This document shows, piece by piece, positions 1 through 64,000 of a stretch of 64,000 nucleotides of DNA. Positions within the stretch are counted from its first letter, which is position 1. Every line of letters begins with the position of its first letter. The stretch comes from an uncultured Rhodospirillales bacterium (lineage in GTDB: Bacteria; Pseudomonadota; Alphaproteobacteria; ATCC43930; CGMCC-115725): assembly GCA_903828515.1 (NCBI GenBank), contig CAIKMD010000006.1, positions 434,001 to 498,000 of the forward strand. Reading direction: 5' to 3'. The notes under the pieces are model-generated. The model worked only from the letters and a program-made list of their open reading frames with translations, searched no databases and was not told the DNA's origin. Made by a program: the position numbers and the translations under genes.

Positions 1-248
<248 letters not shown>

Positions 249-284
249 AACGTCGATGCAGCCGCTCTCGGATCGACAAGAATT

Positions 285-361
285 CACCACGGAGACACGG
301 AGAAGAGGGAGAAGAGGGAGAAGAAAATGTTCTTCCTCCGTGCTCTCCGTGCCTCCGTGGT
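285..361. repeat. Intergenic palindromic repeat, class B copy 1
   Basis: The left arm CACCACGGAGACACGGAG and the right arm ending CTCCGTGCCTCCGTGGT are inverted repeats around a purine-rich loop. It lies 36 bases after the class A palindrome; the same A-then-B order and similar spacing recur at 8184-8382, so the two form a composite unit. Confidence 0.8.
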
Positions 362-425
362 TATCTTTTGTCTCGTGCAAGGCTTCCGCCTATGATCGCA
401 CCGCACAAAAAATCAGGGGAAGCCT

Positions 426-1571
426 ATGTCGGGGACGAAGTGGGTCGGCGCCTGGACCAACGGTCTGGTGACGGTCGACAAGAGCGCATTCAACAATCAG
501 ACCTTGCGCCTCATCGCGCGGACGACCCTCGGCGGCACGCGGCTCCGGCTGCGTTTGTCCAACCTCTACGGCAATCAGAAGCTCGTGCTGGGCGCGGTGC
601 ATGTGGCTTTGCGCGACGGCGCGAGCGAGCGGATCGTCGCGGGATCGGATCGCGCGGTGACCTTCGGCGGCGCGTCCGGCGTGGCGATCGGACCGGGCGC
701 GTTGGTGGTGAGTGATCCGGTCGATCTCGAATTCGTCGCGCTCGCCGATCTGGCGGTCAGCATCCACATCCCCGGCGCGGTGCCCGAAAGCTTTCCGATC
801 ACCGGCCACGGCAATTGCCATCAGACCAATTACCTCTCGCCGCCGGGCGATTTCACTGGCACGGTCGCGATGCCGGTTCAGGCGGTGACCGAGAACTGGT
901 ATTTCCTTTCGGCGATCGAGGTCATGGTCCCGGCCGATACCGGCGGCGTGTTGTGTTTCGGCGATTCATTGACCGAGGGGAATCTATCGAGTCTGGACAG
1001 CAACTCGCGCTGGCCCGATCAACTGGCGCGGCGTCTCGCCGCGCGCAAGGGCCGCGCCTATGCCGTGATGAACCAGGGCATCGGCGGCAACCGCATCCTG
1101 CACGACATGCGCGGCGAAAGCGGATTGCGGCGCTTCGACCGCGACTGCCTGGCGCAGCCCGGCGTCACCCACGTCATCGCGTTCATCGGCACCAACGACC
1201 TGCGCAACCAGCGCGGCGTGCCGACCGAGTTCGTCACCGCGGATCAAATGATCGCGGGGTTGAAGCAACTGGCACTGCGGGCGCAGGCCAAGGGCCTGAA
1301 GATTTATGCCGCAACCCTCGTGCCTTATGAGAACGAAACCTATTTCCCCGGCGCCTGGACGCCCGAAGGCGAGGCCACGCGCCAGACCATCAACGCGTGG
1401 ATCCGCAAGGGCGAATCATTCGACGCGGTGATCGATTTCGACGCGGCGGTGCGCGACCCCGCGCATCCGACCAGCATGCTCGCGGCCTATGATTGCGGGG
1501 ATCATCTGCACCCGAGCGACAACGGCTATCGCCACATGGGCGACGCGATCGATCTGGGGCTGTTCGATTGA
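426..1571 (+). CDS. SGNH/GDSL-family hydrolase
   Basis: Serine esterase/lipase fold of 381 residues. The catalytic half shows the four SGNH blocks in order: FGDSLTEG with nucleophile Ser181, QGIGGNRI near 217-224 (oxyanion Gly), GTNDL at 255-259 (oxyanion Asn257) and DHLHPSDNGY with Asp359 and His362. The first ~170 residues look like the beta-rich domain that precedes the SGNH core in some extracellular GDSL lipases. No signal peptide is visible at the chosen ATG, which has a good AGGGGAA ribosome binding site 5 bases upstream, so it is probably cytoplasmic. It stands alone between repeats and an AT-richer gene pair. The substrate is unknown; a short-chain or carbohydrate ester is plausible. 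Confidence 0.88.
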   Translation: MSGTKWVGAWTNGLVTVDKSAFNNQTLRLIARTTLGGTRLRLRLSNLYGNQKLVLGAVHVALRDGASERIVAGSDRAVTFGGASGVAIGPGALVVSDPVDLEFVALADLAVSIHIPGAVPESFPITGHGNCHQTNYLSPPGDFTGTVAMPVQAVTENWYFLSAIEVMVPADTGGVLCFGDSLTEGNLSSLDSNSRWPDQLARRLAARKGRAYAVMNQGIGGNRILHDMRGESGLRRFDRDCLAQPGVTHVIAFIGTNDLRNQRGVPTEFVTADQMIAGLKQLALRAQAKGLKIYAATLVPYENETYFPGAWTPEGEATRQTINAWIRKGESFDAVIDFDAAVRDPAHPTSMLAAYDCGDHLHPSDNGYRHMGDAIDLGLFD

Positions 1572-1595
1572 AGATGTGGCGTTCCCTTTTTGTTC

Positions 1596-1624
1596 TTGAC
1601 TACTTGACGTAAATAGCGTACGTT
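1596..1624 (+). promoter_or_regulatory. Candidate sigma70-type promoter
   Basis: TTGACT (1596-1601) and TACGTT (1619-1624) are separated by 17 bases, 25 bases before the start codon at 1650. The core ACGTAAATAGCGTACGT overlaps it and is partly palindromic, so it may also be an operator. Found by eye only. Confidence 0.4.
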
Positions 1625-1649
1625 TCTCCATAAACCTGACGGAGGAGCC

Positions 1650-2240
1650 ATGACGCTTGTCGCGAGCCACCGATTGGCAGAACGCGGGGAACGGGGTTTG
1701 GCGTGCGACGATAATGGTGTCGCGATTGGTCCCGTTGAATTGATTTTTGCTGAGCAAACCGCGGACGGCGGGCGGTCATTTCGCTGTGTGTCACAAGAAA
1801 CTATTGGCCAGGTAGCTGCAGCTATTTTTGGCAGTACAGACGCTAGGAGACGCGACTGGCTTTCTCAGCGTCTCACGACAATTGCCGAAGCCATGTCATC
1901 GGGCAAACATACGTTCGCGCGTATTGCTGCCGTCCATCTTGGTTTATCTGAATTTCCAGATCATGCGGACGCGCGTCTGAAAAAGATTGCGCGTGGTCTG
2001 CAAAAATTCAATCCGCATTGGCCCGATGAAGCTCGCGATGGACGTGGTCGCTGGACGGGACAAAGGAACGGTAGTCCGATCGTTCCGGTCATCGAGCCAT
2101 ATTCGGCAGATTGCTTGGGAATGATTGAGGCGGCAAAGAAGAAATGCCAAGAGGAGTATGCGGCAAGGGGAGGTGGCTTGGGATTTGTTTGGATGAGAAA
2201 TTGCGTGCGAAGTCATGTGCCGAGCGGTTGTGGTTACTGA
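1650..2240 (+). CDS. Unknown protein with a rhizobial-type KFNPHWPDEARDGRGRWT linker; possible effector
   Basis: Protein of 196 residues with a strong GGAGGAG ribosome binding site. The middle is helical and leads into a KFNPHW...DGRGRWTG segment (about residues 119-137). That linker is familiar from many alphaproteobacterial proteins whose C-terminal end varies and is often toxin-like. The last ~50 residues are short and carry four cysteines (CLGM..KKC..NC..SGC). Base composition is clearly lower in GC than the flanking genes. A TPR gene follows 51 bases downstream on the same strand, as immunity-type genes often do. No catalytic motif is recognised; the effector role is inference from the linker and context. 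Confidence 0.6.
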   Translation: MTLVASHRLAERGERGLACDDNGVAIGPVELIFAEQTADGGRSFRCVSQETIGQVAAAIFGSTDARRRDWLSQRLTTIAEAMSSGKHTFARIAAVHLGLSEFPDHADARLKKIARGLQKFNPHWPDEARDGRGRWTGQRNGSPIVPVIEPYSADCLGMIEAAKKKCQEEYAARGGGLGFVWMRNCVRSHVPSGCGY

Positions 2241-2290
2241 CTAAAATTTCCGCCCATGTCGTTTCCGCGAACAATAGCGAGCGCCAAATC

Positions 2291-2827
2291 ATGACTGAGC
2301 CGAAGGATCAGCAAGACTGCGATTCGTGTTTCCAACGTGCTTCCGAACCTCATCCAATATTCGATTTATGCAAGGAGAAGCGGTTCGATGAGGCACTGGA
2401 ACTTTGCCGCCGTCAAATTGATGAAAATCCTGATTGCGTGATCGGTTATGGCAATATGGCAAGCGTTTTTGAGTTGATGAAGAAGCGCGACGAAGCAGTG
2501 CCGTACCGGAACAAAGTCATCGAACTCGATCCCTTGTCTACGATGAGCTATTACGCCCGCGCCGATCTATTTTACGAGATGGGCGATTATCGTGCCGCGA
2601 TCGCCGATTTTACGCGTTCGGCAGAACTCGATCACCAACAGGTACTGGGTCCGGCGAATTATCTCTATCGCGCAGACTGCTATCGTCGGCTCGGCGAGTA
2701 CGATAATGCTATCGCCGATTGCGCGCTGGTGCCGGACGATTTCGACTTCCCCGGGTTTCTCGGACAGTGGGAAGGGACCAAGCATCACCTACTTGCCGAG
2801 ATCGCGCGCGAACGCGGTCAGACTTAG
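2291..2827 (+). CDS. TPR-repeat protein, possible immunity partner
   Basis: Protein of 178 residues with three to four tetratricopeptide units (for example the spans near residues 27-60, 61-94 and 95-140, with the pattern A...Y.NMASVF and YYARADLFYEMGDY). No signal peptide or membrane segment is seen, so it should be a cytoplasmic protein-protein interaction scaffold. The start is the ATG at 2291, after the stop of the upstream gene; an in-frame ATG at 2144 would overlap that gene over its whole C-terminus and is unlikely. It shares the lower GC of its neighbour, which suggests both came in together. The role as a neutralising partner is inference. Confidence 0.65.
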   Translation: MTEPKDQQDCDSCFQRASEPHPIFDLCKEKRFDEALELCRRQIDENPDCVIGYGNMASVFELMKKRDEAVPYRNKVIELDPLSTMSYYARADLFYEMGDYRAAIADFTRSAELDHQQVLGPANYLYRADCYRRLGEYDNAIADCALVPDDFDFPGFLGQWEGTKHHLLAEIARERGQT

Positions 2828-2853
2828 AAATTTATCAAATCGAATTAATAATC

Positions 2854-2939
2854 GTCATGCCCGGCCTCGTGCCGGGCATCCACGTCTTAGGGGCGTTGAA
2901 AGAAAGTCGTGGATGGCCGGGTCGAGCCCGGCCATGACG
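2854..2939. repeat. Intergenic palindromic repeat, class C copy 1
   Basis: GTCATGCCCGGC...GCCGGGCATCCACG is followed by GTGGATGGCCGGG...CCCGGCCATGAC. There are two nested hairpins plus an overall dyad. It lies between convergent genes ending at 2827 and 2966 and may also act as a bidirectional terminator. A second copy in inverted orientation is at 9565-9652. Confidence 0.85.
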
Positions 2940-2965
2940 CGAAGAGTGGAGCAGGCGTTAATCGC

Positions 2966-3892
2966 TTACTTCACCCAGATGCTTTCGGGCGTCGGGTTGC
3001 CCTTGATCAGGCCCTGTTCCTTCGAGATGTCGATCCAGAACTGAATCTGTTTCGGGGTGAGGTCGACGTTCAGCGGCGGGACCGGGATCGAGGCGACGAC
3101 CGCGGCCGGCAGGCCGGTGTATTTGGCGATCGCCTGGTCGGTTTCTTCCTTGTGCGTCTTGATGAAGTCCTGCGCCTCGTGCATGCCGGCGCGCATGCCG
3201 TCGATCACCGCCTTGTGCGCGGTCGCCCATTTGCGCGTCGTCATGTAGACGACGGTCGGCGTGCCGTCGGGCGTGTTCTTGAGCCAGTTGGAGACTTCCT
3301 TGCCGGCACCCGATTGCAGGATGCGCGCGGTGAACGGCGCCTGCGACGGATAGGCGTCGATCTGGCCGCTTTTGAGCGCGTCGCCCGCTTGCGGGAAGCC
3401 GACCTCGACAAATTTGACGCTGTTCGGATCGATGCCGTTGAGCTTCATCTCGCGCCGCAACATGATATCGAGCAGCGCGCCGAGGCCGGGCACGCCGACC
3501 GTCTTGCCCTTGAGGTCGCTGGTCTTCGTGATGCCCGCGCCCTCGCGCGCAATGAGAATGTCGCCGGGCAGGGGATAGACCGCGCCGCCCGAGAAGACGA
3601 CAAGGTCGAGCCCGGCATCGTTCGCCTGCAGGACCGACGGCATGGTCGGCCCGCCGATATCGACCGAGCCGCTGACCACCGCGCCGGGGATGTTGCCCGA
3701 GATCGCGGTCTGGAGGAATTCGACATCGACGCCGTGCTTCTTGAAGAAGCCCTGCTCCTGCGCGACATAGCCGAGCGCGAAGCCGCTCACCGCCGTGAAG
3801 CTCATCTTGACGTGTTCCTGCGCACCGGCCGAGGACACGCCGGCGACGGCGAGAACAGCAGCGGCGACGAGACAGGATTTGAGCGGCGACAT
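2966..3892 (-). CDS. NitT/TauT-type ABC transporter substrate-binding protein
   Basis: Periplasmic binding protein of 308 residues with an N-terminal signal peptide ending near SSAGAQ. The body has the SsuA/NMT1-like pattern: FFKKHGVDVEFL near residue 50, a repeated GSVDIGGP gate, DLKGKTVGVPGLGALLDIML in the hinge and a C-terminal helix of transit type (AQDFIKTHKEETD). ATG 3892 is preferred because AGGGAG stands 8 bases upstream; the in-frame ATG at 3898 would be too close. It is divergent from two permease genes (3995-5562) that lack an ATPase, so the three probably form one uptake system that borrows an ATPase. The ligand is not predictable. Confidence 0.85.
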   Translation of the reverse strand: MSPLKSCLVAAAVLAVAGVSSAGAQEHVKMSFTAVSGFALGYVAQEQGFFKKHGVDVEFLQTAISGNIPGAVVSGSVDIGGPTMPSVLQANDAGLDLVVFSGGAVYPLPGDILIAREGAGITKTSDLKGKTVGVPGLGALLDIMLRREMKLNGIDPNSVKFVEVGFPQAGDALKSGQIDAYPSQAPFTARILQSGAGKEVSNWLKNTPDGTPTVVYMTTRKWATAHKAVIDGMRAGMHEAQDFIKTHKEETDQAIAKYTGLPAAVVASIPVPPLNVDLTPKQIQFWIDISKEQGLIKGNPTPESIWVK

Positions 3893-3994
3893 CGGCATTC
3901 TCCCTGAACCTTGATTGTGTTGGGGGGACGCTAACACATCGCGCCCCTTGTTTGTAGCCGGGCGGTTGTAGCGCCCGCTCGACTTTCGTGCTTC

Positions 3995-4801
3995 TTGCGG
4001 GCAAGCTTCGCGCCTCTCACCGATCGTCGGGCGCGCGCCGTGTTGAAACTCCTCAAGGCCATGGTCTTTCCGCTCTGCTGCCTCGTGCTGTGGGAAGTGG
4101 GCATGCGGGTGGGCCATGTCGAAAGCGATTCGCTGGCCGCGCCCTCGCAGATCGCGGCGGCCTTCTATGGCGCTGTGCTCGACGGCACGATCCTCCATCG
4201 CACGTCCGAGACTCTCTTCACCGCGCTGATGGGGCTCGTCATCGGCGGTGGGCTGGCGCTGTTGTTCAGCATCCTATTGGGGCTGGTGCCGCCTTTCGCG
4301 CGGTTGATGCAGTTCTCGATCGAGGTGCTGCGCCCGATCCCGCCGGTCGCGCTCATCCCGATCGCGATGATGGTCTATGGGTTCGGCTTTCCGATGGAAA
4401 TCACGCTTTGCGCCTTCGCGTGTTTCTGGCCGGTCGCGATCTACGGCCAGGCCGCGATCGTCAATGTCGAGCCGCAATTGTTCGAGCTCGCGCGGATGCT
4501 GAAGCTGTCGGCCTGGGCACAGGTGGTGAAGATCGTGTTGCCGGCCGCGCTGCCGCGCTATTTCGTCGGCTTCCGCCTCGCCGCCGCCGTCTCGCTGATC
4601 ATCGCGGTCACGGTGGAGATCGCGATCAATCCGCTGGGCGTCGGGTTCGAGCTGATGAAGGCGTCGCAATCGCTCCATCCCGATCGCATGTTCGCGATGC
4701 TGCTGTGGATCGGCCTGGTCGGCTGGAGCCTCAACTGGTTTCTGCTCTTCGCGCAGCGCCGCCTGTTCGGCGCGGCCGGCATGGGCGTGACACGGCGATG
4801 A
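3995..4801 (+). CDS. SsuC/TauC-type ABC transporter permease
   Basis: Inner-membrane permease of about 268 residues with around six hydrophobic segments. The EAA-type cytoplasmic loop that docks the ATPase is at EPQLFELARMLKLSAWAQVV, followed by KIVLPAALPRYFVGFRLA. The start is uncertain: TTG 3995 gives the full length, GTG 4038 and ATG 4060 are in-frame alternatives and no clear ribosome binding site decides. The stop overlaps the next gene by ATGA. Together with 4798-5562 it would make the membrane dimer for the binding protein at 2966-3892. Confidence 0.85.
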   Translation: MRASFAPLTDRRARAVLKLLKAMVFPLCCLVLWEVGMRVGHVESDSLAAPSQIAAAFYGAVLDGTILHRTSETLFTALMGLVIGGGLALLFSILLGLVPPFARLMQFSIEVLRPIPPVALIPIAMMVYGFGFPMEITLCAFACFWPVAIYGQAAIVNVEPQLFELARMLKLSAWAQVVKIVLPAALPRYFVGFRLAAAVSLIIAVTVEIAINPLGVGFELMKASQSLHPDRMFAMLLWIGLVGWSLNWFLLFAQRRLFGAAGMGVTRR

Positions 4802-5562
4802 GTCTCTATGCGCGCGCGCTCTGGTATCTCGGCAGCATCGCGGTCACCGCGGCGCTGGTCGGCGTGTGGCAACTGACCGCCGATCATGGCGGCATCCCGG
4901 CGGTCTTTCTGCCCGGCCCCGATCGCGCGTGGGACGCGCTGGTGACGGGGTTTTCAAGCGGCCCGGTTGGGCGCGTGACGCTCTCGACGATCCGCCGCAT
5001 GATTCTCGGCTGGGCGCTCGCATCGTGTTGCGGCGTGGTGTTGGGCGCGCTGATCGGGTCGTCGCGTCAGGCCCGCGAGTATCTCGCGCCGTCGCTCGAA
5101 CTCGTGCGGCCGGTGCCGGTTTCGGCTTTCATGCCGATCGTGATCGCGTTCCTCGGGTTGAGCGGCGACATGGTGCTGGTGGTGATCGCGCTGGGCTCGA
5201 TCTGGCCGGTCCTCCTCGCGACGATTCACGGCGTCTCGTCGGTGGAACCGCGCCTGATCGATACCGGCCGCATGTTGAAGCTCGGGCGGATCGAGATGGT
5301 GTGGAAACTGGCGCTCCCGAATGCCCAGCCCGACATCCTCGCCGGCGCGCGCCTCGGCCTCACCGTGGCGCTGGTGCTCGCGGTGGTCGGCGAGATGCTG
5401 ACCAGCGAGAACGGGCTCGGATTTTATATCTTGTCGGAAGGCCGCGCCTTCCATTCGGCCAATCTCTTCGCCGGGGTGATCCTGCTCGGCGCGATCGGCC
5501 TCGTCAGCAACCTCGGGCTGCAAGCCGCGGAGAGTTATCTGCTGCGCTGGACGAAGCGATGA
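4798..5562 (+). CDS. SsuC/TauC-type ABC transporter permease, second subunit
   Basis: Membrane permease of 254 residues, homologous in layout to its upstream neighbour. The EAA loop reads EPRLIDTGRMLKLGRIEMVW then KLALPNAQPDILAGARLG. Its ATG overlaps the preceding TGA (ATGA), so the two are translationally coupled and probably form a heterodimer. No ATPase gene follows: the next 120 bases are a palindromic repeat and then a convergent gene. The energising subunit must come from elsewhere, for example the ATPase at 16535-17326. Confidence 0.88.
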   Translation: MSLYARALWYLGSIAVTAALVGVWQLTADHGGIPAVFLPGPDRAWDALVTGFSSGPVGRVTLSTIRRMILGWALASCCGVVLGALIGSSRQAREYLAPSLELVRPVPVSAFMPIVIAFLGLSGDMVLVVIALGSIWPVLLATIHGVSSVEPRLIDTGRMLKLGRIEMVWKLALPNAQPDILAGARLGLTVALVLAVVGEMLTSENGLGFYILSEGRAFHSANLFAGVILLGAIGLVSNLGLQAAESYLLRWTKR

Positions 5563-5571
5563 CCTTACTGT

Positions 5572-5682
5572 CCCCCTCCCCTTGAGGGAGGGGTTAGGGG
5601 AGGGGTGTGCAGGCACGATGCTTGCTTACATCGTGGCGGGGTTACCCCCCACCCCAACCCTCCCCCTCAAGGGGGGAGGGAG
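5572..5682. repeat. Intergenic palindromic repeat, class D
   Basis: The left arm CCCCTCCCCTTGAGGGAGGGG and the right arm CCCTCCCCCTCAAGGGGGGAGGG are each self-complementary and also complementary to each other around a ~35-base loop. It sits between convergent genes and could terminate transcription from both sides. Confidence 0.8.
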
Positions 5683-5688
5683 TTTTGT

Positions 5689-6702
5689 TTATTTTGCGGG
5701 TGACGGGCCTAGTCGCTTGCGGGCTTCTTTCACGATCCCTTGATCGAGATACTGGTTGGGATCGATCGGGCGGCTGACGATGCCGAGATCGGCGACGGTC
5801 TGAAGATTCTTTTTCAGCACGTCGGCGTTAATCAGCGCGTTGGGGTCGTGATAATAGTCGCCCTTGTCGAAGAGCCAGCCCTGATATTGCTCGGCCGGCA
5901 CCTTGGTCCATTTCGCGACGATGTCGATGGCTTCGCTGCGGTTCTTCGGATCGAGGAACCAGTCGAGCCCGTGCAGATAGTCTTCATAGAAATCGACGAG
6001 CGCATCGTGGTTCTTCGCGATGAAAGAGGCACGCGCGACCACGAAATTCATTTCGGTCTGGCCGATCAGGTCGCTCTGGGTGAAGGCGACGCGGCCCTGG
6101 TCTTTCAAGCGCGGGTCGTAGTTGAACGGCGGGACGAGCGCGATCACGTCGGCCTTGTGATCGAACATCATCGGGACGAGGGTCGCGAAACCGCCTTCGA
6201 TCAAGCGGTAATCGGTCTTCTCTTCGAGTTTGCGCCCGCGCATGAAGCCGCGCACCGCGATGTCGGCGGCGCCGCCGATCGCGTTGGTGGCGATGACCGT
6301 GCCTTTCAGATCGTCGATGCCCTTGATCGGGCTGTCCTTGTTGACGAAGAACTGCACCGAGTAATAACCCGGCACGCCGTCCTGAAATCCGTCAGCGACG
6401 ATGCGCGCGTCTTCGATCTTCGCGTTGATCACCGCCATCGACAGATTGGCATACGCGAAATTGGCGAGATCGAGCTCGTTGCCGGCAAACGCCGTCATCT
6501 GCGGCGCCGCGCCGGCAAAGCGGGTGAACTCGACGGTGTAGGATTTGCCGGCGTGCTTGAGGAGGTTCGCCTGCTCGAAGATGATCGGCGCCATCGAACC
6601 GGGTGCACTGCCATAGCCCTGGCGAATCTTCAGCGGATCGGCGGCGGCTGTGCCCGCGATGAGAAGCGCAACCGCCGCGACGGCGAGGGCGATCCGCTTC
6701 AT
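5689..6702 (-). CDS. NitT/TauT-type substrate-binding protein
   Basis: Protein of 337 residues with a signal peptide (AVALLIAGTAAA). Mature-domain landmarks are LKIRQGYGSAPGS, FQDGVPGYYSVQFFV, DLKGTVIATNAIGG and YLHGLDWFLDP. It is a clear paralog of 12106-13122, sharing the ADPL start, FQDGxPG, DLKG and the RWFLDP/DWFLDP C-lobe. The ATG overlaps the stop of the upstream MFS gene by four bases, so they are one operon: a binding protein co-expressed with a secondary transporter, not with ABC permeases. It may serve an ABC system elsewhere or work as a periplasmic sensor or scavenger. Confidence 0.85.
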   Translation of the reverse strand: MKRIALAVAAVALLIAGTAAADPLKIRQGYGSAPGSMAPIIFEQANLLKHAGKSYTVEFTRFAGAAPQMTAFAGNELDLANFAYANLSMAVINAKIEDARIVADGFQDGVPGYYSVQFFVNKDSPIKGIDDLKGTVIATNAIGGAADIAVRGFMRGRKLEEKTDYRLIEGGFATLVPMMFDHKADVIALVPPFNYDPRLKDQGRVAFTQSDLIGQTEMNFVVARASFIAKNHDALVDFYEDYLHGLDWFLDPKNRSEAIDIVAKWTKVPAEQYQGWLFDKGDYYHDPNALINADVLKKNLQTVADLGIVSRPIDPNQYLDQGIVKEARKRLGPSPAK

Positions 6703-8066
6703 GCCGGCGACAGGCGTTCGAGGACTTGAGCGCGGGTCTCGATCAGGAAGAAGAACGCGACCAGTGATCCCATCGCCGCGAACAGCCCGAACATCACGAA
6801 CACCGAGTTGATGCCGTAATTCGGCAGGACGAAGCCGACCATGACCGGTCCGGCATAGGATGCGGCGCGTTGCCACGCGCTGGCGACGCCGCCGCCGAGC
6901 GCGCGCAACTGGGTCGGATAGATCTCCGCCGTGTAGGTCGCGAGGCCGAGCGCGAGGAAGCTGCAGAAGAAGAACGCGCCCGAGACGACGATCAGCACGC
7001 CCAAGGCGCTCAACTGGCCGAGGAAGGCGAAGGACAAGAGCGGGATCGCGCAAAGTCCCAGGCCGACGACGAACATCGGCTTCCTGCCGATCGCCTCGAT
7101 CAGATAGAGCGCGAGCAACGCGCCGCCCAGACCGACGCCGCTCAGGACGAAGCCATAGGTGAGCGAGGTCTGGATCGGCAGGTGATAGACGATGTTGAAG
7201 AGCGACGGCGCCCAGGCGGTCAGGCCATAGGTCACGAAGTAAGCGCCGATCCAGACGAACCACACGGCGATCGTGCGTTTGAGATAGATGCCCTTGAACA
7301 GATCGGCGATGCGCGGCTTGACCTCGCGCACGAGCGGCAGGTCGCGCGGCAGGGATTGAATCGGTTTGCCCTCGGCGACGGCGATCGCCTCGATCTTCGA
7401 GATCGCGGCGTCGGCTTCGTCGAACCGGCCTTGGCTCGCCAGCCAGCGCGGCGATTCCGACAGCATGACGCGCAGCGGAATGGCGATCAGCGCCGGTGCC
7501 GCGCCGATGACGAACATCCACTGCCAGCCCCAGTTCGGCACGACGTAAATGCCGACGAAGGCGCAGACCGGCAATCCGATCGAGAACAGAACCTGCGCCG
7601 ACAGCGAGAAGCGGCCGCGCCCTTCCGCCTTGGCGAATTCGTTGACGTAAGCCGCCATCAGCGGGACCTCGCCGCCGAGCCCGATGCCCTGGACGAAGCG
7701 CAGCCACCACATCATGTCGTAACCGGTGGCGAAGGCGCAGGCGAGACCGCCCAGCGTGAAGATCAGCAACGTCACGATCATGCAATTGAGCCGGCCCCAG
7801 CGCTCGGCCAGCCAGCCGAACCCGATGGCGCCGATGAGCTGACCGATGAAGCCGATGCCGATCAATGAGCCGATCTGACCGGGGTTCATGTGCCAAAGCC
7901 CGATCAGCGGCGGAAGAACGTAAGCGATAGTGATGGAATCGAAGGCGTCGAAGAACCATGCGCTGCAGATGATCAGCCGCATGTTGCGGTGCCACGAGCA
8001 ATAAGGCAGTCGCTCGAGACGCGCGACGATGTGCTGGGTATCGCCGGAAGCCGTCTGGGTCGCCAT
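6699..8066 (-). CDS. MFS transporter, sugar/organic-acid proton-symporter type
   Basis: Polytopic membrane protein of 455 residues with twelve predicted helices. Signature motifs are FGWLAERWGRL after helix 2 (the conserved loop 2-3 motif, GxLaDrxGRr-like), RFVQGIGLGGEVP in helix 4, and IEAIGRKP in the loop between helices 8 and 9. This resembles AaeT/ShiA/BenK-like carriers of aromatic acids and other organic acids. It is the first gene of an operon with the SBP at 5689-6702 (4-base overlap). Substrate class is inferred from family resemblance and from the catabolic neighbourhood. Confidence 0.85.
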   Translation of the reverse strand: MATQTASGDTQHIVARLERLPYCSWHRNMRLIICSAWFFDAFDSITIAYVLPPLIGLWHMNPGQIGSLIGIGFIGQLIGAIGFGWLAERWGRLNCMIVTLLIFTLGGLACAFATGYDMMWWLRFVQGIGLGGEVPLMAAYVNEFAKAEGRGRFSLSAQVLFSIGLPVCAFVGIYVVPNWGWQWMFVIGAAPALIAIPLRVMLSESPRWLASQGRFDEADAAISKIEAIAVAEGKPIQSLPRDLPLVREVKPRIADLFKGIYLKRTIAVWFVWIGAYFVTYGLTAWAPSLFNIVYHLPIQTSLTYGFVLSGVGLGGALLALYLIEAIGRKPMFVVGLGLCAIPLLSFAFLGQLSALGVLIVVSGAFFFCSFLALGLATYTAEIYPTQLRALGGGVASAWQRAASYAGPVMVGFVLPNYGINSVFVMFGLFAAMGSLVAFFFLIETRAQVLERLSPA

Positions 8067-8183
8067 GTCGTTTCCCCACCAAAATGCGACGCGGTTCCTC
8101 CGCGCCGTCCTTGGCTCCGAGCATATCCCAACAGCGTGCGGCGGGGCTACAGTGTCGGAAAGCCAGTCGCTGGGAGGAGGATC

Positions 8184-8271
8184 GTGCGCCCTTCGACAAG
8201 CTCAGGGTGAGGAAGATTTTATTAATGCCCTCGACCACCTCACCTCAGCCTGAGCTTGTCGAAGGCCGCAC
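8184..8271. repeat. Intergenic palindromic repeat, class A copy 2
   Basis: Arms GTGCGCCCTTCGACAAGCTC (8184 on) and GAGCTTGTCGAAGGCCGCAC (to 8271) are near-perfect reverse complements, closer to each other than in copy 1. Same orientation and same loop ATTAATGCC-like core as copy 1. Confidence 0.85.
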
Positions 8272-8310
8272 AATGCAGATGCAGCGAAACGCGTATGGTG
8301 GATGATGATT

Positions 8311-8382
8311 CACCACGGAGACACGGAGGGCACGGAGAAGGGAAGAAAGATTTCTTCTCCGTGCCCTCCGTGTCTCCGTGGT
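8311..8382. repeat. Intergenic palindromic repeat, class B copy 2
   Basis: CACCACGGAGACACGGAGGG and its mirror CCCTCCGTGTCTCCGTGGT form a long perfect stem. It follows class A copy 2 by 39 bases, as in the 161-361 unit. Confidence 0.85.
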
Positions 8383-8439
8383 CGATAAAACGCCGCCTGA
8401 CTTGGATGTAACGGCCAACGAATTCGGGGGAGGTTCGTC

Positions 8440-9021
8440 GTGAAACGCGCATGGACGATTCTGATGGGGATCGGGCTTCTTCTCGTCGCGCCCGCTCATG
8501 CCGCCGATCATCCCGATCTGTTCACGGTGACCTCACCCGATTTCGCCGATAACGGATTTCTGGCCGCGCGCAACGCCGGCACCGGCACCAGCCCGCGCGG
8601 GCCGTGGGCGTGCGGCGGCGCCGATGTGTCGCCTGCGCTCGCCTGGTCGCATGCGCCGGCCGGGACCAAAAGTTACGCCATCGTGATGGACGATCCGGAT
8701 GCCGCCTCGGGGCGCGGCGGCGCGCATTGGATCGTCTATGATATTCCCGCCGCCGCCAAATCCTTCGCGCGCGGCGCGGCGAACCAGCCGGGCAGTTTCG
8801 TCGCTGGCAGTCCGGGGCGCGGCAAGGCCTATTCGGGTCCCTGCGCCGAACCCGATGCGAAGACGCATCATTTCCTCTTCATGGTCTATGCGCTCGATCT
8901 CGCGCCCGGCACGCTGGCGCCGGGGCTCAACCGCGCCGATTTCGCCGCGGCGATCGCCGGCCACAACCTCGCCGAGGCGAGCCTCGTCGCGCGGTACCGG
9001 CCCCGTCGCGGACCCCTTTGA
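8440..9021 (+). CDS. YbhB/YbcL-type PEBP-family protein, exported
   Basis: Phosphatidylethanolamine-binding-protein fold, 193 residues, with a signal peptide ending at APAHAADH. Family landmarks are CGGADVSPALAW (the bacterial PEBP pattern xGxNxSPxLxW), the ligand-pocket DDPDAASGRGGAHWIVYDIP and SGPCAEPDAKTHHFLFMVYA. The start is GTG 8440 with GGGGGAGG 8 bases upstream. Bacterial members are small periplasmic or cytoplasmic ligand binders of unsettled function. A stand-alone gene followed closely by a VOC-fold gene. Confidence 0.88.
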   Translation: MKRAWTILMGIGLLLVAPAHAADHPDLFTVTSPDFADNGFLAARNAGTGTSPRGPWACGGADVSPALAWSHAPAGTKSYAIVMDDPDAASGRGGAHWIVYDIPAAAKSFARGAANQPGSFVAGSPGRGKAYSGPCAEPDAKTHHFLFMVYALDLAPGTLAPGLNRADFAAAIAGHNLAEASLVARYRPRRGPL

Positions 9022-9083
9022 CCGCTATCGACGCTTTCGGTACCGTATCGCCCAAGGATAAAACCGCTCTCAGGAGGTTCGCC

Positions 9084-9533
9084 ATGGCAGACGCATCGTC
9101 GGCGCAGACGCAGGTTCCGACCTTCTCGTTTCTCGGCTCGATGCATGAGGGGATCCCGGTCAGCGGCCCCAATCTCGACGCCTGCGTCAAATTCTATACC
9201 GAGGTGTTGGGCCTCAAGTTGCTGAAGCGTCCGAAGGCGCTCGACGATATCGGCCGCGGCGCCTGGCTCGGCGATCACGACGACAAGGTGCAGTTCCATC
9301 TCATCTGCACCGAGCGCGACTACAAGCCCGGTCCGGGCACGTCCTATTCGGCGACCGGCCGCCACACCGCCTGGCTGGTCAAGGACATCGAGGAATTCCG
9401 CGCCCGCATGAAGACGCTCGGCGTCGAGGTCGGCGAGGCGAAGAACTTGCTCGGCGCCGGCAGCGCGCAGCTCTTCGTGGTCGACCCCGAAGGCCACACC
9501 TGGGAATTCCAGGAGCCGTTCCCGAAGCGGTAG
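9084..9533 (+). CDS. VOC-superfamily (glyoxalase/dioxygenase-fold) protein
   Basis: Protein of 149 residues made of paired beta-alpha-beta-beta-beta modules. Visible are the ligand or metal positions in GRHTAWLVKDIEEF (His) and VDPEGHTWEFQE (Glu at the end of the second module), with LDACVKFYTEVLGLKLLKR as the first helix. The ATG at 9084 is chosen because CAGGAGG lies 5 bases upstream; the longer frame starts with TTG inside the previous gene. Members isomerise, open or detoxify small molecules, or bind antibiotics; the reaction here is unknown. Confidence 0.8.
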   Translation: MADASSAQTQVPTFSFLGSMHEGIPVSGPNLDACVKFYTEVLGLKLLKRPKALDDIGRGAWLGDHDDKVQFHLICTERDYKPGPGTSYSATGRHTAWLVKDIEEFRARMKTLGVEVGEAKNLLGAGSAQLFVVDPEGHTWEFQEPFPKR

Positions 9534-9564
9534 GCGTTCCAGCCTCAATCGCGATCAATTCAAT

Positions 9565-9652
9565 CGTCATGGCCGGGCTTGACCCGGCCATCCACGACTT
9601 TTGATCGCGTACCGGTAAGACGTGGATGCCCGGCACAAGGCCGGGCATGACG
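9565..9652. repeat. Intergenic palindromic repeat, class C copy 2 (inverted relative to copy 1)
   Basis: CGTCATGGCCGGGCTTGACC through GGCCGGGCATGACG. It is the reverse complement of the 2854-2939 element with variable loop bases. It lies between convergent genes ending at 9533 and 9663. Confidence 0.85.
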
Positions 9653-9662
9653 CTGACTTAAA

Positions 9663-10676
9663 TCACTTTCCCGCCTTCACGTCGGCGAGGGCCTGGTGGA
9701 ACGATGCCAGCACCTTGTCGCCGCCCGGCGTTGCCTGCGCCCACGCGGTGGCGATCGAGGCCGTCGCCGCCTGCCATTTCGCGGCTTGCGCCGGCGTCGG
9801 TGTCACCACCTGCTGCTTGGGATCGGCCTTCGCGGCCACCCGGGCTTCCTCGGCGACCTCGTCCCAGGCTTTGCCCAGCGCGCGACTTTCGGCTTCGCCC
9901 GAATTGTCGTCGATGATCTTGCGGGCGGCGGCCGGCAGCGCGTCGTATTTGGTCCGCGCCATGAACACCATTGCCTGCGCCGCGCCGAACTGGGTCTCGT
10001 AGTGATAGGTCGTGACTTCCGCGAGCTTGAACGGCTGAAACGCGGTCCAGGCGATTACCGTCCCGTCGACCGTGTTGCGCGCCAGGCCCTGATAAAGATC
10101 GTTGAGCGGCAGCGAGCTTGGCGCACCGCCGAGCTTCGCGACGGAGTCGGCCGCGTTCTTGGCCGCGACGCTCAGCCGCAACCCTGCCAGATCGTCCATT
10201 GTCTTCGGCGCTTTGGTCAGATGAATCTGCGCCTGCGGATAGACCATGAGCACGAGGGGGACAATGTTCTTGTACTCGGAGTCGAGCAGGCCCGACTTAT
10301 AGAGGCGCCAGAACGCGACCGAGGCATCCTCGGAACGTTCGGCCTGGAACGGAATGGTCGAGAAGCCGGTCAGCGGAAATGTGCCGGCCGAGCCGCTTTG
10401 GCTGCCCCAGCCGACCTGAATCACGTCGTCGAGAACGCGGCTCAGGTAGTTGGTCGGATTGGACAGCGCCATGCCGTCGCGAATGTCGATGTTGATGATG
10501 CCCTTGCCTTGCGCGTTGATGCGCTCGGCCCAGGGATGGAAGACGCGCAGGCTAATGTGGGTGCCCTGCGGGGTGCCGGTGCCGTAAAGCAGCGTGATCT
10601 CGTCGGCGTATGTCGCATGAGGCGCGATCAGCATTGCGGCGACCGCAAGCGTCCACGCCCATTTCCGAATTGCCAT
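9663..10676 (-). CDS. TRAP transporter solute-binding protein, DctP family
   Basis: Periplasmic receptor of 337 residues with a signal peptide (AAMLIAPHATYA). The DctP fold shows in YGTGTPQGTHISLRVFHPWA, the repeated ERINAQGKG, the DLAGLRLSVAAKNAADSVAKL hinge with the ligand-carboxylate arginine in that region, and VDGTVIAWTAFQPFKL. The ATG at 10676 follows GGGGGA; a longer frame to 10736 would overlap the neighbouring gene. No DctM or DctQ membrane subunits are near, so it is an orphan receptor here. TRAP receptors of this type bind organic acids. Confidence 0.85.
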   Translation of the reverse strand: MAIRKWAWTLAVAAMLIAPHATYADEITLLYGTGTPQGTHISLRVFHPWAERINAQGKGIINIDIRDGMALSNPTNYLSRVLDDVIQVGWGSQSGSAGTFPLTGFSTIPFQAERSEDASVAFWRLYKSGLLDSEYKNIVPLVLMVYPQAQIHLTKAPKTMDDLAGLRLSVAAKNAADSVAKLGGAPSSLPLNDLYQGLARNTVDGTVIAWTAFQPFKLAEVTTYHYETQFGAAQAMVFMARTKYDALPAAARKIIDDNSGEAESRALGKAWDEVAEEARVAAKADPKQQVVTPTPAQAAKWQAATASIATAWAQATPGGDKVLASFHQALADVKAGK

Positions 10677-10705
10677 GACGTCCCCCAGTTTTTGTTGAGG
10701 CGAAC

Positions 10706-11605
10706 CTAAGTCATGCGGTCGCGCGCGTCGAGCCATGCGAATAACGGGGCCGCGACCGGCGCGATCTGCTTATAGGCCTGCATCGCCGGACTCATGTCGC
10801 GGATCGCGTTGGCGAGCGCCATGGCCTGATCGCGCGACCCGACGACCCGATCGAGCCGCGTGATGTAGGTGCGGATGGTGAAGACCACCGCACCGGATTG
10901 GGGCAACCGTCGCAGCGTTTGGCGTTCGACTCGCAGCCATAGTTTTTCGCCGGCATCGGCGGCCGTGAGCGACGGCGCCGCCCCGCTGGGTTCGGGCTGG
11001 AACGGCGCAGGATCGTCGGTAAGGCCCCAGTTGAGCCGCCAGACCGGGCGTTCGGGCTTCAAGCTGGCGAGGAACCGGTCGACCGGCGCGGCCAGCGTCT
11101 CGGCATAGTCGGGGACCGGCGCATGGATCGCGCTCAAGGGCCGGCCGAGCTTGTCGGCCAGTCGCCAGCGCGCCGGTGCGCAGAGCGAGGCGGCGGTCAA
11201 AACGATCCGCCCGTCGATCGCCTGCAACAGGCAGATATCCTCCGCCACCAGCCGCCCCGCGATATCCAAGGGATGCAACGCGGGTGTATCGACATCCCAT
11301 TCTTCGCCGGTGGAAACCACACCGAGTCGCGTATCCTTCAAGCGATAGAGGCTCGGATGATGGCGGGCCAGGTGGGGCGCCATCATGCCGAGGAGTTCGG
11401 CGGCCGGAGTCGCCGCGTGGGGCAGGGTGGCGAACACGTCGCCATGCCGAGTCCCGAGCAAGTGGCGCTTGGCTTCGAGCCGGGCGGCAAGGTCGGCGCC
11501 CGGTTCGAACCACCGCGACTCGTCGAGCGGCTTGATATTCATGCTCAAGCGAAAGGCACCGCTTTCAAACGGTGCATATGGCGGCGCGTTTTGGTCTACA
11601 CTCAT
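10706..11605 (-). CDS. DUF3445 / haem-dependent oxidative N-demethylase family protein
   Basis: Protein of 299 residues matching DUF3445: LSMNIKPLDESRWFEPGADL near the N-terminus, then KRHLLGTRHGDVFATLP, a central DICLLQAIDGRIVLTAASLCAPARWRLADKLGRPLSAIHAPVP (given here as the region about residues 122-166, around the CAPARW signature), and RVERQTLRRLPQSGAVVFTI. Characterised relatives are haem proteins with a PAS-like fold that remove methyl groups oxidatively from amines. No signal peptide. It is convergent with nothing and divergent from the YkgJ gene by 29 bases, so the two promoters overlap. Confidence 0.8.
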   Translation of the reverse strand: MSVDQNAPPYAPFESGAFRLSMNIKPLDESRWFEPGADLAARLEAKRHLLGTRHGDVFATLPHAATPAAELLGMMAPHLARHHPSLYRLKDTRLGVVSTGEEWDVDTPALHPLDIAGRLVAEDICLLQAIDGRIVLTAASLCAPARWRLADKLGRPLSAIHAPVPDYAETLAAPVDRFLASLKPERPVWRLNWGLTDDPAPFQPEPSGAAPSLTAADAGEKLWLRVERQTLRRLPQSGAVVFTIRTYITRLDRVVGSRDQAMALANAIRDMSPAMQAYKQIAPVAAPLFAWLDARDRMT

Positions 11606-11634
11606 CGCCGGGGATTAAAGCATAGGAACGTGTA

Positions 11635-12051
11635 ATGACGACATCTGCACCGCTCGACTGCAATCACTGCGCCTTCTGCTGCAAAATGGCCGGCTATGTC
11701 GAGGTCAGCAATTACGACATCAAGCGCCTGGCCAAGCATTTCAAGGTCACGCCGTTGGAGTTCGAAGAGAAGCATCTCTTCAAGACCACGCGGGCCGGCA
11801 AGAAATGGCTCAAGGACGCCGACAAGACCTGTCAGTTCCTGGGCGAAAACCGCTCCTGCACGGTTTATTCGGCGCGGCCGACCAATTGCCGCGGCTATGT
11901 CTGCTGGAACCAGGACGACAAGACGGTCTACGATTTTGCCAGCTTCTACCAGAAGAAGCCGGCGGCCATGCGCAAGGTCGAGGACGAAGCGATCGCCGCC
12001 GAAAAGGCCAAGGAAAAGGAAAAATTGAAGCGCAAGCGCGCCCGGTCGTAA
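11635..12051 (+). CDS. YkgJ-family cysteine-cluster protein
   Basis: Protein of 138 residues with the zinc- or iron-type cluster pattern: CNHCAFCC at residues 9-16, TCQFL near 66, SCTVY near 74 and PTNCRGYVCW near 82-91. The C-terminus is a lysine-rich, probably coiled tail (AIAAEKAKEKEKLKRKRARS). YkgJ proteins are putative Fe-S or metal-binding proteins with no settled role. Short divergent spacing to the DUF3445 gene suggests shared regulation. Confidence 0.85.
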   Translation: MTTSAPLDCNHCAFCCKMAGYVEVSNYDIKRLAKHFKVTPLEFEEKHLFKTTRAGKKWLKDADKTCQFLGENRSCTVYSARPTNCRGYVCWNQDDKTVYDFASFYQKKPAAMRKVEDEAIAAEKAKEKEKLKRKRARS

Positions 12052-12105
12052 ACTCGGGGCCGCGAACGGGACGTCAAAAATGACGCCTGAACTCAGGGAG
12101 GAATC

Positions 12106-13122
12106 ATGGGCAAGATTCTGCGTTGGGGAGGTGCTTGCGTCGTCGGCCTGACGCTCGTCGCGTCATCGGCCGCCGCCGATCCGCTGCAAATCCGTGTCGG
12201 CTGGGCCACCACGCCGACCCATGTCCAGCCGCTGGTCGACGCGCTGCAAAAGGCGCATCCCGAGGTGTTCAAGCATTTCGGCCAGAGCTACGTCGCGCAG
12301 GGCCTGCGCTTCGACGGCTCGACGCCGCAGATCCAGGCGCTGGCGATCAACGAACTGGAGGTCGCGGCCTTCGGCCCGTCGGCCGTCGCCCTCGCGGTCA
12401 ACAACGCCCACCTCGACATGCGCGTCGTCGGCGACGTGTTTCAGGACGGCAAGCCCGGCTTTACCACCGTGCGCTATGTCGTTAAGGCCGATGGCCCCAT
12501 TCAGAAGGTCGAGGACCTGAAAGGCCGCACGGTCGGCTCGAACGCGCTCGGCTCGTTCGGCGACAGCACGATGCGGGTGATGCTGCACAAGCACGGTCTG
12601 ACCGACAAGGACTTCACCACCGTTCAGGTGAATTTCGCCAACATGCCGCCGATGCTGATGGAGGGAAAGGTCGACCTCATCAACCTGGTGCCGCAATACA
12701 ACGACTACCTGACCAGCGGCAAAGTTCGACAACTCTTCACCGGCGCCGACGCGCAGGGCGTCTCGCAGGCGCAGGTCTGGGCGATGCGCGCCGATTTCAT
12801 CACGGCCCATCGGCCGGCATTGGTCGATTTCTTCGAGGATCACATCCGCGCGCTGCGCTGGTTCCTCGATCCGACGCATCACGACGACGCGGTCGGCATC
12901 GCGCAAGGCGTGACCAAGATGCATCGCGAAGACGTGGAATACGTCTTCACCGGCAACGATTCCTATCGCTCGCCCGACGGCGTGCCCGACGTGAAGGCGA
13001 CCCAGGCGGCAATCGATCACGATCTCGAACTGGGTGTGATCCCCAAGGGCCTCACGATCGCCCCGAGCCATATCGATCTCTCGATGGCCCAGGCGGCCAA
13101 GGCGCGGGTCGACGGAAAATGA
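12106..13122 (+). CDS. NitT/TauT-type substrate-binding protein
   Basis: Protein of 338 residues, signal peptide ending near SSAAADPL, GGGAGGAAT-type ribosome binding site upstream. Domain marks are QIRVGWATTPTHVQPL, DLKGRTVGSNALGSFGDSTM, and HIRALRWFLDP. Paralog of the SBP at 5689-6702. Its stop overlaps the next SBP gene by ATGA, an unusual direct fusion of two different binding proteins into one transcription-translation unit, with no permease or ATPase in between. Confidence 0.85.
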   Translation: MGKILRWGGACVVGLTLVASSAAADPLQIRVGWATTPTHVQPLVDALQKAHPEVFKHFGQSYVAQGLRFDGSTPQIQALAINELEVAAFGPSAVALAVNNAHLDMRVVGDVFQDGKPGFTTVRYVVKADGPIQKVEDLKGRTVGSNALGSFGDSTMRVMLHKHGLTDKDFTTVQVNFANMPPMLMEGKVDLINLVPQYNDYLTSGKVRQLFTGADAQGVSQAQVWAMRADFITAHRPALVDFFEDHIRALRWFLDPTHHDDAVGIAQGVTKMHREDVEYVFTGNDSYRSPDGVPDVKATQAAIDHDLELGVIPKGLTIAPSHIDLSMAQAAKARVDGK

Positions 13123-14102
13123 AAGGTCGCTGGATGACGGGTTTATTCTTCGCGCGTGGTATCGCCGTGCTTGCGCTGGCCTCGCTGTCGGGCCGCGCGC
13201 TTGCCGCCGATACGATCACCTTCGGCCATGTCGGCGCGCCGTCGGGTATCGTCTGGCCGCTCTATGCCGGCATGGATCAGGGCTTCTTCGCCGCTGACAA
13301 CATCACGATCGACGTGATCTTCACCCGATCGAGCGCGTCGGTGATGCAGCAGATCGTCGCCGGCTCGCTCGACCTCGGCGATACCGGGATCATCGATCCG
13401 GTGCGCGCGGTCGATCAGGGCGCGGCGGTGGCGATCCTCGGTATCCTGGCGGTGCCGTCGCCCTTCGCGCTGCTGGTCAAGCCGACGATCAAGAGCTTCA
13501 AGGATTTGAAGGGCAAGACGATCGCGGTGGGCGATATCGCCGATATTGCGCGCGATTATCTCGATCGCATGCTGGTCGCCAACGGCATGCAGGACAGCGA
13601 CATCGAGCCCTTATCCGCCGCTTCGACGGCGGGGCGGTTGGCGGCGCTGGAATCGGGCGCTGCCGATGCGGCCATTCTCTCGGCGCCGGCCAGTTTTCGC
13701 GCCGAATCCGGCGGCTTCGTCACGCTGGGTCTGGCCGCCGATTACGTGAAGGACTTTCCCTTCGGCGCGATCGTGATCGGCCGGCAATGGGCGGCGTCCC
13801 ATGTCGAACTCACCAAGCGGTTTCTCGCCGCCTATCGCCGAAGCGTCGAGTGGCTCTATGACGACAAGAACCGCGATGCCGCGATCAAGCTCATGGTGGC
13901 GGCCGCCAAATCCGATCCGGACGACGTCGCCAAGAGCTACGATTTCTATCGCAAGATCGGCTTCTTCGAGCGCACCGGTAAAGTCTCGAAAGCGGGCCTG
14001 CGCGCGGTGATCGCGCTGCTGCGCGAGAGCGGCGAGATCAAGGACGAGTTGCCGGTCGAAAAGCTGATCATGCCCGGCCTCGCGCAATTCGCGTCGGAGT
14101 AA
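13119..14102 (+). CDS. NitT/TauT-type substrate-binding protein
   Basis: Protein of 327 residues with a signal peptide (LALASLSGRALAAD). Features: YAGMDQGFFAADNITIDVIF, QQIVAGSLDLGDTG (ligand-site loop), DLKGKTIAVGDIADIARDYL and YRRSVEWLYDDKNRDAAIKL. It is translationally coupled to the preceding SBP (4-base overlap) but differs strongly in sequence from it, so the two may bind different ligands or form a heterodimeric receptor. Orphan with respect to membrane subunits. Confidence 0.85.
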   Translation: MKGRWMTGLFFARGIAVLALASLSGRALAADTITFGHVGAPSGIVWPLYAGMDQGFFAADNITIDVIFTRSSASVMQQIVAGSLDLGDTGIIDPVRAVDQGAAVAILGILAVPSPFALLVKPTIKSFKDLKGKTIAVGDIADIARDYLDRMLVANGMQDSDIEPLSAASTAGRLAALESGAADAAILSAPASFRAESGGFVTLGLAADYVKDFPFGAIVIGRQWAASHVELTKRFLAAYRRSVEWLYDDKNRDAAIKLMVAAAKSDPDDVAKSYDFYRKIGFFERTGKVSKAGLRAVIALLRESGEIKDELPVEKLIMPGLAQFASE

Positions 14103-14140
14103 GGCCGGTTAGAGTTTGATTGTTTGAGGTTGACGCGCGC

Positions 14141-14264
14141 CCACCTCATCCGCTCGCTCACGCTCGCACCTTCTCCCCCCAATGGGCGGAGAAGGTTAGT
14201 TCCCCTCTCCGCGCTTGCGGGGAGAGGGAGGGACCCATTGCGATAGCAATGGGAGGGTGAGGTG
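14141..14264. repeat. Intergenic palindromic repeat, class E
   Basis: Outer arms CACCTCATCC and GGGTGAGGTG enclose several inner hairpins (CTTCTCC...GGAGAAG; CCCCTCTCCGC...GCGGGGAGAGG; CCATTGCGATAGCAATGG). It lies between convergent SBP genes and can act as a strong bidirectional terminator. Confidence 0.8.
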
Positions 14265-14304
14265 TGGTTCCGCTTGGGCTGATTCGATCTGAACCAATCA
14301 CGCT

Positions 14305-15282
14305 CTAGGGTTTCACCGGCAGGAACTGCGTGGTGAACAGCTCGGAATCGGCCGGCTTCTTGTCGAGCGTTCCCATGTCGACGAAGGATTGCTTGAGGGT
14401 GGCGACCGCCTGCGGATCGAAGCTGCCGTCGTCCTGGAGCATCTGAGCTTCGTAGTCGTAGATACGGCTGACGATGGGCGCGCTCAGATTGAGGACGCGC
14501 TGCGCCACGACCGACGATTTTTCCTTGTTGGTTTTGACGAAGGCGATCGAAGCGAAAAACCCCTTGAGGAAGCGTTCGACCAGCGCCGGGTTGTCTCGCA
14601 CCATCTGTCTCTGCGCGAAGATCACATGCGTGATGAAGTGCGGCGCGTATTTGTCCATGCCGATCAGGACGTGACCTTCCTTGCGGTCTTCGAGCTGGAA
14701 GCCGGCCTCGGTCGCGAGCACGACCGCGTCGACCTGTTTCGCCTTCAGCGCGGCAATGCTGGCTTCGATCGCGCCCAGCGGCACGTTGTGGGCGCCGTCG
14801 ACGCCCCAGCCTTCCTGCACCGCCATTTGCTTGGCGAGCCAGTCGCTGAGCGAGCCGACGGTCGAGACGGCGATCATCTTGCCTTTCAGGTCCGCGACGG
14901 TTTTCACCGGTGAATCGACCAGCACGATGGCCGAGATGTTGCGCGGCGCGCCGGCGAAAGAGGCGACGCCGATCGCCGGCGACCCCTTGGCCATGAAGGC
15001 CATGCCCGGCCCGCTGCCGAGCCCGATATCGATGCTGTTCGATACGAGCGCCTGCTGCACTTTGGCATCGCCGGCCAGAGCGGCGACGTCGAGCTCGATG
15101 CCGTATTTGGCGAAGATGCCCTGATCGATTCCGACATCGATGGGCGTGAAGGTCCAGGCGGCGCCTTGCGCCTTGCCGACATGAATCGTATCCGCCGCGG
15201 ATGCCGTCCCGCAAAACGATGCGAGGAGCAGGGCGCCCATGAAGAAGGCGCGCGCTGGCGCCGGATTGTTGGATCGCTTCAT
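14305..15282 (-). CDS. NitT/TauT-type substrate-binding protein, GSLSDWL subfamily
   Basis: Protein of 325 residues with signal peptide (MGALLLASFCGTASAAD). The subfamily mark is AVSTVGSLSDWLAKQMAVQE in the hinge and YAPHFITHVIFAQ in the C-lobe. Both recur in the SBP at 15440-16396, and the hinge mark also appears at 18124-19092 and 45994-46977. ATG 15282 has GGGAGG 6 bases upstream; the longer frame to 15384 has no support. It is divergent from its paralog at 15440, separated by 157 bases, so the pair arose by duplication and inversion or by divergent copying. Confidence 0.87.
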   Translation of the reverse strand: MKRSNNPAPARAFFMGALLLASFCGTASAADTIHVGKAQGAAWTFTPIDVGIDQGIFAKYGIELDVAALAGDAKVQQALVSNSIDIGLGSGPGMAFMAKGSPAIGVASFAGAPRNISAIVLVDSPVKTVADLKGKMIAVSTVGSLSDWLAKQMAVQEGWGVDGAHNVPLGAIEASIAALKAKQVDAVVLATEAGFQLEDRKEGHVLIGMDKYAPHFITHVIFAQRQMVRDNPALVERFLKGFFASIAFVKTNKEKSSVVAQRVLNLSAPIVSRIYDYEAQMLQDDGSFDPQAVATLKQSFVDMGTLDKKPADSELFTTQFLPVKP

Positions 15283-15439
15283 CGGTCCTCCCTTGGCGCG
15301 GTTTGCTTGGCTTCTTTCGCGCGGATGGCGAACTGTAACGCCGGCGAAAAACCGGGGCAATCGACATGCGCGCGCGAGCGGCATAGATTTGACGGCGACG
15401 CGGCATCGTCAAACGGCCGCGCGAGGGAGGGCCGCGATC

Positions 15440-16396
15440 ATGTCGCGTATCGGCCGGTTTCTATCGTGCCTTATTGTCTTCGCGTCGATGACGGGTGTCG
15501 TCGCGGCGCGCGCCGCCGACACGGTTCATGTCGGCAAATCCGCCGATAGTTCCTATACGTTCATGGTCGTCGAGATCGGCGAGGAAGTCGGCATCTTCGC
15601 CAAACACGGCATCAAGGCCGAGGTCACCGGCTTTGGCGGCGACGCAAAGTTGCAGCAGGCCCTGGCGGCCGAAAGCATCGAGTTCGGTTTGGGCAGCGGC
15701 CCGGCGATGGCGTTCACGGTCAAAGGTGCGCCCGTCATCGCGGTTGCGGCTTTTGCCGGCGAGCCGCGCAGCATCTCGATCGTCGTTGCGCCCGATGGGC
15801 CCATCAAGACCATCGCCGATCTGAAGGACAAGCTGGTCGCGATTTCGACCGTCGGTTCCTTGTCCGAATGGCTGACCAAGCGTGTGTCGGCGCAGCAGGG
15901 CTGGCCGCCGGGAAGCGTGCGGACGGTTGCCGTCGGCAGTGGCGTCGCCATGACGGCGGCGCTCAAGTCCAATCAGGTCGACGCGTTCATGGGGTCGACC
16001 GAAGGCGGCTTGCAGCTCGAAGAGCGGAATCAAGGGCGCATCCTCGTCGGGATGAACAAATTTGCGCCGCACTTCATCACGCATGTGATTTTTGCGCGCA
16101 ACGACGTCGCGCGCGACAAGCCCGAATTGGTCCAGCGGTTCCTCGACGGGTTCTTCGCCTCGATCGCCTTCATCAAGGCCAACAAGGAGAAGACCACGGC
16201 GATCACCGGGCGGCTGTTGCGCGAGAACCCCGAACTGATGTCGCATATCTATGACTACGAAACGCCGATGCTGCTCGACACCGGTCATTTCGATGCCGAG
16301 GCGCTCACCGTCCTGAAGGATTCCTTCGTCGATCTCGGCATTCTTCCGACGCGGCCGAGCGACGACCAGATCCTGACCACGCGCTTCGTCCACTGA
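15440..16396 (+). CDS. NitT/TauT-type substrate-binding protein, GSLSDWL subfamily
   Basis: Protein of 318 residues; signal peptide ends VVAARAAD. Hinge AISTVGSLSEWLTKRVSAQQ and C-lobe FAPHFITHVIFARNDVARDK match the divergent neighbour closely. The start ATG 15440 is supported by GAGGGAGG about 10 bases upstream. It lies directly before the ATPase-permease pair (139 bases to the ATPase), so it may be the receptor for that transporter, competing with the SBP at 18124-19092 that follows the permease. Confidence 0.87.
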   Translation: MSRIGRFLSCLIVFASMTGVVAARAADTVHVGKSADSSYTFMVVEIGEEVGIFAKHGIKAEVTGFGGDAKLQQALAAESIEFGLGSGPAMAFTVKGAPVIAVAAFAGEPRSISIVVAPDGPIKTIADLKDKLVAISTVGSLSEWLTKRVSAQQGWPPGSVRTVAVGSGVAMTAALKSNQVDAFMGSTEGGLQLEERNQGRILVGMNKFAPHFITHVIFARNDVARDKPELVQRFLDGFFASIAFIKANKEKTTAITGRLLRENPELMSHIYDYETPMLLDTGHFDAEALTVLKDSFVDLGILPTRPSDDQILTTRFVH

Positions 16397-16534
16397 GTTG
16401 TGGCGCGACCCTTTATCATTGTGGCGGCAACCTAGGCACGTCCGGGCCGGGACGATATAGTCGCCCGCGATCGATAAGAGGCGTTCCGTCGGCGCCGCCC
16501 GGATGTTCGGATCGGTCGCGATGGAGGAACCTCA

Positions 16535-17326
16535 ATGAGCCTGGCGGCGACCGATCCGATCATTCGGGCGGATCGACTGTCCCGGGATTTCCGCAACCTG
16601 AAGGGTGAGCGGATCGAGGCGATCGGCGAGGTCAGCTTCGATGTTCCCCGCGGCGCGTTCATCTCCATCGTCGGCCCGAGCGGCTGCGGCAAGTCCACGC
16701 TGTTGCGCATCGTCGCCGGGCTGCTGGCGCCGCGCGGCGGCGACATCTTCCTCCAGGGCAAGCCCGTCACGGGCCCGAGCCGCGAAATCGGCATGATCTT
16801 TCAAAGCCCGGTCCTGCTGCCGTGGCGGACGGTGCTCGCCAACGTCATGCTGCCGGCGCAAGTGCTGAAACTCCCACCGTCGCAATACGAACAGCGCGCG
16901 CACGATCTGCTGCGCCTCGTCGGCTTGAGCGGTTTCGAGGATTCCTATCCGCATGAATTGTCGGGCGGCATGGCGCAGCGCGCGGCGATCGTGCGCGCGC
17001 TGGTTCACGACCCGGCGATCCTGCTGGCTGACGAGCCGTTCGGCGCGCTCGACGCGATGACCCGCGAGCAGATGAACACCGAGTTTCAGCGCATCTGGAT
17101 GGAAAGCGGCAAGACCATCTTGTTCGTGACCCACAGCATCGCCGAGGCCGTGTTTCTCTCGGACATCGTGCTGGTCCTGTCGGGCCGTCCCTCCCGCGTG
17201 CTCGATGTCGTCGAGGTCGATTTTCCCCGCGCGCGCGATATCGACGTGATGGGAACCGACCGTTTCGGCGATTACACCAAACGCATCCGCGCGCGTTTTG
17301 CCGCGACATCGGCGGTCGAATTATGA
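16535..17326 (+). CDS. SsuB/TauB-type ABC transporter ATPase
   Basis: The only ABC ATPase in the window: 263 residues. Walker A GPSGCGKST (near residue 48), Q-loop MIFQSPVLLPW, signature LSGGMAQR, Walker B AILLADEPFGALD and switch His in FVTHSIAEAV are all intact. The C-terminal VEVDFPRARD is typical of nitrate/sulfonate/taurine importers. Its stop overlaps the permease ATG (ATGA at 17323). Since two permeases and ten SBPs of the same class nearby lack an ATPase, this subunit may be shared among several uptake systems; that sharing is inference. Confidence 0.95.
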   Translation: MSLAATDPIIRADRLSRDFRNLKGERIEAIGEVSFDVPRGAFISIVGPSGCGKSTLLRIVAGLLAPRGGDIFLQGKPVTGPSREIGMIFQSPVLLPWRTVLANVMLPAQVLKLPPSQYEQRAHDLLRLVGLSGFEDSYPHELSGGMAQRAAIVRALVHDPAILLADEPFGALDAMTREQMNTEFQRIWMESGKTILFVTHSIAEAVFLSDIVLVLSGRPSRVLDVVEVDFPRARDIDVMGTDRFGDYTKRIRARFAATSAVEL

Positions 17327-18105
17327 TCGGCCGGCTCGCCACCATCGCCAGTTTCGTCGTCGGGCTCCTGCTCTGGGAATTCGCGATCCGCTATTTCCAC
17401 GTGCCGGTCTATGTCGTGCCGCCGCCCTCGGGGATCGCGCTGGCGCTCTATCGCGGGCTCGACGCGCACCTGACCGATATCGGCGGCTACTACTATCATT
17501 TCGGCGTTACCGCTTACGAATCGCTCCTCGGTCTCGCCATCGGCGCGGTGCTCGGCATCGCGCTGGGCGCGATCATCTCGCAGGTGGCGTTCTTCGAGCG
17601 CACGCTGCTGCCGTGGATTCTGGCGTTCATGGCGGTCCCGAAGATCGCGCTGGCGCCGATCTTCGTCGTGTGGTTCGGCATCGGTCTGACCTCGAAGATC
17701 GTCATGGTCGTCACCATCACGTTCTTTCCGGTCCTCATCAATGCGATCGCCGGCTTCCGCGCCGCCAGCCCCGATCAGATCGAGCTGATGCGGTCCTGCT
17801 CGGCGAGTTCGTGGCAGATTTTCCGGATTGTGAAACTGCCGAGCGCGCTGCCTTATATATTCGCCGGGCTCAACCTCGCCGCGATCCTCAGCATCCTCGG
17901 CGCGCTGGTCGGCGAATTCATCGGCGCGCAATCGGGGCTCGGCTCGCTCATCGTCCAGATGAACAACAATCTCGACATGCGCGGCGTGTTCTCGGTCCTG
18001 GTGCTGCTCTCGGCATTCGGCCTCGGGCTTCATTATCTGCTAGGATGGTTCCGCTCGAAATTCCTGTTCTGGAGTCCGGACGAGCGCAACATAACCGGGC
18101 TGTGA
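17323..18105 (+). CDS. SsuC/TauC-type ABC transporter permease
   Basis: Inner-membrane protein of 260 residues with six or so hydrophobic helices. The ATPase-docking loop is SPDQIELMRSCSASSWQIF followed by RIVKLPSALPYIFAGLNLA. It is coupled to the ATPase by a 4-base overlap and followed after 18 bases by an SBP gene, giving the only complete importer operon in the window (16535-19092). It probably works as a homodimer. Downstream FAH-family enzymes suggest an organic acid or aromatic-derived substrate. Confidence 0.92.
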   Translation: MIGRLATIASFVVGLLLWEFAIRYFHVPVYVVPPPSGIALALYRGLDAHLTDIGGYYYHFGVTAYESLLGLAIGAVLGIALGAIISQVAFFERTLLPWILAFMAVPKIALAPIFVVWFGIGLTSKIVMVVTITFFPVLINAIAGFRAASPDQIELMRSCSASSWQIFRIVKLPSALPYIFAGLNLAAILSILGALVGEFIGAQSGLGSLIVQMNNNLDMRGVFSVLVLLSAFGLGLHYLLGWFRSKFLFWSPDERNITGL

Positions 18106-18123
18106 TCGATTGGGGGGAAGGCG

Positions 18124-19092
18124 TTGACGGTTTCGGTGCGTGGCATTCTCGGGGTCTTGCTGCTGGGTGGTCTGTCGATCGTCGCCACATCGGCCCATGC
18201 CGCCGACATGATCCGGGTCGGCAAGCCCAATGCGGGAATCTGGGCGCTGTTGCCGCCCGACATCGCGACCGAAGTGGGCATCTGGCCGAAATACGGGATC
18301 GAAGTCGAGACGATCGATCTCGGCAATGGCCCGAAAATGTTTCAGGCCCTGACCTCCGACAGCGTCGATTTCGGCCTCGGCACCGGCGCCGATATGGGCT
18401 TTACCGCCAAGGGCGCGCCGTTCATCGCGGTGGCCGCTTTTGCCCGCGATGCGCGCAGCGTGGTGATCGCGACCAACCAGGATTCGCCGATCAAGAGCGT
18501 GGCCGATCTGAAGGGGAAGCTCGTCGCCATGCCGGGCGTCGGCTCGGTCGGCGACTGGCTCATTCATTCGATGTCGGTTCAGGAAGGCTGGGGCCCCGAA
18601 GGGGCAAAGCCGCTCGCGCTCGGTTCATCCGAAGCCAATATCGCCGCGTTGCGCACCCATCAGGTTGATGCGACGATCGGTTCGGCCGAGACGATGTATC
18701 TCCTCGAATCGCAACATGTCGTGCGGATCGTCGTCAACATGGCCAAGTATCAGCCGAATTTCTTCGGCCATACGATCACCGCGCGCAACAAGCTGATCGC
18801 GTCGAATCCAGATCTGGTCGAGCGGTTCCTCAAAGGCTTCTTCGCCAGCGTCGCTTATATGAAGGCGAATCGCGACAAGACCATCGAAATGTCGGCGCGG
18901 TTCCTGCGCGTCGATCCGGCGATCGTCGCCCGTACCTATGACGAACAGATGCCGGGCCTCGAGGAAGACGGTACCTTCGACCCGAAGGGGATCGAGGTTG
19001 CCAAGCAATCCCTGATCGACATGGGTATCCTGACGGAAAAACCCGCGACCGATAAAATCCTGACGACGCGCTTCCTGCCGGTGAAGCCGTGA
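18124..19092 (+). CDS. NitT/TauT-type substrate-binding protein of the complete ABC operon
   Basis: Protein of 322 residues starting at TTG 18124 after GGGGGGAAGG; an in-frame GTG at 18136 is an alternative. Signal peptide ends at TSAHAAD. The hinge reads MPGVGSVGDWLIHSMSVQEG, a diverged form of the GSLSDWL subfamily mark. The C-lobe ends in LTTRFLPVKP, almost the same as the ending of 14305-15282 (FTTQFLPVKP). Directly downstream of its permease, it is the most likely cognate receptor. Confidence 0.88.
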   Translation: MTVSVRGILGVLLLGGLSIVATSAHAADMIRVGKPNAGIWALLPPDIATEVGIWPKYGIEVETIDLGNGPKMFQALTSDSVDFGLGTGADMGFTAKGAPFIAVAAFARDARSVVIATNQDSPIKSVADLKGKLVAMPGVGSVGDWLIHSMSVQEGWGPEGAKPLALGSSEANIAALRTHQVDATIGSAETMYLLESQHVVRIVVNMAKYQPNFFGHTITARNKLIASNPDLVERFLKGFFASVAYMKANRDKTIEMSARFLRVDPAIVARTYDEQMPGLEEDGTFDPKGIEVAKQSLIDMGILTEKPATDKILTTRFLPVKP

Positions 19093-19112
19093 GAATTCTG
19101 GGAGAGAAACCG

Positions 19113-20210
19113 ATGAAGTTGCGTTTTGCTGTTGGGCTGCTGTTGGCTTTGGCGCTCGTCGCGCCCGCCGCGCACGCGGCCGATACGAAACCGGGCGAAT
19201 TGAAGCCGGTGCGGTTGGCGACGGCGAGCGGCCTCGCCAGCCCGATCACCGCGTACATCCTCGTTGCGCAATATCTCGGCTACTACAAACAGGAAGGCTT
19301 GACCCTCGATCTCGCCACGCCGAGCGCGCAGGGCGGCGGCGCGGTGGTGCAGTCCTTGGCGAGTGGGGACGCGCAATCGGGTACGCTCGGGCCGGGCTCG
19401 GTCTATCTCCTCGACCAGCAGACCCAGGACGTCCAGCTCCTCGGCTATTACTGCTACACGCAGGACATCCCGGAACAGCTCGCCGTGCCGGTCGACAGCC
19501 CGATCAAGACGATCACCGATCTCAAGGGCAAGAAGATCGGTGTGCGCGATGCGCGGCGCTCGATCTACAGCGCCGGGATGCTCAGCACCTCGGGCGTCTC
19601 GCCGGACGAGGTTACCTATGTGCCGGTCGGCATCGGCGCCACGCCGATGATCACCTTGCAACGCCACGACGTCGACGCGCTCTCGATGTTCGACGTCGAT
19701 CTGCGCCGGGTCGAATTGCTGGGCGAGCCGCTGCGGCGGCTGGCGACCTCGGACACCTATAAGAAGCTGCAGGGCCCGGTGCTGGTCGCGACGCGCGAGG
19801 AATTCAATAAGGACCCGGCGCTATTGATCGGTTTCGCGCGCGGCGTCGCCAAGGGCACGATCTTCATGATCAATAATCCCGAGGCGACCGCGAAAATCTT
19901 CTACGAGATGTTTCCCCAGGCGGTGCCCAAGGGCCAGGAATTCAAGGACGTGATCGCTGATACCACCGAGATGCTCAAGGCGCGGGTGCCGGCGATGAAG
20001 CTGAAGCCCGGCCAGAAATGGGGCGAGATGGAGCCTGCCGCCTGGGAGATCGAGCTGAAATTCGCCGGTCTCGAGGGCAAGCTCCATCGTCCGGTCACCG
20101 ATTTCTATTCCAACGCGCTGATCGACCGGATCAACCAGTTCGATCAGAATGCGGTGGCCGAGCAGGCCAGGAATTTCGACTTCGACAAATACCGCGCCGC
20201 GCAGCATTGA
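19113..20210 (+). CDS. SsuA/THI5-like substrate-binding protein
   Basis: Protein of 365 residues, longer than the neighbouring SBPs. ATG 19113 follows GGGAGAGAA; a GTG at 19089 overlapping the previous gene is less likely. Signal peptide ends at PAAHAAD. The mature part has YKQEGLTLDLATPSAQGGGA, DLKGKKIGVRDARRSIYSAG and a C-terminal extension rich in acidic helices. It sits between the ABC operon and two FAH-family genes on the same strand, so it is probably part of the same uptake-catabolism unit. Confidence 0.85.
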   Translation: MKLRFAVGLLLALALVAPAAHAADTKPGELKPVRLATASGLASPITAYILVAQYLGYYKQEGLTLDLATPSAQGGGAVVQSLASGDAQSGTLGPGSVYLLDQQTQDVQLLGYYCYTQDIPEQLAVPVDSPIKTITDLKGKKIGVRDARRSIYSAGMLSTSGVSPDEVTYVPVGIGATPMITLQRHDVDALSMFDVDLRRVELLGEPLRRLATSDTYKKLQGPVLVATREEFNKDPALLIGFARGVAKGTIFMINNPEATAKIFYEMFPQAVPKGQEFKDVIADTTEMLKARVPAMKLKPGQKWGEMEPAAWEIELKFAGLEGKLHRPVTDFYSNALIDRINQFDQNAVAEQARNFDFDKYRAAQH

Positions 20211-20234
20211 GGATTGCATCATGAGGATCACGTT

Positions 20235-21119
20235 ATGAGACTGGCCGTCACCGCCACCCCGTCGCCGCTTTTGCTGCGCGAACACGTCGTCGCGCTGACC
20301 GAGCGCGGCATCGCCGTCGATGCCGCCCGTCTTTTGTCGGGCGAGGCCGGTGGTGATGAAAGCCTCGCCGCCCTGATCGCGCGCTGGTTCGCGATGACGC
20401 CGGACAAGCGCCGTGCCGTCGAGGCCGCGCTGGAGCGCGAAGGGAATCAGGGCACGGCACCGACGATGCTGCGCCGGCCGATCGACGACCACGCGAAAAT
20501 CTTCGTCGTCGAGGGGCATCATGCCGCCGCCGGTTTGCCCGATGGCGCCGGGCCGGTCACCGCGATGTTCAAATACCCGTCATCGTTCGCCAATCCGGGT
20601 GGCCCGCTGGCGTTGCCGCGCGCCGATCGGCAATACGATATCAGCGTCGCCTTGGGCGTCGTGGTCGGCAAGGAAGCCGAGAGCGTCAATGCCGAGGCGG
20701 CGGGACGGACCATCGCCGGTTACACGCTGATCGCCGACGTGACCGACCGCACTTCTTATATAGAGGAAGCGCGCACCAAGAACGGCCTGCTGTCGAAGAA
20801 TCTCGTCGGCCTATCGCTCGCCGGCCCGTCACTGGTGCTGCCCGCCGATCCCAAATCGACCGCGCTGCCCGAGATCTGGCTCAAGGTGAACGGCGCGGTG
20901 AAGCAATCCTTCAAGCCGGCCAATCTGTTGTGGACGGCCGAAGCGGCGATCGCGCGGTGGTCCGAGACGGTGCTCAATCCCGGCGACATCATCGCGCTGG
21001 GCGGCGCCATCGCCACCCCGACGCGCCTCGCGCCGGTGCCTCTCAACGTGGGCGATAAAATCGAAATCGGCTGTACCGCGATCGGCACGCTCAGCGCCAC
21101 CGTCACTCAAGCGGCTTGA
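20235..21119 (+). CDS. Fumarylacetoacetate-hydrolase-family protein with altered metal residues
   Basis: Protein of 294 residues with the FAH beta-roll core (residues ~90-290): FKYPSSFANPGGP, QYDISVALGVVVGK, ADVTDRT, NLLWTAEAAIARWSETVLNPGDI. In ordinary FAH-fold enzymes the metal is held by a YExE pair and a later Asp; here the pair reads Y-D-I-S (Glu to Asp, Glu to Ser) while the Asp of DVTDRT stays. The neighbour at 21135 keeps the normal residues. The first ~80 residues are an extra helical part. ATG 20235 has GAGGA 7 bases upstream. It may be a diverged hydratase/decarboxylase or a non-metal partner of the neighbour. Confidence 0.75.
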   Translation: MRLAVTATPSPLLLREHVVALTERGIAVDAARLLSGEAGGDESLAALIARWFAMTPDKRRAVEAALEREGNQGTAPTMLRRPIDDHAKIFVVEGHHAAAGLPDGAGPVTAMFKYPSSFANPGGPLALPRADRQYDISVALGVVVGKEAESVNAEAAGRTIAGYTLIADVTDRTSYIEEARTKNGLLSKNLVGLSLAGPSLVLPADPKSTALPEIWLKVNGAVKQSFKPANLLWTAEAAIARWSETVLNPGDIIALGGAIATPTRLAPVPLNVGDKIEIGCTAIGTLSATVTQAA

Positions 21120-21134
21120 AGAGGAGTATCCATC

Positions 21135-22112
21135 ATGAAGTTCGTGACCTTCGTTCCGAACGGCTCGACCCAAACCCGTTTCGGCCTGCTGCTCGCCGAT
21201 GGACGCATCGCCGATCTGGAAGGCGCCTGCGCCGCGCGGCTCGCGGTGGACCTGCCGGTGCGCAAAGCCTGTGAACTGGCGGCGGTTCTCGCACCGTCGG
21301 ACGCGCTGTCGTTCCTCGACGGCGGCGATCTCTGCCTCGATGCGGCACGCAAGACCCTGGCGTTTGTCGAAGCGAGGGGCGACACGCCAAAAGGCCCGCA
21401 AGGCGAGACCATCGTCTTTGCCGCCAACGCGGTCGCGCTGAAGGCGCCGTTGCTGCGTCCGCGCAAGTTCATCGCCGCCGGCAAGAATTTCAGCGACCAC
21501 ACCGCCGAGATGGGTAAGGCCGCCGGCGAAGGCCCGCGCCAGCCGGTCGCCTTCGCGCAGGTTCCCTCGACCATCGTCGGACCCGACGCGGCGATCCGTC
21601 ATTCCTCGCTGACCGAGAAACTCGATTACGAGGTCGAGGTCGCGGCGGTGATCGGCAAGCGCGCGCGCAACATCGCCCAGAAAGATGCGTGGGACCACGT
21701 TTTCGGTTTCACCATCTTCAACGATATCTCGGCGCGCGACGTCTATAACAACGAAGGCGCCAACGGCATTCCGCTGCTCGGCAAGAACCTCGCCGGCTTC
21801 GCGCCGATCGGACCCTGTCTGGTGACGAAGGACGAGATCGCGGTGCCGCGCGACATGCACATGCAAAGCCGGGTCAACGGCCAGGTGCGCCAGGACTCGA
21901 CGCCGGCCAACATGATCTTCGCCTTCGACGAGGTGATCGCGCACTGGTCGCAGATCGGGTTGGAGCCGGGCGACGTGCTGACCTCGGGCACGCCCAAGGG
22001 CGTCGCCGCCGGCCGCAAACCCGGTCAGGAACCGTGGTGGCTGAAGCCTGGCGATGTGGTCGAAGCCGAAGTGGCCGGCATCGGCATCCTGCGCAACACG
22101 ATCGTCGCCTAG
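21135..22112 (+). CDS. Fumarylacetoacetate-hydrolase-family enzyme
   Basis: Protein of 325 residues with the complete FAH signature: IAAGKNFSDH, the metal pair in KLDYEVEVAAVIGK, the metal Asp in FNDISARD, and SGTPKGVAAG near the C-terminus. Such enzymes cleave or hydrate beta-diketo and 2-oxo acids in aromatic and cyclic compound breakdown. GAGGAG lies 10 bases upstream of ATG 21135. It follows the diverged FAH paralog by 15 bases, so both are in one operon behind the ABC importer and the SBP at 19113. It overlaps a convergent MFS gene by four bases at the 3' end. Confidence 0.88.
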   Translation: MKFVTFVPNGSTQTRFGLLLADGRIADLEGACAARLAVDLPVRKACELAAVLAPSDALSFLDGGDLCLDAARKTLAFVEARGDTPKGPQGETIVFAANAVALKAPLLRPRKFIAAGKNFSDHTAEMGKAAGEGPRQPVAFAQVPSTIVGPDAAIRHSSLTEKLDYEVEVAAVIGKRARNIAQKDAWDHVFGFTIFNDISARDVYNNEGANGIPLLGKNLAGFAPIGPCLVTKDEIAVPRDMHMQSRVNGQVRQDSTPANMIFAFDEVIAHWSQIGLEPGDVLTSGTPKGVAAGRKPGQEPWWLKPGDVVEAEVAGIGILRNTIVA

Positions 22113-23320
22113 GCGGTCACGGCCACGACGCTTGGCCTGAGATAGACGTAGATCGCCGGCAGGAGCGCGAAAACCACGCCGGCGATGGCGATCTCGATCA
22201 TCGGGATCGGCGTTCCGTCCGCGATCAGACCGTAAACCTCGGTCGAGATCGCGCTGGCCAGCATCTGAACGAAGACGCCCAACCCGGCCGCCGTGCCAGC
22301 GAGCGCCGGCTGCACGCGCATCGCGCCCGCCTGCGCGTTGGGCAGCGACAGGCCTTGCGCGAAACTCAACAAGCCGCCGGGGATGAAGATCAGCAGCGGC
22401 GAGAGATACCCCGCGAGGATGAGGCCCGATTGCCCGGCGACCACGACGACGCCGATGAGCGCGCCGGCCAGCACCATCTTCTCGATCGGGGCGCGTCCGC
22501 TGAGCCGGCTCGAGATCACGTTGCCGATGAAATAGCCGGTCGGAAACAGCATGAAATAGAGCCCGTATTCCGTGGCGCTGCGGCCGAGCACGTCTTTCAT
22601 TAGGAACGGCGATGCCGACGCGATGGCAAAGAACATGAAAGACGTGAAGCCCGATTGCAGAACGAAGGCGAGGAAACGCGGATCGCGCAACAGGATGCCG
22701 TAATGCCGGAAGGTGCCGGGCGGCGCCGCGGCGATATCGGCCCGGCTGCGCGTCTCGTGGACGACGAAATAGGCGCCGATGGTGATCGCGGCGCCGACGC
22801 TCAGGGCGAACCAGAACTCGCTGCGCCAGCCGAACGCATCGATCAGCAATCCGCCCAAAGGCGGCGCGAGCATCGGCCCAACCGTATAGGCCATCGTCAG
22901 ATAGGCGATCGCCTTGACCAGCACGCCGGGGCCATAGGCGTCGCGCGCGATGGCGCGGGTCAACGGCATGCCGCAACCGGCGCCCATCGCCTGAACGAAG
23001 CGGGCGGCGATCAGGACGACCACGGATTGCGCCAGCGCGGCGAACAGGCTGCCGATCAAAAACAGCACCAGCCCCGCCAACAGGATCGAGCGTCGTCCAT
23101 AGCGATCCGACAGGCTGCCATAGAACGGCGTCACGATCGCCATCGCGAACAGGGTCACGCTGAAGGTGAGTTGCGCGACCTCGCTCGAAATGCCGAAATC
23201 GGCTTTGACGTCGGGCATCGCCGGCAGGAACAGATGAATCGACAAGGGGCCGATCAGGGTGATCGCGCCGAGCGATATGGCGAAAGCCGCGCCGGGCTTG
23301 CGGTCGGTCGGGAGCTGCAC
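22109..23320 (-). CDS. MFS drug-efflux transporter, Bcr/CflA type
   Basis: Membrane protein of 403 residues with twelve helices. The N-terminal SIHLFLPAMPDVKADF (helix 1) and YGSLSDRYGRRSILLAG (loop 2-3 motif) are characteristic, with RFVQAMGAGCGMPLTRAIARD (helix 4-5, motif C-like of DHA1 drug antiporters). Typical substrates are hydrophobic antibiotics and toxic metabolites. First gene of a minus-strand run with two GSTs only 22 bases downstream, pointing to a detoxification role. Confidence 0.88.
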   Translation of the reverse strand: MQLPTDRKPGAAFAISLGAITLIGPLSIHLFLPAMPDVKADFGISSEVAQLTFSVTLFAMAIVTPFYGSLSDRYGRRSILLAGLVLFLIGSLFAALAQSVVVLIAARFVQAMGAGCGMPLTRAIARDAYGPGVLVKAIAYLTMAYTVGPMLAPPLGGLLIDAFGWRSEFWFALSVGAAITIGAYFVVHETRSRADIAAAPPGTFRHYGILLRDPRFLAFVLQSGFTSFMFFAIASASPFLMKDVLGRSATEYGLYFMLFPTGYFIGNVISSRLSGRAPIEKMVLAGALIGVVVVAGQSGLILAGYLSPLLIFIPGGLLSFAQGLSLPNAQAGAMRVQPALAGTAAGLGVFVQMLASAISTEVYGLIADGTPIPMIEIAIAGVVFALLPAIYVYLRPSVVAVTA

Positions 23321-23342
23321 GGGTGTCTCGCTCGATCGCTGT

Positions 23343-24137
23343 TCAGATTTCGGTTTCGCCGGCGTCCAGGACCGGTTTCACCTCGGGCCAGACGCCCTCG
23401 CCGACCGGCTCATTACCATAACGCGGGATGTATTGCTCGAAAGCCTCGCGATAGGCAGGCATCGACTTGATGCGGGCGAACCAGTTGCCGATGCCCGGCT
23501 TGTCCGCCCACATCGGCGCCAAACCGCTGACGTGGAGCCGATTGATGTAAGGAACGATCCCGACATCGGCGAGCGTCATCCGGTCGCCGACCAGCCACGG
23601 TCGTCCATCCGCGAAGGCGCCGTGCATGTCCTTGAGCAACCGGACGTGGACGAACAGGCCGGTTTTCGCGTCGGGGTCGTTGAATCCGCTTTCGAACATG
23701 CGTCGATTGCGATCGGCGCGTTTCCGGTTCGGGTCCTTGGCGATGCGATCGTAATACGGCTTCGGGTTGGCGAGCCGGCCCTGACGCAGCAATCCGGCCT
23801 GTGAAATGATTCCGCACGCGGCGTGAATCTCGTCGTCGGGAATTTTCGCCCAACGCCGCATTTCCGCGCGGGCGTGCGGATCGCTTGGCCGCAGGCTCGG
23901 CTCGGGAAACACATCTTCGATATATTCGCAGATCACCGTCGACTCCCGAACGACACGCCCGTCATGCACCAGGGTCGGCACGACGGCCTTCGGGTTGAGC
24001 TTGAGATAGTCCGGCGCGTATTGCGAGGACTCATCGAGATTCATGAGATGATCGGTCCAGGCAACGCCCTTGAGCGCGAGGGCCAGCCGGACCTTCTGCG
24101 CGCAGACCGAACCGGCGGCGTGATAGAGTTCGAGCAT
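23343..24137 (-). CDS. Glutathione S-transferase family protein (long form)
   Basis: Protein of 264 residues. The thioredoxin-like N-domain has LYHAAGSVCAQKVRLALALKG with the Ser/Cys cluster at the glutathione thiol position, LNPKAVVPTLVHDG (cis-Pro loop) and ESTVICEYIEDVFP (the gamma-glutamyl-binding ES pair). The all-helical C-domain has the N-capping box LADVGIVPYINRL. It is a paralog of 26906-27664. Separated by 27 bases from the next GST on the same strand; probably in the TetR-controlled operon. Confidence 0.88.
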   Translation of the reverse strand: MLELYHAAGSVCAQKVRLALALKGVAWTDHLMNLDESSQYAPDYLKLNPKAVVPTLVHDGRVVRESTVICEYIEDVFPEPSLRPSDPHARAEMRRWAKIPDDEIHAACGIISQAGLLRQGRLANPKPYYDRIAKDPNRKRADRNRRMFESGFNDPDAKTGLFVHVRLLKDMHGAFADGRPWLVGDRMTLADVGIVPYINRLHVSGLAPMWADKPGIGNWFARIKSMPAYREAFEQYIPRYGNEPVGEGVWPEVKPVLDAGETEI

Positions 24138-24164
24138 CGTTTCCTCTTGATTGGCAAGACGCGG

Positions 24165-24866
24165 CTAGGGCTTCACGCTCGCCGCCGTTTGCCCGAACAG
24201 GACCGCGCGCGAGGCGGCATCGCCGACCGTCGGCGCCGTGTTGAGCGCCTTGCCCTTTTCATAAGCGCGGATGGTGGCCTGGCGGGCCGCGATGGCTTCC
24301 TTCCACCGCTTGAGATGCGGGAAATCGTCGAAGCTCTGGGCCTGTTGCTGTGGATTGATCCAGGGCCAGCTCGCCATGTCCGCGATCGAATAGTCGTCGC
24401 CGGCGACATAGGGACGATCGGCCAGGCGTTTGTTGAGCACGCCGTAGAGCCGGTTCACTTCCTTCGTATAGCGATCGATCGCGTAGGGAATTTTCTCCGG
24501 CGCGTAATTGCGGAAATGGCTGCTTTGTCCGGCCATCGGGCCGAGCCCGCCCATCTGCCAGAACAGCCATTGCAGGGTCTCGACCCGGCCCGGCAGATCG
24601 GCGGGGATGAACATTCCCGTCTTCTCGGCGAGATAGAGCAGGATCGCACCGGATTCGAAAACCGAGATCGGACCCTTGCCCGATTTCGGCTCGTGATCGA
24701 CGAGCGCCGGCATGCGGTTGTTGGGCGAGATTTTGAGGAACTCGGGTGCGAATTGTTCGCCCTTGCCGATATTGACCGGTTTGATCGTGTAGGGGAGACC
24801 GGCTTCTTCGGCGAAAAGCAGGACCTTGTAGCCGTTGGGCGTGGTCCAGAAATAGATATCGTACAT
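24165..24866 (-). CDS. Glutathione S-transferase, YfcG/Ure2p-like (Nu class)
   Basis: Protein of 233 residues. The N-terminus MYDIYFWTTPNGYKVLLFAE carries the TxPN motif of YfcG-like enzymes (disulfide reductases acting with GSH/GSSG), then ISPNNRMPALVDHEP (cis-Pro), VFESGAILLYLAEKTG (GSH-binding ES) and YSIADMASWPWI. The gap to the TetR gene upstream is only 15 bases, so it is cotranscribed with its likely regulator. Confidence 0.9.
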   Translation of the reverse strand: MYDIYFWTTPNGYKVLLFAEEAGLPYTIKPVNIGKGEQFAPEFLKISPNNRMPALVDHEPKSGKGPISVFESGAILLYLAEKTGMFIPADLPGRVETLQWLFWQMGGLGPMAGQSSHFRNYAPEKIPYAIDRYTKEVNRLYGVLNKRLADRPYVAGDDYSIADMASWPWINPQQQAQSFDDFPHLKRWKEAIAARQATIRAYEKGKALNTAPTVGDAASRAVLFGQTAASVKP

Positions 24867-24881
24867 CGCGTTTTCTCCCTG

Positions 24882-25466
24882 TTATTCGTCGAGGCAGCGC
24901 AGCATGACCGCGGCGATATCCTCGAGCAGTGCCCGATCCGGATTGGCCTTACCGACCAGCCGCAGGCCCTGGATGCTGGACGCAATGAAGCGCGCCAGCG
25001 CTGCGGTGTCGGCCTTGCGCGACAGTTCGCCGCGCGATTTCGCTGCATCGAGGGCGGCGCGGAAATAGCCTTCGTTGCGCGCCAGGGCGGCGCGCACCTG
25101 TGCCATCGCCTCGCGGTCGTGGCGCGGGATTTCGGCGGCACAATTGCCGATGAAACAGCCGCGCCGGCCGGGCCCGGCGACGATCGCGTCGATGAAGTCG
25201 TTCAGGAAATCGGCCAGCGCCGCGCGAAACGGCGCCTTGGTTGCTAGACGTTTGGCGATCTTTTCGCTGCCGTTGTCGACATAGCGCGAGAGCGATTGCA
25301 GCATCAGGCTGCGCTTGTCGCCGAACGCGGCATAGAGGCTGGACCGGCTCAGTCCGGTCGCGTCGCACAGGTCGTCGAGCGACGTGGCGTCATAGCCTTT
25401 CGACCAAAAAACCTGCATCGCCTGCTCCAAGGCGGCGTCGACATCGAATTCCCGTGGGCGCGACAT
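24882..25466 (-). CDS. TetR/AcrR-family transcriptional regulator
   Basis: Protein of 194 residues. The N-terminal helix-turn-helix (residues ~10-55) reads ALEQAMQVFWSKGYDATSLD and LCDATGLSRSSLYAAFGDKR; the C-terminal domain is all-helical and holds two cysteines (GCFIGNCAAE) that could sense electrophiles. It heads an operon with two GST genes. A 20-base palindrome 23 bases upstream of the start (25490-25509) is its likely operator, and a related site precedes the GST gene at 26906. Confidence 0.88.
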   Translation of the reverse strand: MSRPREFDVDAALEQAMQVFWSKGYDATSLDDLCDATGLSRSSLYAAFGDKRSLMLQSLSRYVDNGSEKIAKRLATKAPFRAALADFLNDFIDAIVAGPGRRGCFIGNCAAEIPRHDREAMAQVRAALARNEGYFRAALDAAKSRGELSRKADTAALARFIASSIQGLRLVGKANPDRALLEDIAAVMLRCLDE

Positions 25467-25489
25467 CTCGTCCTTCGACCCGTATGAGT

Positions 25490-25509
25490 TCTGGACTAAT
25501 AAGTCTAGA
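25490..25509. promoter_or_regulatory. Probable TetR operator
   Basis: TCTGGACTAATAAGTCTAGA is a near-perfect dyad (16 of 20 positions symmetric) with half-site GGACT and 4-base centre. It lies just upstream of the TetR gene start at 25466. Confidence 0.7.
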
Positions 25510-25602
25510 ATAGGCGACGCGCAACCGCTGCGGGCAAGGCGTGATTTTGGCGCGCCCGTCGCCTATTGTTGTCGTTACGCGGGGGATGACCGGCCAGGCC
25601 GA

Positions 25603-26163
25603 ATGAGCGATCAGAATCTTGCACAAGACCGGGAATGGTCGCGGCTGATGGCGGCCGCCCAGGATGGCGATCGCGCCGGCTATGAGCGCTTGCTGCGCGA
25701 GATACTGCCGTTGCTGCGCTCGATCGCCGGGCGCTGGCACCGGGCCGATCGCGCCGAGGACGTGGTGCAGGACATCCTGCTGACCATCCATCGGGTGCGG
25801 CATACCTATGATCCGTCGCGCCCGCTGTCGCATTGGCTGGCCACCATCGCCAAGCGGCGCGCGATCGACGCGCTGCGCAGCCGGGGCCGCACCGAGAAAA
25901 TCGAGGTTTTCGACGAAGATTCCTATGTAACCTTTGCCGACCCTGCGGCGAATAAGGAGTCGAGCGTCCGCGACCAGGCGCCGGGTCTCGGGGCGGCGAT
26001 TGCCGCCTTGCCGGACAGCCAGCGCGAGGCGCTCGAATTGCTGAAGCTGCGCGAGCTGTCGCTGGCCGAGGCGTCGACGGTGAGCGGGAAATCGATCAGT
26101 GCCTTGAAAGTAAACGTGCATCGGGCCATCAAGTCGCTTCGGGCCCAGATCAAAAAGGAATAG
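25603..26163 (+). CDS. ECF-type RNA polymerase sigma factor, SigF-like
   Basis: Protein of 186 residues. Region 2 shows RAEDVVQDILLTIHRVRHTYDP (the DxVQD core-binding element) and HWLATIAKRRAIDALRSRGR (-10 recognition). Region 4 has ALPDSQREALELLKLRELSL and ASTVSGKSISALKVNVHRA (helix-turn-helix for -35). The gene is followed after three bases by a membrane anti-sigma of the NrsF family, as in Caulobacter sigF-nrsF, where the pair responds to heavy-metal or oxidative stress. Here it lies between two GST groups, in keeping with a stress role. Confidence 0.9.
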   Translation: MSDQNLAQDREWSRLMAAAQDGDRAGYERLLREILPLLRSIAGRWHRADRAEDVVQDILLTIHRVRHTYDPSRPLSHWLATIAKRRAIDALRSRGRTEKIEVFDEDSYVTFADPAANKESSVRDQAPGLGAAIAALPDSQREALELLKLRELSLAEASTVSGKSISALKVNVHRAIKSLRAQIKKE

Positions 26164-26166
26164 CAG

Positions 26167-26814
26167 GTGCCGCCCTCGACCGATCAATTGATCGAGCTTC
26201 TCGCGCGCGGCGCCGCGCCGGTGAAGCGGCTGCGCCCGCCGCTGGTGCGCGCGACGTTGTGGCTCCTGGCGGTCGCGGCGGTTGCCGCGTTGGTCGTGCC
26301 GTTCTTCGCCAATTTCGCGCTGTTCGACGAGAAGCTGCGCGATGCGAAATTCATTCTCGAACTGATCGGGACGCTGCTCACCGGCATCGCCGCGGTGGTC
26401 GCCGCGTTCTATATGAGCCTGCCGGATCGTTCGCCCGCCTGGGCGCTGTTGCCGTTGCCGCCGCTGGTCCTATGGCTCGCGAGCAGCGGCTATAATTGCT
26501 ATCGCGATTGGATCGTCACCGGCACCAACGGCTGGGCGCTCGGCGAAACCACGGCCTGCTTCGGCACGATCATGGGGTTCAGCGTGCCGATCGGTATCGC
26601 GCTCGTACTGGTGATCCGCCGCGCGCGCCCGATCGCGCCGGTGCCGGTCGCCGCCATCGGCGGCTTGGGCGTCGCCGCGCTCTCGGCCTTCCTGCTGCAA
26701 TTCAATCACGACGTCGATGCATCGTTCCTCGATCTCGGCGTTCACGCGGCGGCGATCCTGCTGGTCATCGCGGTCGCCGCCATCGTCGCCCGGATTCCGC
26801 GCGCGCCGATCTGA
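26167..26814 (+). CDS. nrsF: NrsF-family (DUF1109) membrane anti-sigma factor
   Basis: Protein of 215 residues with a short cytoplasmic N-terminus and about six membrane helices, the DUF1109/NrsF layout: ATLWLLAVAAVAALVVPFF, ILELIGTLLTGIAAVVAAFY, SPAWALLPLPPLVLWLASSG, a loop, and two or three further helices. Paired cysteines in NCYRDW and TTACFG match the cysteines used for stress sensing in relatives. It starts at GTG 26167, three bases after the sigma stop. It should hold the upstream sigma factor at the membrane until stress releases it. Confidence 0.85.
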   Translation: MPPSTDQLIELLARGAAPVKRLRPPLVRATLWLLAVAAVAALVVPFFANFALFDEKLRDAKFILELIGTLLTGIAAVVAAFYMSLPDRSPAWALLPLPPLVLWLASSGYNCYRDWIVTGTNGWALGETTACFGTIMGFSVPIGIALVLVIRRARPIAPVPVAAIGGLGVAALSAFLLQFNHDVDASFLDLGVHAAAILLVIAVAAIVARIPRAPI

Positions 26815-26848
26815 CGGCGCCCGTTCCGCTGTACGGCGCGTCGATTAC

Positions 26849-26862
26849 GGACTATACAGTCC
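26849..26862. promoter_or_regulatory. Probable operator for the GST gene, same half-site as the TetR operator
   Basis: GGACTATACAGTCC is a dyad with 5-base arms GGACT/AGTCC and a 4-base centre. The geometry and half-site match 25490-25509. It lies 43 bases before the GTG start at 26906. Confidence 0.6.
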
Positions 26863-26905
26863 TTAATCGTGCCGTTTCGTACAATCGGCCATCGGGAGGA
26901 TATCA

Positions 26906-27664
26906 GTGCTCGAGCTTTATCACGCGCTCACCTCGACCTGCAGCCAGAAAGTCCGAATGTCCCTGTTCGAGAAAAATCTCGACTGGGTCGATCATCGCGT
27001 CAATCTGGCGGCGAACGAGCATCTGACGCCGGCCTATCTCGCGCTCAATCCGAACGGCGTGGTGCCGACGCTCGTCCACGACGGCAACGCGATCGTCGAT
27101 TCGAGCGTGATCTGCGAGTATCTCGAAGAGGTTTTTCCCGAGCCCGCCCTGTCGCCGCGTGATGCAGTTGGGCGCGCGGCGATGCGCGCCTGGATGCGTT
27201 TTCTCGAAGAAGTGCCGACCGCCGCGATCCGCGTGCCGTCCTTTCACATGGCGCTCGCGCGCCGGTTCGAGCATCTCGATGCCGCGCGGTTTCGCGATCA
27301 GGTCGCCGATATCCGGCCGATCCGCAAGCACTTCTATCGCCGGATGGGAACCGAGGGTTTCGGCAAGGACGACGTCGACGCCTCGCTCGACGAACTGCGT
27401 CAAACCATGGCGCGGATGGAGACGGCGCTGGCGAACGGCCCGTGGCTGATGGGCCAGGATTTCACCCTGGCCGATATCGTCGTCATGCCGTCGATCGACC
27501 GGCTCGCCGATCTGGGTCTGTCGAACATGTGGGAGGACCATTTCCCGCGCGTGACGGACTGGTACGCGCGGCTCCGGGCGCGCCCATCTTTCGCCAAAAC
27601 CTACGCGCCGGGCAGCCGGCTCTCCGAAGGCATGACAATCCGGCCGCTGGCCGTGAACGGATAA
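26906..27664 (+). CDS. Glutathione S-transferase family protein (long form)
   Basis: Protein of 252 residues and paralog of 23343-24137: LYHALTSTCSQKVRMSLFEK, LNPNGVVPTLVHDG, DSSVICEYLEEVFPEP and FTLADIVVMPSIDRL. Start GTG 26906 with GGGAGGA 5 bases upstream. The GGACT-N4-AGTCC dyad upstream suggests control by the TetR protein at 24882-25466. The next GST follows 11 bases downstream in one operon. Confidence 0.88.
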   Translation: MLELYHALTSTCSQKVRMSLFEKNLDWVDHRVNLAANEHLTPAYLALNPNGVVPTLVHDGNAIVDSSVICEYLEEVFPEPALSPRDAVGRAAMRAWMRFLEEVPTAAIRVPSFHMALARRFEHLDAARFRDQVADIRPIRKHFYRRMGTEGFGKDDVDASLDELRQTMARMETALANGPWLMGQDFTLADIVVMPSIDRLADLGLSNMWEDHFPRVTDWYARLRARPSFAKTYAPGSRLSEGMTIRPLAVNG

Positions 27665-27675
27665 AGGATCATCCG

Positions 27676-28320
27676 ATGAGCATCGTCCTCTATTACGCAC
27701 CGATCACCTGCGCGCTGGCGCCCTACATCACGCTGACCGAAGCGGGGGCCGCGTTCGAGGTGCGGCCGGTCAATCTCCGCAAGGCGCAACAGCGCACGCC
27801 GGAATATCTGAAACTCAATCCGAAGCATCAGGTGCCGGTGCTCGTCGTCGATGGCGAGCCGCTGACCGAGAACGTCGCGATCCAGATCTGGATCGCACGG
27901 AAATTTCCGGCGGCGAAGCTGCTGCCTGCCGATCCGATGCAGGAATTGAAGGCGATCTCGATCTCGTCATGGTGCGCGTCGGGCATCCATCCGTTCCTGT
28001 TCCGGATCAATTCGCCGCAACTGGTCTGCGACCTGCCGGGCGCCGAGGAATCGGTGAAGCGCCTGGCGCAGAAACAATTGTTCGAGAAGTTTCAGATCGC
28101 CGACGACCTGCTCGCCGGACGCACGTGGTTCTTCGATCATTTCACCGCCGCCGACGCGCATTTCTACTGGTGCTTCCGGCGCGGCCTGCTTTTCAACATC
28201 GATCAGTCGCAATTCAAGAACTGCACCGCGCATTTCGAGCGGATGCAGCAGCGCCCGAGCGTGCAGAAACTCAACGCCTATGAAAAGGACGTGCAGACCG
28301 AATTCGCCAAGGTTGCCTGA
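27676..28320 (+). CDS. Glutathione S-transferase, beta-class-like
   Basis: Protein of 214 residues. The N-terminus YYAPITCALAPYITLTEAG has the single Cys of bacterial beta-class enzymes (Cys12), with LNPKHQVPVLVVDGEPLTEN (cis-Pro and GSH loop) and a helical C-domain with FTAADAHFYWCFRR. Second gene of the operon starting at 26906. With the two GSTs on the other side of the sigma genes there are four diverse GSTs within 5 kb. Confidence 0.85.
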   Translation: MSIVLYYAPITCALAPYITLTEAGAAFEVRPVNLRKAQQRTPEYLKLNPKHQVPVLVVDGEPLTENVAIQIWIARKFPAAKLLPADPMQELKAISISSWCASGIHPFLFRINSPQLVCDLPGAEESVKRLAQKQLFEKFQIADDLLAGRTWFFDHFTAADAHFYWCFRRGLLFNIDQSQFKNCTAHFERMQQRPSVQKLNAYEKDVQTEFAKVA

Positions 28321-28451
28321 TCGCTCAGCGCGCGCATCGTGGTAAACGTCGATTTCATTGTGGATTCCGGCGGTCCCCCGATATGATCGGCGGGCGCACC
28401 CGACGGGGGGTCTAAAAAAGCCGAAGCGGTGCGCAGCGGGGGACTAATCCG

Positions 28452-30716
28452 ATGAAGCGCTTGCTTCTCGTTGCCGCCATCTTGACCGGCGCCATGCCGG
28501 GCGCACGCGCGCAATTCGCGTCTTATGTGTATTCATCCCAGGACATCCTGATCGGCGCGAACATCGTGCAGTCGGGCGGCGTGACCGGCAAAGGCGTCAC
28601 CTTCGGCGTCATCGATACCGGCGTCGCCGCGCCCTGGATCGGGTTTTCCGGCGGGCACGTCGCGTCGACCCCAACCAGCGTCTGCGTGATCACGCCGACC
28701 TGCACGCAATCCCTCGCGGTCACCGACGATAACGGCCACGGCACCTTCGTCGCGAGCGAGATCATCGGGTCGGTGCCGAGCGCGGGTTTCGTCGGCGTGG
28801 CGCCGGGCGGCAATGTCGTCTCGGTCAAGGTTCTCAACGCCGCCGGATCGGGGTCTTACAACGACGTCGCCAGCGGCATCGTCACCGCAGTCAACCGGGG
28901 CGCGCAGGTTCTCAACCTGAGCCTCGGCCCGTTCGTCCAGAATGCCCAGATGATCGCGGCGATCAATTACGCGGCATCGCGGAATGCCTATATCGTGTTC
29001 GCCGGCGGCAACAGCGCGCAGGCGCTGAACAACGGCGTCAACATCACCGGCCTCACCGACGCGGCGATCCAGCATCTGATGTTCGTCGGCTCGACCAACG
29101 CCCAGAAAGTCATCAGCTCGTTCAGCAACACGCCGGGCAAGGGCAGCTTCGTTTCGACCACCGGCAAGGTCACGGCCTATGACTCGATGTGGGTGATGGC
29201 CGACGGCGAGAATATCTGGGGCGCCAGCAATTATTCGACCAAGCAATACGGCTATTCCTACATCACCCAGATGTCGGGCACCTCGATGGCGGCGCCGCAA
29301 GTGGCCGGCGCGCTCGGCCTGTTGATCTCGCGCTGGGGCTTCCTGATGAACACCGGCACGGCGGCGACCATTCTCGAACTCACCGCCAGCCGCATGGGCA
29401 ACAACGCCGTCAACATCACCGACGGCGACGGCTTCCTGCGTGTCGATCTCGCCTTTCAGCCGATCGGCGCGCTGCAGATTCCGGTGAACGGCAAACTGAC
29501 GCCGCTGGCGAACGCGCAGATCGTTTCGAGCAGCGCCTTCGGCAATCTGGGCAAAGTGTCGGCGGTGCTGCAGAACGCGGTCGCCTATGACAGTTTCCAG
29601 CGCGACTTCGCGATCACCCTGGGCGCCGCGGTTGCCGCGAAGGCGACGACCGCGCCGTCGGTTGCCACCGCCCAGGTGAGCGGCGCCATCGGGGGCGGCG
29701 CGCGCAGCCTGACCGATCTCGGCCACGGCGCGTGGTTCGCGACATCGTTCTCGGGCACGCCGATGTCGCCGCTGCTGCCGGGAATGGGCGATCACCCCAA
29801 TCCGGGCCTGATCGTCGATCCGACCCTGCCGCCGATGAATCAATGGTCGGTGGCGTTCTCGCAACAGGGCACTTACATCGGCATCGGCCAGGGCAGCAAC
29901 GTCGCGCTCGCCTTGAGCGACGCGCGCTGGGGCACGCAATCGGCCTTCTTCAACGGCGACACTGACACGTCCGGCGCGTTGCTGGCGCTGGTCCCGGCGG
30001 CGAATTTCGGCGCGATCGGCATGAAGCTCTCCGAGCAATCGCATGTCTTCGCCAGTGTTCTCGCCGCTGACGGCACGACGCTCGCGGGGCTCGTGCCGAA
30101 CGGGGTGCGCGCCAAGGGCGCGGCCCTCGGCTACACCGTCGCGCCGACCAAGCATTGGCAGGTGTCGGTCACCACTTCGGCGCTCAAAGAGACCAACATG
30201 ATGCTCGGCTCGACCTCGAGCGGCTATCTCGGCCTCGCGCCGTCGACCTTCACCGCCTCGGTCGGCATCGGCACCAATATCGATCTCGGCGAGGGCTATC
30301 AGCTCGGCTTCGATGCGTCTGTCGCCTCGACCGCGCCGGCGGCCAACCCGAACAGCCTGATCACCAACACGTCGCGCCTGACCAGCGCCGCCTTCGGCGT
30401 TGCGGTGAGCAAGAGCGATTTCTTCGCCGCTCACGACAAGCTCGGGGTCGCGATCAAAAAGCCGATGCGCGTCTATGCCGGCGGCGCCAACGTCGCGTTG
30501 CCCGTCGGCACCGACGATTTCGGCAATCCGGTGATTCAGCCGACCCGCGCCAGCCTCGTCCCGGCGGCGAGCGAGACCGATCTCGAACTGGGCTATACGC
30601 GCCCGCTCGGCCGCGTGACCAGCGCCGGCATCACTTTGATGTACCGCAACCAGGCCGACAACATCCCCGGCGCGCGCGACGCCGCCGCGATGCTGAAATT
30701 CAACGCGAAATTCTGA
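28452..30716 (+). CDS. Subtilisin-domain autotransporter (S8 peptidase with outer-membrane barrel)
   Basis: Protein of 754 residues with a signal peptide (AAILTGAMPGARAQ). The S8 triad is complete: Asp55 in FGVIDTGV, His96 in NGHGTFVASE, oxyanion Asn187 in FAGGNS and Ser278 in GTSMAAP. Residues ~330-440 form a linker and ~450-754 a beta-rich region that ends in FNAKF; a terminal Phe is the usual barrel-assembly signal. It should be a secreted or surface-anchored serine protease. At 754 residues it is shorter than most S8 autotransporters, with almost no passenger stalk. No neighbour suggests its target. Confidence 0.85.
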   Translation: MKRLLLVAAILTGAMPGARAQFASYVYSSQDILIGANIVQSGGVTGKGVTFGVIDTGVAAPWIGFSGGHVASTPTSVCVITPTCTQSLAVTDDNGHGTFVASEIIGSVPSAGFVGVAPGGNVVSVKVLNAAGSGSYNDVASGIVTAVNRGAQVLNLSLGPFVQNAQMIAAINYAASRNAYIVFAGGNSAQALNNGVNITGLTDAAIQHLMFVGSTNAQKVISSFSNTPGKGSFVSTTGKVTAYDSMWVMADGENIWGASNYSTKQYGYSYITQMSGTSMAAPQVAGALGLLISRWGFLMNTGTAATILELTASRMGNNAVNITDGDGFLRVDLAFQPIGALQIPVNGKLTPLANAQIVSSSAFGNLGKVSAVLQNAVAYDSFQRDFAITLGAAVAAKATTAPSVATAQVSGAIGGGARSLTDLGHGAWFATSFSGTPMSPLLPGMGDHPNPGLIVDPTLPPMNQWSVAFSQQGTYIGIGQGSNVALALSDARWGTQSAFFNGDTDTSGALLALVPAANFGAIGMKLSEQSHVFASVLAADGTTLAGLVPNGVRAKGAALGYTVAPTKHWQVSVTTSALKETNMMLGSTSSGYLGLAPSTFTASVGIGTNIDLGEGYQLGFDASVASTAPAANPNSLITNTSRLTSAAFGVAVSKSDFFAAHDKLGVAIKKPMRVYAGGANVALPVGTDDFGNPVIQPTRASLVPAASETDLELGYTRPLGRVTSAGITLMYRNQADNIPGARDAAAMLKFNAKF

Positions 30717-30735
30717 CCGCTCGACGGTTCGACCG

Positions 30736-31866
30736 CTATTCCGCCGCCGCCTGGGTTCCGTCGTTGGGGAAGTATTTCTGCATCTTGGGGATGCCGCCGT
30801 TCTTCTTCATTTCTTCGAGCCAAAGCGCGTGGATGCGCGGGTCCTGATCGCCGTATTCGACCTGGTCGCCGCCTTCTTTGATGCTGAGCGACACAGCCTG
30901 TTTCTTGCCGCCTTCGCCGCCGCCCGCGCGTTTGTTCACCGCTAGCATCGGATAGCGGATACCGCCGACGCCGGTCGCGAGATAGCGTGCCGGGTAGTTG
31001 CTGGAGTTGAAGTGCTGGTGCAGTTGCTTGTCGTCGGGCGGAAACACCACACCGTGTTTCCAGTCGATGCGGAGATAATCCTTCTGGCCGTCGAACCACA
31101 AAAGCGAAAAGCCGGTTCCGGTCACGCACATGACGTGCGGGCCCGCGCCGTGGCGATGCGCCTTCTTGTAGGTGCCCGGCGCGATTTCCGAGATATGCGC
31201 GTGCATCGAGCTGTCGGCGAGGACGAACATGATGTTCGAGCTGCCGGCGCCGCGATCTTCCCAGGCATGGAGTTCGATCTGTTCGAGGTCGGGGACGAAA
31301 TTCGTCTCCCACATGTGATTGCCGGGCCGGATCATCATGAGATCGCCCTGGCCCGCGTAGTACTCGTCCTTGCCCATGCGGTCGGCAAACACCGCGTCCG
31401 AGTTGAAGATGAAATTCTCGTTGTGGAAGAGGTTCATCACCATCGGCATGTTGGTGGTGCAGGCGAGCAGCGCGCGCTTTTGGCCGCTGCCGTTGAAATG
31501 GCGGTACTTGGCGTTGAGCGGGATCGCGAACATGCTGCGCGGGCCCCATTCGAAGCTGCGCTTGGCGCCGTCCTGGAATTCGATCTGGGTGCTGCCGTTG
31601 CCTTCGAGGATATAAATGATCTCCTCGTAGAGATGATGCTGCGGCGCCGAGGAGCCGCCGGGCGCCATCTCGAAGAGGAACATGCTGGAGAAATCGCCGC
31701 GCCCTTTGAGATGACAGGCGGCGCCCTTCATGCCGAACCGCGCCCAGGGCGCCGTCTCCACGGTGAAGAGATCGAGGCCGTAATCCTCGGCGACCGGAAC
31801 GCCCTCCGCTTTCACCCAGTCGAGATAGGAATCGATGCGATAGCGCGGTTTCACTTGGTCGGACAC
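30736..31866 (-). CDS. Bicupin-domain protein
   Basis: Protein of 376 residues with two cupin modules. Module 1: PQHHLYEEIIYILEGNG (residues ~75-91; metal-type HH and E). Module 2: KAHRHGAGPHVMCVTGTG (~233-250) followed by a second strand with HQHF near 281-284. It is reminiscent of gentisate-1,2-dioxygenase-like bicupins, but the exact reaction cannot be read. It is the downstream gene of an SBP at 31896-32858 (29 bases between), so the SBP may deliver its substrate. Confidence 0.75.
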   Translation of the reverse strand: MSDQVKPRYRIDSYLDWVKAEGVPVAEDYGLDLFTVETAPWARFGMKGAACHLKGRGDFSSMFLFEMAPGGSSAPQHHLYEEIIYILEGNGSTQIEFQDGAKRSFEWGPRSMFAIPLNAKYRHFNGSGQKRALLACTTNMPMVMNLFHNENFIFNSDAVFADRMGKDEYYAGQGDLMMIRPGNHMWETNFVPDLEQIELHAWEDRGAGSSNIMFVLADSSMHAHISEIAPGTYKKAHRHGAGPHVMCVTGTGFSLLWFDGQKDYLRIDWKHGVVFPPDDKQLHQHFNSSNYPARYLATGVGGIRYPMLAVNKRAGGGEGGKKQAVSLSIKEGGDQVEYGDQDPRIHALWLEEMKKNGGIPKMQKYFPNDGTQAAAE

Positions 31867-31895
31867 GAGGGCAGCTCCTTGTTCGTCGAACGGGT

Positions 31896-32858
31896 TTACG
31901 AAAAGACCTTCGGGCGGATATCGGCCGGCGCCTTCAGCAAACCGAACTCCCGCATGAATGCAGCGAGATTGTTGATGGCGTCAACATGGATTTCGGTCGG
32001 TTGGGGGGCGGTGTACATCTTGGCGAGAAGCTTCGGGTCGACCTTGGTATAGCCGGCGACGAGGTCGAGATAGGCCTGGTCGCCGAGATTGCCGTTGATC
32101 CACGCCACGCCCTTGCGGAACCCGCGCAGATAGGACCGGATCATGTCGGGCTTGGTCTCGGCGGTTGTACCGGTGACGACCCAGAACGCGCTCGGCGCGC
32201 CCGGCAGGACGGCGGAAGACGGCCAGGCGACCAGTTCGAGAGCCGGATCGGCGAAGCCGACGGTCATGAACGGATCGAGCACCAGGGCGACGTCGACCTG
32301 TCTGGTCTTCAGGGCGTCGATCATCGCCGGCATCGGCACTTCGCGATAGGTGATCTTGTCGAGATCGCCGCCGGTCTTCTTGACCCAGCCTTGCATCACG
32401 AGCCACATCGCGTCGAAGCGCGTGTTGACGCCGATGATCTTGCCTTCGAGGTCCTTGCCGCTCGCGATCGGCTCGCCCTTGCGCTTGAACAGCGCGTCGG
32501 CGTCGGGCGGCTTCGAGGGAATGGCGACGCCTTCGGCGATGATGCGCAGATCGATGCCGCGTTCCATCGCGGTCAGGACCGATATCGAATTGGAATTGAG
32601 GATGTCGAAACTGCCGCTGACCAGGCCCGGAATGCCGACCACGCCGCCCTGAATGGCCTGGTTGGTGACCGCGATTCCCTCGGCGGCGAAATAGCCCTGG
32701 GCGTCGGCCGCGTAATGCGGGGCGACCGCATAAAACGGCGCCATGCTCACGCGGACCAGGGTCAGCGGTTCGGCGGCAATGGCGTTCGGTATACCCAGCG
32801 CGGCGAACGAGCCGCCCAAGGCAGCCAACGCGTCGCGGCGCGTCATCACGCCATTCAT
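31896..32858 (-). CDS. NitT/TauT-type substrate-binding protein (probably Tat- or Sec-exported)
   Basis: Protein of 320 residues. The N-terminus MNGVMTRRDALAALGGSFAA has a twin-arginine-like start (TRRDALAAL) before a hydrophobic stretch and an AIAA cleavage site. Body marks: YAADAQGYFAAEGIAVTNQA, GSFDILNSNSISVLTAMERG, DLEGKIIGVNTRFDAMWLVM. ATG 32858 has GGGAGGAT upstream. It is in an operon with the bicupin gene and possibly the DUF5996 gene upstream (65 bases away). No ABC subunits are adjacent. Confidence 0.85.
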   Translation of the reverse strand: MNGVMTRRDALAALGGSFAALGIPNAIAAEPLTLVRVSMAPFYAVAPHYAADAQGYFAAEGIAVTNQAIQGGVVGIPGLVSGSFDILNSNSISVLTAMERGIDLRIIAEGVAIPSKPPDADALFKRKGEPIASGKDLEGKIIGVNTRFDAMWLVMQGWVKKTGGDLDKITYREVPMPAMIDALKTRQVDVALVLDPFMTVGFADPALELVAWPSSAVLPGAPSAFWVVTGTTAETKPDMIRSYLRGFRKGVAWINGNLGDQAYLDLVAGYTKVDPKLLAKMYTAPQPTEIHVDAINNLAAFMREFGLLKAPADIRPKVFS

Positions 32859-32923
32859 TCGATCCTCCCTCGGTTCCCCGGTACCGGGGATTGGTCGGGA
32901 GAATAGCACCTCGAAGCGGTTCG

Positions 32924-33865
32924 CTAAACCGGGCGTACCCGGCCCGGCGCGCCCAGCGAGCAATCGAGCGCCGCGCGGTCCCAATGCCCCGCATCGGCTG
33001 CTGCCTCATAGGTCGCGGCAAGGAAATCGAGCAGCAACGCGTCGGGATCGGGGGCTTCGCGCACCGTGTCGTAAGGCAGGATGAATTCGCCAAGAGAGTG
33101 ATCGAACGCGGCGCCTTTCGGCATCGGCCGGTCGCGAAAGCTCGGCGGTTCCGGATAGGCATAGGAATAAAACGCCGCGCGGGGGAAGGCGTCGCTGCCG
33201 GGCCAGAACCCGGCGCTGCTCACCTCGTGCGAATAGGCTTCGCGCGCGACCGCGTCGGGCAATCCGGGCACGCCGCCGGGATGCGGCGGCGCGCGGCGTC
33301 CCGAGAAACGCGTGACCGCCAGGTCGAAACTGCCCCAGAAGAAATGCACCGGACTCGCCTTGCCGAGAAAGGCGCTGCGAAACAGCTTGAAGACGCGATC
33401 GGCCTGGACGAGGGCGCGCCAGAAGCGCTGCGCCATCGCGCCGTCATAGGCGGCGTGGATGTCGTCGTCGGGAAACCGGATCGCGTTGGGGATCTCGTTC
33501 GGCCTGTCGTTGATCGCGACGGTCACGCCGATGCTAGCCAGCAGATCAGTAACGCCCGCGTAAAAATCGGCGACGCTTTGCGGCTCGAGGGCCAGCGTCG
33601 CTTCGTCGCCCCAACTGGTGCGCGCGACGAGACGATGGCCGATGAAGTCGAACTCGATCTCGAGAATGTCGTGGCCGACCGGAATGGGCGACGTGCCGAG
33701 GCCGCGCGCGGTGACGTAAAGCGGCACCTGCCAGCTGTGATTGACCCACGGCGTCAGGCTCAATCGGATCTTGCCGACGATCTGCGTCCAGAGCTGCAAC
33801 GTCGCGGCGGTGTCGCGCCAGGCGGGGTAGGGCAGATCGGGCCAAGCTGAGATTCCGGTGTCCAT
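32924..33865 (-). CDS. DUF5996-family protein
   Basis: Protein of 313 residues matching the DUF5996 pattern: WPDLPYPAWRDTAATLQLWT at the start, KIRLSLTPWVNHSWQVPLYV, then FWGSFDLAVTRFSGRRAPPH and the PRAAFYSYAYPEP segment. No signal peptide. Function of the family is unknown; conserved His and Trp patches suggest an enzyme or ligand binder. ATG 33865 is used rather than the TTG one codon upstream. Confidence 0.8.
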   Translation of the reverse strand: MDTGISAWPDLPYPAWRDTAATLQLWTQIVGKIRLSLTPWVNHSWQVPLYVTARGLGTSPIPVGHDILEIEFDFIGHRLVARTSWGDEATLALEPQSVADFYAGVTDLLASIGVTVAINDRPNEIPNAIRFPDDDIHAAYDGAMAQRFWRALVQADRVFKLFRSAFLGKASPVHFFWGSFDLAVTRFSGRRAPPHPGGVPGLPDAVAREAYSHEVSSAGFWPGSDAFPRAAFYSYAYPEPPSFRDRPMPKGAAFDHSLGEFILPYDTVREAPDPDALLLDFLAATYEAAADAGHWDRAALDCSLGAPGRVRPV

Positions 33866-33932
33866 CAAGCGCCTCCTCGCATGGGTCGATGCGAGTATGA
33901 GCGTGCATCGCTCACGCGTCGAATGCGGGTCT

Positions 33933-34442
33933 TTACGTCGCGACGACCACCGCGCGGGGTGTCGAACTCCGCTCGCAGGTCATCGGTCCGATCGAGGCGG
34001 GAAGCGACAGCCGAAGATCATGAGCCTTCAAGGCGCTGCCGAGCGCATGCGCGGCAATCGCCAGGGCGTTGCGGCGCTCGGCATGGGTGAGCCATCGCAG
34101 ATGCGCGTCGAAATGCGCTCGGTTGTCGGCCTGGGCCGCGGCCAGCAGGGTCAGGAGCTGGCGTTCGTCACCGGTCAGGATGCGGCAACCGGGATGCGCG
34201 ATCTGCACGCGCCGCCTTGCGGCATATCCCAACGCGCGCAGGAAGGTACAAAAGGTGATGAACACTTCGGCCGCGTCCTCGCCGCAGGCATGGGAAAACT
34301 CCTCGGCGATCAGCGGACAGCCGGCCTGTCCCATCGCGATCCGGCGCCATGTCCACACCAGCAGATGCTCGCCATAGCCGAATCCGAAGGAATCCGCCGA
34401 TTGAGCCGTGATTGCCTGTCCCGTCATGACCGCCGCCTCCAT
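33933..34442 (-). CDS. Unknown helical protein, paralog of the divergent gene at 34530
   Basis: Protein of 169 residues, all-helical by eye, no signal peptide. Landmarks: GYGEHLLVWTWRRIA near the start, CGEDAAEVFITFCTFLRALG in the middle and PGCRILTGDERQLLTLLAAA. The divergent gene at 34530-35036 shows the same skeleton (E-LLV-R, a Cys-X2-L-X-DE-LL-L stretch and a final Leu-rich helix), so the two are old duplicates facing each other over an 87-base intergenic space. The family is not recognised. Confidence 0.6.
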   Translation of the reverse strand: MEAAVMTGQAITAQSADSFGFGYGEHLLVWTWRRIAMGQAGCPLIAEEFSHACGEDAAEVFITFCTFLRALGYAARRRVQIAHPGCRILTGDERQLLTLLAAAQADNRAHFDAHLRWLTHAERRNALAIAAHALGSALKAHDLRLSLPASIGPMTCERSSTPRAVVVAT

Positions 34443-34457
34443 TGAACCTCGCCATGC

Positions 34458-34482
34458 TAATAATAATGATTTGCATTCGCAA
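34458..34482. promoter_or_regulatory. Possible Fur/iron-box-like operator between divergent genes
   Basis: The AT-rich segment TAATAATAATGATTTGCATT runs into CGCAAC; it contains TTGC-ATTC-GCAA and an AATGAT half resembling Fur hexamers. It is the only AT-rich stretch in this intergenic space. Identification is tentative. Confidence 0.35.
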
Positions 34483-34529
34483 CAACGATCGCATAGCGTC
34501 CGGTCACGCCGTTTTCTGGGGGGTGTTCG

Positions 34530-35036
34530 ATGTCGTACCTGCCGCCGGTCTACCCGGCCGATACGAGGCTGCTCGAATTGCGAACCGCCGAGCTGCTGCT
34601 GGTCGCGACGCTGCGCCTGTTCGTGGCGACCTGGCGCGAGCCGGACGAAGACTATCCGGATTGGCGGAGCGGGTTTCGCGCGGTGGGGATTCTGGCAGGT
34701 GCGGGGCCGGCTTTCGAGACGCTGTTCGGGACGGTGATGGCGTTACCCCACCGAGAGCGAAAAGTATGCTCCCCGTGTTGCCCGTTTCTCGCCCCGGATG
34801 AAGGCCGGTTGCTGCAACTCGTCAGCCTGCTGCAGCGAGCGCGTGTCGGGGACGGCCGCGCCATTCTGGCCGACTGGCTGCCGGCGTCGGCAGCGCGCCT
34901 GAGCTTGTCACCCGCGCAGGAACTCGCGGCCGCGATGATGCGCGGCGATCTGGTCGTGCCCTTGCGTCACGCCGAGGCGGCGATCCGGCACGGCGACACC
35001 ATCCATGCCGATCGCGGCATGGTTCTGCTGCACTAA
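34530..35036 (+). CDS. Unknown helical protein, paralog of the divergent gene at 33933
   Basis: Protein of 168 residues with the skeleton of its divergent neighbour: TAELLLVATLRLFVATWREP, AGPAFETLFGTVMALPHRER, then a CSPCCPFLAPDEGRLLQLVS stretch with three close cysteines where the neighbour has one. The cysteine trio could bind a metal. GGGGGG stands 6 bases before ATG 34530. Shared intergenic control with 33933-34442, possibly by an iron regulator. Confidence 0.6.
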   Translation: MSYLPPVYPADTRLLELRTAELLLVATLRLFVATWREPDEDYPDWRSGFRAVGILAGAGPAFETLFGTVMALPHRERKVCSPCCPFLAPDEGRLLQLVSLLQRARVGDGRAILADWLPASAARLSLSPAQELAAAMMRGDLVVPLRHAEAAIRHGDTIHADRGMVLLH

Positions 35037-35051
35037 GAACGATCGGGCTCG

Positions 35052-35678
35052 TTAGGGGAACGGCTCGCGACGCGCGTTGAAGGCGATCGAAATCCGCGGG
35101 CGGTCGCCTTGATGGGGCGGGACGGCGTGCGGCACATAGCTCGGGAACAGAATCATCAAACCAGGCTCCGGCTTGAACAGGATGTTCGAGGCCGACAGTT
35201 CCGGAAAGAAGATGTTGGTGCGTGGCGGACACGGATCGGAAAGCTGGATGGCGGTGCCGTCGGCATCAGGATTGGTTTCGCCGTGATCGACGTAATAGAC
35301 GCCGGACCAGGTCGCCCCCGGATGGGTGTGCATCTGGTTGAAATCGCCGCGCCGGTTGATGTTCGCCCAGGCGCTGAATATCCAGCGCGCCGCTTGGGGC
35401 GCTTGCGCAAATTCCGCATAGAGCCGGCCGGTCGCTTCCTCGACCATCTCGTGCATGTGTCGGATCAGCCTTTCGCCGGCGCTGCCGCAAAATTGCAGCA
35501 TGCCGGTTTCGGAATGCCAGCCGCCGTAATTGGTCAGCGCCTTGCCGGGATCGCGTTGCTCTTGCGCCAGGATGCTGTCGCGCAAGGCCACGTTGAGTTC
35601 CGCACCGTCGGCCCATCGATGGGTGAGCAACGGGCTGGCGAACAGACTTCCCGACCGCGCCCTTTCCAGTTCCCGCAT
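35052..35678 (-). CDS. 2OG-Fe(II) oxygenase, TIGR02466-like
   Basis: Protein of 208 residues. The iron-site strand reads FNQMHTHPGATWSGVYYVDH and the distal part has LMILFPSYVPHAVPPHQGDR followed by RISIAFN, the usual His and Arg/Ser positions for iron and 2-oxoglutarate. ATG 35678 has GGAGGAG 9 bases upstream. It is divergent from arsR by 129 bases; the palindrome at 35775-35796 between them suggests ArsR could also act on this gene. The substrate is unknown. Confidence 0.78.
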   Translation of the reverse strand: MRELERARSGSLFASPLLTHRWADGAELNVALRDSILAQEQRDPGKALTNYGGWHSETGMLQFCGSAGERLIRHMHEMVEEATGRLYAEFAQAPQAARWIFSAWANINRRGDFNQMHTHPGATWSGVYYVDHGETNPDADGTAIQLSDPCPPRTNIFFPELSASNILFKPEPGLMILFPSYVPHAVPPHQGDRPRISIAFNARREPFP

Positions 35679-35774
35679 TCGCACGACTCCTCCGCAATCC
35701 CGATGACTACAACGATATACGCGGCCTCGCCAGAAGCTGCCGCCGCGCGGTTGACAGCACCGATCAGAATACGA

Positions 35775-35796
35775 TATTACGAGTATTATCGTAATA
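35775..35796. promoter_or_regulatory. Probable ArsR operator
   Basis: TATTACGA-N6-TCGTAATA is a perfect 8-base dyad, ending 11 bases before the arsR start codon. AT-rich dyads at this place are typical for ArsR/SmtB-type repressors. Confidence 0.75.
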
Positions 35797-35807
35797 ATGA
35801 GGCGCGC

Positions 35808-36164
35808 ATGAAACCCGTGCACGTGATCGCTGCGCTGGGCGCGCTCGCCCATGAGACCCGTCTCGCGGTCTTCCGTCTGCTGGTCGAGCGCGGCCCCGAT
35901 GGACTATCGGCGGGCGTCATCGCCGAAAAACTCGGTCTCGCGCCGTCGTCGCTGACGTTCCATCTGCAACAGCTCACTCATGCCGGCCTGACGACGCAGC
36001 GGCGTTTGAGTCGCCAGCTCATCTACGCGGTGGATTTCGCGGCGATGAACGACGTCGTCGCCTACCTCACCGAGAATTGCTGTGGCGGCGCTGCGGTCTG
36101 CGCGCCGGTCTGCCGGCCCGCGAAAACCGGCGTCGCACGGACCGCCCGCAAACGGATCGCCTGA
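35808..36164 (+). CDS. arsR: ArsR-family metalloregulator
   Basis: Repressor of 118 residues. The winged helix covers residues ~5-80 with LGLAPSSLTFHLQQLTHAGL as the recognition region. Four C-terminal cysteines (Cys91, Cys92, Cys98, Cys102 in NCCGGAAVCAPVC) fit the arsenite site of alphaproteobacterial ArsR proteins, which sits at the C-terminus and not in the DNA-binding helix. ATG 35808 is the start; the larger frame upstream is read-through of the divergent gene. First gene of the arsenic operon with arsC one base away. Confidence 0.9.
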   Translation: MKPVHVIAALGALAHETRLAVFRLLVERGPDGLSAGVIAEKLGLAPSSLTFHLQQLTHAGLTTQRRLSRQLIYAVDFAAMNDVVAYLTENCCGGAAVCAPVCRPAKTGVARTARKRIA

Positions 36165-36165
36165 C

Positions 36166-36675
36166 ATGGAAGGCCGCATCTATAACGCCCTCTTTCTCTG
36201 CACCGGCAATTCGGCGCGCAGCATCCTGGCCGAATCGCTGCTGTGTCATCGCGGCGCGGGCCGGTTCCGCGCCTACAGCGCAGGCAGCTTCCCCAAGGGG
36301 ATCGTGCATCCTTGCGCGCTCGACCTGTTGCGTTCGCTGCACATGCCGGTCGACGGCTTGCGCAGCAAAAGCTGGAACGAATACGCCGTTGCCGGTGCGC
36401 CAGCGATGGATTTCATTTTCACCGTCTGCGATCAGGCCGCGGGTGAGGTCTGTCCGATCTGGCCGGGCAATCCGGCGACCGCGCATTGGGGCATGCCGGA
36501 CCCGGCCGCTGTCGAGGGCTCGGAGCTCGACCGGCGCAACGCGTTTCGCGCGGCGCTGCGCCAACTCGATAACCGTATCCAGCTCTTTACCAGTCTCGGC
36601 ATTGCGGCGCTCGACCGCCTCGCGCTCAAACGCGAACTCGATCGCATCGGCAAAGCCGATGCGCCGCCGACATGA
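36166..36675 (+). CDS. arsC: Arsenate reductase, low-molecular-weight phosphatase type
   Basis: Protein of 169 residues with the phosphate loop LCTGNSARS (Cys12, Arg18), the anion site of LMW-PTP-like arsenate reductases, and further cysteines in FTVCDQAAGEVCPIW that may serve as resolving thiols. The C-terminal ~30 residues form an extra helix. Converts As(V) to As(III) for export by the following channel. Starts one base after arsR and overlaps the channel gene by ATGA, so it is translationally coupled. Confidence 0.88.
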   Translation: MEGRIYNALFLCTGNSARSILAESLLCHRGAGRFRAYSAGSFPKGIVHPCALDLLRSLHMPVDGLRSKSWNEYAVAGAPAMDFIFTVCDQAAGEVCPIWPGNPATAHWGMPDPAAVEGSELDRRNAFRAALRQLDNRIQLFTSLGIAALDRLALKRELDRIGKADAPPT

Positions 36676-37361
36676 CGGAGGCGAGTCTCGCAAAACGCGT
36701 CGCCGCTGAGGCGCTCGGCACGGCGTTGCTGCTCGCGGCCATCGTCGGCTCGGGCATCATGGCCGAACGGCTTTCCGGCGGGAACGCGGCGCAGGCCTTG
36801 CTGGCGAACACGGTCGCCACGGGCGCCGCTTTGGTCGCGCTGATCCTCACTTTCGGGCCGATCTCCGGCGCGCATTTCAATCCGGTGGTGACGCTGGCTT
36901 TTGCGGCGCACGGCAAGCTGCGTCGCGAAGCGGCGCTCGCCTATATCGCCGCGCAATTCGCCGGCGCGATCGCCGGTGTCTGGCTCGCGCATCTGATGTT
37001 CGGCCTGCCGATCTTCGAGGTCTCGGTCCATGCGCGCGGGAGCTTCGGCGAACTGGTCGGCGAGTTCGTCGCCACGTTCGGCCTGCTCGCGCTGATCCTG
37101 AGCTGCACGCGTCATGCCCCCGCCGCCGTGCCTTACGGCGTCGCCTACTACATCGTCGGGGCCTATTGGTTCACCTCATCGACATCGTTCGCCAATCCCG
37201 CCGTCACCTTCGCCCGCTCGCTGACCGATAGTTTTACTGGCATCGCGCCGGCCAACGTTCTCGGCTTCACGCTGGCGGAACTGGCGGGCGGCGTCGTGGC
37301 GTTCGTGCTGGTGTCGTGGCTGCTCGCGGCCTCCGCGCCGCCACCGCACGGCGAAACCTGA
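36672..37361 (+). CDS. aqpS: Aquaglyceroporin of the ars operon, AqpS-like arsenite channel
   Basis: Membrane channel of 229 residues with six helices and two half-helices. The pore motifs are HFNPVV (Asn70-Pro71-Val72, first motif changed from NPA) and FANPAV (Asn175-Pro176-Ala177). In rhizobial ars operons such a channel replaces the usual ArsB pump: arsenite made by ArsC leaks out down its gradient. Four-base overlap with arsC and no ArsB, Acr3 or ArsH in the window support that reading. Confidence 0.85.
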   Translation: MTEASLAKRVAAEALGTALLLAAIVGSGIMAERLSGGNAAQALLANTVATGAALVALILTFGPISGAHFNPVVTLAFAAHGKLRREAALAYIAAQFAGAIAGVWLAHLMFGLPIFEVSVHARGSFGELVGEFVATFGLLALILSCTRHAPAAVPYGVAYYIVGAYWFTSSTSFANPAVTFARSLTDSFTGIAPANVLGFTLAELAGGVVAFVLVSWLLAASAPPPHGET

Positions 37362-37378
37362 TCGGGCTTCGCGTTCGT

Positions 37379-38224
37379 CTAGTCGGCGGCGAGTATCACC
37401 ATGCTCGGCGGCGTCAATGCAGCATGCGCCGGAATGCCATCCAAGACTTCTTGCAGGATGCGCGGGCTCACCACATGGCCGCCGCTGAACGGGTTGCTGT
37501 AGGAGACGATCAACAGCGTCGCCATGGCGATGACGGTGCCGAAGACGGCCATGCCGATCGCCTGTGCCCTGCGCTCATGGGCGTGAACGAGCGCGACCCA
37601 GATCATCAGACAGGCGCCGATGCCCGCGATCCCGGTGAAACGGATCGTGCCGGTATCGTCCTCGCTGATCTCGATCCGCTGACGCCGCGCGTCGCGCACG
37701 GTTTCGAGTGCTTTGACGATGTCTTGCCGGTCGACGCGCTGCCGGTCGTCCGCGAGCGTCAACCCACGCATATCGGCGAGGGCGGCCTCCAGTTCGCCGG
37801 AGCATCGGCACGGGTTATCGGTCTCGCGCGCGATGCGGTTTGCCGCCATGGCCGGCCATTCGCGTGTCGCCGATCGCGTCACATAGGCGTCGACCAGCGT
37901 GCGCAGCCGCGTTTCGGTTTCGCCCGACATGCCGCGCGCCAGGATCAGGACGTCGCGCAGACCGCTGGCTTCGGTCGCGACGGCCCGCTTGGCGTCGTTG
38001 AAATTCGTCCACACGGGTGCGGCGCCGAAGATCAGCAGAAACGCGAAGGTGGCGCCGAGCGGCGGCAGGCACAGCGCCGACAGGGTCTTGAAGGCGCGTG
38101 CGCGTTCGCCGACCGCGAGCCGGCTCACGGTCAACGCGATGCCGGCCGCGACCAGATAGGTCAGCCCGAACACGACGAGGGTCATCGCCGGGAACATCGA
38201 GAGACCGAAGAACCAGTCGCGCAT
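37379..38224 (-). CDS. DUF4239 (bestrophin-like) membrane protein, copy 2
   Basis: Protein of 281 residues with two hydrophobic segments near the N-terminus, a central helical domain (FNDAKRAVATEASGLRDVLI, REWPAMAANRIARETD) and two near the C-terminus ending in LLIVSYSNPFSGG. This layout is DUF4239. It is homologous along its length to the upstream gene at 38231-39049, six bases away, so they are tandem duplicates in one operon. Function unknown; an ion channel is suggested only by fold resemblance. Confidence 0.8.
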   Translation of the reverse strand: MRDWFFGLSMFPAMTLVVFGLTYLVAAGIALTVSRLAVGERARAFKTLSALCLPPLGATFAFLLIFGAAPVWTNFNDAKRAVATEASGLRDVLILARGMSGETETRLRTLVDAYVTRSATREWPAMAANRIARETDNPCRCSGELEAALADMRGLTLADDRQRVDRQDIVKALETVRDARRQRIEISEDDTGTIRFTGIAGIGACLMIWVALVHAHERRAQAIGMAVFGTVIAMATLLIVSYSNPFSGGHVVSPRILQEVLDGIPAHAALTPPSMVILAAD

Positions 38225-38230
38225 CGCGGG

Positions 38231-39049
38231 TTAGAGCGTCGATGCCGTGCGCGCGGGGATACCGTCCATGACTTCTTGCAGGATGGCGGGGCTCACGCCG
38301 TTGCCACTGCCGAACGGGCTGCTGTAGGACACGATCAGCAATGTCGCCATGGCCATGACCGTCGCGAAAATCGTCAGGGCGATGCCGAGTGCCTTGCGGT
38401 TGTCCGCGTCAACAAGACCGACCCAGATCGCGAGACACAGCCCGATAACGACGAGCCCGGTGAACCGGCTCGTGCTGACATCGTCCTCGCTGATCTGAAT
38501 TCGCTCGCGGCGCTTGCTGCGCACGTCTTCGAGCGCCTTGATGATGTCGCGCTGATCGGTGCGCTGACGGTCGTCCTGAAAATTCAGGCCGCGCGTATAG
38601 TCGAGCGCCGCCAGCAGTTCGGCCGAGCAGCCGCAGATGTTGTGCGTCTCGAGCGTGATGCGGTTCGCCGCCATCGCCGGCCATTCGGCATTGACCGATT
38701 TCGTCAGATAGCCGGAGACCATCCCGCGAATATGGGTTTCGGCATCCCCCGGCAGGCCGCGCGCGAGGATCAGGACGTCGCGCAGGCCGCTGGCTTCGGC
38801 CGCGACCGATTTCTTGGCGTCGTTGAAATTCGTCCACACCGGCTCGGCGCTGAACACCAGCAGCAGGGCGAACACGCCGCCGAGCGGCGACAGGCAACTG
38901 GGGACGACGGCTTTGAAGACCTTGACGCGGTCGCCGACGTTGAGCCGGCTCACCACCAGAAAGAGGCACGCCGCGATCGCATAGGTGATCCCGAACACGA
39001 TGATGGTCATCGCCGGAAAAACCGGAAGACCGAAGAACCAGTTGCTCAT
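38231..39049 (-). CDS. DUF4239 (bestrophin-like) membrane protein, copy 1
   Basis: Protein of 272 residues and paralog of 37379-38224: WFFGLPVFPAMTIIVFGITY, FNDAKKSVAAEASGLRDVLI, NAEWPAMAANRITLETHNIC and LLIVSYSSPFGSG match it nearly position by position. Membrane segments in the same places. The internal Cys pair (NICGCS here, NPCRCS in the other copy) is kept in both copies and may matter. Probably a heteromeric complex of the two. Confidence 0.8.
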   Translation of the reverse strand: MSNWFFGLPVFPAMTIIVFGITYAIAACLFLVVSRLNVGDRVKVFKAVVPSCLSPLGGVFALLLVFSAEPVWTNFNDAKKSVAAEASGLRDVLILARGLPGDAETHIRGMVSGYLTKSVNAEWPAMAANRITLETHNICGCSAELLAALDYTRGLNFQDDRQRTDQRDIIKALEDVRSKRRERIQISEDDVSTSRFTGLVVIGLCLAIWVGLVDADNRKALGIALTIFATVMAMATLLIVSYSSPFGSGNGVSPAILQEVMDGIPARTASTL

Positions 39050-39120
39050 GGCTGCCCCCTCAACGGGGCTCCCCCGACGAGCCCTGATGGTGCGTCCATA
39101 GTCGAAAGACGAGACACAGG

Positions 39121-41124
39121 CTAGGCGCCGCGCCGGCCGTAGAGCAGCGTCAGGTTGATGCGGCGGTTGAGATAGCCGTCCTTGAACGTGATCCGGTCGG
39201 TTTCGTGAAACAGATCCGAGTCGAAGATGACGGCGCGATTGGCGCGATAGGGCACCGTGGTCGAGCGCGCCCCGGCGTGCGCCAGGAATTCGCGCGATGC
39301 CGCCACGTCGTTATTGTATCGGGCGAAATCCCAATCGAGGGGTGCCGGAACATCCCAGATGATCAGGCCGCCGCCGGCCGGATCGAGATTGGCCTCGTCC
39401 GGGGTGATCCAGAAATTGACGTTGACCGCGGCGAAGTCGGCGTGGAGTTTGATGCCCTTCAGCTTGCTGTCGTATTTGAACGCCCAGAGCCGCCGCAGCG
39501 GATGGTCGCGAAAAATCGTCGGATAGGCGAGCCGCATCTCGTCGGCGATCTGCGCGAGCAGGGGACAGGCCAAGCCCGTCTCGGGAAACGCGCCGAGATA
39601 GCCGTCGTTATAGACGTGCCGCCAGATCGTCGAATTCCAGCAAAAGAGTCGTAGCTTCTCCAGCGCCGTCGCGGTCAGGAAATCGTCGATCACCACGATC
39701 TGCGGGCGGTTGCGCTCCCACTGCGTCGCGATATCGGCCCGGTCGGGGTTGATCGCCGATCCAGCCAGCCGGCCGCCATCGCCAAGACGAAGCGCGTCGT
39801 CGATCGTGGTCGTGCCGGGCGAGGTTTCGGCCAGATAGTCCCGCTGCTCGCGATCGTGCAGCCGCTTGTGCGGCGCGACGGAATTGTCGCTCCGGGGTGT
39901 CGCCGGATTGCCGTATGCCATCGTCGCCGCGCGCGCACACATCGCGAAGCCCTCTTGGGTCCGGTTGTCGAGGACGAGCGCATTGCCGAGATTGCTGTGC
40001 GCCTCGACGAAATCCGGCATGGCGGCAATCGCGGCGCGATAGGATTCCATCGCGTCGTCGAGCTTCATCTGCTCGACCAGCGCGTTGCCCAGATTGTTGT
40101 GCGCTTGGGCGAAGTCGGGTTTGAGCGCCAGGGCCTGCCGCAATGCTTCCTGCGCTTCGACCGGCTTGCCCTGCTCGAGCAGGAGTGCGCCGATACTGTT
40201 GTGAGCCTCGGCGAATGGCGGGGCGACGGCGACCGCGCGGCGATAGGCGGCAATCGCGTCGTCGAGCTTGCCCTGATCCTTGAGCGCGTTGCCGAGGTTG
40301 AAATGCGCCTGGACGAAATTCGGATTGAGCGCGAGCACCCGGCCATAGAGCGCCACCGCGTCGTCGAGCTTGGCGTGCGCCTGCAGCAGGCTGGCGAGAT
40401 TGAACAGCGCGGCGTCGGATGCCGGATTGAGGGCGACCGCGCGCCGGATCGACGCTTCCGCCTCGTCCGGTTTGCCCTGATCCTTGAGCGCGCTGCCGAG
40501 GTTGTTGTGACCCCGGTCGAGGTCGGGCTTCAGCGCCACCGCCCGCCGATAGGCGGCGACCGCCTCGTCCAGCCTGCCCTGAGCGTGAAGCGCCAGGCCG
40601 AAATTGTTGTGCGCTTCGGCGTGATTGGGCTGAAGCGCGAGGTAGCGGCCATAAAGCGGGGACGCTTCGGCGATCCGACCGGCCTGATGGTGTTGCACCG
40701 CCTGCGCATAAAGCGCCGCCGCGTCGGAGTCGGAAGGCCGGGCCGGACCGGCTTTTCGCGCCTGCGCCATGAGCCCGTCGAAATCGCGGCCGGAAAATCC
40801 ACGCTGTCTTGCCCGCGTCAGGATCGTCAGCGCGCCCGGCCCATCGCCGGCCGCCAGCAAGGCGTTGGCGAAGGATAACCAATAAACCCCCTGGCCCGGA
40901 TCGCCGTCGACCGCCGCTTTCAGGTGCGGCAAACCCAGAGCCGGCTTGCCCAACTGCATCGCCAGCCCGCCGAGATTGTAGTTCGCTTCGGGATGTTGGG
41001 GGCGTTCCTGCAGGACGCGGCGGTAAAGCTGTTCCGCCTCGGCGAGGCGTCCCGCCTGGTGATGAACGATGGCCTGGCGCAAGGCATCGTCGAGCGGCGA
41101 CATTTTCGGATCGTTCGTTGCCAT
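39121..41124 (-). CDS. TPR-repeat protein with C-terminal 2OG-Fe(II) oxygenase domain
   Basis: Protein of 667 residues. Residues ~8-400 hold about ten tetratricopeptide units of the AHNNLGNALKDQGKLDEA type. After a linker, residues ~480-667 form an oxygenase: the iron pair HAD in KLHADFAAVNVNFWITPDE, the distal His in DLFHETDRITFKDGYLNRRI with the 2-oxoglutarate Arg in NRRINLTLLYG. TPR-oxygenase fusions usually hydroxylate proteins or bound sugars held by the TPR groove. ATG 41124 has no good ribosome site, and an in-frame ATG seven codons later is an alternative. No signal peptide. Confidence 0.82.
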   Translation of the reverse strand: MATNDPKMSPLDDALRQAIVHHQAGRLAEAEQLYRRVLQERPQHPEANYNLGGLAMQLGKPALGLPHLKAAVDGDPGQGVYWLSFANALLAAGDGPGALTILTRARQRGFSGRDFDGLMAQARKAGPARPSDSDAAALYAQAVQHHQAGRIAEASPLYGRYLALQPNHAEAHNNFGLALHAQGRLDEAVAAYRRAVALKPDLDRGHNNLGSALKDQGKPDEAEASIRRAVALNPASDAALFNLASLLQAHAKLDDAVALYGRVLALNPNFVQAHFNLGNALKDQGKLDDAIAAYRRAVAVAPPFAEAHNSIGALLLEQGKPVEAQEALRQALALKPDFAQAHNNLGNALVEQMKLDDAMESYRAAIAAMPDFVEAHSNLGNALVLDNRTQEGFAMCARAATMAYGNPATPRSDNSVAPHKRLHDREQRDYLAETSPGTTTIDDALRLGDGGRLAGSAINPDRADIATQWERNRPQIVVIDDFLTATALEKLRLFCWNSTIWRHVYNDGYLGAFPETGLACPLLAQIADEMRLAYPTIFRDHPLRRLWAFKYDSKLKGIKLHADFAAVNVNFWITPDEANLDPAGGGLIIWDVPAPLDWDFARYNNDVAASREFLAHAGARSTTVPYRANRAVIFDSDLFHETDRITFKDGYLNRRINLTLLYGRRGA

Positions 41125-41250
41125 GACAGAACAGTCTAGCCTGGACGGTCGCGTGCTCAAGGCGCGGCTTCCGGCTGCGGCGGTGGAATGGTATCGTTCG
41201 GGCACAAGGCGCGGCGGATGCGCACGCGCCGGATTCGGGAGAGAAACGTC

Positions 41251-42885
41251 ATGCGCGACGTGCGATGGATCGCTCTTGTATTGGCGTTGTGGTTCGTCGT
41301 GCCGTCGACTTCGTCGGCGCAAGCACCGGCGTCAAAGCCCGCGCTCACCGGCCTCGTCGCCGGACCCGACGGCGCGTCGCTCGAAGGCGTCGTGGTCAGC
41401 GCCGTGCGTCCCGGCACCACGATCACGGTCTCGGTCGTCAGCGGCGCGGATGGAACCTATCGCTTTCCCGCCGGTCGGCTGTCGCCCGGTTCGTATTTTC
41501 TGGGCATTCGCGCCGCTGGCTTCGAGCTGGCGGGCACGGGTGCCGCGTCGGTCGCGGCCGGCCGGACCGCGACGGTCGATCTGAAGCTCGTGCCCGCGCA
41601 CGATCTCGCCGCGCAGCTCACCAACGCCGAATGGCTGATGAGTTTTCCCGGCACCGAGGGGCAAAAGAATGCGGTCCTCGGCTGCACCGGTTGCCACACG
41701 CTGGAACGCATCGCGCGCTCGACTCACGACGAGGCGGAATGGGCGGCGACGATCAAGCGCATGGCCTCCTATGCGCAGGAGAGCAGCCCGCTGAAGCCGC
41801 AAAAAACCATGAACAGTTTTCTCAGCCGCACCTCGCCCGAGGCGCAGCAGCAACTCGCCGCCTATCTCGCCACCGTCAATCTCAGCGCCGGGCCGGCCTG
41901 GACCTATCCCTTGAAGACGATGCCGCGCGTGACCGGACGCGGCAGCCATGTCGTCGTCACCGAATACAAACTGCCGCAGCCGACCTTTCAGCCGCACGAC
42001 GTCATTCTCGACGGCAGGGGCCAGGTCTGGTTTTCGGATTTCGACGAGTTGCAGCTCGGCCATCTCGACCCGAAGACCGGCAAGGTCACCGAGTATCCGC
42101 TGCCGCTGCGCAAGAAAGGATTCCCGGTCGGCGAACTCGACATCGAGCAGGTCGGCGCGAACGATCTGGTGATCGGCATGACCTGGCAGGCGACGATCGC
42201 CCGCTTCAACACGCTGACCAAAAAGTTCCGGCTCTATCCGATTCCGGCGGCGGCCGACGACAACGTCGCGCAGCTGATCATGGTCACCAACCGGGCGGAC
42301 GTCGACGGCAAGGTGTGGACCGCCAATGACGGCCATCACGAGTTCTATCGCATCGATCTCGCCAGCGGCGCGATGGAGAAGTTCGGACCCTTCGAGCACA
42401 CGTCTTATGGGCTCGCGGCGGATTCGCACAACAACCTGTTCTATGCCGATTTCGGCAGCGATGTGATCGGCCGGGTCGATGCGAAGACCGGGCAGGCGAC
42501 GTTCTATCCGACGCCGACCAAGCATTCGCGTCCGCGCCGCGGCCATATCGACACGCAGGATCGCTTCTGGTTCGCCGAGTTCAACAGCAACCGGGTCGGC
42601 ATGCTCGACACCAAATCGGGCGCGATCACCGAATGGGAAGTGCCGACGCCGTGGACCGCGCCCTATGACGCGATGATCGACAAGAACGAGGAGGTGTGGA
42701 CCGGCGGCATGTCGACCGACCGCATCGTCCGCCTTGATACGAAGAGCGGCAAGGCGGTCGAATATCCGCTACCCGACGACACCAACGTTCGGCGGGTTTA
42801 CGTCGACAACACGACGAGCCCGGTCACCTTCTGGGTCGGCAGCAACCATGGCGCCGCGATCGTGAAGGTCGAACCGCAGGATTGA
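41251..42885 (+). CDS. Exported fusion: carboxypeptidase-regulatory-like, cytochrome c and Vgb-like propeller
   Basis: Protein of 544 residues with signal peptide ending TSSAQAP. Residues ~30-112 are an Ig-like CarboxypepD-reg fold (GADGTYRFPAGRLSPGSYFL). A single haem site CTGCH lies at 145-149, inside a ~100-residue c-type cytochrome. Residues ~240-540 are repeated strands of a seven-bladed propeller like virginiamycin B lyase (LGHLDPKTGKVTEYPLP, IGRVDAKTGQATFYPTP, VGMLDTKSGAITEWEVP). The catalytic lyase His/Glu set cannot be confirmed by eye. The join of a redox centre with a propeller suggests a periplasmic sensor or oxidoreductase. GGGAGAG precedes ATG 41251. Confidence 0.8.
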   Translation: MRDVRWIALVLALWFVVPSTSSAQAPASKPALTGLVAGPDGASLEGVVVSAVRPGTTITVSVVSGADGTYRFPAGRLSPGSYFLGIRAAGFELAGTGAASVAAGRTATVDLKLVPAHDLAAQLTNAEWLMSFPGTEGQKNAVLGCTGCHTLERIARSTHDEAEWAATIKRMASYAQESSPLKPQKTMNSFLSRTSPEAQQQLAAYLATVNLSAGPAWTYPLKTMPRVTGRGSHVVVTEYKLPQPTFQPHDVILDGRGQVWFSDFDELQLGHLDPKTGKVTEYPLPLRKKGFPVGELDIEQVGANDLVIGMTWQATIARFNTLTKKFRLYPIPAAADDNVAQLIMVTNRADVDGKVWTANDGHHEFYRIDLASGAMEKFGPFEHTSYGLAADSHNNLFYADFGSDVIGRVDAKTGQATFYPTPTKHSRPRRGHIDTQDRFWFAEFNSNRVGMLDTKSGAITEWEVPTPWTAPYDAMIDKNEEVWTGGMSTDRIVRLDTKSGKAVEYPLPDDTNVRRVYVDNTTSPVTFWVGSNHGAAIVKVEPQD

Positions 42886-42886
42886 C

Positions 42887-43495
42887 TCAGGCCTTCGGCG
42901 GCAGGGTCTTCTTGAACGAGTCGCGCGTCATCAGCCGCTGCAGCATCCGGTCGAGATTGGGATGGGCCTTGCGCCATTCGAATTCGGGCAGCGCCCGATC
43001 GAGATAGCCGAGCGCGTTGCCGCACGCGACATCGGCCAGCGTGAAGGCGTCGCCCTGGCAAAAATTCTTCGCGCCGAGGTCTTTCTCCATCGCGGCGAGG
43101 CCGCCGTCGATTTTCTTCTGAAGCTTGGCATACCAGTCTGCGTCCTTGCGTTGCGCCTCGGGCATGCGGTTTTCATGCGAAATCGACACGGTCGCTTCGA
43201 CGATGCCGTCGCCCAGGGCTTCCCAGCGCTTGGCGTCGATCCTTGCGGCGAAAGTCTCGGGGATCAGCCGGGGCAGGGCGATGAGGCCGTCGACATACTC
43301 GACGATGACGCAGGAATCGTAAATCGACGTGCCGTCGTCGCAGACGAGGGTCGGGATTTTCGCCAGCGGATTGGCCTGCGCGACCTCGGCGCTCGCGGCG
43401 CGCACGTCCATGTGTTCATACGCGACGTGCTTTTCCTCGAGCACGATGCGGACCTTGCGGACATAAGGACTGCCGCTTCCCCCCAACAATTTCAT
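42887..43495 (-). CDS. Glutathione S-transferase family protein
   Basis: Protein of 202 residues: MKLLGGSGSPYVRKVRIVLE (Ser at the thiol position), NPLAKIPTLVCDDGTSIYDS (cis-Pro and GSH loop) and DAFTLADVACGNALGYLDRA (N-cap box). Convergent with the Vgb-like gene at 42885, one base apart. It is the fifth GST of the window and stands apart from the TetR-linked group. Confidence 0.87.
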   Translation of the reverse strand: MKLLGGSGSPYVRKVRIVLEEKHVAYEHMDVRAASAEVAQANPLAKIPTLVCDDGTSIYDSCVIVEYVDGLIALPRLIPETFAARIDAKRWEALGDGIVEATVSISHENRMPEAQRKDADWYAKLQKKIDGGLAAMEKDLGAKNFCQGDAFTLADVACGNALGYLDRALPEFEWRKAHPNLDRMLQRLMTRDSFKKTLPPKA

Positions 43496-43648
43496 CTCGC
43501 CTGACCCCGAACCGCGTTGCACGTGAAGGCGTCACTATAGCGCGGCGGTGCGCCGCCGATATGCGTTGTCTGAGTGTTTTCCGAACCTGTCTGTCGAGGG
43601 AACAAAGCGACTAGCTTCGACATTGCGGATTTTTGTCGGGGGAACGCT

Positions 43649-45979
43649 GTGACGAAAACACCTTGTTGCACGTGGCAGACCCGAGATCGCGCGCGGTTCG
43701 TCCGCAAAAGCGCGGTATTCCTTCTCTTTCTCGGCGTGGCCATCGCGGGTGGAAGCAACGCCGGTTTCGCCCAGCAAGTCATCAACGGCAACGTTCCCAC
43801 GCCGATCGACGCCACCGGCGTGACCGGCGGCGTGTCGATGACCGGCCAGGGCGGCGGCGGCACGCTGATCGTCGGGACCGTCGGCGGACCCGAGACGGAT
43901 ATCTTTACCAACAATTCGGCGGGCGGGGTGGTGGTCAATCCCCTGCTTCCGGCGGTGCAGACCGATGTCTCGAGTCAGTCGAACATCACGTTCAACAGCA
44001 GTTCGACGGTGTTCGGCACGATCGGCGTCACCCCGCTGGCCAGCCCGATCTTTCTCAATCTTTCGGGCGGCAATACGGGATCGACGGTCAATTTTCAGGG
44101 CAATGTCGACGCGACCCAATTCCTGGTCGGCGGCACCGGCACTGTCAACTTCAACAGCGGCTCGACCAACAACGTCACCAATGTGATCTACGGCGCCGAT
44201 GGCACGATCGGCCTCGGGGTGAATACGACGGTGAACGGCGCCCTGACGACAACGGCGGGCGCCAACACCGGCACGCTGTCGCTTGCCGGCGGCAGCGTCT
44301 TCAACGGCGCGGTCGGCGGCGCGATCGGATTGCGGGCGATCAACGTCGTCGGCGGCAGTAATATCGCCGGCGTGAGCGCGAATATCAGCGGCGCGGTGGA
44401 TGCGTTCTCGTTCGCGCTCGGCACCAACACGTTGAATATCGGCGGCGCGCTGAACATCGCCAATCAGGGACCGACCGGTACGATCTCGACGACGCTGTCC
44501 ACCCCGACGGTGTTCGGCCACATCATCGCCGGCGGCAGCACGAGTCTCGGGCCTCTCACCATCAACGTCACTGTTCCGGCGACCGCGATCTTCCCGGTGG
44601 GAACCGATTTCACCATCGTCCAGTCGGGCGGCACCGGCACGTCGGGTATCGTCGCGACGGTGAACACGACCAACCCGCTGTATCGTTTCGCCCAGGTACC
44701 AACGCCCGGGAGTGTCACGCCGGGCCCCACCAACGCCACCGGCTTCGTCGTCATCACGACGCTGAGCACGCCGTTGCAGGCCGCGTCGGCGCCGCCGGCC
44801 GGCTTCATTCTGCCACGGGCCGCGCCGCTCGCCGCCATCATCGGAACGGCGCTCGTCACCGCAACCCAGACGCCCGACATCATCGTGGTCGAGAACGCGC
44901 TCAATGCCTTCACCGACCCGGCTGCCGTCGTCAACGCCGAGAAACAGCTTGCGCCGTCGGCCTCGGACGTGGCGGCGGGACTGGTGACCTTCCAGGGCAC
45001 GCGTCAGTTCCAGGATCTGTGGCTCGCGCGCCTCGACGACGTCATGTGCGGCGACGTCAACGCGCTCAAGCACGACGACGCGAATTCGATTTGCCGCAAG
45101 AACGAGCCGACCAGCGGCTGGTGGGTGAAAAGCTTCGGCTATTTCGGCAGCCAGGGCCAGCAGGGCGTGTTCGACGGCTTCGAATCGCGCACGCTCGGCA
45201 CCATGATCGCCTATGACGCGCCGCTGCCGGGCCTGCGCGACACCAGCCTCGGTCTCGAGACGCGTGTCGGCCTCGGCATCGGCTACGCGCAGACGACGAT
45301 CAACGACAAGGGTCTCGCCGACAGCACGAATTCCAATACCTATCGGGCGACGGCCTATATCAGCCACGACCACGGCCCGTGGTTCATCGACGGCGACGTG
45401 TCGTTCGGGTGGAGCGAATATTCCGGCGCGCGGAACATTTCGTTTCCCGGCGTGAGCCGCCGGGCGCAGGCCAATTACAGCGGCCAGGATTACACCGCGT
45501 TCGGCATCACCGGCATGCATCTTCCGATGGGCGCCGGCGTCACGGTGACGCCGTTCGCGTCGCTGCAATACACAAGGATGAATCTCGCCGGCTATACCGA
45601 GAGCGGCGCCGGCGATATCAGCCTCAAGGTGAACGCACAGCGATACGATTTCCTCGAGTCAGGCCTCGGTGGGAAGGTGACGCGGCCGTTTGCCGGTTCC
45701 GGCGGGAGCTATGTTCCCGAGGGGCATTTCAAATGGCTGCACGACCTTGCCAACCCGAAGCTGGCCAACACCGCGTCGTTCACCGGCGGGTCGCCGCAAT
45801 TCAGCACGCCGGGCCTGAAAAACTCACCCGACACGTTCAATCTCGGCGCCGGACTGACCTTCCTCACCTGTTCGTGCAGCGCGAACAACTGGTCGGTCGA
45901 GGCCGTCTATGATTATTACTGGCGCCCCGACAACTACTCGGCGCATCAGGGAACCGTGAAGTTCAGCGCCCGCTTCTAG
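43649..45979 (+). CDS. Autotransporter with outer-membrane beta-barrel
   Basis: Protein of 776 residues starting at GTG 43649 (GGGGGAA 5 bases upstream). The signal peptide is long and hydrophobic (SAVFLLFLGVAIAGGSNAGF). Residues ~50-400 are a Gly/Asn/Thr-rich repetitive passenger of beta-helix type. Residues ~490-776 are the barrel: TSGWWVKSFGYFGSQGQQ, GYAQTTIN, many aromatic strands, and a final SARF. The passenger has no visible enzyme motif, so an adhesin-like or surface-display role is the best guess. Codon use and GC fit the neighbours. Confidence 0.82.
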   Translation: MTKTPCCTWQTRDRARFVRKSAVFLLFLGVAIAGGSNAGFAQQVINGNVPTPIDATGVTGGVSMTGQGGGGTLIVGTVGGPETDIFTNNSAGGVVVNPLLPAVQTDVSSQSNITFNSSSTVFGTIGVTPLASPIFLNLSGGNTGSTVNFQGNVDATQFLVGGTGTVNFNSGSTNNVTNVIYGADGTIGLGVNTTVNGALTTTAGANTGTLSLAGGSVFNGAVGGAIGLRAINVVGGSNIAGVSANISGAVDAFSFALGTNTLNIGGALNIANQGPTGTISTTLSTPTVFGHIIAGGSTSLGPLTINVTVPATAIFPVGTDFTIVQSGGTGTSGIVATVNTTNPLYRFAQVPTPGSVTPGPTNATGFVVITTLSTPLQAASAPPAGFILPRAAPLAAIIGTALVTATQTPDIIVVENALNAFTDPAAVVNAEKQLAPSASDVAAGLVTFQGTRQFQDLWLARLDDVMCGDVNALKHDDANSICRKNEPTSGWWVKSFGYFGSQGQQGVFDGFESRTLGTMIAYDAPLPGLRDTSLGLETRVGLGIGYAQTTINDKGLADSTNSNTYRATAYISHDHGPWFIDGDVSFGWSEYSGARNISFPGVSRRAQANYSGQDYTAFGITGMHLPMGAGVTVTPFASLQYTRMNLAGYTESGAGDISLKVNAQRYDFLESGLGGKVTRPFAGSGGSYVPEGHFKWLHDLANPKLANTASFTGGSPQFSTPGLKNSPDTFNLGAGLTFLTCSCSANNWSVEAVYDYYWRPDNYSAHQGTVKFSARF

Positions 45980-45993
45980 CGGTGGCCCGGCGT

Positions 45994-46977
45994 TTATTTC
46001 CGCTGCGGCAGGAATTTCGTCGTGAGATAGAGCGACATGTCCGGCGCCTTGTCCATCAGTTGAAGATCGACGAAGGATTGGGCGACCGGGTCGGTTGCCT
46101 CTTTCGGAAAGGTCCCGTCGCGCGACATTGAGGGCATCACCACGTCGTACTGCTTGTCCTGCACTTCGGGGGTGAAATGGGTCACCGTCATGGCGATCTT
46201 GTTGGTTTCCGCCTTGTTCTGCACCATGTAATCGACCGCTTCGTACCAGCCCTTGAGGTACCGCCGCAGCGCGTCCTGGTGATGCTCGGCCGTGTCGGTC
46301 GTCGCGAAGTGGACGTTTTCGAGGAACGAGCTGATGAAGTCGGAGGCGGCGACGAGAAGCCGGCCCTCCTTGCGGGTTTCCATGTCCCACCCTTGCGCCG
46401 CGGCGCCGACGCTCGCATCGAGCACGCCCGAGCGCAACCCCGCGATGTTCGCCGCGCCCGAGCCGCCATTGGCGATGATCGTGATGTCGGTGGATTTCCA
46501 GCCTTGCGTCTTCGCGAGCTGCCGCGCGATCCATTCGGTCAGCGAGCCGACGGTGGAGACGCCGATATTCTTGCCCTTGAGATCGGCGACGGTACGGATC
46601 GGCGAGTTATAGGCGACCGTGATGCCGAACAAGGCCGGCGTCAGGGCGATCGCGCCGACGCCGATTTCGGGCGCGCCCTTGATGATGAAGGGAACGTCGG
46701 TGCCGGCGCCGAGCCCGATATCGACGGCGCCCGCGACCATCGCCTGATGAAGCTTGGCGCTGCCGGCGAGGTTGATGATCTCGACATCGACGCCGTTGCG
46801 CTGAAAAATCCCCTTCTGGAAGCCGACGTCGAGCGGCACGAAGGTGAACGCGATGTCGGAACTTTTGCCGACGCGCAGCGTTTCGGCTCGGACGTCGCTC
46901 GCGACGAGCAGCGCCGCCATCGCCGATACGGCGAGAAGAGACATCGAACCCAGGGTCCGTTTCGCGATTGCTTCCAT
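45994..46977 (-). CDS. NitT/TauT-type substrate-binding protein, GSLSDWL subfamily
   Basis: Protein of 327 residues with signal peptide (MAALLVASDVRAE). Hinge mark VSTVGSLTEWIARQLAKTQG and FQKGIFQRNGVDVEIINLAG place it with the SBPs at 14305, 15440 and 18124, although those are 27-31 kb away. Ligand loop AGAVDIGLGAGTDVPFIIKG is almost the same as theirs. Ribosome site GAGGAAAA upstream. Stand-alone gene without ABC partners. Confidence 0.87.
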   Translation of the reverse strand: MEAIAKRTLGSMSLLAVSAMAALLVASDVRAETLRVGKSSDIAFTFVPLDVGFQKGIFQRNGVDVEIINLAGSAKLHQAMVAGAVDIGLGAGTDVPFIIKGAPEIGVGAIALTPALFGITVAYNSPIRTVADLKGKNIGVSTVGSLTEWIARQLAKTQGWKSTDITIIANGGSGAANIAGLRSGVLDASVGAAAQGWDMETRKEGRLLVAASDFISSFLENVHFATTDTAEHHQDALRRYLKGWYEAVDYMVQNKAETNKIAMTVTHFTPEVQDKQYDVVMPSMSRDGTFPKEATDPVAQSFVDLQLMDKAPDMSLYLTTKFLPQRK

Positions 46978-47263
46978 CGTTTTTTCCTCCTCATGCGGCG
47001 GCTGATGACCGGCACCGCCGTTTTATCGACGGGCGCGCCGTTGGACTTTTCGACCCCGCGCGATCCCGCTCGAAACCTAGCACCCCACCGGTCCTGCCGG
47101 AAGCGAATGCGCGCGGTGCGACGATGGCGCGATGTCGATCCGGCACATCGCCGACGGGCACGCGGCCGGTCGCGTTCCCTCCATGCGCGCGTTTGGCCGT
47201 GTCACGCATCAAGCCTATGATCCCGACGCATTTCCGCGCGGGGCACGGACAGGACACGCCGCG

Positions 47264-48463
47264 ATGAGCATCACCGAAATCTTTCTCCTCGCGATCCTGA
47301 TGATCTTCGCCGTTCCCTATGTCGTCTGGCGGGTCTTCAACCTCGATTATTATGCGCCGCTCGTCGTGGTTCAGATCGTCGCCGGCATCCTGCTCGGCCC
47401 CGGCGTCCTCGGCGCGGTCTTTCCCGACTATTACAAATTCGTGTTCAATCCGCCGGTGATCCAGTCGCTGAACGGCATCGCCTATTGGGCGGTCATGCTC
47501 TTCGTCTGGATCGCCGGCATCGAACTGGATCTGAAAAAGGCGTGGGTCAATCGCCGCGAGACCGGCGTCACCGCCGGGCTGGCGCTCGGCACCCCGCTAG
47601 TGTTCGGCTGCGTGATCGCCGCCGGCCTCTTGCATTATGACGGCTGGATCGGATCGGCGGCGACGCCTTTGCAATTCGTCTTCGGCATCGGCATGGCCTG
47701 CGCGGTGACAGCACTTCCCATCCTGATCCTGTTCATGGAAAAGCTCGAGATCCTGCGCCAACCCATCGGCCAGCGCATTCTGCGCTATGCCAGCCTCGAC
47801 GATATCGCGATCTGGGGCGTGCTCGCGCTGATCCTGCTCGACTGGACGCGCATCGGACGACAGGGCGCGTTCCTCGTTGTTTTCGCCGTGGCCAGCTACC
47901 TGTTCCGCAAACTCATGGTCGCGGTTCCCGAACGCGACCGTTGGTATCTCGGCTTGATCTGGCTCGCTTCCTGCGGCTTCGCCGCCGATTGGGCCGGGCT
48001 GCACTTCATGGTCGGCGCGTTTCTGGCCGGCGCCGTCACCGACAGCGACTGGTTCGACCAGAAACAAATGGACTTCATGCGCCACCACGTCCTGCTGGTC
48101 GTGATGCCGGTGTTCTTCCTCAGCACCGGTTTGCGGACGAACTGGGACGTCGGCGGCACGGCGGTGTTCGTCGCGGCAGGATTGTTGCTGGTCGCGTCGG
48201 TCGCCGGCAAACTGGCCGGCATTCATCTCGCCGGGAGAATTCTCAAATGGGAGCCCGGCGAGGCCTCGATCATCGGCTGGCTGTTGCAGACCAAGGCGCT
48301 GATCATGATCATCTTCGTCAACATATTGTTGGACAAGAATCTCATCACTAACGAGGCGTTCACCGCGCTGCTGCTGATGGCGGTCGCCAGCACGATGCTG
48401 ACCACGCCGGTGGTCTATCCGATGCTGCAGAACGTGAAGGCGCTGATTTTCAAAACGAGCTGA
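47264..48463 (+). CDS. Cation/proton antiporter, CPA2 (KefB/NhaP-like) type
   Basis: Polytopic membrane protein of 399 residues, about twelve helices. Family marks: VVVQIVAGILLGPGVLGAVF (helices 2-3), VMLFVWIAGIELDLKKAWVN (the GIELDL motif of CPA2), ATPLQFVFGIGMACAVTALPIL and SLDDIAIWG (the carboxylate pair region of helices 5-6). There is no TrkA-N or RCK tail, as found in KefB/C; the protein ends soon after the last helix. ATG 47264 chosen; in-frame extension to 47132 lacks membrane or signal character. Confidence 0.85.
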   Translation: MSITEIFLLAILMIFAVPYVVWRVFNLDYYAPLVVVQIVAGILLGPGVLGAVFPDYYKFVFNPPVIQSLNGIAYWAVMLFVWIAGIELDLKKAWVNRRETGVTAGLALGTPLVFGCVIAAGLLHYDGWIGSAATPLQFVFGIGMACAVTALPILILFMEKLEILRQPIGQRILRYASLDDIAIWGVLALILLDWTRIGRQGAFLVVFAVASYLFRKLMVAVPERDRWYLGLIWLASCGFAADWAGLHFMVGAFLAGAVTDSDWFDQKQMDFMRHHVLLVVMPVFFLSTGLRTNWDVGGTAVFVAAGLLLVASVAGKLAGIHLAGRILKWEPGEASIIGWLLQTKALIMIIFVNILLDKNLITNEAFTALLLMAVASTMLTTPVVYPMLQNVKALIFKTS

Positions 48464-48491
48464 ACGGGAACAGCCGGACTGGCGCCGCGCG

Positions 48492-48797
48492 TCAGGTTTT
48501 CGGTTTCGTCGCGCCCTTGGTCAGACGCCGCCGGTTGGCCCGCACCTTGCGGCGATAATGCGTGAGCGTCTTCGACGCCGCGCCCGCCGCCATGCTGCCG
48601 AGGCCGCCGCTCATCGCCAGATTCTGCAACGAGACCGCCGAATCGATTTTCTCGCTGACCATCCGCCGCGTTTCGGCATCCGCGCCGGCGCCGCCGCCGG
48701 CGATCTTCATCACGCGCAGCGCGATGACCGACGATGCTTCGATCCCGAGCATCCAGGCGTCCCAACCGAGACGAAGCCACGCATTCCGTGCTGTCAT
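48492..48797 (-). CDS. Conserved small protein of unknown function
   Basis: Protein of 101 residues with an amphipathic N-terminal half (LGIEASSVIALRVMKIAGGG), an acidic middle (MVSEKIDSAVSLQNLAMSGG) and a basic tail (HYRRKVRANRRRLTKGATKP). Similar short proteins are frequent in Alphaproteobacteria, sometimes loosely compared with phasins, but no function is known to me. Ribosome site not obvious. Position between the antiporter and the TAXI-like gene gives no clue. Confidence 0.6.
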   Translation of the reverse strand: MTARNAWLRLGWDAWMLGIEASSVIALRVMKIAGGGAGADAETRRMVSEKIDSAVSLQNLAMSGGLGSMAAGAASKTLTHYRRKVRANRRRLTKGATKPKT

Positions 48798-48868
48798 GTG
48801 TTTCTCGGTGAAATGAGGGGAGCGGGGGCGTTCCCACCCTATACACCCTCACGCCGAAAGCGCGCGTC

Positions 48869-49774
48869 CTATTTGAGGACGCCTTGCTCGCGATAATAAC
48901 GGGCGGCGCCCGGATGGAGCGGCGTCGGAGTCTCGGCGGCGTGGCGGACGCTGTAGAACACGTCCTGCGCCGCCCAGGCCCGCTCGCTTGTCTCGTTGAG
49001 CGCCTTGGCGAGGCGGTAGGCGACATCGTCCGGCAGGCCCTCGCTGATGACGAGATCGAAGCCGGGATTGGTGACCGTGAGGCAAGGCTCGGTGTTCTTG
49101 ATGCCGCGCATGAAGTCGGGCGCGATCGTCGTGATCGGGGTGCAATACTCGCGCTCAAGTTTTTCCGCGATGTCGCGATCGAGCGGCAGCAGCACCCAAT
49201 CGCCGATATGCGCGGCGATCCCGGCCGGCCCCGCCGAGGTGTCCGTGCGAAGGATGGCATTGCAGGTGCCGTCGACGATCGCCGGCAGCGTGTCGGGATG
49301 GGACGTGATGAGGCTGCCGCCCCAGGCTTCGATATCGCGCATCAGCTCGATGCCGTAATGCCGGAGATAGATTTCGGTGACGAAACCGGGCCCATAGGAG
49401 GGGAACTCGATCGACGCGTGCAGCACCGGTTTCTTCCGCGCGAGTTCGGCAAAGGACCGCACGCCCAGATCGGCGCGCACCATGTTGAAGAAATGCTGAT
49501 CGGGACGCACCAGCCGCGCCAGCGCGCGAATGCGCGATGCCTTGCCGTCCGTATAGGGACCGACCGATTTTGCCGCCATCGCGGCGCCGACCGTCAGCGA
49601 TACGGCGACGTCAGCTTCGCTGCTGGAGACCCGATACATCGGATCGTTAAATCCGCCCGCGCGCGTCGTCTCGACCACGAACCCGCTATTCTCGAACGCC
49701 TTGCCCGCCCAGGTGATCGATTTCCACCACTGGCCGCCGCCGTTGGAACTCGTGACCCTGATCCGGTCCGCCAT
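48869..49774 (-). CDS. TAXI-family solute-receptor-like protein without signal peptide
   Basis: Protein of 301 residues with TAXI hallmarks: VTSSNGGGQWW at the N-terminus, YRVSSSEADVAVSLTVGAAM, VDGTCNAILRTDTSAGPAGI and a long C-terminal receptor lobe. Usual TAXI receptors are periplasmic, but this frame begins straight at the mature fold (MADRIRVTSSNGGG), and the upstream gene ends only 11 bases away, leaving no room for a signal. It may be cytoplasmic and act as an enzyme or sensor. Same strand and operon as the LLM flavoprotein at 49786-50763. Confidence 0.75.
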   Translation of the reverse strand: MADRIRVTSSNGGGQWWKSITWAGKAFENSGFVVETTRAGGFNDPMYRVSSSEADVAVSLTVGAAMAAKSVGPYTDGKASRIRALARLVRPDQHFFNMVRADLGVRSFAELARKKPVLHASIEFPSYGPGFVTEIYLRHYGIELMRDIEAWGGSLITSHPDTLPAIVDGTCNAILRTDTSAGPAGIAAHIGDWVLLPLDRDIAEKLEREYCTPITTIAPDFMRGIKNTEPCLTVTNPGFDLVISEGLPDDVAYRLAKALNETSERAWAAQDVFYSVRHAAETPTPLHPGAARYYREQGVLK

Positions 49775-49785
49775 TCAGCTTCTTC

Positions 49786-50763
49786 TCACGCCGCGAACGC
49801 CGGCATGACCTGTTCCTTGAACAGACCAACGCTGCGATGAAGCTGCGGCAGGTTGTCGATGTCGATGAGAAACGCGGAGGTCATCACCCCGACGCCGACC
49901 GCCGCGAATTCGCGCATCTTGCGGGTGACGGTTTCCGGGCTGCCGCAGATCATGTCGTCGGGGTTGCGCGCGATCGCTCCGGTCGGGTTCTTGGCAAAGA
50001 AAGCCTCGGCCTCCGACCGGGCCTGCGCGTCTGTTTCCGCTACATGCAGCGCTTTCCCCAACCCGGTCCATTCCCGGGCGCGCGCGACCGTTTCCGCGTC
50101 GTGACCGGAGGCATCGAGCAGCGCATAATACTTGCCCAGAACGTCGCGCGCGGCCGTGGCGTCTTTGATCGCCGTGAACAACGGCCAGCCGCGTGCGGCG
50201 CAGTCGGCAATCGCCGCCTGATTCATGGTTCCGCGTCCCATGATGGGGCGCGGCTTGCGGAAGGACGACGGATTGACGGCGGTCGCGAGCGTTCCACGGT
50301 CCGCGCCGGCCACGTATTGGAGCGGTCCGCCCGTGCCGTCATAGGCCCAGATGTCGAGGGCCGACCGCAGCCCCTCGTCGAACAGCCGGTTGCGCTGCTC
50401 CAGGTCGCGCCCGAACGCTATCAGGTCGGTGTCCTTGAAGCCCGAGCCGAAAACGACGACGAACCGCCCGCCATTCAATTGGTCGATCAGGTTGCACGAT
50501 TCGACCAGCCGCACCGGATGATGCAGCGCCGGATTCACCGTGGAGAGAACGAGCGTCGCCTGCTTCAGCCGCGGCGCCAGCGCGCAGGCGAACAGGAGCG
50601 AATTCTGATAGCCCTGGTTCTCGGCGAGGTGATGCTCCGTCAGGGAGATCGCGCCGAACCCGCTGGCATCCGCGTCGAGCGCGAGGTCGGTCAGGCAGTT
50701 GAGGAGCGGAAGCTCGTTCCGTTTGTCTTGAATGCGGGTGCTGAGATGCATGCAGAACTTCAT
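49786..50763 (-). CDS. LLM-class flavin-dependent oxidoreductase
   Basis: Luciferase-like monooxygenase fold, 325 residues: MKFCMHLSTRIQDKRNELPL, FGAISLTEHHLAENQGYQNS (the EHH loop near strand 2), STVNPALHHPVRLVESCNLI and GGRFVVVFGSGFKDTDL. Uses reduced FMN from a partner reductase to oxidise an organic substrate. ATG 50763 preferred over the TTG ten codons upstream. Runs in one transcript into the TAXI-like gene; an SBP at 50916 lies upstream on the same strand. Confidence 0.87.
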   Translation of the reverse strand: MKFCMHLSTRIQDKRNELPLLNCLTDLALDADASGFGAISLTEHHLAENQGYQNSLLFACALAPRLKQATLVLSTVNPALHHPVRLVESCNLIDQLNGGRFVVVFGSGFKDTDLIAFGRDLEQRNRLFDEGLRSALDIWAYDGTGGPLQYVAGADRGTLATAVNPSSFRKPRPIMGRGTMNQAAIADCAARGWPLFTAIKDATAARDVLGKYYALLDASGHDAETVARAREWTGLGKALHVAETDAQARSEAEAFFAKNPTGAIARNPDDMICGSPETVTRKMREFAAVGVGVMTSAFLIDIDNLPQLHRSVGLFKEQVMPAFAA

Positions 50764-50915
50764 GAAGTGCTTCCCGTCCTTCTTATTGGTCAAACTGAGG
50801 CTGGCCGCGACCGCCGCGATCGGTAATGCCTCGCAGCAGAAGTATTAGATCATCGAGGTTCTTTTTGCCAGGGAACGGGTCGGGAAGCGGCGCCGGCGTT
50901 TTGCCGCTCGATCTT

Positions 50916-52013
50916 CTACTGCGGGCGCCACTCCCGAACCTTGTCCATGACAACGTGGCCGTCATTCTCCGGGCGCTGCGATTCGATATACTTTGCCCCC
51001 GGAATCACGGCGAAATTCGGATCGAGCGGGGGCACGTCGCGTCGCCTCGAATCATAGCCGGTGGCCTTCGATAACAGCGCGCCGATGCGCTGGGACGCGA
51101 TCCAGTTGACGAAGACGCGCGCCGCGTTCGGATGCGGACGCCGATTGAAGACCGCGACGGTCGATCCGGCCGTGCCGAGATAGGCGGTTTGGGGCGTGTT
51201 GCCGATTTGCCGGACGTCCAGTTTGATGCCGGCCTGGATATAAGGCGCCAGATCCGACTGCGGCCTTCCGGCAATCGCAATCACCGCCTTGCCGCGGACG
51301 ATCGCCTGCGCGGCGTCGTTCAAGCTGCTGACGAAGACCGGCTCCTGATCGACGATGAACGTCCGCAACCCGTCATCGCCGAGGACGTCCTTGAAAAACG
51401 GCAGGTAAGGCTCTCCCGGCCCGCTCATCCGTGGATCGAAGAACACGATCTTGCCCTTATAGGCGGGGTCGAGCAGAAGCTTCAGGCCTTGAGCTTTCGC
51501 GACATCGGGAGAAATCACGGCGGCGTTGTAGTAGGGAGACTCCAGATCGTTCACCAGGGCAAGAACGTATTTCCGGTCGATGTCGTAGAACCCGTTATCC
51601 CAGCCGCCCCAGACCTGCGGATCGTTGACCTCGGGCAGAATCAATTCCGGCCCGAGCGGATCGACCAGCTTGGATTCGACGAGGTTTCGGTTCGGACCGG
51701 AATTCCAGACGTCCCAGACATAGATGCCCGACTGGCGCTCGGCGACGGTTGCTGCGACGAACTTGGAGCTGTTGATGATCGACAGCGAAAGTTCGATGTC
51801 CGGAAAATCCTCCTTCCATTGCTTCAGCAGAAAATTACGCTGGTCGACGCGCGGCGCCATGCCGACAATCACGGTTCCCTCCGCCTTCGCGGCCGCAAGG
51901 GTTTTTTCCCATCGTTGCTTCCAATCCTCTTGGGCGCGCGCGACGCCGGCCACGGCGATCAGGGCGAGCGCCGCGCATGACAGGCGCCTCAACCCGATGA
52001 ACATGTCAGTCAC
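50916..52013 (-). CDS. Periplasmic ABC solute-binding protein, ferric-iron/polyamine-type fold
   Basis: Protein of 365 residues with signal peptide (LALIAVAGVARAQ). The type II SBP pattern shows in WEKTLAAAKAEGTVIVGMAP, WKEDFPDIELSLSIINSSKF, GGWDNGFYDIDRKYVLALVN and the lobe-closing DPRMSGPGEPYLPFFKDVLG. Start GTG 52013 with GGGAGG 7 bases upstream. It is of a different family from the NitT/TauT SBPs of this window. No permease or ATPase nearby. The neighbours are LLM and amidohydrolase genes, so an organic ligand is at least as likely as iron. Confidence 0.82.
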   Translation of the reverse strand: MTDMFIGLRRLSCAALALIAVAGVARAQEDWKQRWEKTLAAAKAEGTVIVGMAPRVDQRNFLLKQWKEDFPDIELSLSIINSSKFVAATVAERQSGIYVWDVWNSGPNRNLVESKLVDPLGPELILPEVNDPQVWGGWDNGFYDIDRKYVLALVNDLESPYYNAAVISPDVAKAQGLKLLLDPAYKGKIVFFDPRMSGPGEPYLPFFKDVLGDDGLRTFIVDQEPVFVSSLNDAAQAIVRGKAVIAIAGRPQSDLAPYIQAGIKLDVRQIGNTPQTAYLGTAGSTVAVFNRRPHPNAARVFVNWIASQRIGALLSKATGYDSRRRDVPPLDPNFAVIPGAKYIESQRPENDGHVVMDKVREWRPQ

Positions 52014-52206
52014 GTTCGTTCCTCCCGACGGCTGGCCGAAATTTAGTTATTTATAAGCGTTCGCGCAGGGTTTCGTAAGCCGGCTATCGAGGCGATCGCA
52101 CGGAGAGCCATTTTGCTTGACGCCCAATCGGGCGGTGACCATCGTCTCGTCCGGCACCGATGCAAGCGACGCTGCGGTGAGTGACGACTCTCACAGAGGA
52201 ATGATC

Positions 52207-53154
52207 ATGGCGACGCCGCATCGGATCGATGTCCATCACCACCCGACGCCGAATAAATCGTTGCGGTCGGGTCGCGGCGCCTCCACGGGCGGCATGCGGG
52301 AATGGAGCCCCGAACATTCGATCGAGGACATGGACAAAAACGGCGTGGCGACGGCGATCCTGTCGGTGCCGAACCGCGGCGCCGTGTGGAGCGATCCGTC
52401 GCAGGCGCGCGGCCTCGCGCGCAAATGGAACGAGTTCCTCGTTCGGCAGGGCCAGGACCATCCCGGCCGCTTCGGCGTCTTTGCCGCCGTGCCGATCCTC
52501 GACATCGACGGCAGCCTGCTGGAAGCCGAATACGCGCTCGATACGCTGAAGTGCGACGGCATCATGCTGTCGACGAATATGGGCGATAAATGGCTCGGCG
52601 ATCCGCACTATTTCCCGCTGTTCGAGGAGCTCAATCGCCGCAAGGCGGTCGTCTACACCCATCCGATCAGTGCAGACTGCATTCAGAATGTGATGATGCC
52701 CGAGATCGACGATGCGCTGGTCGAGTTCTGCGCCGACACGGGGCGTGCGATTGCCCGTCTGCTCTTTTCGGGCGCCGCGCACCGGTTTGGCGACATCGAC
52801 TTCATCTTCAGCCACGGCGGCGGCGTGATGCCGTTCATTCTGGATCGCTATGTCGGGCATGCGGCGCGCAATCCCGAGATGGCGGCGCGGGTTCCGAACG
52901 GCGTCGTGACTTACCTGAAGCGCTGGTACTACGACACCGCACAGGCCTCGCATCGCAACGCGATGGTCTCGATCCGTGAACTGATCGACGTGTCCCAGCT
53001 CCTGTTCGGGACCGACTTCCCGTTTCGCGACACCGCGGATCACGTGCGCGGGCTGCGCGAATGCGGCTTCTCCGCCGACGAACTGCATGCGATCGAACGC
53101 GGCAATGCCGAACGTCTTCTGCCGCGCTGGCGCGGGCAATCCGCGGGGGCCTGA
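52207..53154 (+). CDS. Amidohydrolase-2-family enzyme (ACMSD/decarboxylase type)
   Basis: Protein of 315 residues with a TIM-barrel metal site: RIDVHHHPTP (HxH region) near the N-terminus, VVYTHPISADC (third His), DFIFSHGGGVMPF (fourth His) and FGTDFPFRDTADH (the metal Asp). Family members remove carboxylates from aromatic acids such as 6-methylsalicylate or aminocarboxymuconate semialdehyde, or hydrolyse lactones. ATG 52207 fits AGAGGA best; ATG 52201 is in frame. Before the island inserted, it would have been convergent with the Rieske gene, 12 bases from its stop. Confidence 0.85.
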   Translation: MATPHRIDVHHHPTPNKSLRSGRGASTGGMREWSPEHSIEDMDKNGVATAILSVPNRGAVWSDPSQARGLARKWNEFLVRQGQDHPGRFGVFAAVPILDIDGSLLEAEYALDTLKCDGIMLSTNMGDKWLGDPHYFPLFEELNRRKAVVYTHPISADCIQNVMMPEIDDALVEFCADTGRAIARLLFSGAAHRFGDIDFIFSHGGGVMPFILDRYVGHAARNPEMAARVPNGVVTYLKRWYYDTAQASHRNAMVSIRELIDVSQLLFGTDFPFRDTADHVRGLRECGFSADELHAIERGNAERLLPRWRGQSAGA

Positions 53155-53165
53155 CACCGCGCGGC

Positions 53166-53259
53166 CTCACACCGAAAGCTGATACGTCTCCGGCCGCGCG
53201 TCGATCGTGTCGGCGACCGCCTTTGCCCAATCCGGCGTGTCGCGCGGCAGGAGGCAGGA
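53166..53259. repeat. 94-bp direct repeat, left copy: duplicated 3' end of the Rieske gene
   Basis: 93 of 94 bases match 57128-57221 in the same orientation; the one difference is T at 53224 against C at 57186. It is the remnant of the Rieske oxygenase gene that the island cut off, and marks the left edge of the island. Confidence 0.95.
53167..53259 (-). pseudogene. Severed 3' end of the Rieske oxygenase gene
   Basis: The minus strand still encodes SCLLPRDTPDWAKAVADTID and the rest of the C-terminal tail up to the stop, as in the intact gene at 57129-58409. The upstream part of that gene is absent here. The frame continues into island DNA as a chimeric open frame up to 53520, without start signals, and is not counted as a gene. 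Confidence 0.85.
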
Positions 53260-53314
53260 AATCAGAGCTACCGATACCGTCTTACTGAATAAGTTCGAGA
53301 TGCCAAATATCAAA

Positions 53315-53962
53315 TTACAGTTCAGAAAACATTGTATCTTTTTCGGCCAAGAGATAATCGAATAACTGTAAGAATGCCTTCGTAGATTGCGACAACAGCA
53401 TTTTTTCCTGAATTCCGCCAGTCCCTGCCGCAATCTCAGAAAACGACCTCCCACTACCTCCATCCGGGCAAAAGATCGTATCCCAGTAAAAGTCGCGTCC
53501 ACCGCGAGGCCCATCCGCAAGTACGCCTACGGTATCGCCTACAAATGTCACGACTCGTTTGCCATTACAGTAGGCAATTAGGCATCGCGCGATAGCTTGC
53601 TCCCCAGCCCACTCGACGCTCTTCACAAATCCGACCGGTCCGACAGCGTCCCACATAGGTTGCGTTAAGCCACCCGGAAAATTTTGATCCTTAAATTTTT
53701 CTAAAATGAGCGCCGCGTGTTCGACGACGCAGGGCGCCATTATTTGTCGATACGCCGACATAACTTTATGCCGAACCATCGTCTCGAGATCCCGCTCTAG
53801 CGGTTCTGCCAAAATTGCATCATGAAACTCAAATTCAAAGGCAGACCGAACAGACATGGCGGGATGGGTACCGTTCGCAGGGAGCGTCATGTCCAAAAGC
53901 GTAAGGACTTCCTCACGCTTGAACAAACTTGACGTGGCATATCTGATTTTTTTTGTCCTCAT
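53315..53962 (-). CDS. HAM1/RdgB-family protein with degenerate catalytic and base-recognition motifs; proposed nucleotide sensor
   Basis: Protein of 215 residues with the HAM1 (non-canonical purine NTP pyrophosphatase) skeleton: ATSSLFKREE (residues 9-18, like ATxNxxKxxE), VVEHAAL (79-85), FPGGLTQPMW, GDTVGVLADGPRGGRDF then YWDTIF (142-164), SFSEI (173-177) and SQSTKA (191-196). In active enzymes 79-85 reads EDSGL or DDSGL and 191-193 is SHR; here Asp is His82 and HR is Gln192-Ser193. Catalysis and inosine reading are therefore probably lost. Last gene of the operon, overlapping the SIR2 stop by one base. Adjacent HAM1 and SIR2 genes recall KomB/KomC of Kongming, where HAM1 binds the messenger. 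Family assignment from motifs; role is inference. Confidence 0.75.
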   Translation of the reverse strand: MRTKKIRYATSSLFKREEVLTLLDMTLPANGTHPAMSVRSAFEFEFHDAILAEPLERDLETMVRHKVMSAYRQIMAPCVVEHAALILEKFKDQNFPGGLTQPMWDAVGPVGFVKSVEWAGEQAIARCLIAYCNGKRVVTFVGDTVGVLADGPRGGRDFYWDTIFCPDGGSGRSFSEIAAGTGGIQEKMLLSQSTKAFLQLFDYLLAEKDTMFSEL

Positions 53963-54801
53963 CAGAGCACCATTTGAGCGAGGACATCGGCAATTTCTTT
54001 GCCAAGTTTTTCTCCGGAAACCGGTATCACATCGATACGACGCGAATTAAATAACTGGGTCTCAAAATCCGAAGGATTAGGGTAGATGATGTAAGCGCGT
54101 TTGCCCGCAAACGATTGCGGTAAATCCCGAAAATGATCCGTTACCAGCCGAAACAAGTAAGCGACGTTAGCGTCGCGAAAACTATATCCGATAAAGAGTA
54201 ACGCTCGACCCAGGATATCTGATCTAAGCTTCAGGTCGAGAGGGCCCTCTAACCTCATTCGCCTTTCGTAATCTGATTCTGAGAGGACCATTGTTTCTGG
54301 TCGTGCGAAATCCCCATGAAACTTTACGACCTGAGTATCAGTGGGCAAATTGCTGAGGTCATGCTCTGAACGCACTGCAGTAATCGATCGGCCGCTTAGC
54401 TTTAGCCGTCGCTCGAGGAAATCATCATAATTTGTGGTATAAAAAAGATGACAATCTTTTAGTCCAACGAGCGCGGTCAGAAGCTCCGCTCTTTCAAGGT
54501 CGGCGTCCGAAGGGTTCATTCGTTGTACGAGCCAGTTGATCAAAGGCTGGATCGTGTCTTCTTTCGTTCGAAGGTATTCAATAATCTGCAGGTCAGTCCC
54601 TCGAATTCTCAGTAATTCAGGATCATCCACGCCAAGCAAATGAGCCGCTTGATCGACGAGTTCTCTCCATGAGGGACCTCTAATTGTTTTTCCATCAGTT
54701 GACCACGTAACCGACATTGAGGCGCCGGCTCCAACGAAAGGAATGACCCTTCCTTCACGATAGAGTCTGCGGAGTTCGGTTGGACAGGCAGGTGTGCTCA
54801 T
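53962..54801 (-). CDS. SIR2-like protein, proposed NAD+-consuming effector
   Basis: Protein of 279 residues, all one SIR2 domain. Nucleotide-binding FVGAGAS (residues 22-28), TTNYDDFLE (122-130; Asn for ribose), KFHGDF (160-165; catalytic His162) and GYSFRDANV (205-213) are all intact. Free-standing SIR2 domains of this kind in defence systems hydrolyse NAD+ when triggered. No transmembrane part. It overlaps the methyltransferase gene by 4 bases and the HAM1-like gene by 1 base; the coupling to HAM1 suggests a stoichiometric complex. Family is secure; NADase activity is known for relatives and inferred here. Confidence 0.88.
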   Translation of the reverse strand: MSTPACPTELRRLYREGRVIPFVGAGASMSVTWSTDGKTIRGPSWRELVDQAAHLLGVDDPELLRIRGTDLQIIEYLRTKEDTIQPLINWLVQRMNPSDADLERAELLTALVGLKDCHLFYTTNYDDFLERRLKLSGRSITAVRSEHDLSNLPTDTQVVKFHGDFARPETMVLSESDYERRMRLEGPLDLKLRSDILGRALLFIGYSFRDANVAYLFRLVTDHFRDLPQSFAGKRAYIIYPNPSDFETQLFNSRRIDVIPVSGEKLGKEIADVLAQMVL

Positions 54802-55412
54802 TGTGGCTTCCGTGCAATGAATCGCGTCATTGAGTGCGAGTGAGGTATTAGGTTATGTGGATGTACTTCATGTAAATCAGTGTCGGACGAACGCAGAATT
54901 TCCCAGCCGTCATAGAACTTCACATATTGACTGTGACTAATCAGGCAGGGGTTAAATCCGGGATGGGCAGTCAAATCCTGTGCCCGAGAGTTAAACGCAC
55001 AAACGATGTGAAGTCCGCCTAAACGTGTCGCGTTCTGTAGTCGTTGAATTACCTTGGCTATATTTTGTTCACTATCCAGGCAATGAAAAAAGCCGTAAGC
55101 AATAACTAAATCAAATTTTTCAATTCCGTAGTCCGCCTCTCCGACATCACAACACTGCCAGTCTATGGGGTCGTGGGGGAAAGCATGCCGTCCATTCGCT
55201 AGCGCTAGCTCCGAACAATCGACGGCAACAACTTTGGCGCCTCGGCCGGCGACCGCGTGGGCGTTTTTTCCCTCTCCACAGCCGGCATCTAAAACAGTAA
55301 GTCCAGATAGCGATGGCAACAATGTGAATAGCTCAACAATCAAGCTGCCCGGCTCCTGTCCCCAGAAACAGGGGCAGCTTGCGTATCCGTTGTCGTATCC
55401 GCCGTTAGTCAC
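54798..55412 (-). CDS. Class I SAM-dependent methyltransferase, TehB-like
   Basis: Protein of 204 residues. Motif I VLDAGCGEGKNA (residues 40-51), acidic ribose site VVAVD with Asp65, motif II region CCDVGEADY (87-95) and FDLVIAYGFFHCLD (100-113) are all present. The FWGQEPGSLIVELF start is like tellurite/thiopurine methyltransferases, which act on small molecules. No DNA methyltransferase catalytic motif (DPPY/NPPY or PCQ) is visible, so it is probably not a restriction methylase. It lies between the NUDIX-kinase fusion (8-base overlap) and SIR2 (4-base overlap). I infer a small-molecule or nucleotide substrate. Confidence 0.82.
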   Translation of the reverse strand: MTNGGYDNGYASCPCFWGQEPGSLIVELFTLLPSLSGLTVLDAGCGEGKNAHAVAGRGAKVVAVDCSELALANGRHAFPHDPIDWQCCDVGEADYGIEKFDLVIAYGFFHCLDSEQNIAKVIQRLQNATRLGGLHIVCAFNSRAQDLTAHPGFNPCLISHSQYVKFYDGWEILRSSDTDLHEVHPHNLIPHSHSMTRFIARKPQ

Positions 55413-57006
55413 TAGGCGACCTCCAATCTCGTAGTTGGAGCTCCTCAGCCATCCGCATGAGCGCGCCGTTAAAATTGGCGACGCCCATCCAGTTGTAAAG
55501 CACTGCGTCTGCGGCAGCCATCAGATGAGGAATTTCACGCTCCGTAGAGCCATTCATAATCTCAAGAAAATTGTGAGCTGTGATCGTATTTTTTCCCTTG
55601 TATTCACGATCTTTATAAAATTGAAATGCGGTGTCGGGTGCGGCATAAACGAACACGACAGCTACGGGAACATCCGAAAAGTTCTTGATAGCTTCTAGCG
55701 TGCTTAGCTGTCTAACGCCGTCTATTACCACGCGTGACGCGTCTAGTTCACTCGCTGCACGCAAGAGAGCTTTGGCCAATCTCTCGGGTCCTTTATCCGT
55801 CGAGATAAATTTCCACGCCAGCTTCTGAAACTGTTTGCGCGATGTTCCAGGTATGGGCCGGACTTTCAGTAATTTCGCGAGAATTCGTCCACTGTTAACC
55901 TCAGCATATCCGAGGCGCTCGGAAAAATATTTTGTTGCGAGTGATTTGCCAGAGCCGATGCTGCCGACCACAACTACAATATGCGCCTTTTGGAAGGGAC
56001 GTTTCCGGAATACTTTGAATGTTGGTTGGGCGCGAACGACTTCCGGAAAAAATTGTCTCCAACAAAGCTGCGACCAATATTCGTATTCATTCAAATCGAT
56101 AACGTCACGCTTCGTATCAAGCCAACGCAATTGGTTGACCGAGGCCTCCCCACGAGAAACTTTCTTCCATGTATCCCAATCCTTGATCTTATATCTAATT
56201 ACGATAGCGACGTGCCTGCGTCCTACCTCGCTCGAGTCATCATTGATCACGCCCAAAAGTTGAAGTCGTGAGGTATCGCGATTTCGAACCAACTTGTTAC
56301 CCGACAGTTCTTCATTCAACTCCCGAATTGCGTTCTCTATCACACCGGCGTCTTTATACGAGAACAACGTTCGATCTTCTTCCGTTACATGGCCTCCGAA
56401 GCCAATGCAAAAGCTGCCCCGCAAAAACTCTGCGACTCGTGAGAAACTGCCTCGCTTAAATGCGAGGACTTGCGATCCACATGTTACGATTACGTAAGTG
56501 ACGACCTGCTTATATCCGTCAGCACTTTCGGCCATCGTCCGTGGCATGTACTCAAGAGGGCCACGCGTGAGCCTTCGGATCAATTGTCCACGGTCAAGTC
56601 GCAACCCTTGAAATTTCAATATGCTTTGAAAGCGGTGTTGTGGGAGGACAAGGACGTGCTCGTTCGGTGGCGGTGGCTGCCTTCTCCGTGCCGTATAGAC
56701 CTTGAATAAGGGGCGATCTGCATGAAAGGTTGGCACGGCATCGTAATTCGTGTGGGGTATTAGTAAGTCTCGTAGGTAAAACTTCCCCTTCGCAGTTCGT
56801 ACAAAGACTGAATTGTCTTCATTTTTTATAATTTCGATACTGAGGCGAGCCTGAAGGGATTTTTGTGGTGTTCGACTATTCATATTATCGGAAAACAGAT
56901 CACTCTCTTGGGCAAGCGTAATGATCTCGGCGGCAGAGAGTGGCCGAGCGTGCCTTCGTATTATTTGCTCTGCAGCCCACAAGTAGGTGAGTCGATCTGG
57001 CGCCAT
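55405..57006 (-). CDS. HARE-HTH, NUDIX and P-loop nucleotide-kinase-like fusion protein
   Basis: Protein of 533 residues and first gene of the operon. Residues 1-85: HARE-HTH winged helix (TYLWAAEQIIRRHARPLSAA, FYLRDLL). Residues ~165-320: NUDIX domain with GGHVTEED at 204-211 and a long insert before RELNEEL at 228-234, the metal helix. Residues ~340-525: P-loop VVVVGSIGSGKSLATKYF (Walker A 348-355), strand VVIDGVRQ at 426-433 and a C-terminal helix, like dephospho-CoA or deoxynucleoside-monophosphate kinases. AGGAG lies 4-8 bases upstream of ATG 57006, inside an inverted repeat. HARE-HTH is linked in the literature to modified-DNA systems. The nucleotide substrate is inference. Confidence 0.75.
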   Translation of the reverse strand: MAPDRLTYLWAAEQIIRRHARPLSAAEIITLAQESDLFSDNMNSRTPQKSLQARLSIEIIKNEDNSVFVRTAKGKFYLRDLLIPHTNYDAVPTFHADRPLFKVYTARRRQPPPPNEHVLVLPQHRFQSILKFQGLRLDRGQLIRRLTRGPLEYMPRTMAESADGYKQVVTYVIVTCGSQVLAFKRGSFSRVAEFLRGSFCIGFGGHVTEEDRTLFSYKDAGVIENAIRELNEELSGNKLVRNRDTSRLQLLGVINDDSSEVGRRHVAIVIRYKIKDWDTWKKVSRGEASVNQLRWLDTKRDVIDLNEYEYWSQLCWRQFFPEVVRAQPTFKVFRKRPFQKAHIVVVVGSIGSGKSLATKYFSERLGYAEVNSGRILAKLLKVRPIPGTSRKQFQKLAWKFISTDKGPERLAKALLRAASELDASRVVIDGVRQLSTLEAIKNFSDVPVAVVFVYAAPDTAFQFYKDREYKGKNTITAHNFLEIMNGSTEREIPHLMAAADAVLYNWMGVANFNGALMRMAEELQLRDWRSPSD

Positions 57007-57007
57007 T

Positions 57008-57033
57008 TAGTCTCCTAATGACATTGGAGACTA
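57008..57033. promoter_or_regulatory. Inverted repeat over the operon's ribosome binding site
   Basis: TAGTCTCC-N10-GGAGACTA, perfect 8-base arms. One arm contains the AGGAG of the first island gene, one base from its start codon. It could be an operator, perhaps for the HARE-HTH domain, or an RNA hairpin hiding the ribosome site. Confidence 0.55.
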
Positions 57034-57056
57034 CAATAACGTAGGTGCAAGTAGCC

Positions 57057-57074
57057 ACAGGGTGGGTGCCCTGT
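57057..57074. promoter_or_regulatory. Second inverted repeat upstream of the island operon
   Basis: ACAGGG-TGGGTG-CCCTGT, perfect 6-base arms, 51 bases before the start codon. It may be a second operator or chance; no clear -35/-10 pair could be fixed around it. Confidence 0.3.
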
Positions 57075-57127
57075 CGCTGAAGAAAGCCAAGCTGCTTAAA
57101 ACTTAACGGATAAAAGCGTCCCCGACT

Positions 57128-57221
57128 CTCACACCGAAAGCTGATACGTCTCCGGCCGCGCGTCGATCGTGTCGGCGACCGCCTTCGCCCAATCCGGCGT
57201 GTCGCGCGGCAGGAGGCAGGA
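57128..57221. repeat. 94-bp direct repeat, right copy, inside the intact Rieske gene
   Basis: It is the last 31 codons of the intact gene, matching 53166-53259 with one mismatch that is synonymous in the protein. Right edge of the island. Confidence 0.95.
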
Positions 57222-58409
57222 GAGCGGGCGCATCCGGTAATTGCGCTTATCGGTCGGCGGGTCCTTGCCTTCTTCGAGCGCGCGCGCGGTCGCCATCAGG
57301 CGGCGGCGCGTGTGCATGATGAGCCCGTCGGTGCTGCCCAGCGATTCGCGCGTGCGGTCGAAACGTGCGCCCATGCTTTCGGTGATCGCGGTGTCCTGGT
57401 CCTGGAAAATCTTGATCCGCTGCCACGGCTGTTTGACCGGCGGGTAATCGGCGGGGGCGTAGCCGTTGCTCTTATTGTGCGCGGCGGTGAACGTGCCGGG
57501 GGTGAGAAGCGAATGCATGCCCCACCCGGTGAGCATGTTCTTCAGTTCGGTATCTTTCAGCGGCCGCACCGGATGCCATGAGAAGGCAAAGCACCAGGTC
57601 TTGTCGTCGTCCGACGGAACCCAGGCATGGCCGCCGAACGGCGCGTCGCCGGGAAAGCCCGGAATGGTGGTGAAGCACGGCAGCATCCATTCGCCGATGC
57701 GCCAATAATGGTTGGCCGGATCGGCGTCGCGCCGCGCGCTGTGCAGGATGCCGCCCGGCACTTGCACGACCTCGATCTTGGGGTTCGGGTCGTCGGCCAT
57801 CCACTTGCCGGATTCGTATTTGCCGTGCGAGGGCGAGGCGTTGATGGTTTCCGTCCCGTGCAGGAAATTGAGATGGCTCGAATCGAGATCGCCCTCCATG
57901 CCCTGCGTCCAATGGCAATCCTGATAGCGCTTCGAGGCATAGACGTGGCTTTCGGGCACCAGGTTCCATTCGAACTCGGGGAAATCCGGTTTCTTGTCCG
58001 GCGGGCCCATATAGGTCCAGATCACGCCGTTGCGGTCGACGCAGGGATAGGCTTTCTGCTGGATGCGGTCGCAGAACCGCGTCTGCGGCGGCTCGTTCGG
58101 CTGGTCGAGGCATTTGCCGTCGACGTCGTATTTCCAGCCGTGATACCAGCACGACAGGCCGCCATTCATGTTCTTGCCGTAATAGAGCGAGGCGCCGCGA
58201 TGCGAACAATGCTCGCCCAAGAGGCCGACGCGGCCGTTGCTGTCGCGGAACCCGATCAGGTTTTCGCTGAGCAGCCGCACGCGCACCGGCGCGCCGTCGG
58301 CTTCGAGTTCGCGCGAGAGCAGCGCCGGGATCCAATAGCGCCGCAACAGGTTGCCCATCGGCGTGCCCGGACCGGTGCGCGAGAGGAGTTCGTGTTCGTC
58401 GCGTCTCAT
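57129..58409 (-). CDS. Rieske non-haem iron oxygenase, large subunit
   Basis: Protein of 426 residues resembling phthalate-4,5-dioxygenase-type oxygenases. The [2Fe-2S] site is Cys68-x-His70 (HCSHRGASL) and Cys87-x2-His90 (SCWYHGWKY). The mononuclear iron site is DLDSSHLNFLH (His179, His184, with bridging Asp176). It needs a reductase that is not in the window. The ATG overlaps the stop of the alpha/beta-hydrolase gene by 4 bases, so hydrolase and oxygenase are one operon. Its last 31 codons are the 94-bp repeat, so the gene stays intact despite the island. Confidence 0.9.
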   Translation of the reverse strand: MRRDEHELLSRTGPGTPMGNLLRRYWIPALLSRELEADGAPVRVRLLSENLIGFRDSNGRVGLLGEHCSHRGASLYYGKNMNGGLSCWYHGWKYDVDGKCLDQPNEPPQTRFCDRIQQKAYPCVDRNGVIWTYMGPPDKKPDFPEFEWNLVPESHVYASKRYQDCHWTQGMEGDLDSSHLNFLHGTETINASPSHGKYESGKWMADDPNPKIEVVQVPGGILHSARRDADPANHYWRIGEWMLPCFTTIPGFPGDAPFGGHAWVPSDDDKTWCFAFSWHPVRPLKDTELKNMLTGWGMHSLLTPGTFTAAHNKSNGYAPADYPPVKQPWQRIKIFQDQDTAITESMGARFDRTRESLGSTDGLIMHTRRRLMATARALEEGKDPPTDKRNYRMRPLSCLLPRDTPDWAKAVADTIDARPETYQLSV

Positions 58410-59200
58410 GTCGGCTCTCCGGGATACAGGCCTAGTTTGGTGAGGAATTCGATGGCGTGGCGGTCGTATTCCCACGGCGCCTCGAGCATCGGCGCATGCG
58501 CCACGTTGTCGATCGCGCGAAGCTCGCAGTTCGGGATGAGTTTCTGGAGGACGAGGGCGCTGGGATAGGAACGGTCTTCCTTGCCGGCGATGATCATCGT
58601 CGGCACCGACATGTCGCGGTAATAGGATTCGGGATGGCGATGGGCGAGGCCCTGATTCATCGCGACGATCGAGGCGAGCGTGCCCGCGTTATTGAGCTCG
58701 ACGATCATGTCGGCGTAATACTGCATCAATGGATTGGCGCGCACCGACGGCGCCAGATGATCCAGCACCTGCTCACGGCGCAGGGGCAGGCCCTCGGTCT
58801 TGTAGCGCTCGACCCATTTGAGGAAGACCTCGTTCGAGGCCGAATAGCCGCAGCCCGAGAGGATCAGCGCCTTGATGCGTTCGGGATGTTGATGCGCCAT
58901 CGCGGTCGCGATTCCGGCGCCCATCGAATTGGCCTGGATGATGAGAGGCCCGTCGCTCACCCGGTCGACCGCTTCCCAGCACGCGCTTGCCTGATCGGCC
59001 GGCGTCACGCCCTCCTGAATCGCGGGCGAGCGGCCATAGCCGGCCACGTCGATCGCGATGGTGCGGAAATGCGCCGAGAAATGCGCGGTCTGAAACAGCC
59101 AGAGCCGGTGATCGTCCGGCGTCGAATGCAGAAACAGCATCGGCAACCCGGTCTTGCCGATCTGCTCGAAATAAAGCGGTCCAGGGACGTGCCGCGCCAT
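58406..59200 (-). CDS. Alpha/beta-hydrolase, catabolic type
   Basis: Protein of 264 residues. LFLHSTPDDHRLWLFQ (oxyanion region after strand 3), nucleophile elbow in IQANSMGAGIATAMA (usual first Gly is Ala), VPTMIIAGKEDRSYPS (acid) and DNVAHAPMLEAPWEY (catalytic His). Similar to ring-cleavage-product and enol-lactone hydrolases. Leads the operon with the Rieske oxygenase (overlap 4 bases), which fits aromatic or ester breakdown: either de-esterification before ring attack or later hydrolysis. Confidence 0.85.
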   Translation of the reverse strand: MARHVPGPLYFEQIGKTGLPMLFLHSTPDDHRLWLFQTAHFSAHFRTIAIDVAGYGRSPAIQEGVTPADQASACWEAVDRVSDGPLIIQANSMGAGIATAMAHQHPERIKALILSGCGYSASNEVFLKWVERYKTEGLPLRREQVLDHLAPSVRANPLMQYYADMIVELNNAGTLASIVAMNQGLAHRHPESYYRDMSVPTMIIAGKEDRSYPSALVLQKLIPNCELRAIDNVAHAPMLEAPWEYDRHAIEFLTKLGLYPGEPT

Positions 59201-59282
59201 TGGGGCCCTCGCTCGTGGGATCGTAGTCGAAGACTACAATAGGGGCGGGGTGCCGGGCAATGAGGGGCTCTTTTTCCCCATC

Positions 59283-59302
59283 ATTCCCGCGAATGCGGGA
59301 AT
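59283..59302. repeat. Short hairpin repeat upstream of the pentapeptide gene
   Basis: ATTCCCGC-GAAT-GCGGGAAT, a perfect 8-base stem followed by CCATG. This is a common short intergenic palindrome in proteobacteria. Confidence 0.6.
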
Positions 59303-59450
59303 CCATGTCGAGATCGTCGCCTGACATCTCACGCGAATTCGCGGCAAATTCTAGGAATATTCGACGCAAATCCGTTCGTTCCGGCTTTGTTAAATCGCCT
59401 TAGGCACTTTGTGGGGGCGAAGTTATGACCCGTGTCTGGATTAGTATCGA

Positions 59451-60797
59451 ATGCCAAGCGTTTACGCGACCAACCCCGATGCCATGGTCGGATTGGGCCA
59501 AGCCGAGATCGATCAACTCATTGCACGGCACGGCGAATTTCTCGTTGGTCGGGCGAATGGTCGTCAGTGTGTGCTCGCGTCGAGGGATGTCAGCCATCGC
59601 GTGTTCAGCCGCCAGGATCTCTCGAGGGCCGACTTCACCAACGCCAAGCTCGTCGGCGCGTTGTTCGAGGGAACGAAGCTGAGTCGGGCGATTTTCGCCG
59701 GCGCGGATTTGACCCAGGCGAATCTCGATCATGCCGTGCTGTCTGGCGCCGATTTGCGCGGTGCGATTTTGAGACGGGCACAACTCAACTACGCGATCAT
59801 GCGGGAGGCGGAATTCTCCACCCCCCTACCGTCGATGGTTGAAATCTGCGGTGCGGGCGGCGATGCAGGTCGCTACCTGCGGACGGATTTGAGCTTGATG
59901 CAGGCGGCCAATGCGGATTTGAGCCTCGCGAACCTCGCCGGCGCGGCAGTGATCCGCGCCGATTTCACCGACGCGATTTTGTGCGGCGCCGACCTCTCGC
60001 ATTGCGATCTGCGCAACACCGACATGACCGGCGCCAATCTCGATGGCGCCAATCTGTCGAATGCAACCCTGTTGGGGGTCAATCTGCGAGGCGCCGTGCT
60101 GACGGGCGCGGTCCTGACCGGCACGAATTTCGACGGCGTCAATATCAGCGGCGCCATTTTCGATCCCGTCGTGTCGGCAAAGATCGTCAGTGGCGGTGAT
60201 CAGGACAAGGTGGAGGGTGCCTATCGGACGCCATCCCCCGACGAAATTGAAGCGATCTTCGCTCAACACTTGAGCTGGATCGAGAGTCGCGGCCAGACCG
60301 GGGCACAGGCCTGTTTGCAGAATTGCGACCTGAACGGGCTTCGCCGGCCGCGCGCCGTCTTGTCGATTGCCAATCTCGCCGACGCCCGTTTGGCGGGGGC
60401 CGATTTGACAGGAGCGATCATGCCGATGGCGGATTTGAGCGCGGCCGATTTGCGCGGCGCGCGCCTGGCCGCCGCGGATTTGCGGGGGGTGCGCCTGACC
60501 CGCGCCCATCTCAACAACGCCGATCTGTCGCGGGCCAATCTCGCCCCGCTGATCGCGGTCGGCGACCAGAAACGCGACATTGTGGCCAACGGCGAACGTG
60601 CGAAATTCCGCTATGCCAATCTGGCGGCAATCGATCTGCGCGAAGCGCAGCTCACCGGCGCCGATTTTGTCGGCGCGAATCTGACCGGCGCGGATCTGCG
60701 CGGCGCCAATCTTTCCGAGGCCGATTTCACGGGAGCGACGATGGAGGGCGCACGCCTCGACGGCGCGACGCGCCGCGGCAGCAAAGGATTGAACTGA
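59451..60797 (+). CDS. Pentapeptide-repeat protein in two blocks
   Basis: Protein of 448 residues. Right-handed quadrilateral beta-helix repeats A(D/N)LxG fill residues ~57-225 (with a break near 120-150) and ~295-440. Between them lies a non-repeat spacer (residues ~232-295, KIVSGGDQDKVEGAYRTPSP and EAIFAQHLSWIESRGQ). No signal peptide. Some proteins of this class mimic DNA and shield gyrase, but no partner is visible here. No good ribosome site precedes ATG 59451. Stand-alone gene. Confidence 0.85.
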   Translation: MPSVYATNPDAMVGLGQAEIDQLIARHGEFLVGRANGRQCVLASRDVSHRVFSRQDLSRADFTNAKLVGALFEGTKLSRAIFAGADLTQANLDHAVLSGADLRGAILRRAQLNYAIMREAEFSTPLPSMVEICGAGGDAGRYLRTDLSLMQAANADLSLANLAGAAVIRADFTDAILCGADLSHCDLRNTDMTGANLDGANLSNATLLGVNLRGAVLTGAVLTGTNFDGVNISGAIFDPVVSAKIVSGGDQDKVEGAYRTPSPDEIEAIFAQHLSWIESRGQTGAQACLQNCDLNGLRRPRAVLSIANLADARLAGADLTGAIMPMADLSAADLRGARLAAADLRGVRLTRAHLNNADLSRANLAPLIAVGDQKRDIVANGERAKFRYANLAAIDLREAQLTGADFVGANLTGADLRGANLSEADFTGATMEGARLDGATRRGSKGLN

Positions 60798-60912
60798 TCC
60801 CGCCGCGGGCGCCGTCGAAGCGCGTCGCGCGCGCTCGAACCGTTCCGTCGTTCCATTCCAGCACTCCACGGCTTATCTTTGCAGTCCCGTAACGTCCTCC
60901 CGAGAAGCCACC

Positions 60913-61383
60913 ATGCCAGCCCGGCGCGCGCCGCGCCCTTCGATGCAAGCGACGATCGAGGTTCCCGACGAGGCGTTGCTCGGCTATCGGCTGTGGCAGG
61001 TTCATGCGCGCTGGCACCGGCAGCTTGAAAAGCGTCTCAAGGAAATCGGCCTTACCCATCTGCAATATGTCCTGCTTGCCGCGACGCATCGGCTGATCGT
61101 CGACGACGAGACTCCGTCGCAGATCCGGCTCGCCAATTTCACCAAGGTCGAGAAGATGATGGTCTCGAAAACCATCCGCGCGCTGGAACGGGCGGGGTAT
61201 CTCGCGCGACGGCGCAACGCCGCCAATCGTCGCGCCAATCAGATCGAGCTGACGGCGAGCGGGTTGCGCCTGCTGCAAACGGCGTTCGCCGCCGGGGTGA
61301 AGGCGCATGGCGTGTTCTTCCAGGCGCTCGGCCGCGATTGGCGCAAGCTCGATGCGATGCTCGATCGGTTGATGACCGACTAG
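60913..61383 (+). CDS. MarR-family transcriptional regulator
   Basis: Protein of 156 residues. The winged helix spans ~45-115: LTHLQYVLLAATHRLIVDDE, RLANFTKVEKMMVSKTIRAL (recognition) and RRRNAANRRANQIELTASGL (wing). Long helices at both ends make the dimer. It is convergent with the SBP at 61380 (4-base overlap) and 1.1 kb from a divergent oxidoreductase start, so it may control this uptake and oxidation group. Confidence 0.88.
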   Translation: MPARRAPRPSMQATIEVPDEALLGYRLWQVHARWHRQLEKRLKEIGLTHLQYVLLAATHRLIVDDETPSQIRLANFTKVEKMMVSKTIRALERAGYLARRRNAANRRANQIELTASGLRLLQTAFAAGVKAHGVFFQALGRDWRKLDAMLDRLMTD

Positions 61384-62393
61384 TCGGGATACTTCTTGTT
61401 GGCCGCGTCGACGAAACGGTTGTCGAACGTCGCCGCGAGATCGACCTTGTCGGTCGGCTTGAGACGCCCGGCCGACAGGAGCTGCTGATAGGTGTTCTTC
61501 ACCTCGTCCATCGTCACGCGGCCATCGGCGACATAGGTGTGCAGCGCTGCGGCGAGGCTGCGCTTATAGATGTCGGGATTGCTGCCGTAATATTCGGGCG
61601 GCACCGTCGCGAAGATTTTTTCGGGCCCCGCCTTCTGCATCCAGTGCAGCGTGCGCACGATCGCGTTGACGTAAGACTGGACGAGGTCGGGGTGGGCCTT
61701 GATGAAATCGGCGCGCACGAAAGAGCCGCCGAACGCGGTCGGGCCGCCGTAGATGTAGTTCTGGCCCGCTTCCGTGCGCATGTCGATGATCGGCACCACC
61801 GTGCCGGCATCGGTCAGCGTCGTCATCACCGGATCGGCGATGATCAGGCCGTCGACCCGGCCGGTCGTCATCGCCGCGATCGCGCTGCCGCCCGAGCCGA
61901 TGCCGATCTCCGATACGTCGGACAGATCGAGTCCGGATTTCTGTAAGACGATGCGCAGGATGTTTTCCGTCGCCGAGCCCGGCGCGGTCACGCCGATCTT
62001 CAGGCCTTTGAGGTCGAGCGGCCCGTGATATTTCTTGGCGAGATCGGGGGCGAGGGCGAAGACGATGCCGGCCTTGTTGACGTCGAGCACGACCGTGACG
62101 AGGTCCATGCCCTTCGGTTGCAGCACGATCGTATATTCGAGCGCGCCGAACATCATATCGGCGCTGCCGCCGACCACCGCGTCGACCGACTTGGTGCCGC
62201 CCTCGAAATCGAGCGCGTCGACGGCAAGACCCTCGTCGCGGAAAAAGCCCAGCCGCTCGGCCAGTGTCGGCGGCAATTGCCCGATCAGCGCCTTGCCCGA
62301 GACCGCGAGGGTCAGGGGTTTTTGCTGCGCTTGCGCGGGCAGTGCCGCCAGCGTGGCCAGGACCAGCGCCGTGATGATGGCTTTCGACGTCAT
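61380..62393 (-). CDS. NitT/TauT-type substrate-binding protein
   Basis: Protein of 337 residues, signal peptide ends PAQAQ. Marks: AERLGFFRDEGLAVDALDFE, GGSADMMFGALEYTIVLQ, DLKGLKIGVTAPGSATENIL. Start ATG 62393 with GGGGGAA 6 bases upstream; the longer frame to 62432 has no support. It is divergent from the FAD oxidoreductase at 62512, 118 bases apart, a typical uptake/catabolism arrangement. Confidence 0.87.
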   Translation of the reverse strand: MTSKAIITALVLATLAALPAQAQQKPLTLAVSGKALIGQLPPTLAERLGFFRDEGLAVDALDFEGGTKSVDAVVGGSADMMFGALEYTIVLQPKGMDLVTVVLDVNKAGIVFALAPDLAKKYHGPLDLKGLKIGVTAPGSATENILRIVLQKSGLDLSDVSEIGIGSGGSAIAAMTTGRVDGLIIADPVMTTLTDAGTVVPIIDMRTEAGQNYIYGGPTAFGGSFVRADFIKAHPDLVQSYVNAIVRTLHWMQKAGPEKIFATVPPEYYGSNPDIYKRSLAAALHTYVADGRVTMDEVKNTYQQLLSAGRLKPTDKVDLAATFDNRFVDAANKKYPD

Positions 62394-62511
62394 TCGGTTT
62401 CCCCCGCGTTTCGCGCGATAGTAAACTCCCACTACGATCGGTCAAGCAAACCGGCTCGTCGCGATCGCGCAGGCCGGTGCTATAATCGCGGGTAAAGCGA
62501 CGGGGGGAATG

Positions 62512-64000
62512 ATGCCGGATTGGCAATGCGAAGCGGACGTGGTGGTGATCGGTTCGGGCGCGACCGGATTGCCCGCCGCCATCGTCGCGCGCGAGGCCGG
62601 CGCCTCGGTGATCCTGGTGGAGGCCCAGCCGCATATCGGCGGCCACGCGATGGTCAGCGGCGGCAACGTCGCCCTGGGCGGCGGCACCAGCGCACAAAAG
62701 AAATACGGCATCGTCGACTCACCCGACCTGGTGTTCCAGGACCTCACCGACTGGAGCGTCGTCGAGCCCAACGGGTTTCCCGATTATCGCTACAACGACC
62801 GCGAGATCATCCGCGCTTTCGCCGATTACAGCGCGCCGACCTATGAATGGCTCGCCGCGCATGGCGTGATGTTCATCGACGCGCCGCCCGACAAGCGCGG
62901 CGGCAACGCGGTCGGCAATTCGGTGCCGCGCGAGAATCATCCGGCGGTCATGGACTGGGCGATGGTGCAGACCGGCAAGCCCGCGCGGCTGGAAACCCAG
63001 GCGACGCGCTGCTCGGGCAACGGCTTGATGCGCCCGCTCGAAGCCGCGGCTTACAAGGCCGGGGTCGAGATCATGCTCGAACATAAAATGACGGCGATCC
63101 ACCGCGAAGCCACGGGCCGGCGGCGCGTCACCGGCATCACGGTCGAGCATCGCGGCGCCGCGCTCGATATCCGCGCGCGCAAGGCGGTGATCGTCGCGAC
63201 GGGCGGTTCGACCGGCAATATCGAGTTTCGGCGCATGTTCGATCCGCGCCTGACCGAGGAATATTGCGGCCTCGCCGGGATGCCGTGGTCGGATCAGGAC
63301 GCGAGCGGCGAGATCGCCGCGATGGCGGTCGGCGCCTCGCTGTGGGGGCTTTACAACCAGACCGGCGAATTCGGCTCGGGCATCACCAAGCCGGGCAGCA
63401 TCGGCTGCCAATACGGTTACTGCCATCTTCATTGGGGCACCGGCAGTCCGATCTTCGATCGCATCCGCGCCACCGGCCTCGCGGTCAAGGACTGGCAGGA
63501 CCTGATTCTGGTCAACATGCTGGGCCAGCGCTTCTACGACGAGACGAGCGGACAATTCACCGCGAACAATCACGGCTCGATCGATCCCTATGTGCCGAAC
63601 GATTGGCGCAACGCGAGCGACATCGCTTATAAGCCGAACAATCTGATCAATGCCGCGATGGCCGGGATCGGCGATGGGCATAACGGCGGCGGGCCGATCT
63701 GGGCGATCTTCGATGCCGACGCGGTCGCGCGCGAGGAATGGAAGCCGGCGCCGCCTTATGTCGATATCGATGGGGGTTTCTTCTTCAGCGCGCCGAGCCT
63801 TGCCGAACTCGCTCAGAAGATCGTGATGAAATACCAGCGCGTGGCGATGCCGCCGCAAGCGCTCGAGGAAACCGTGAAACGCTATAACGGCTTCGTCGAT
63901 GCCGGCCGCGACGCGGATTTCGCCAAACCGAAGCCGCTGCACAAGATCGCCAAGGCGCCTTTCTATGCCGCCTGGGCGACGCCGGTCATTCACGACACGC
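62512..64000 (+). CDS. FAD-dependent oxidoreductase, fumarate-reductase/3-ketosteroid-dehydrogenase type, C-terminus cut by the window
   Basis: 496 codons are visible. N-terminal dinucleotide fold EADVVVIGSGATGLPAAIVA with the ribose acid in VILVEAQ and the FAD loop GGHAMVSGGNVALGGG. Later AVIVATGGSTGN (second FAD contact), GQRFYDETS and GDGHNGGGPIWAIFDAD. This is the flavoprotein family of fumarate reductases, aspartate oxidase and ketosteroid dehydrogenases. ATG 62512 is used because GGGGGG ends four bases before it; ATG 62509 is in frame. Divergent from an SBP gene. The substrate is not shown by the visible part. Confidence 0.85.
   Translation, partial: MPDWQCEADVVVIGSGATGLPAAIVAREAGASVILVEAQPHIGGHAMVSGGNVALGGGTSAQKKYGIVDSPDLVFQDLTDWSVVEPNGFPDYRYNDREIIRAFADYSAPTYEWLAAHGVMFIDAPPDKRGGNAVGNSVPRENHPAVMDWAMVQTGKPARLETQATRCSGNGLMRPLEAAAYKAGVEIMLEHKMTAIHREATGRRRVTGITVEHRGAALDIRARKAVIVATGGSTGNIEFRRMFDPRLTEEYCGLAGMPWSDQDASGEIAAMAVGASLWGLYNQTGEFGSGITKPGSIGCQYGYCHLHWGTGSPIFDRIRATGLAVKDWQDLILVNMLGQRFYDETSGQFTANNHGSIDPYVPNDWRNASDIAYKPNNLINAAMAGIGDGHNGGGPIWAIFDADAVAREEWKPAPPYVDIDGGFFFSAPSLAELAQKIVMKYQRVAMPPQALEETVKRYNGFVDAGRDADFAKPKPLHKIAKAPFYAAWATPVIHDT

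What the first reader, a model, noticed from the sequence alone, without database searches (positions are those of the whole stretch)
57008..57033. Perfect inverted repeat masks the ribosome site of the defence operon
TAGTCTCC and GGAGACTA around a 10-base loop include the AGGAG of the first gene. Such a hairpin would keep translation low, or serve as the autoregulatory site of the HARE-HTH domain. Defence operons often need silence in uninfected cells.
Basis: partly seen in the sequence, partly recalled or inferred. Interest (0 to 1): 0.5.

Follow-up and report, generated by a model that had tools for sequence, protein, structure and literature searches.

The report
Hairpin hiding a defence operon's start
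A strong RNA hairpin really does cover the start signal of the first gene of a foreign four-gene bacterial cassette, but its relatives do not share it; the cassette itself looks like a cousin of a known immune system that shuts down infected cells by destroying NAD.

Summary
It is unusual (0 of 200 own-genome gene starts have as low a fold z-score; 2 of 200 have SD and AUG as buried), but the energy to open the start is ordinary. It is not conserved: none of 15 remote homologous starts has it, their leaders do not align, and in some homologs gene 1 is not first in, or lies outside, the operon. No close homolog was found, so short-range conservation could not be tested. A lineage-specific damper on translation is the best reading; HARE-HTH autoregulation is unsupported. 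The more interesting object is the operon: a foreign cassette (49% G+C in a 63% window) encoding HARE-HTH/NUDIX-like/NMP-kinase-like, methyltransferase, SIR2 and HAM1-like proteins. SIR2 and HAM1 match KomC and KomB of Kongming best among solved structures, but the SIR2s form a separate 100/100 group, no deaminase is present, and the sensor's C-terminal motif differs in 18 of 18 rows, which suggests a messenger other than dITP.

The parts
57008..57033 (-). Core inverted repeat: 8-bp perfect stem, 10-nt loop; 3' arm holds GGAG
57001..57041 (-). Extended stem (15 bp, one bulged G) over SD, spacer, AUG and codon 2
   Evidence: RNA fold -17.4 kcal/mol
57053..57078 (-). Second leader hairpin, 9 of 10 pairs, 6-nt loop; role unknown
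57031..57090 (-). Open frame of 19 codons from TTG whose TAG stop is the first three bases of the 5' arm; no SD seen; possible leader peptide, speculative
55405..57006 (-). Gene 1: HARE-HTH (7-81) + NUDIX-like + nucleoside-monophosphate-kinase-like protein, 533 aa
   Evidence: HARE-HTH over Pfam cut-off, AAA/kinase models below cut-off, no Pfam NUDIX match; NUDIX and kinase folds; start codon supported by MAP... shared with L021
54798..55412 (-). Gene 2: TehB/TPMT-like SAM methyltransferase, 204 aa
53962..54801 (-). Gene 3: SIR2_2 protein, 279 aa, KomC-like
53315..53962 (-). Gene 4: HAM1-like protein, 215 aa, KomB-like
53166..53259 (.). Left copy of a 94-bp direct repeat of the 3' end of the Rieske gene
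   Evidence: 1 mismatch
57128..57221 (.). Right copy of the 94-bp direct repeat (end of intact Rieske gene 57129-58475)
53260..57127 (.). Inserted cassette between the repeats, 48.9% G+C against 63% in the window

Best explanation
The leader of this operon folds into a hairpin that buries the SD, AUG and second codon of gene 1. It most likely lowers the basal translation of gene 1, and through overlapping genes that of the whole operon, in this lineage only. It is not a conserved regulatory element of the system. The operon it heads is a horizontally acquired, Kongming-like abortive-infection cassette. By inference, gene 1 (NMP-kinase-like and NUDIX-like domains, with a DNA-reading HARE-HTH) and the methyltransferase make or control a modified nucleotide, the HAM1-like protein binds it, and SIR2 then destroys NAD+. 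Shown: the stem sequence, its rarity in this genome, lack of conservation, gene content, homology, foreign composition. Inferred: reduced translation, defence activity, the messenger.
For: 15-bp stem of -17.4 kcal/mol; P(unpaired) 0.028 at the SD and 0.017 at the AUG; 0 of 200 own-genome starts with as low a z-score, 2 of 200 with both sites as buried. Downstream genes overlap by 8, 4 and 1 nt. The cassette is 48.9% G+C in a 63% window; gene 1 has no match at E <= 1e-30 in the 42 other genomes of the order. SIR2 best PDB match KomC 8zsf (E 4e-46), HAM1 best match KomB 8zsg (E 5e-22). All four genes occur together in 16 of the 80 loci (a 17th, L053, has broken copies and is left out).
Against: The opening energy around the start is only at the 78th percentile of own-genome genes, so the net effect on translation could be small. 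No homolog has the structure (0 of 15). A structure of this rank is expected at about 1% of starts (2 of 159; 2 of 200). The transcription start is unknown and no sigma-70-like promoter was found; a start inside the 5' arm would abolish the hairpin. 25 of 58 other HAM1-SIR2 loci also lack a detectable deaminase, so its absence alone does not set this operon apart.
Confidence: 0.45

Rival explanations
1. The repeat is a chance structure without function: one of many inverted repeats in the window that happened to be noticed because it touches an SD.
For: 55 perfect repeats of this class in 64 kb; about 1% of starts carry one over the SD; 0 of 15 homologs have it; homolog leaders fold no better than shuffles (mean z -0.19, sd 0.80, n 15); opening energy ordinary.
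Against: The extended stem reaching the AUG with z -3.11 is matched by 0 of 200 own-genome starts.
Confidence: 0.33
2. A regulated switch: translation of a short leader frame that stops at the first bases of the 5' arm (57090-57031) would place a ribosome on that arm, open the hairpin and couple gene 1 to the state of the ribosome, as in leader-peptide attenuation (recalled comparison), so that the operon opens when translation is disturbed in infection.
For: A 19-codon TTG frame ends in TAG exactly at the 5' arm.
Against: No SD before the TTG by eye; an open frame of that length is common by chance (my estimate); the leaders do not align with those of homologs. No Rfam family matches at E <= 1.
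Confidence: 0.08
3. The dyad is a DNA operator bound by the HARE-HTH of gene 1 or by another dimeric repressor.
For: Perfect dyad in the leader of a gene whose product has a HARE-HTH domain. 4 of 15 homolog leaders hold some stem of 7 or more, against 1.7 expected (P 0.087); those of L024 (7 bp, P 0.013) and L025 (8 bp, 0 of 300 shuffles) are rare for their own leaders.
Against: The dyad is unique in the genome and its arms are absent from homologs. The homologs' stems are unrelated in sequence, and I read that in L029, which follows an rpoD gene, as a likely terminator. HARE-HTH is described as a modified-DNA reader. In 4 of 16 four-gene loci gene 1 is convergent with the rest.
Confidence: 0.08

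Closest known systems
Kongming (KomABC) anti-phage system
   Same: Adjacent HAM1-like and SIR2 genes; closest solved structures are KomB (8zsg) and KomC (8zsf). The acidic pair that the own-genome housekeeping RdgB has (SDDSGL) is replaced in both (EH in 18 of 18 new-type rows; EH or EQ in 8 of 8 Kongming-type rows).
   Different: No adenosine deaminase in the cassette or the new-type loci; a methyltransferase and a HARE-HTH/NUDIX-like/kinase-like protein instead; SIR2 before HAM1; SIR2 forms a separate group, 100/100; ISMR of the Kongming-type rows is [LIVF]SQS here.
Second HAM1-SIR2 complex in the PDB (9v0g and six further entries)
   Same: HAM1-like and SIR2-like partners solved together; next-best match after KomB/KomC of both proteins.
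   Different: Weaker match than KomB/KomC; its operon and publication could not be identified with the tools here.
SD-sequestering leader hairpins (general translational control, recalled)
   Same: Stem pairs the SD and start codon.
   Different: No trigger, ligand or conservation shown; no Rfam match at E <= 1.

Membership tests
Kongming (KomABC) | HAM1-like sensor (KomB) | tested here: met
   by sequence only
Kongming (KomABC) | SIR2 NADase (KomC) beside it | tested here: met
   by sequence and position; NADase activity itself not testable
Kongming (KomABC) | Adenosine deaminase KomA making the deaminated nucleotide | tested here: not met
   tblastn (E <= 1e-4) with the L010 deaminase: none in L001/L018 (window cassette) nor in any new-type locus; but 25 of 58 other HAM1-SIR2 loci also show none
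Kongming (KomABC) | Uses a phage kinase (DNK) and host NDK to complete dITP (passages of PMC12948488, PMC12774641) | tested here: inconclusive
   Here an NMP-kinase-like domain is encoded in gene 1; whether it replaces the phage kinase is inference
Kongming (KomABC) | dITP is the activating ligand | not testable with these tools
   Kongming-type SMR / RdgB SHR motif is SQS in 18 of 18 new-type rows; its role in base recognition is recalled
SD-sequestering regulatory hairpin | Stem occludes SD and/or AUG | tested here: met
   predicted fold
SD-sequestering regulatory hairpin | Structure conserved or covarying in homologs | tested here: not met
   0 of 15 remote homologs; no close homologs were found
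SD-sequestering regulatory hairpin | A signal that opens it | not testable with these tools
   no Rfam match at E <= 1

The most novel reading that the evidence does not exclude
The operon is a self-contained, separate branch of nucleotide-triggered SIR2 immunity in which the messenger is not dITP but a modified, perhaps methylated, deoxynucleotide made with the system's own methyltransferase and NMP kinase. The HARE-HTH domain, and in one subclade an attached N6-adenine DNA methyltransferase (4 of 5 loci there against 0 of 12 elsewhere, though confounded by descent), would tie the trigger to the methylation state of host or phage DNA. Phage breakdown of methylated host DNA releasing methyl-dAMP would be one trigger. 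In this host the leader hairpin would hold the lethal system down until infection.
Probability: 0.3. Interest if true: 0.8.

Novelty: new variant of a known kind. Interest (0 to 1): 0.5.

Why it matters
If true, the cassette adds a second kind of non-canonical nucleotide messenger to SIR2 immunity and gives an immediate test (which nucleotide activates the HAM1-SIR2 pair). The hairpin would be one concrete example of how an acquired suicide system is kept quiet at the level of translation in a single host lineage; by itself it is an ordinary kind of element.

Tried and rejected
Conserved leader structure: rejected. 15 homolog leaders were read. Of 20 new-type loci, L022, L036, L039 and L060 are cut before the gene 1 start and L053 is broken. 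No arm of 8 or more lies over an SD in any, but only 5 of the 15 (L026, L028, L032, L037, L038) have a strict SD 4-mer there, so for 10 there was no SD to cover. Mean fold z -0.19. Opening energies run from 3.9 to 19.5 kcal/mol; L037 (19.5) and L025 (14.6) exceed the window's 12.0, and the SD of L037 is buried (0.055 unpaired) while its AUG is not (0.34). Alternative starts in L024, L027, L030, L037 and L038 gave no such arm either. Only the two Bradyrhizobium leaders L027 and L030 align with each other.

Conserved dyads of any sequence: 4 of 15 against 1.7 expected, P 0.087; not convincing.

A regulon operator: the dyad is unique in the genome. Rfam: nothing at E <= 1. Sigma-70 and terminator scan of 56900-57300: nothing.

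Closer homologs: genome contigs and viral-contig scans with gene 1 alone confirmed none. Gene 1: 0 of 60 relatives at E <= 0.001, 0 of 42 other genomes of the order at E <= 1e-30. In the class sample of 385, 6 other genomes have partial matches, the best 29% identical over residues 7-302. 19 plasmid and 6 phage records match parts of gene 1, none 80% of it.

Direct repeats around homologous cassettes: none of 14 or more exact bases within 3 kb in the 16 loci tested, of which L034 has no left flank and L053 is broken. The sister genome G001 lacks the cassette and has about 1.1 kb between the same two neighbours, so it is not a clean empty site; L119, the wider stretch around it, was fetched but not analysed.

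Literature: searches on Kongming/KomABC, HARE-HTH with NUDIX, and SIR2 with HAM1 listed no paper that, by title or start of abstract, describes a methyltransferase/kinase variant. The lists were capped (12 to 30 rows of up to 1,236) and cover open-licence papers only; the original Kongming paper was not seen.

Full report
Observation. The repeat is present exactly as given. It lies in the leader of a minus-strand operon: 3' arm GGAGACTA, then A, then ATG at 57006. CGUUAUU upstream pairs, with two G-U pairs, with AAUGGCG, so SD, spacer, AUG and codon 2 are all paired (57001-57041, -17.4 kcal/mol; core alone -10.3). A second hairpin lies at 57053-57078.

Is it more than chance? Perfect repeats of this class are common: 55 in the window. 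At this place they are rare: 24 of 5000 shuffles of the 45-nt leader contain one. For a baseline I called 299 genes in 400 kb of the same genome with a simple codon-score script that picks the start with the best SD. Of 159 starts with a strict SD 4-mer, 2 have an 8-bp or longer perfect arm over the SD. The energy to open the start region is ordinary (12.0 kcal/mol; mean 9.3, sd 3.7; 35 of 159 at least as high). With a looser SD definition, 0 of 200 starts have a fold z-score as low (-3.11), 14 have the SD as buried, 11 the AUG, 2 both, 6 both under 0.1, and 71 have an equal or lower raw folding energy. So it is a roughly 1-in-100 start in this genome: notable, not extraordinary.

What the operon is. 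Four genes with overlapping ends: a protein with HARE-HTH (over the Pfam cut-off) and kinase-like AAA matches below the cut-off; a TehB/TPMT-like methyltransferase; SIR2_2; HAM1-like. Pfam gave no NUDIX match for gene 1; that domain rests on the sequence match to Tm1382, a putative Nudix hydrolase, and on the model. An AlphaFold model of gene 1 (15-row alignment, mean pLDDT 82.8, pTM 0.70) matches Tm1382 and adenylate-kinase-related nucleoside monophosphate kinases. In PADLOC, gene 1 and the HAM1-like gene have no match at E <= 1; the SIR2 gene matches ThsA and LmuA models, the methyltransferase part of mad2. Among solved structures the SIR2 and HAM1 proteins are closest to KomC and KomB of Kongming, and next to a second HAM1-SIR2 complex, 9v0g. 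In Kongming, KomA, a phage deoxynucleotide kinase and host NDK make dITP, which acts through KomB to switch on KomC NADase (passages of PMC12948488 and PMC12774641).

Homologous operons. A HAM1 profile found 155 relatives in GTDB genomes, of which the best 80 were kept. 17 of the 80 match all four genes; leaving out L053, whose copies are broken, 16 remain (L021, L023-L030, L032-L035, L037-L039; L034 and L039 run into contig ends): 12 in the window's order on one strand and 4 (L025, L027, L030, L034) with gene 1 convergent. L022, L036 and L060 hold parts at contig ends; L031 matches only HAM1. The hosts are Alphaproteobacteria, Lysobacteraceae, Nitrospira, Bryobacterales, Chthonomonas and Nitrospinota. 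Of the other 59 loci, 34 have a deaminase match and 25 show HAM1 and SIR2 without one. L010, L011, L015 and L019 are Kongming-type with deaminase, as are the 5 viral-contig loci; Pantoea L013 shows HAM1 and SIR2 alone. A SIR2 tree of 81 rows puts the window and 17 new-type loci in one group, 100/100; the joining branch is long (1.62) and the program warns about long branches.

Defence neighbourhood. Of 10 large flank proteins from 9 new-type loci scanned against PADLOC, 3 matched at E <= 1e-5: a second SIR2-type protein beside L024's operon, a GajA/AriA-like ATPase beside L025's, and an L029 protein that is the housekeeping sigma factor, so 2 count. This is weak support.

Difference in the sensor. 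In 18 of 18 new-type HAM1 rows the own-genome RdgB pair DD is EH, as in the Kongming-type rows (EH or EQ in 8 of 8), and the C-terminal SHR (RdgB) or SMR (8 of 8) is SQS (one row, L039, was lost to a frame slip in my script). That this arginine reads the base is recalled, so 'not dITP' is an inference.

A DNA methyltransferase partner. In L032, L033 and L037 a D12-class N6-adenine DNA methyltransferase gene lies directly before gene 1 and overlaps its start; in L039 it follows HAM1. That is 4 of 5 loci of one subclade and 0 of 12 of the others including the window (Fisher 0.002, but confounded by common descent), and none of the remaining loci among the 80. It would fit a role for adenine methylation, since HARE-HTH is described as reading modified bases; but one of the two papers says cytosine modifications are more likely. 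In those three loci gene 1 is not the head of its gene cluster. The window's genome has two DNA methyltransferase genes of another class, PF01555.

Conservation test of the hairpin. Of 15 homologous gene 1 starts that could be read, none has an arm over the SD (only 5 have a strict SD 4-mer), none has SD and AUG both below 0.1 unpaired, and the AUG is at least 0.198 unpaired in all 15 (for 5 no SD-like 4-mer was found). Mean leader z is -0.19, sd 0.80. L024 and L025 carry 7- and 8-bp stems of unrelated sequence further upstream, rare for their own leaders, and L037 and L025 need more energy to open than the window's start, so some homologs have structured leaders of their own. Leaders do not align except between L027 and L030. 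The nearest homolog, Methylobacterium sp. E-065 (L021; 53% in gene 1, 71% in SIR2), shares the start MAP... but not the hairpin.

Mobility. The cassette (48.9% G+C in a 63% window) sits between two 94-bp copies (one mismatch) of the 3' end of a Rieske oxygenase gene. The sister species has the Rieske gene and the amidohydrolase about 1.1 kb apart without the cassette. I saw no integrase among the cassette's genes; L028 and L035 have integrase-like genes near theirs. No flanking repeats were found in 16 other loci (two of them uninformative).

Verdict. The hairpin is real and probably reduces translation in this host, but it is not part of the system's conserved design, and nothing here supports HARE-HTH autoregulation. 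The operon is a new variant of the Kongming kind; I did not see it described in the capped listings of open papers searched.

Noticed in passing
window 53166-53259 and 57128-57221: 94-bp direct repeats (one mismatch) of the 3' end of the Rieske gene flank the cassette, with no integrase among its genes; how a 3.9-kb cassette got in this way is unexplained.
   Followed up: partly
L032:2149-3039, L033:2155-2985, L037:2088-3002, L039:2846-3667: D12-class N6-adenine DNA methyltransferase genes tied to the four-gene operon in one subclade only.
   Followed up: partly
L004:373-2004: A relative of the gene 1 kinase domain is fused to what reads like an adenylosuccinate-synthetase-type domain (my reading of the motif, recalled); L006 and L007 have similar matches in 540-549 aa frames that I did not inspect.
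   Followed up: no
L009:4995-5921: A HARE-HTH/NUDIX-like protein without the kinase lies among CHAT-domain, TIR and caspase-family genes on an Agrobacterium plasmid.
   Followed up: no
window 8312-8382: Perfect inverted repeat with 29-nt arms and a 13-nt loop.
   Followed up: no
window 2857-2935, 5658-5680, 9569-9648: Recurrent inverted repeats with 9-nt arms and 5-nt loop, two pairs of them spaced 56-57 nt apart.
   Followed up: no
window 44644-44740: ARAGORN reports a tRNA-like gene with a four-base anticodon (ttgg).
   Followed up: no
window 57031-57090: A 19-codon TTG frame on the minus strand stops exactly on the hairpin's 5' arm.
   Followed up: partly
L013:3959-5310 and 25 of the loci L040-L100: HAM1-SIR2 pairs with no deaminase detected nearby; what makes their messenger is unknown.
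   Followed up: no
PDB 9v0g and six further entries: A second solved HAM1-SIR2 complex exists besides KomB-KomC; its system could not be identified here.
   Followed up: no
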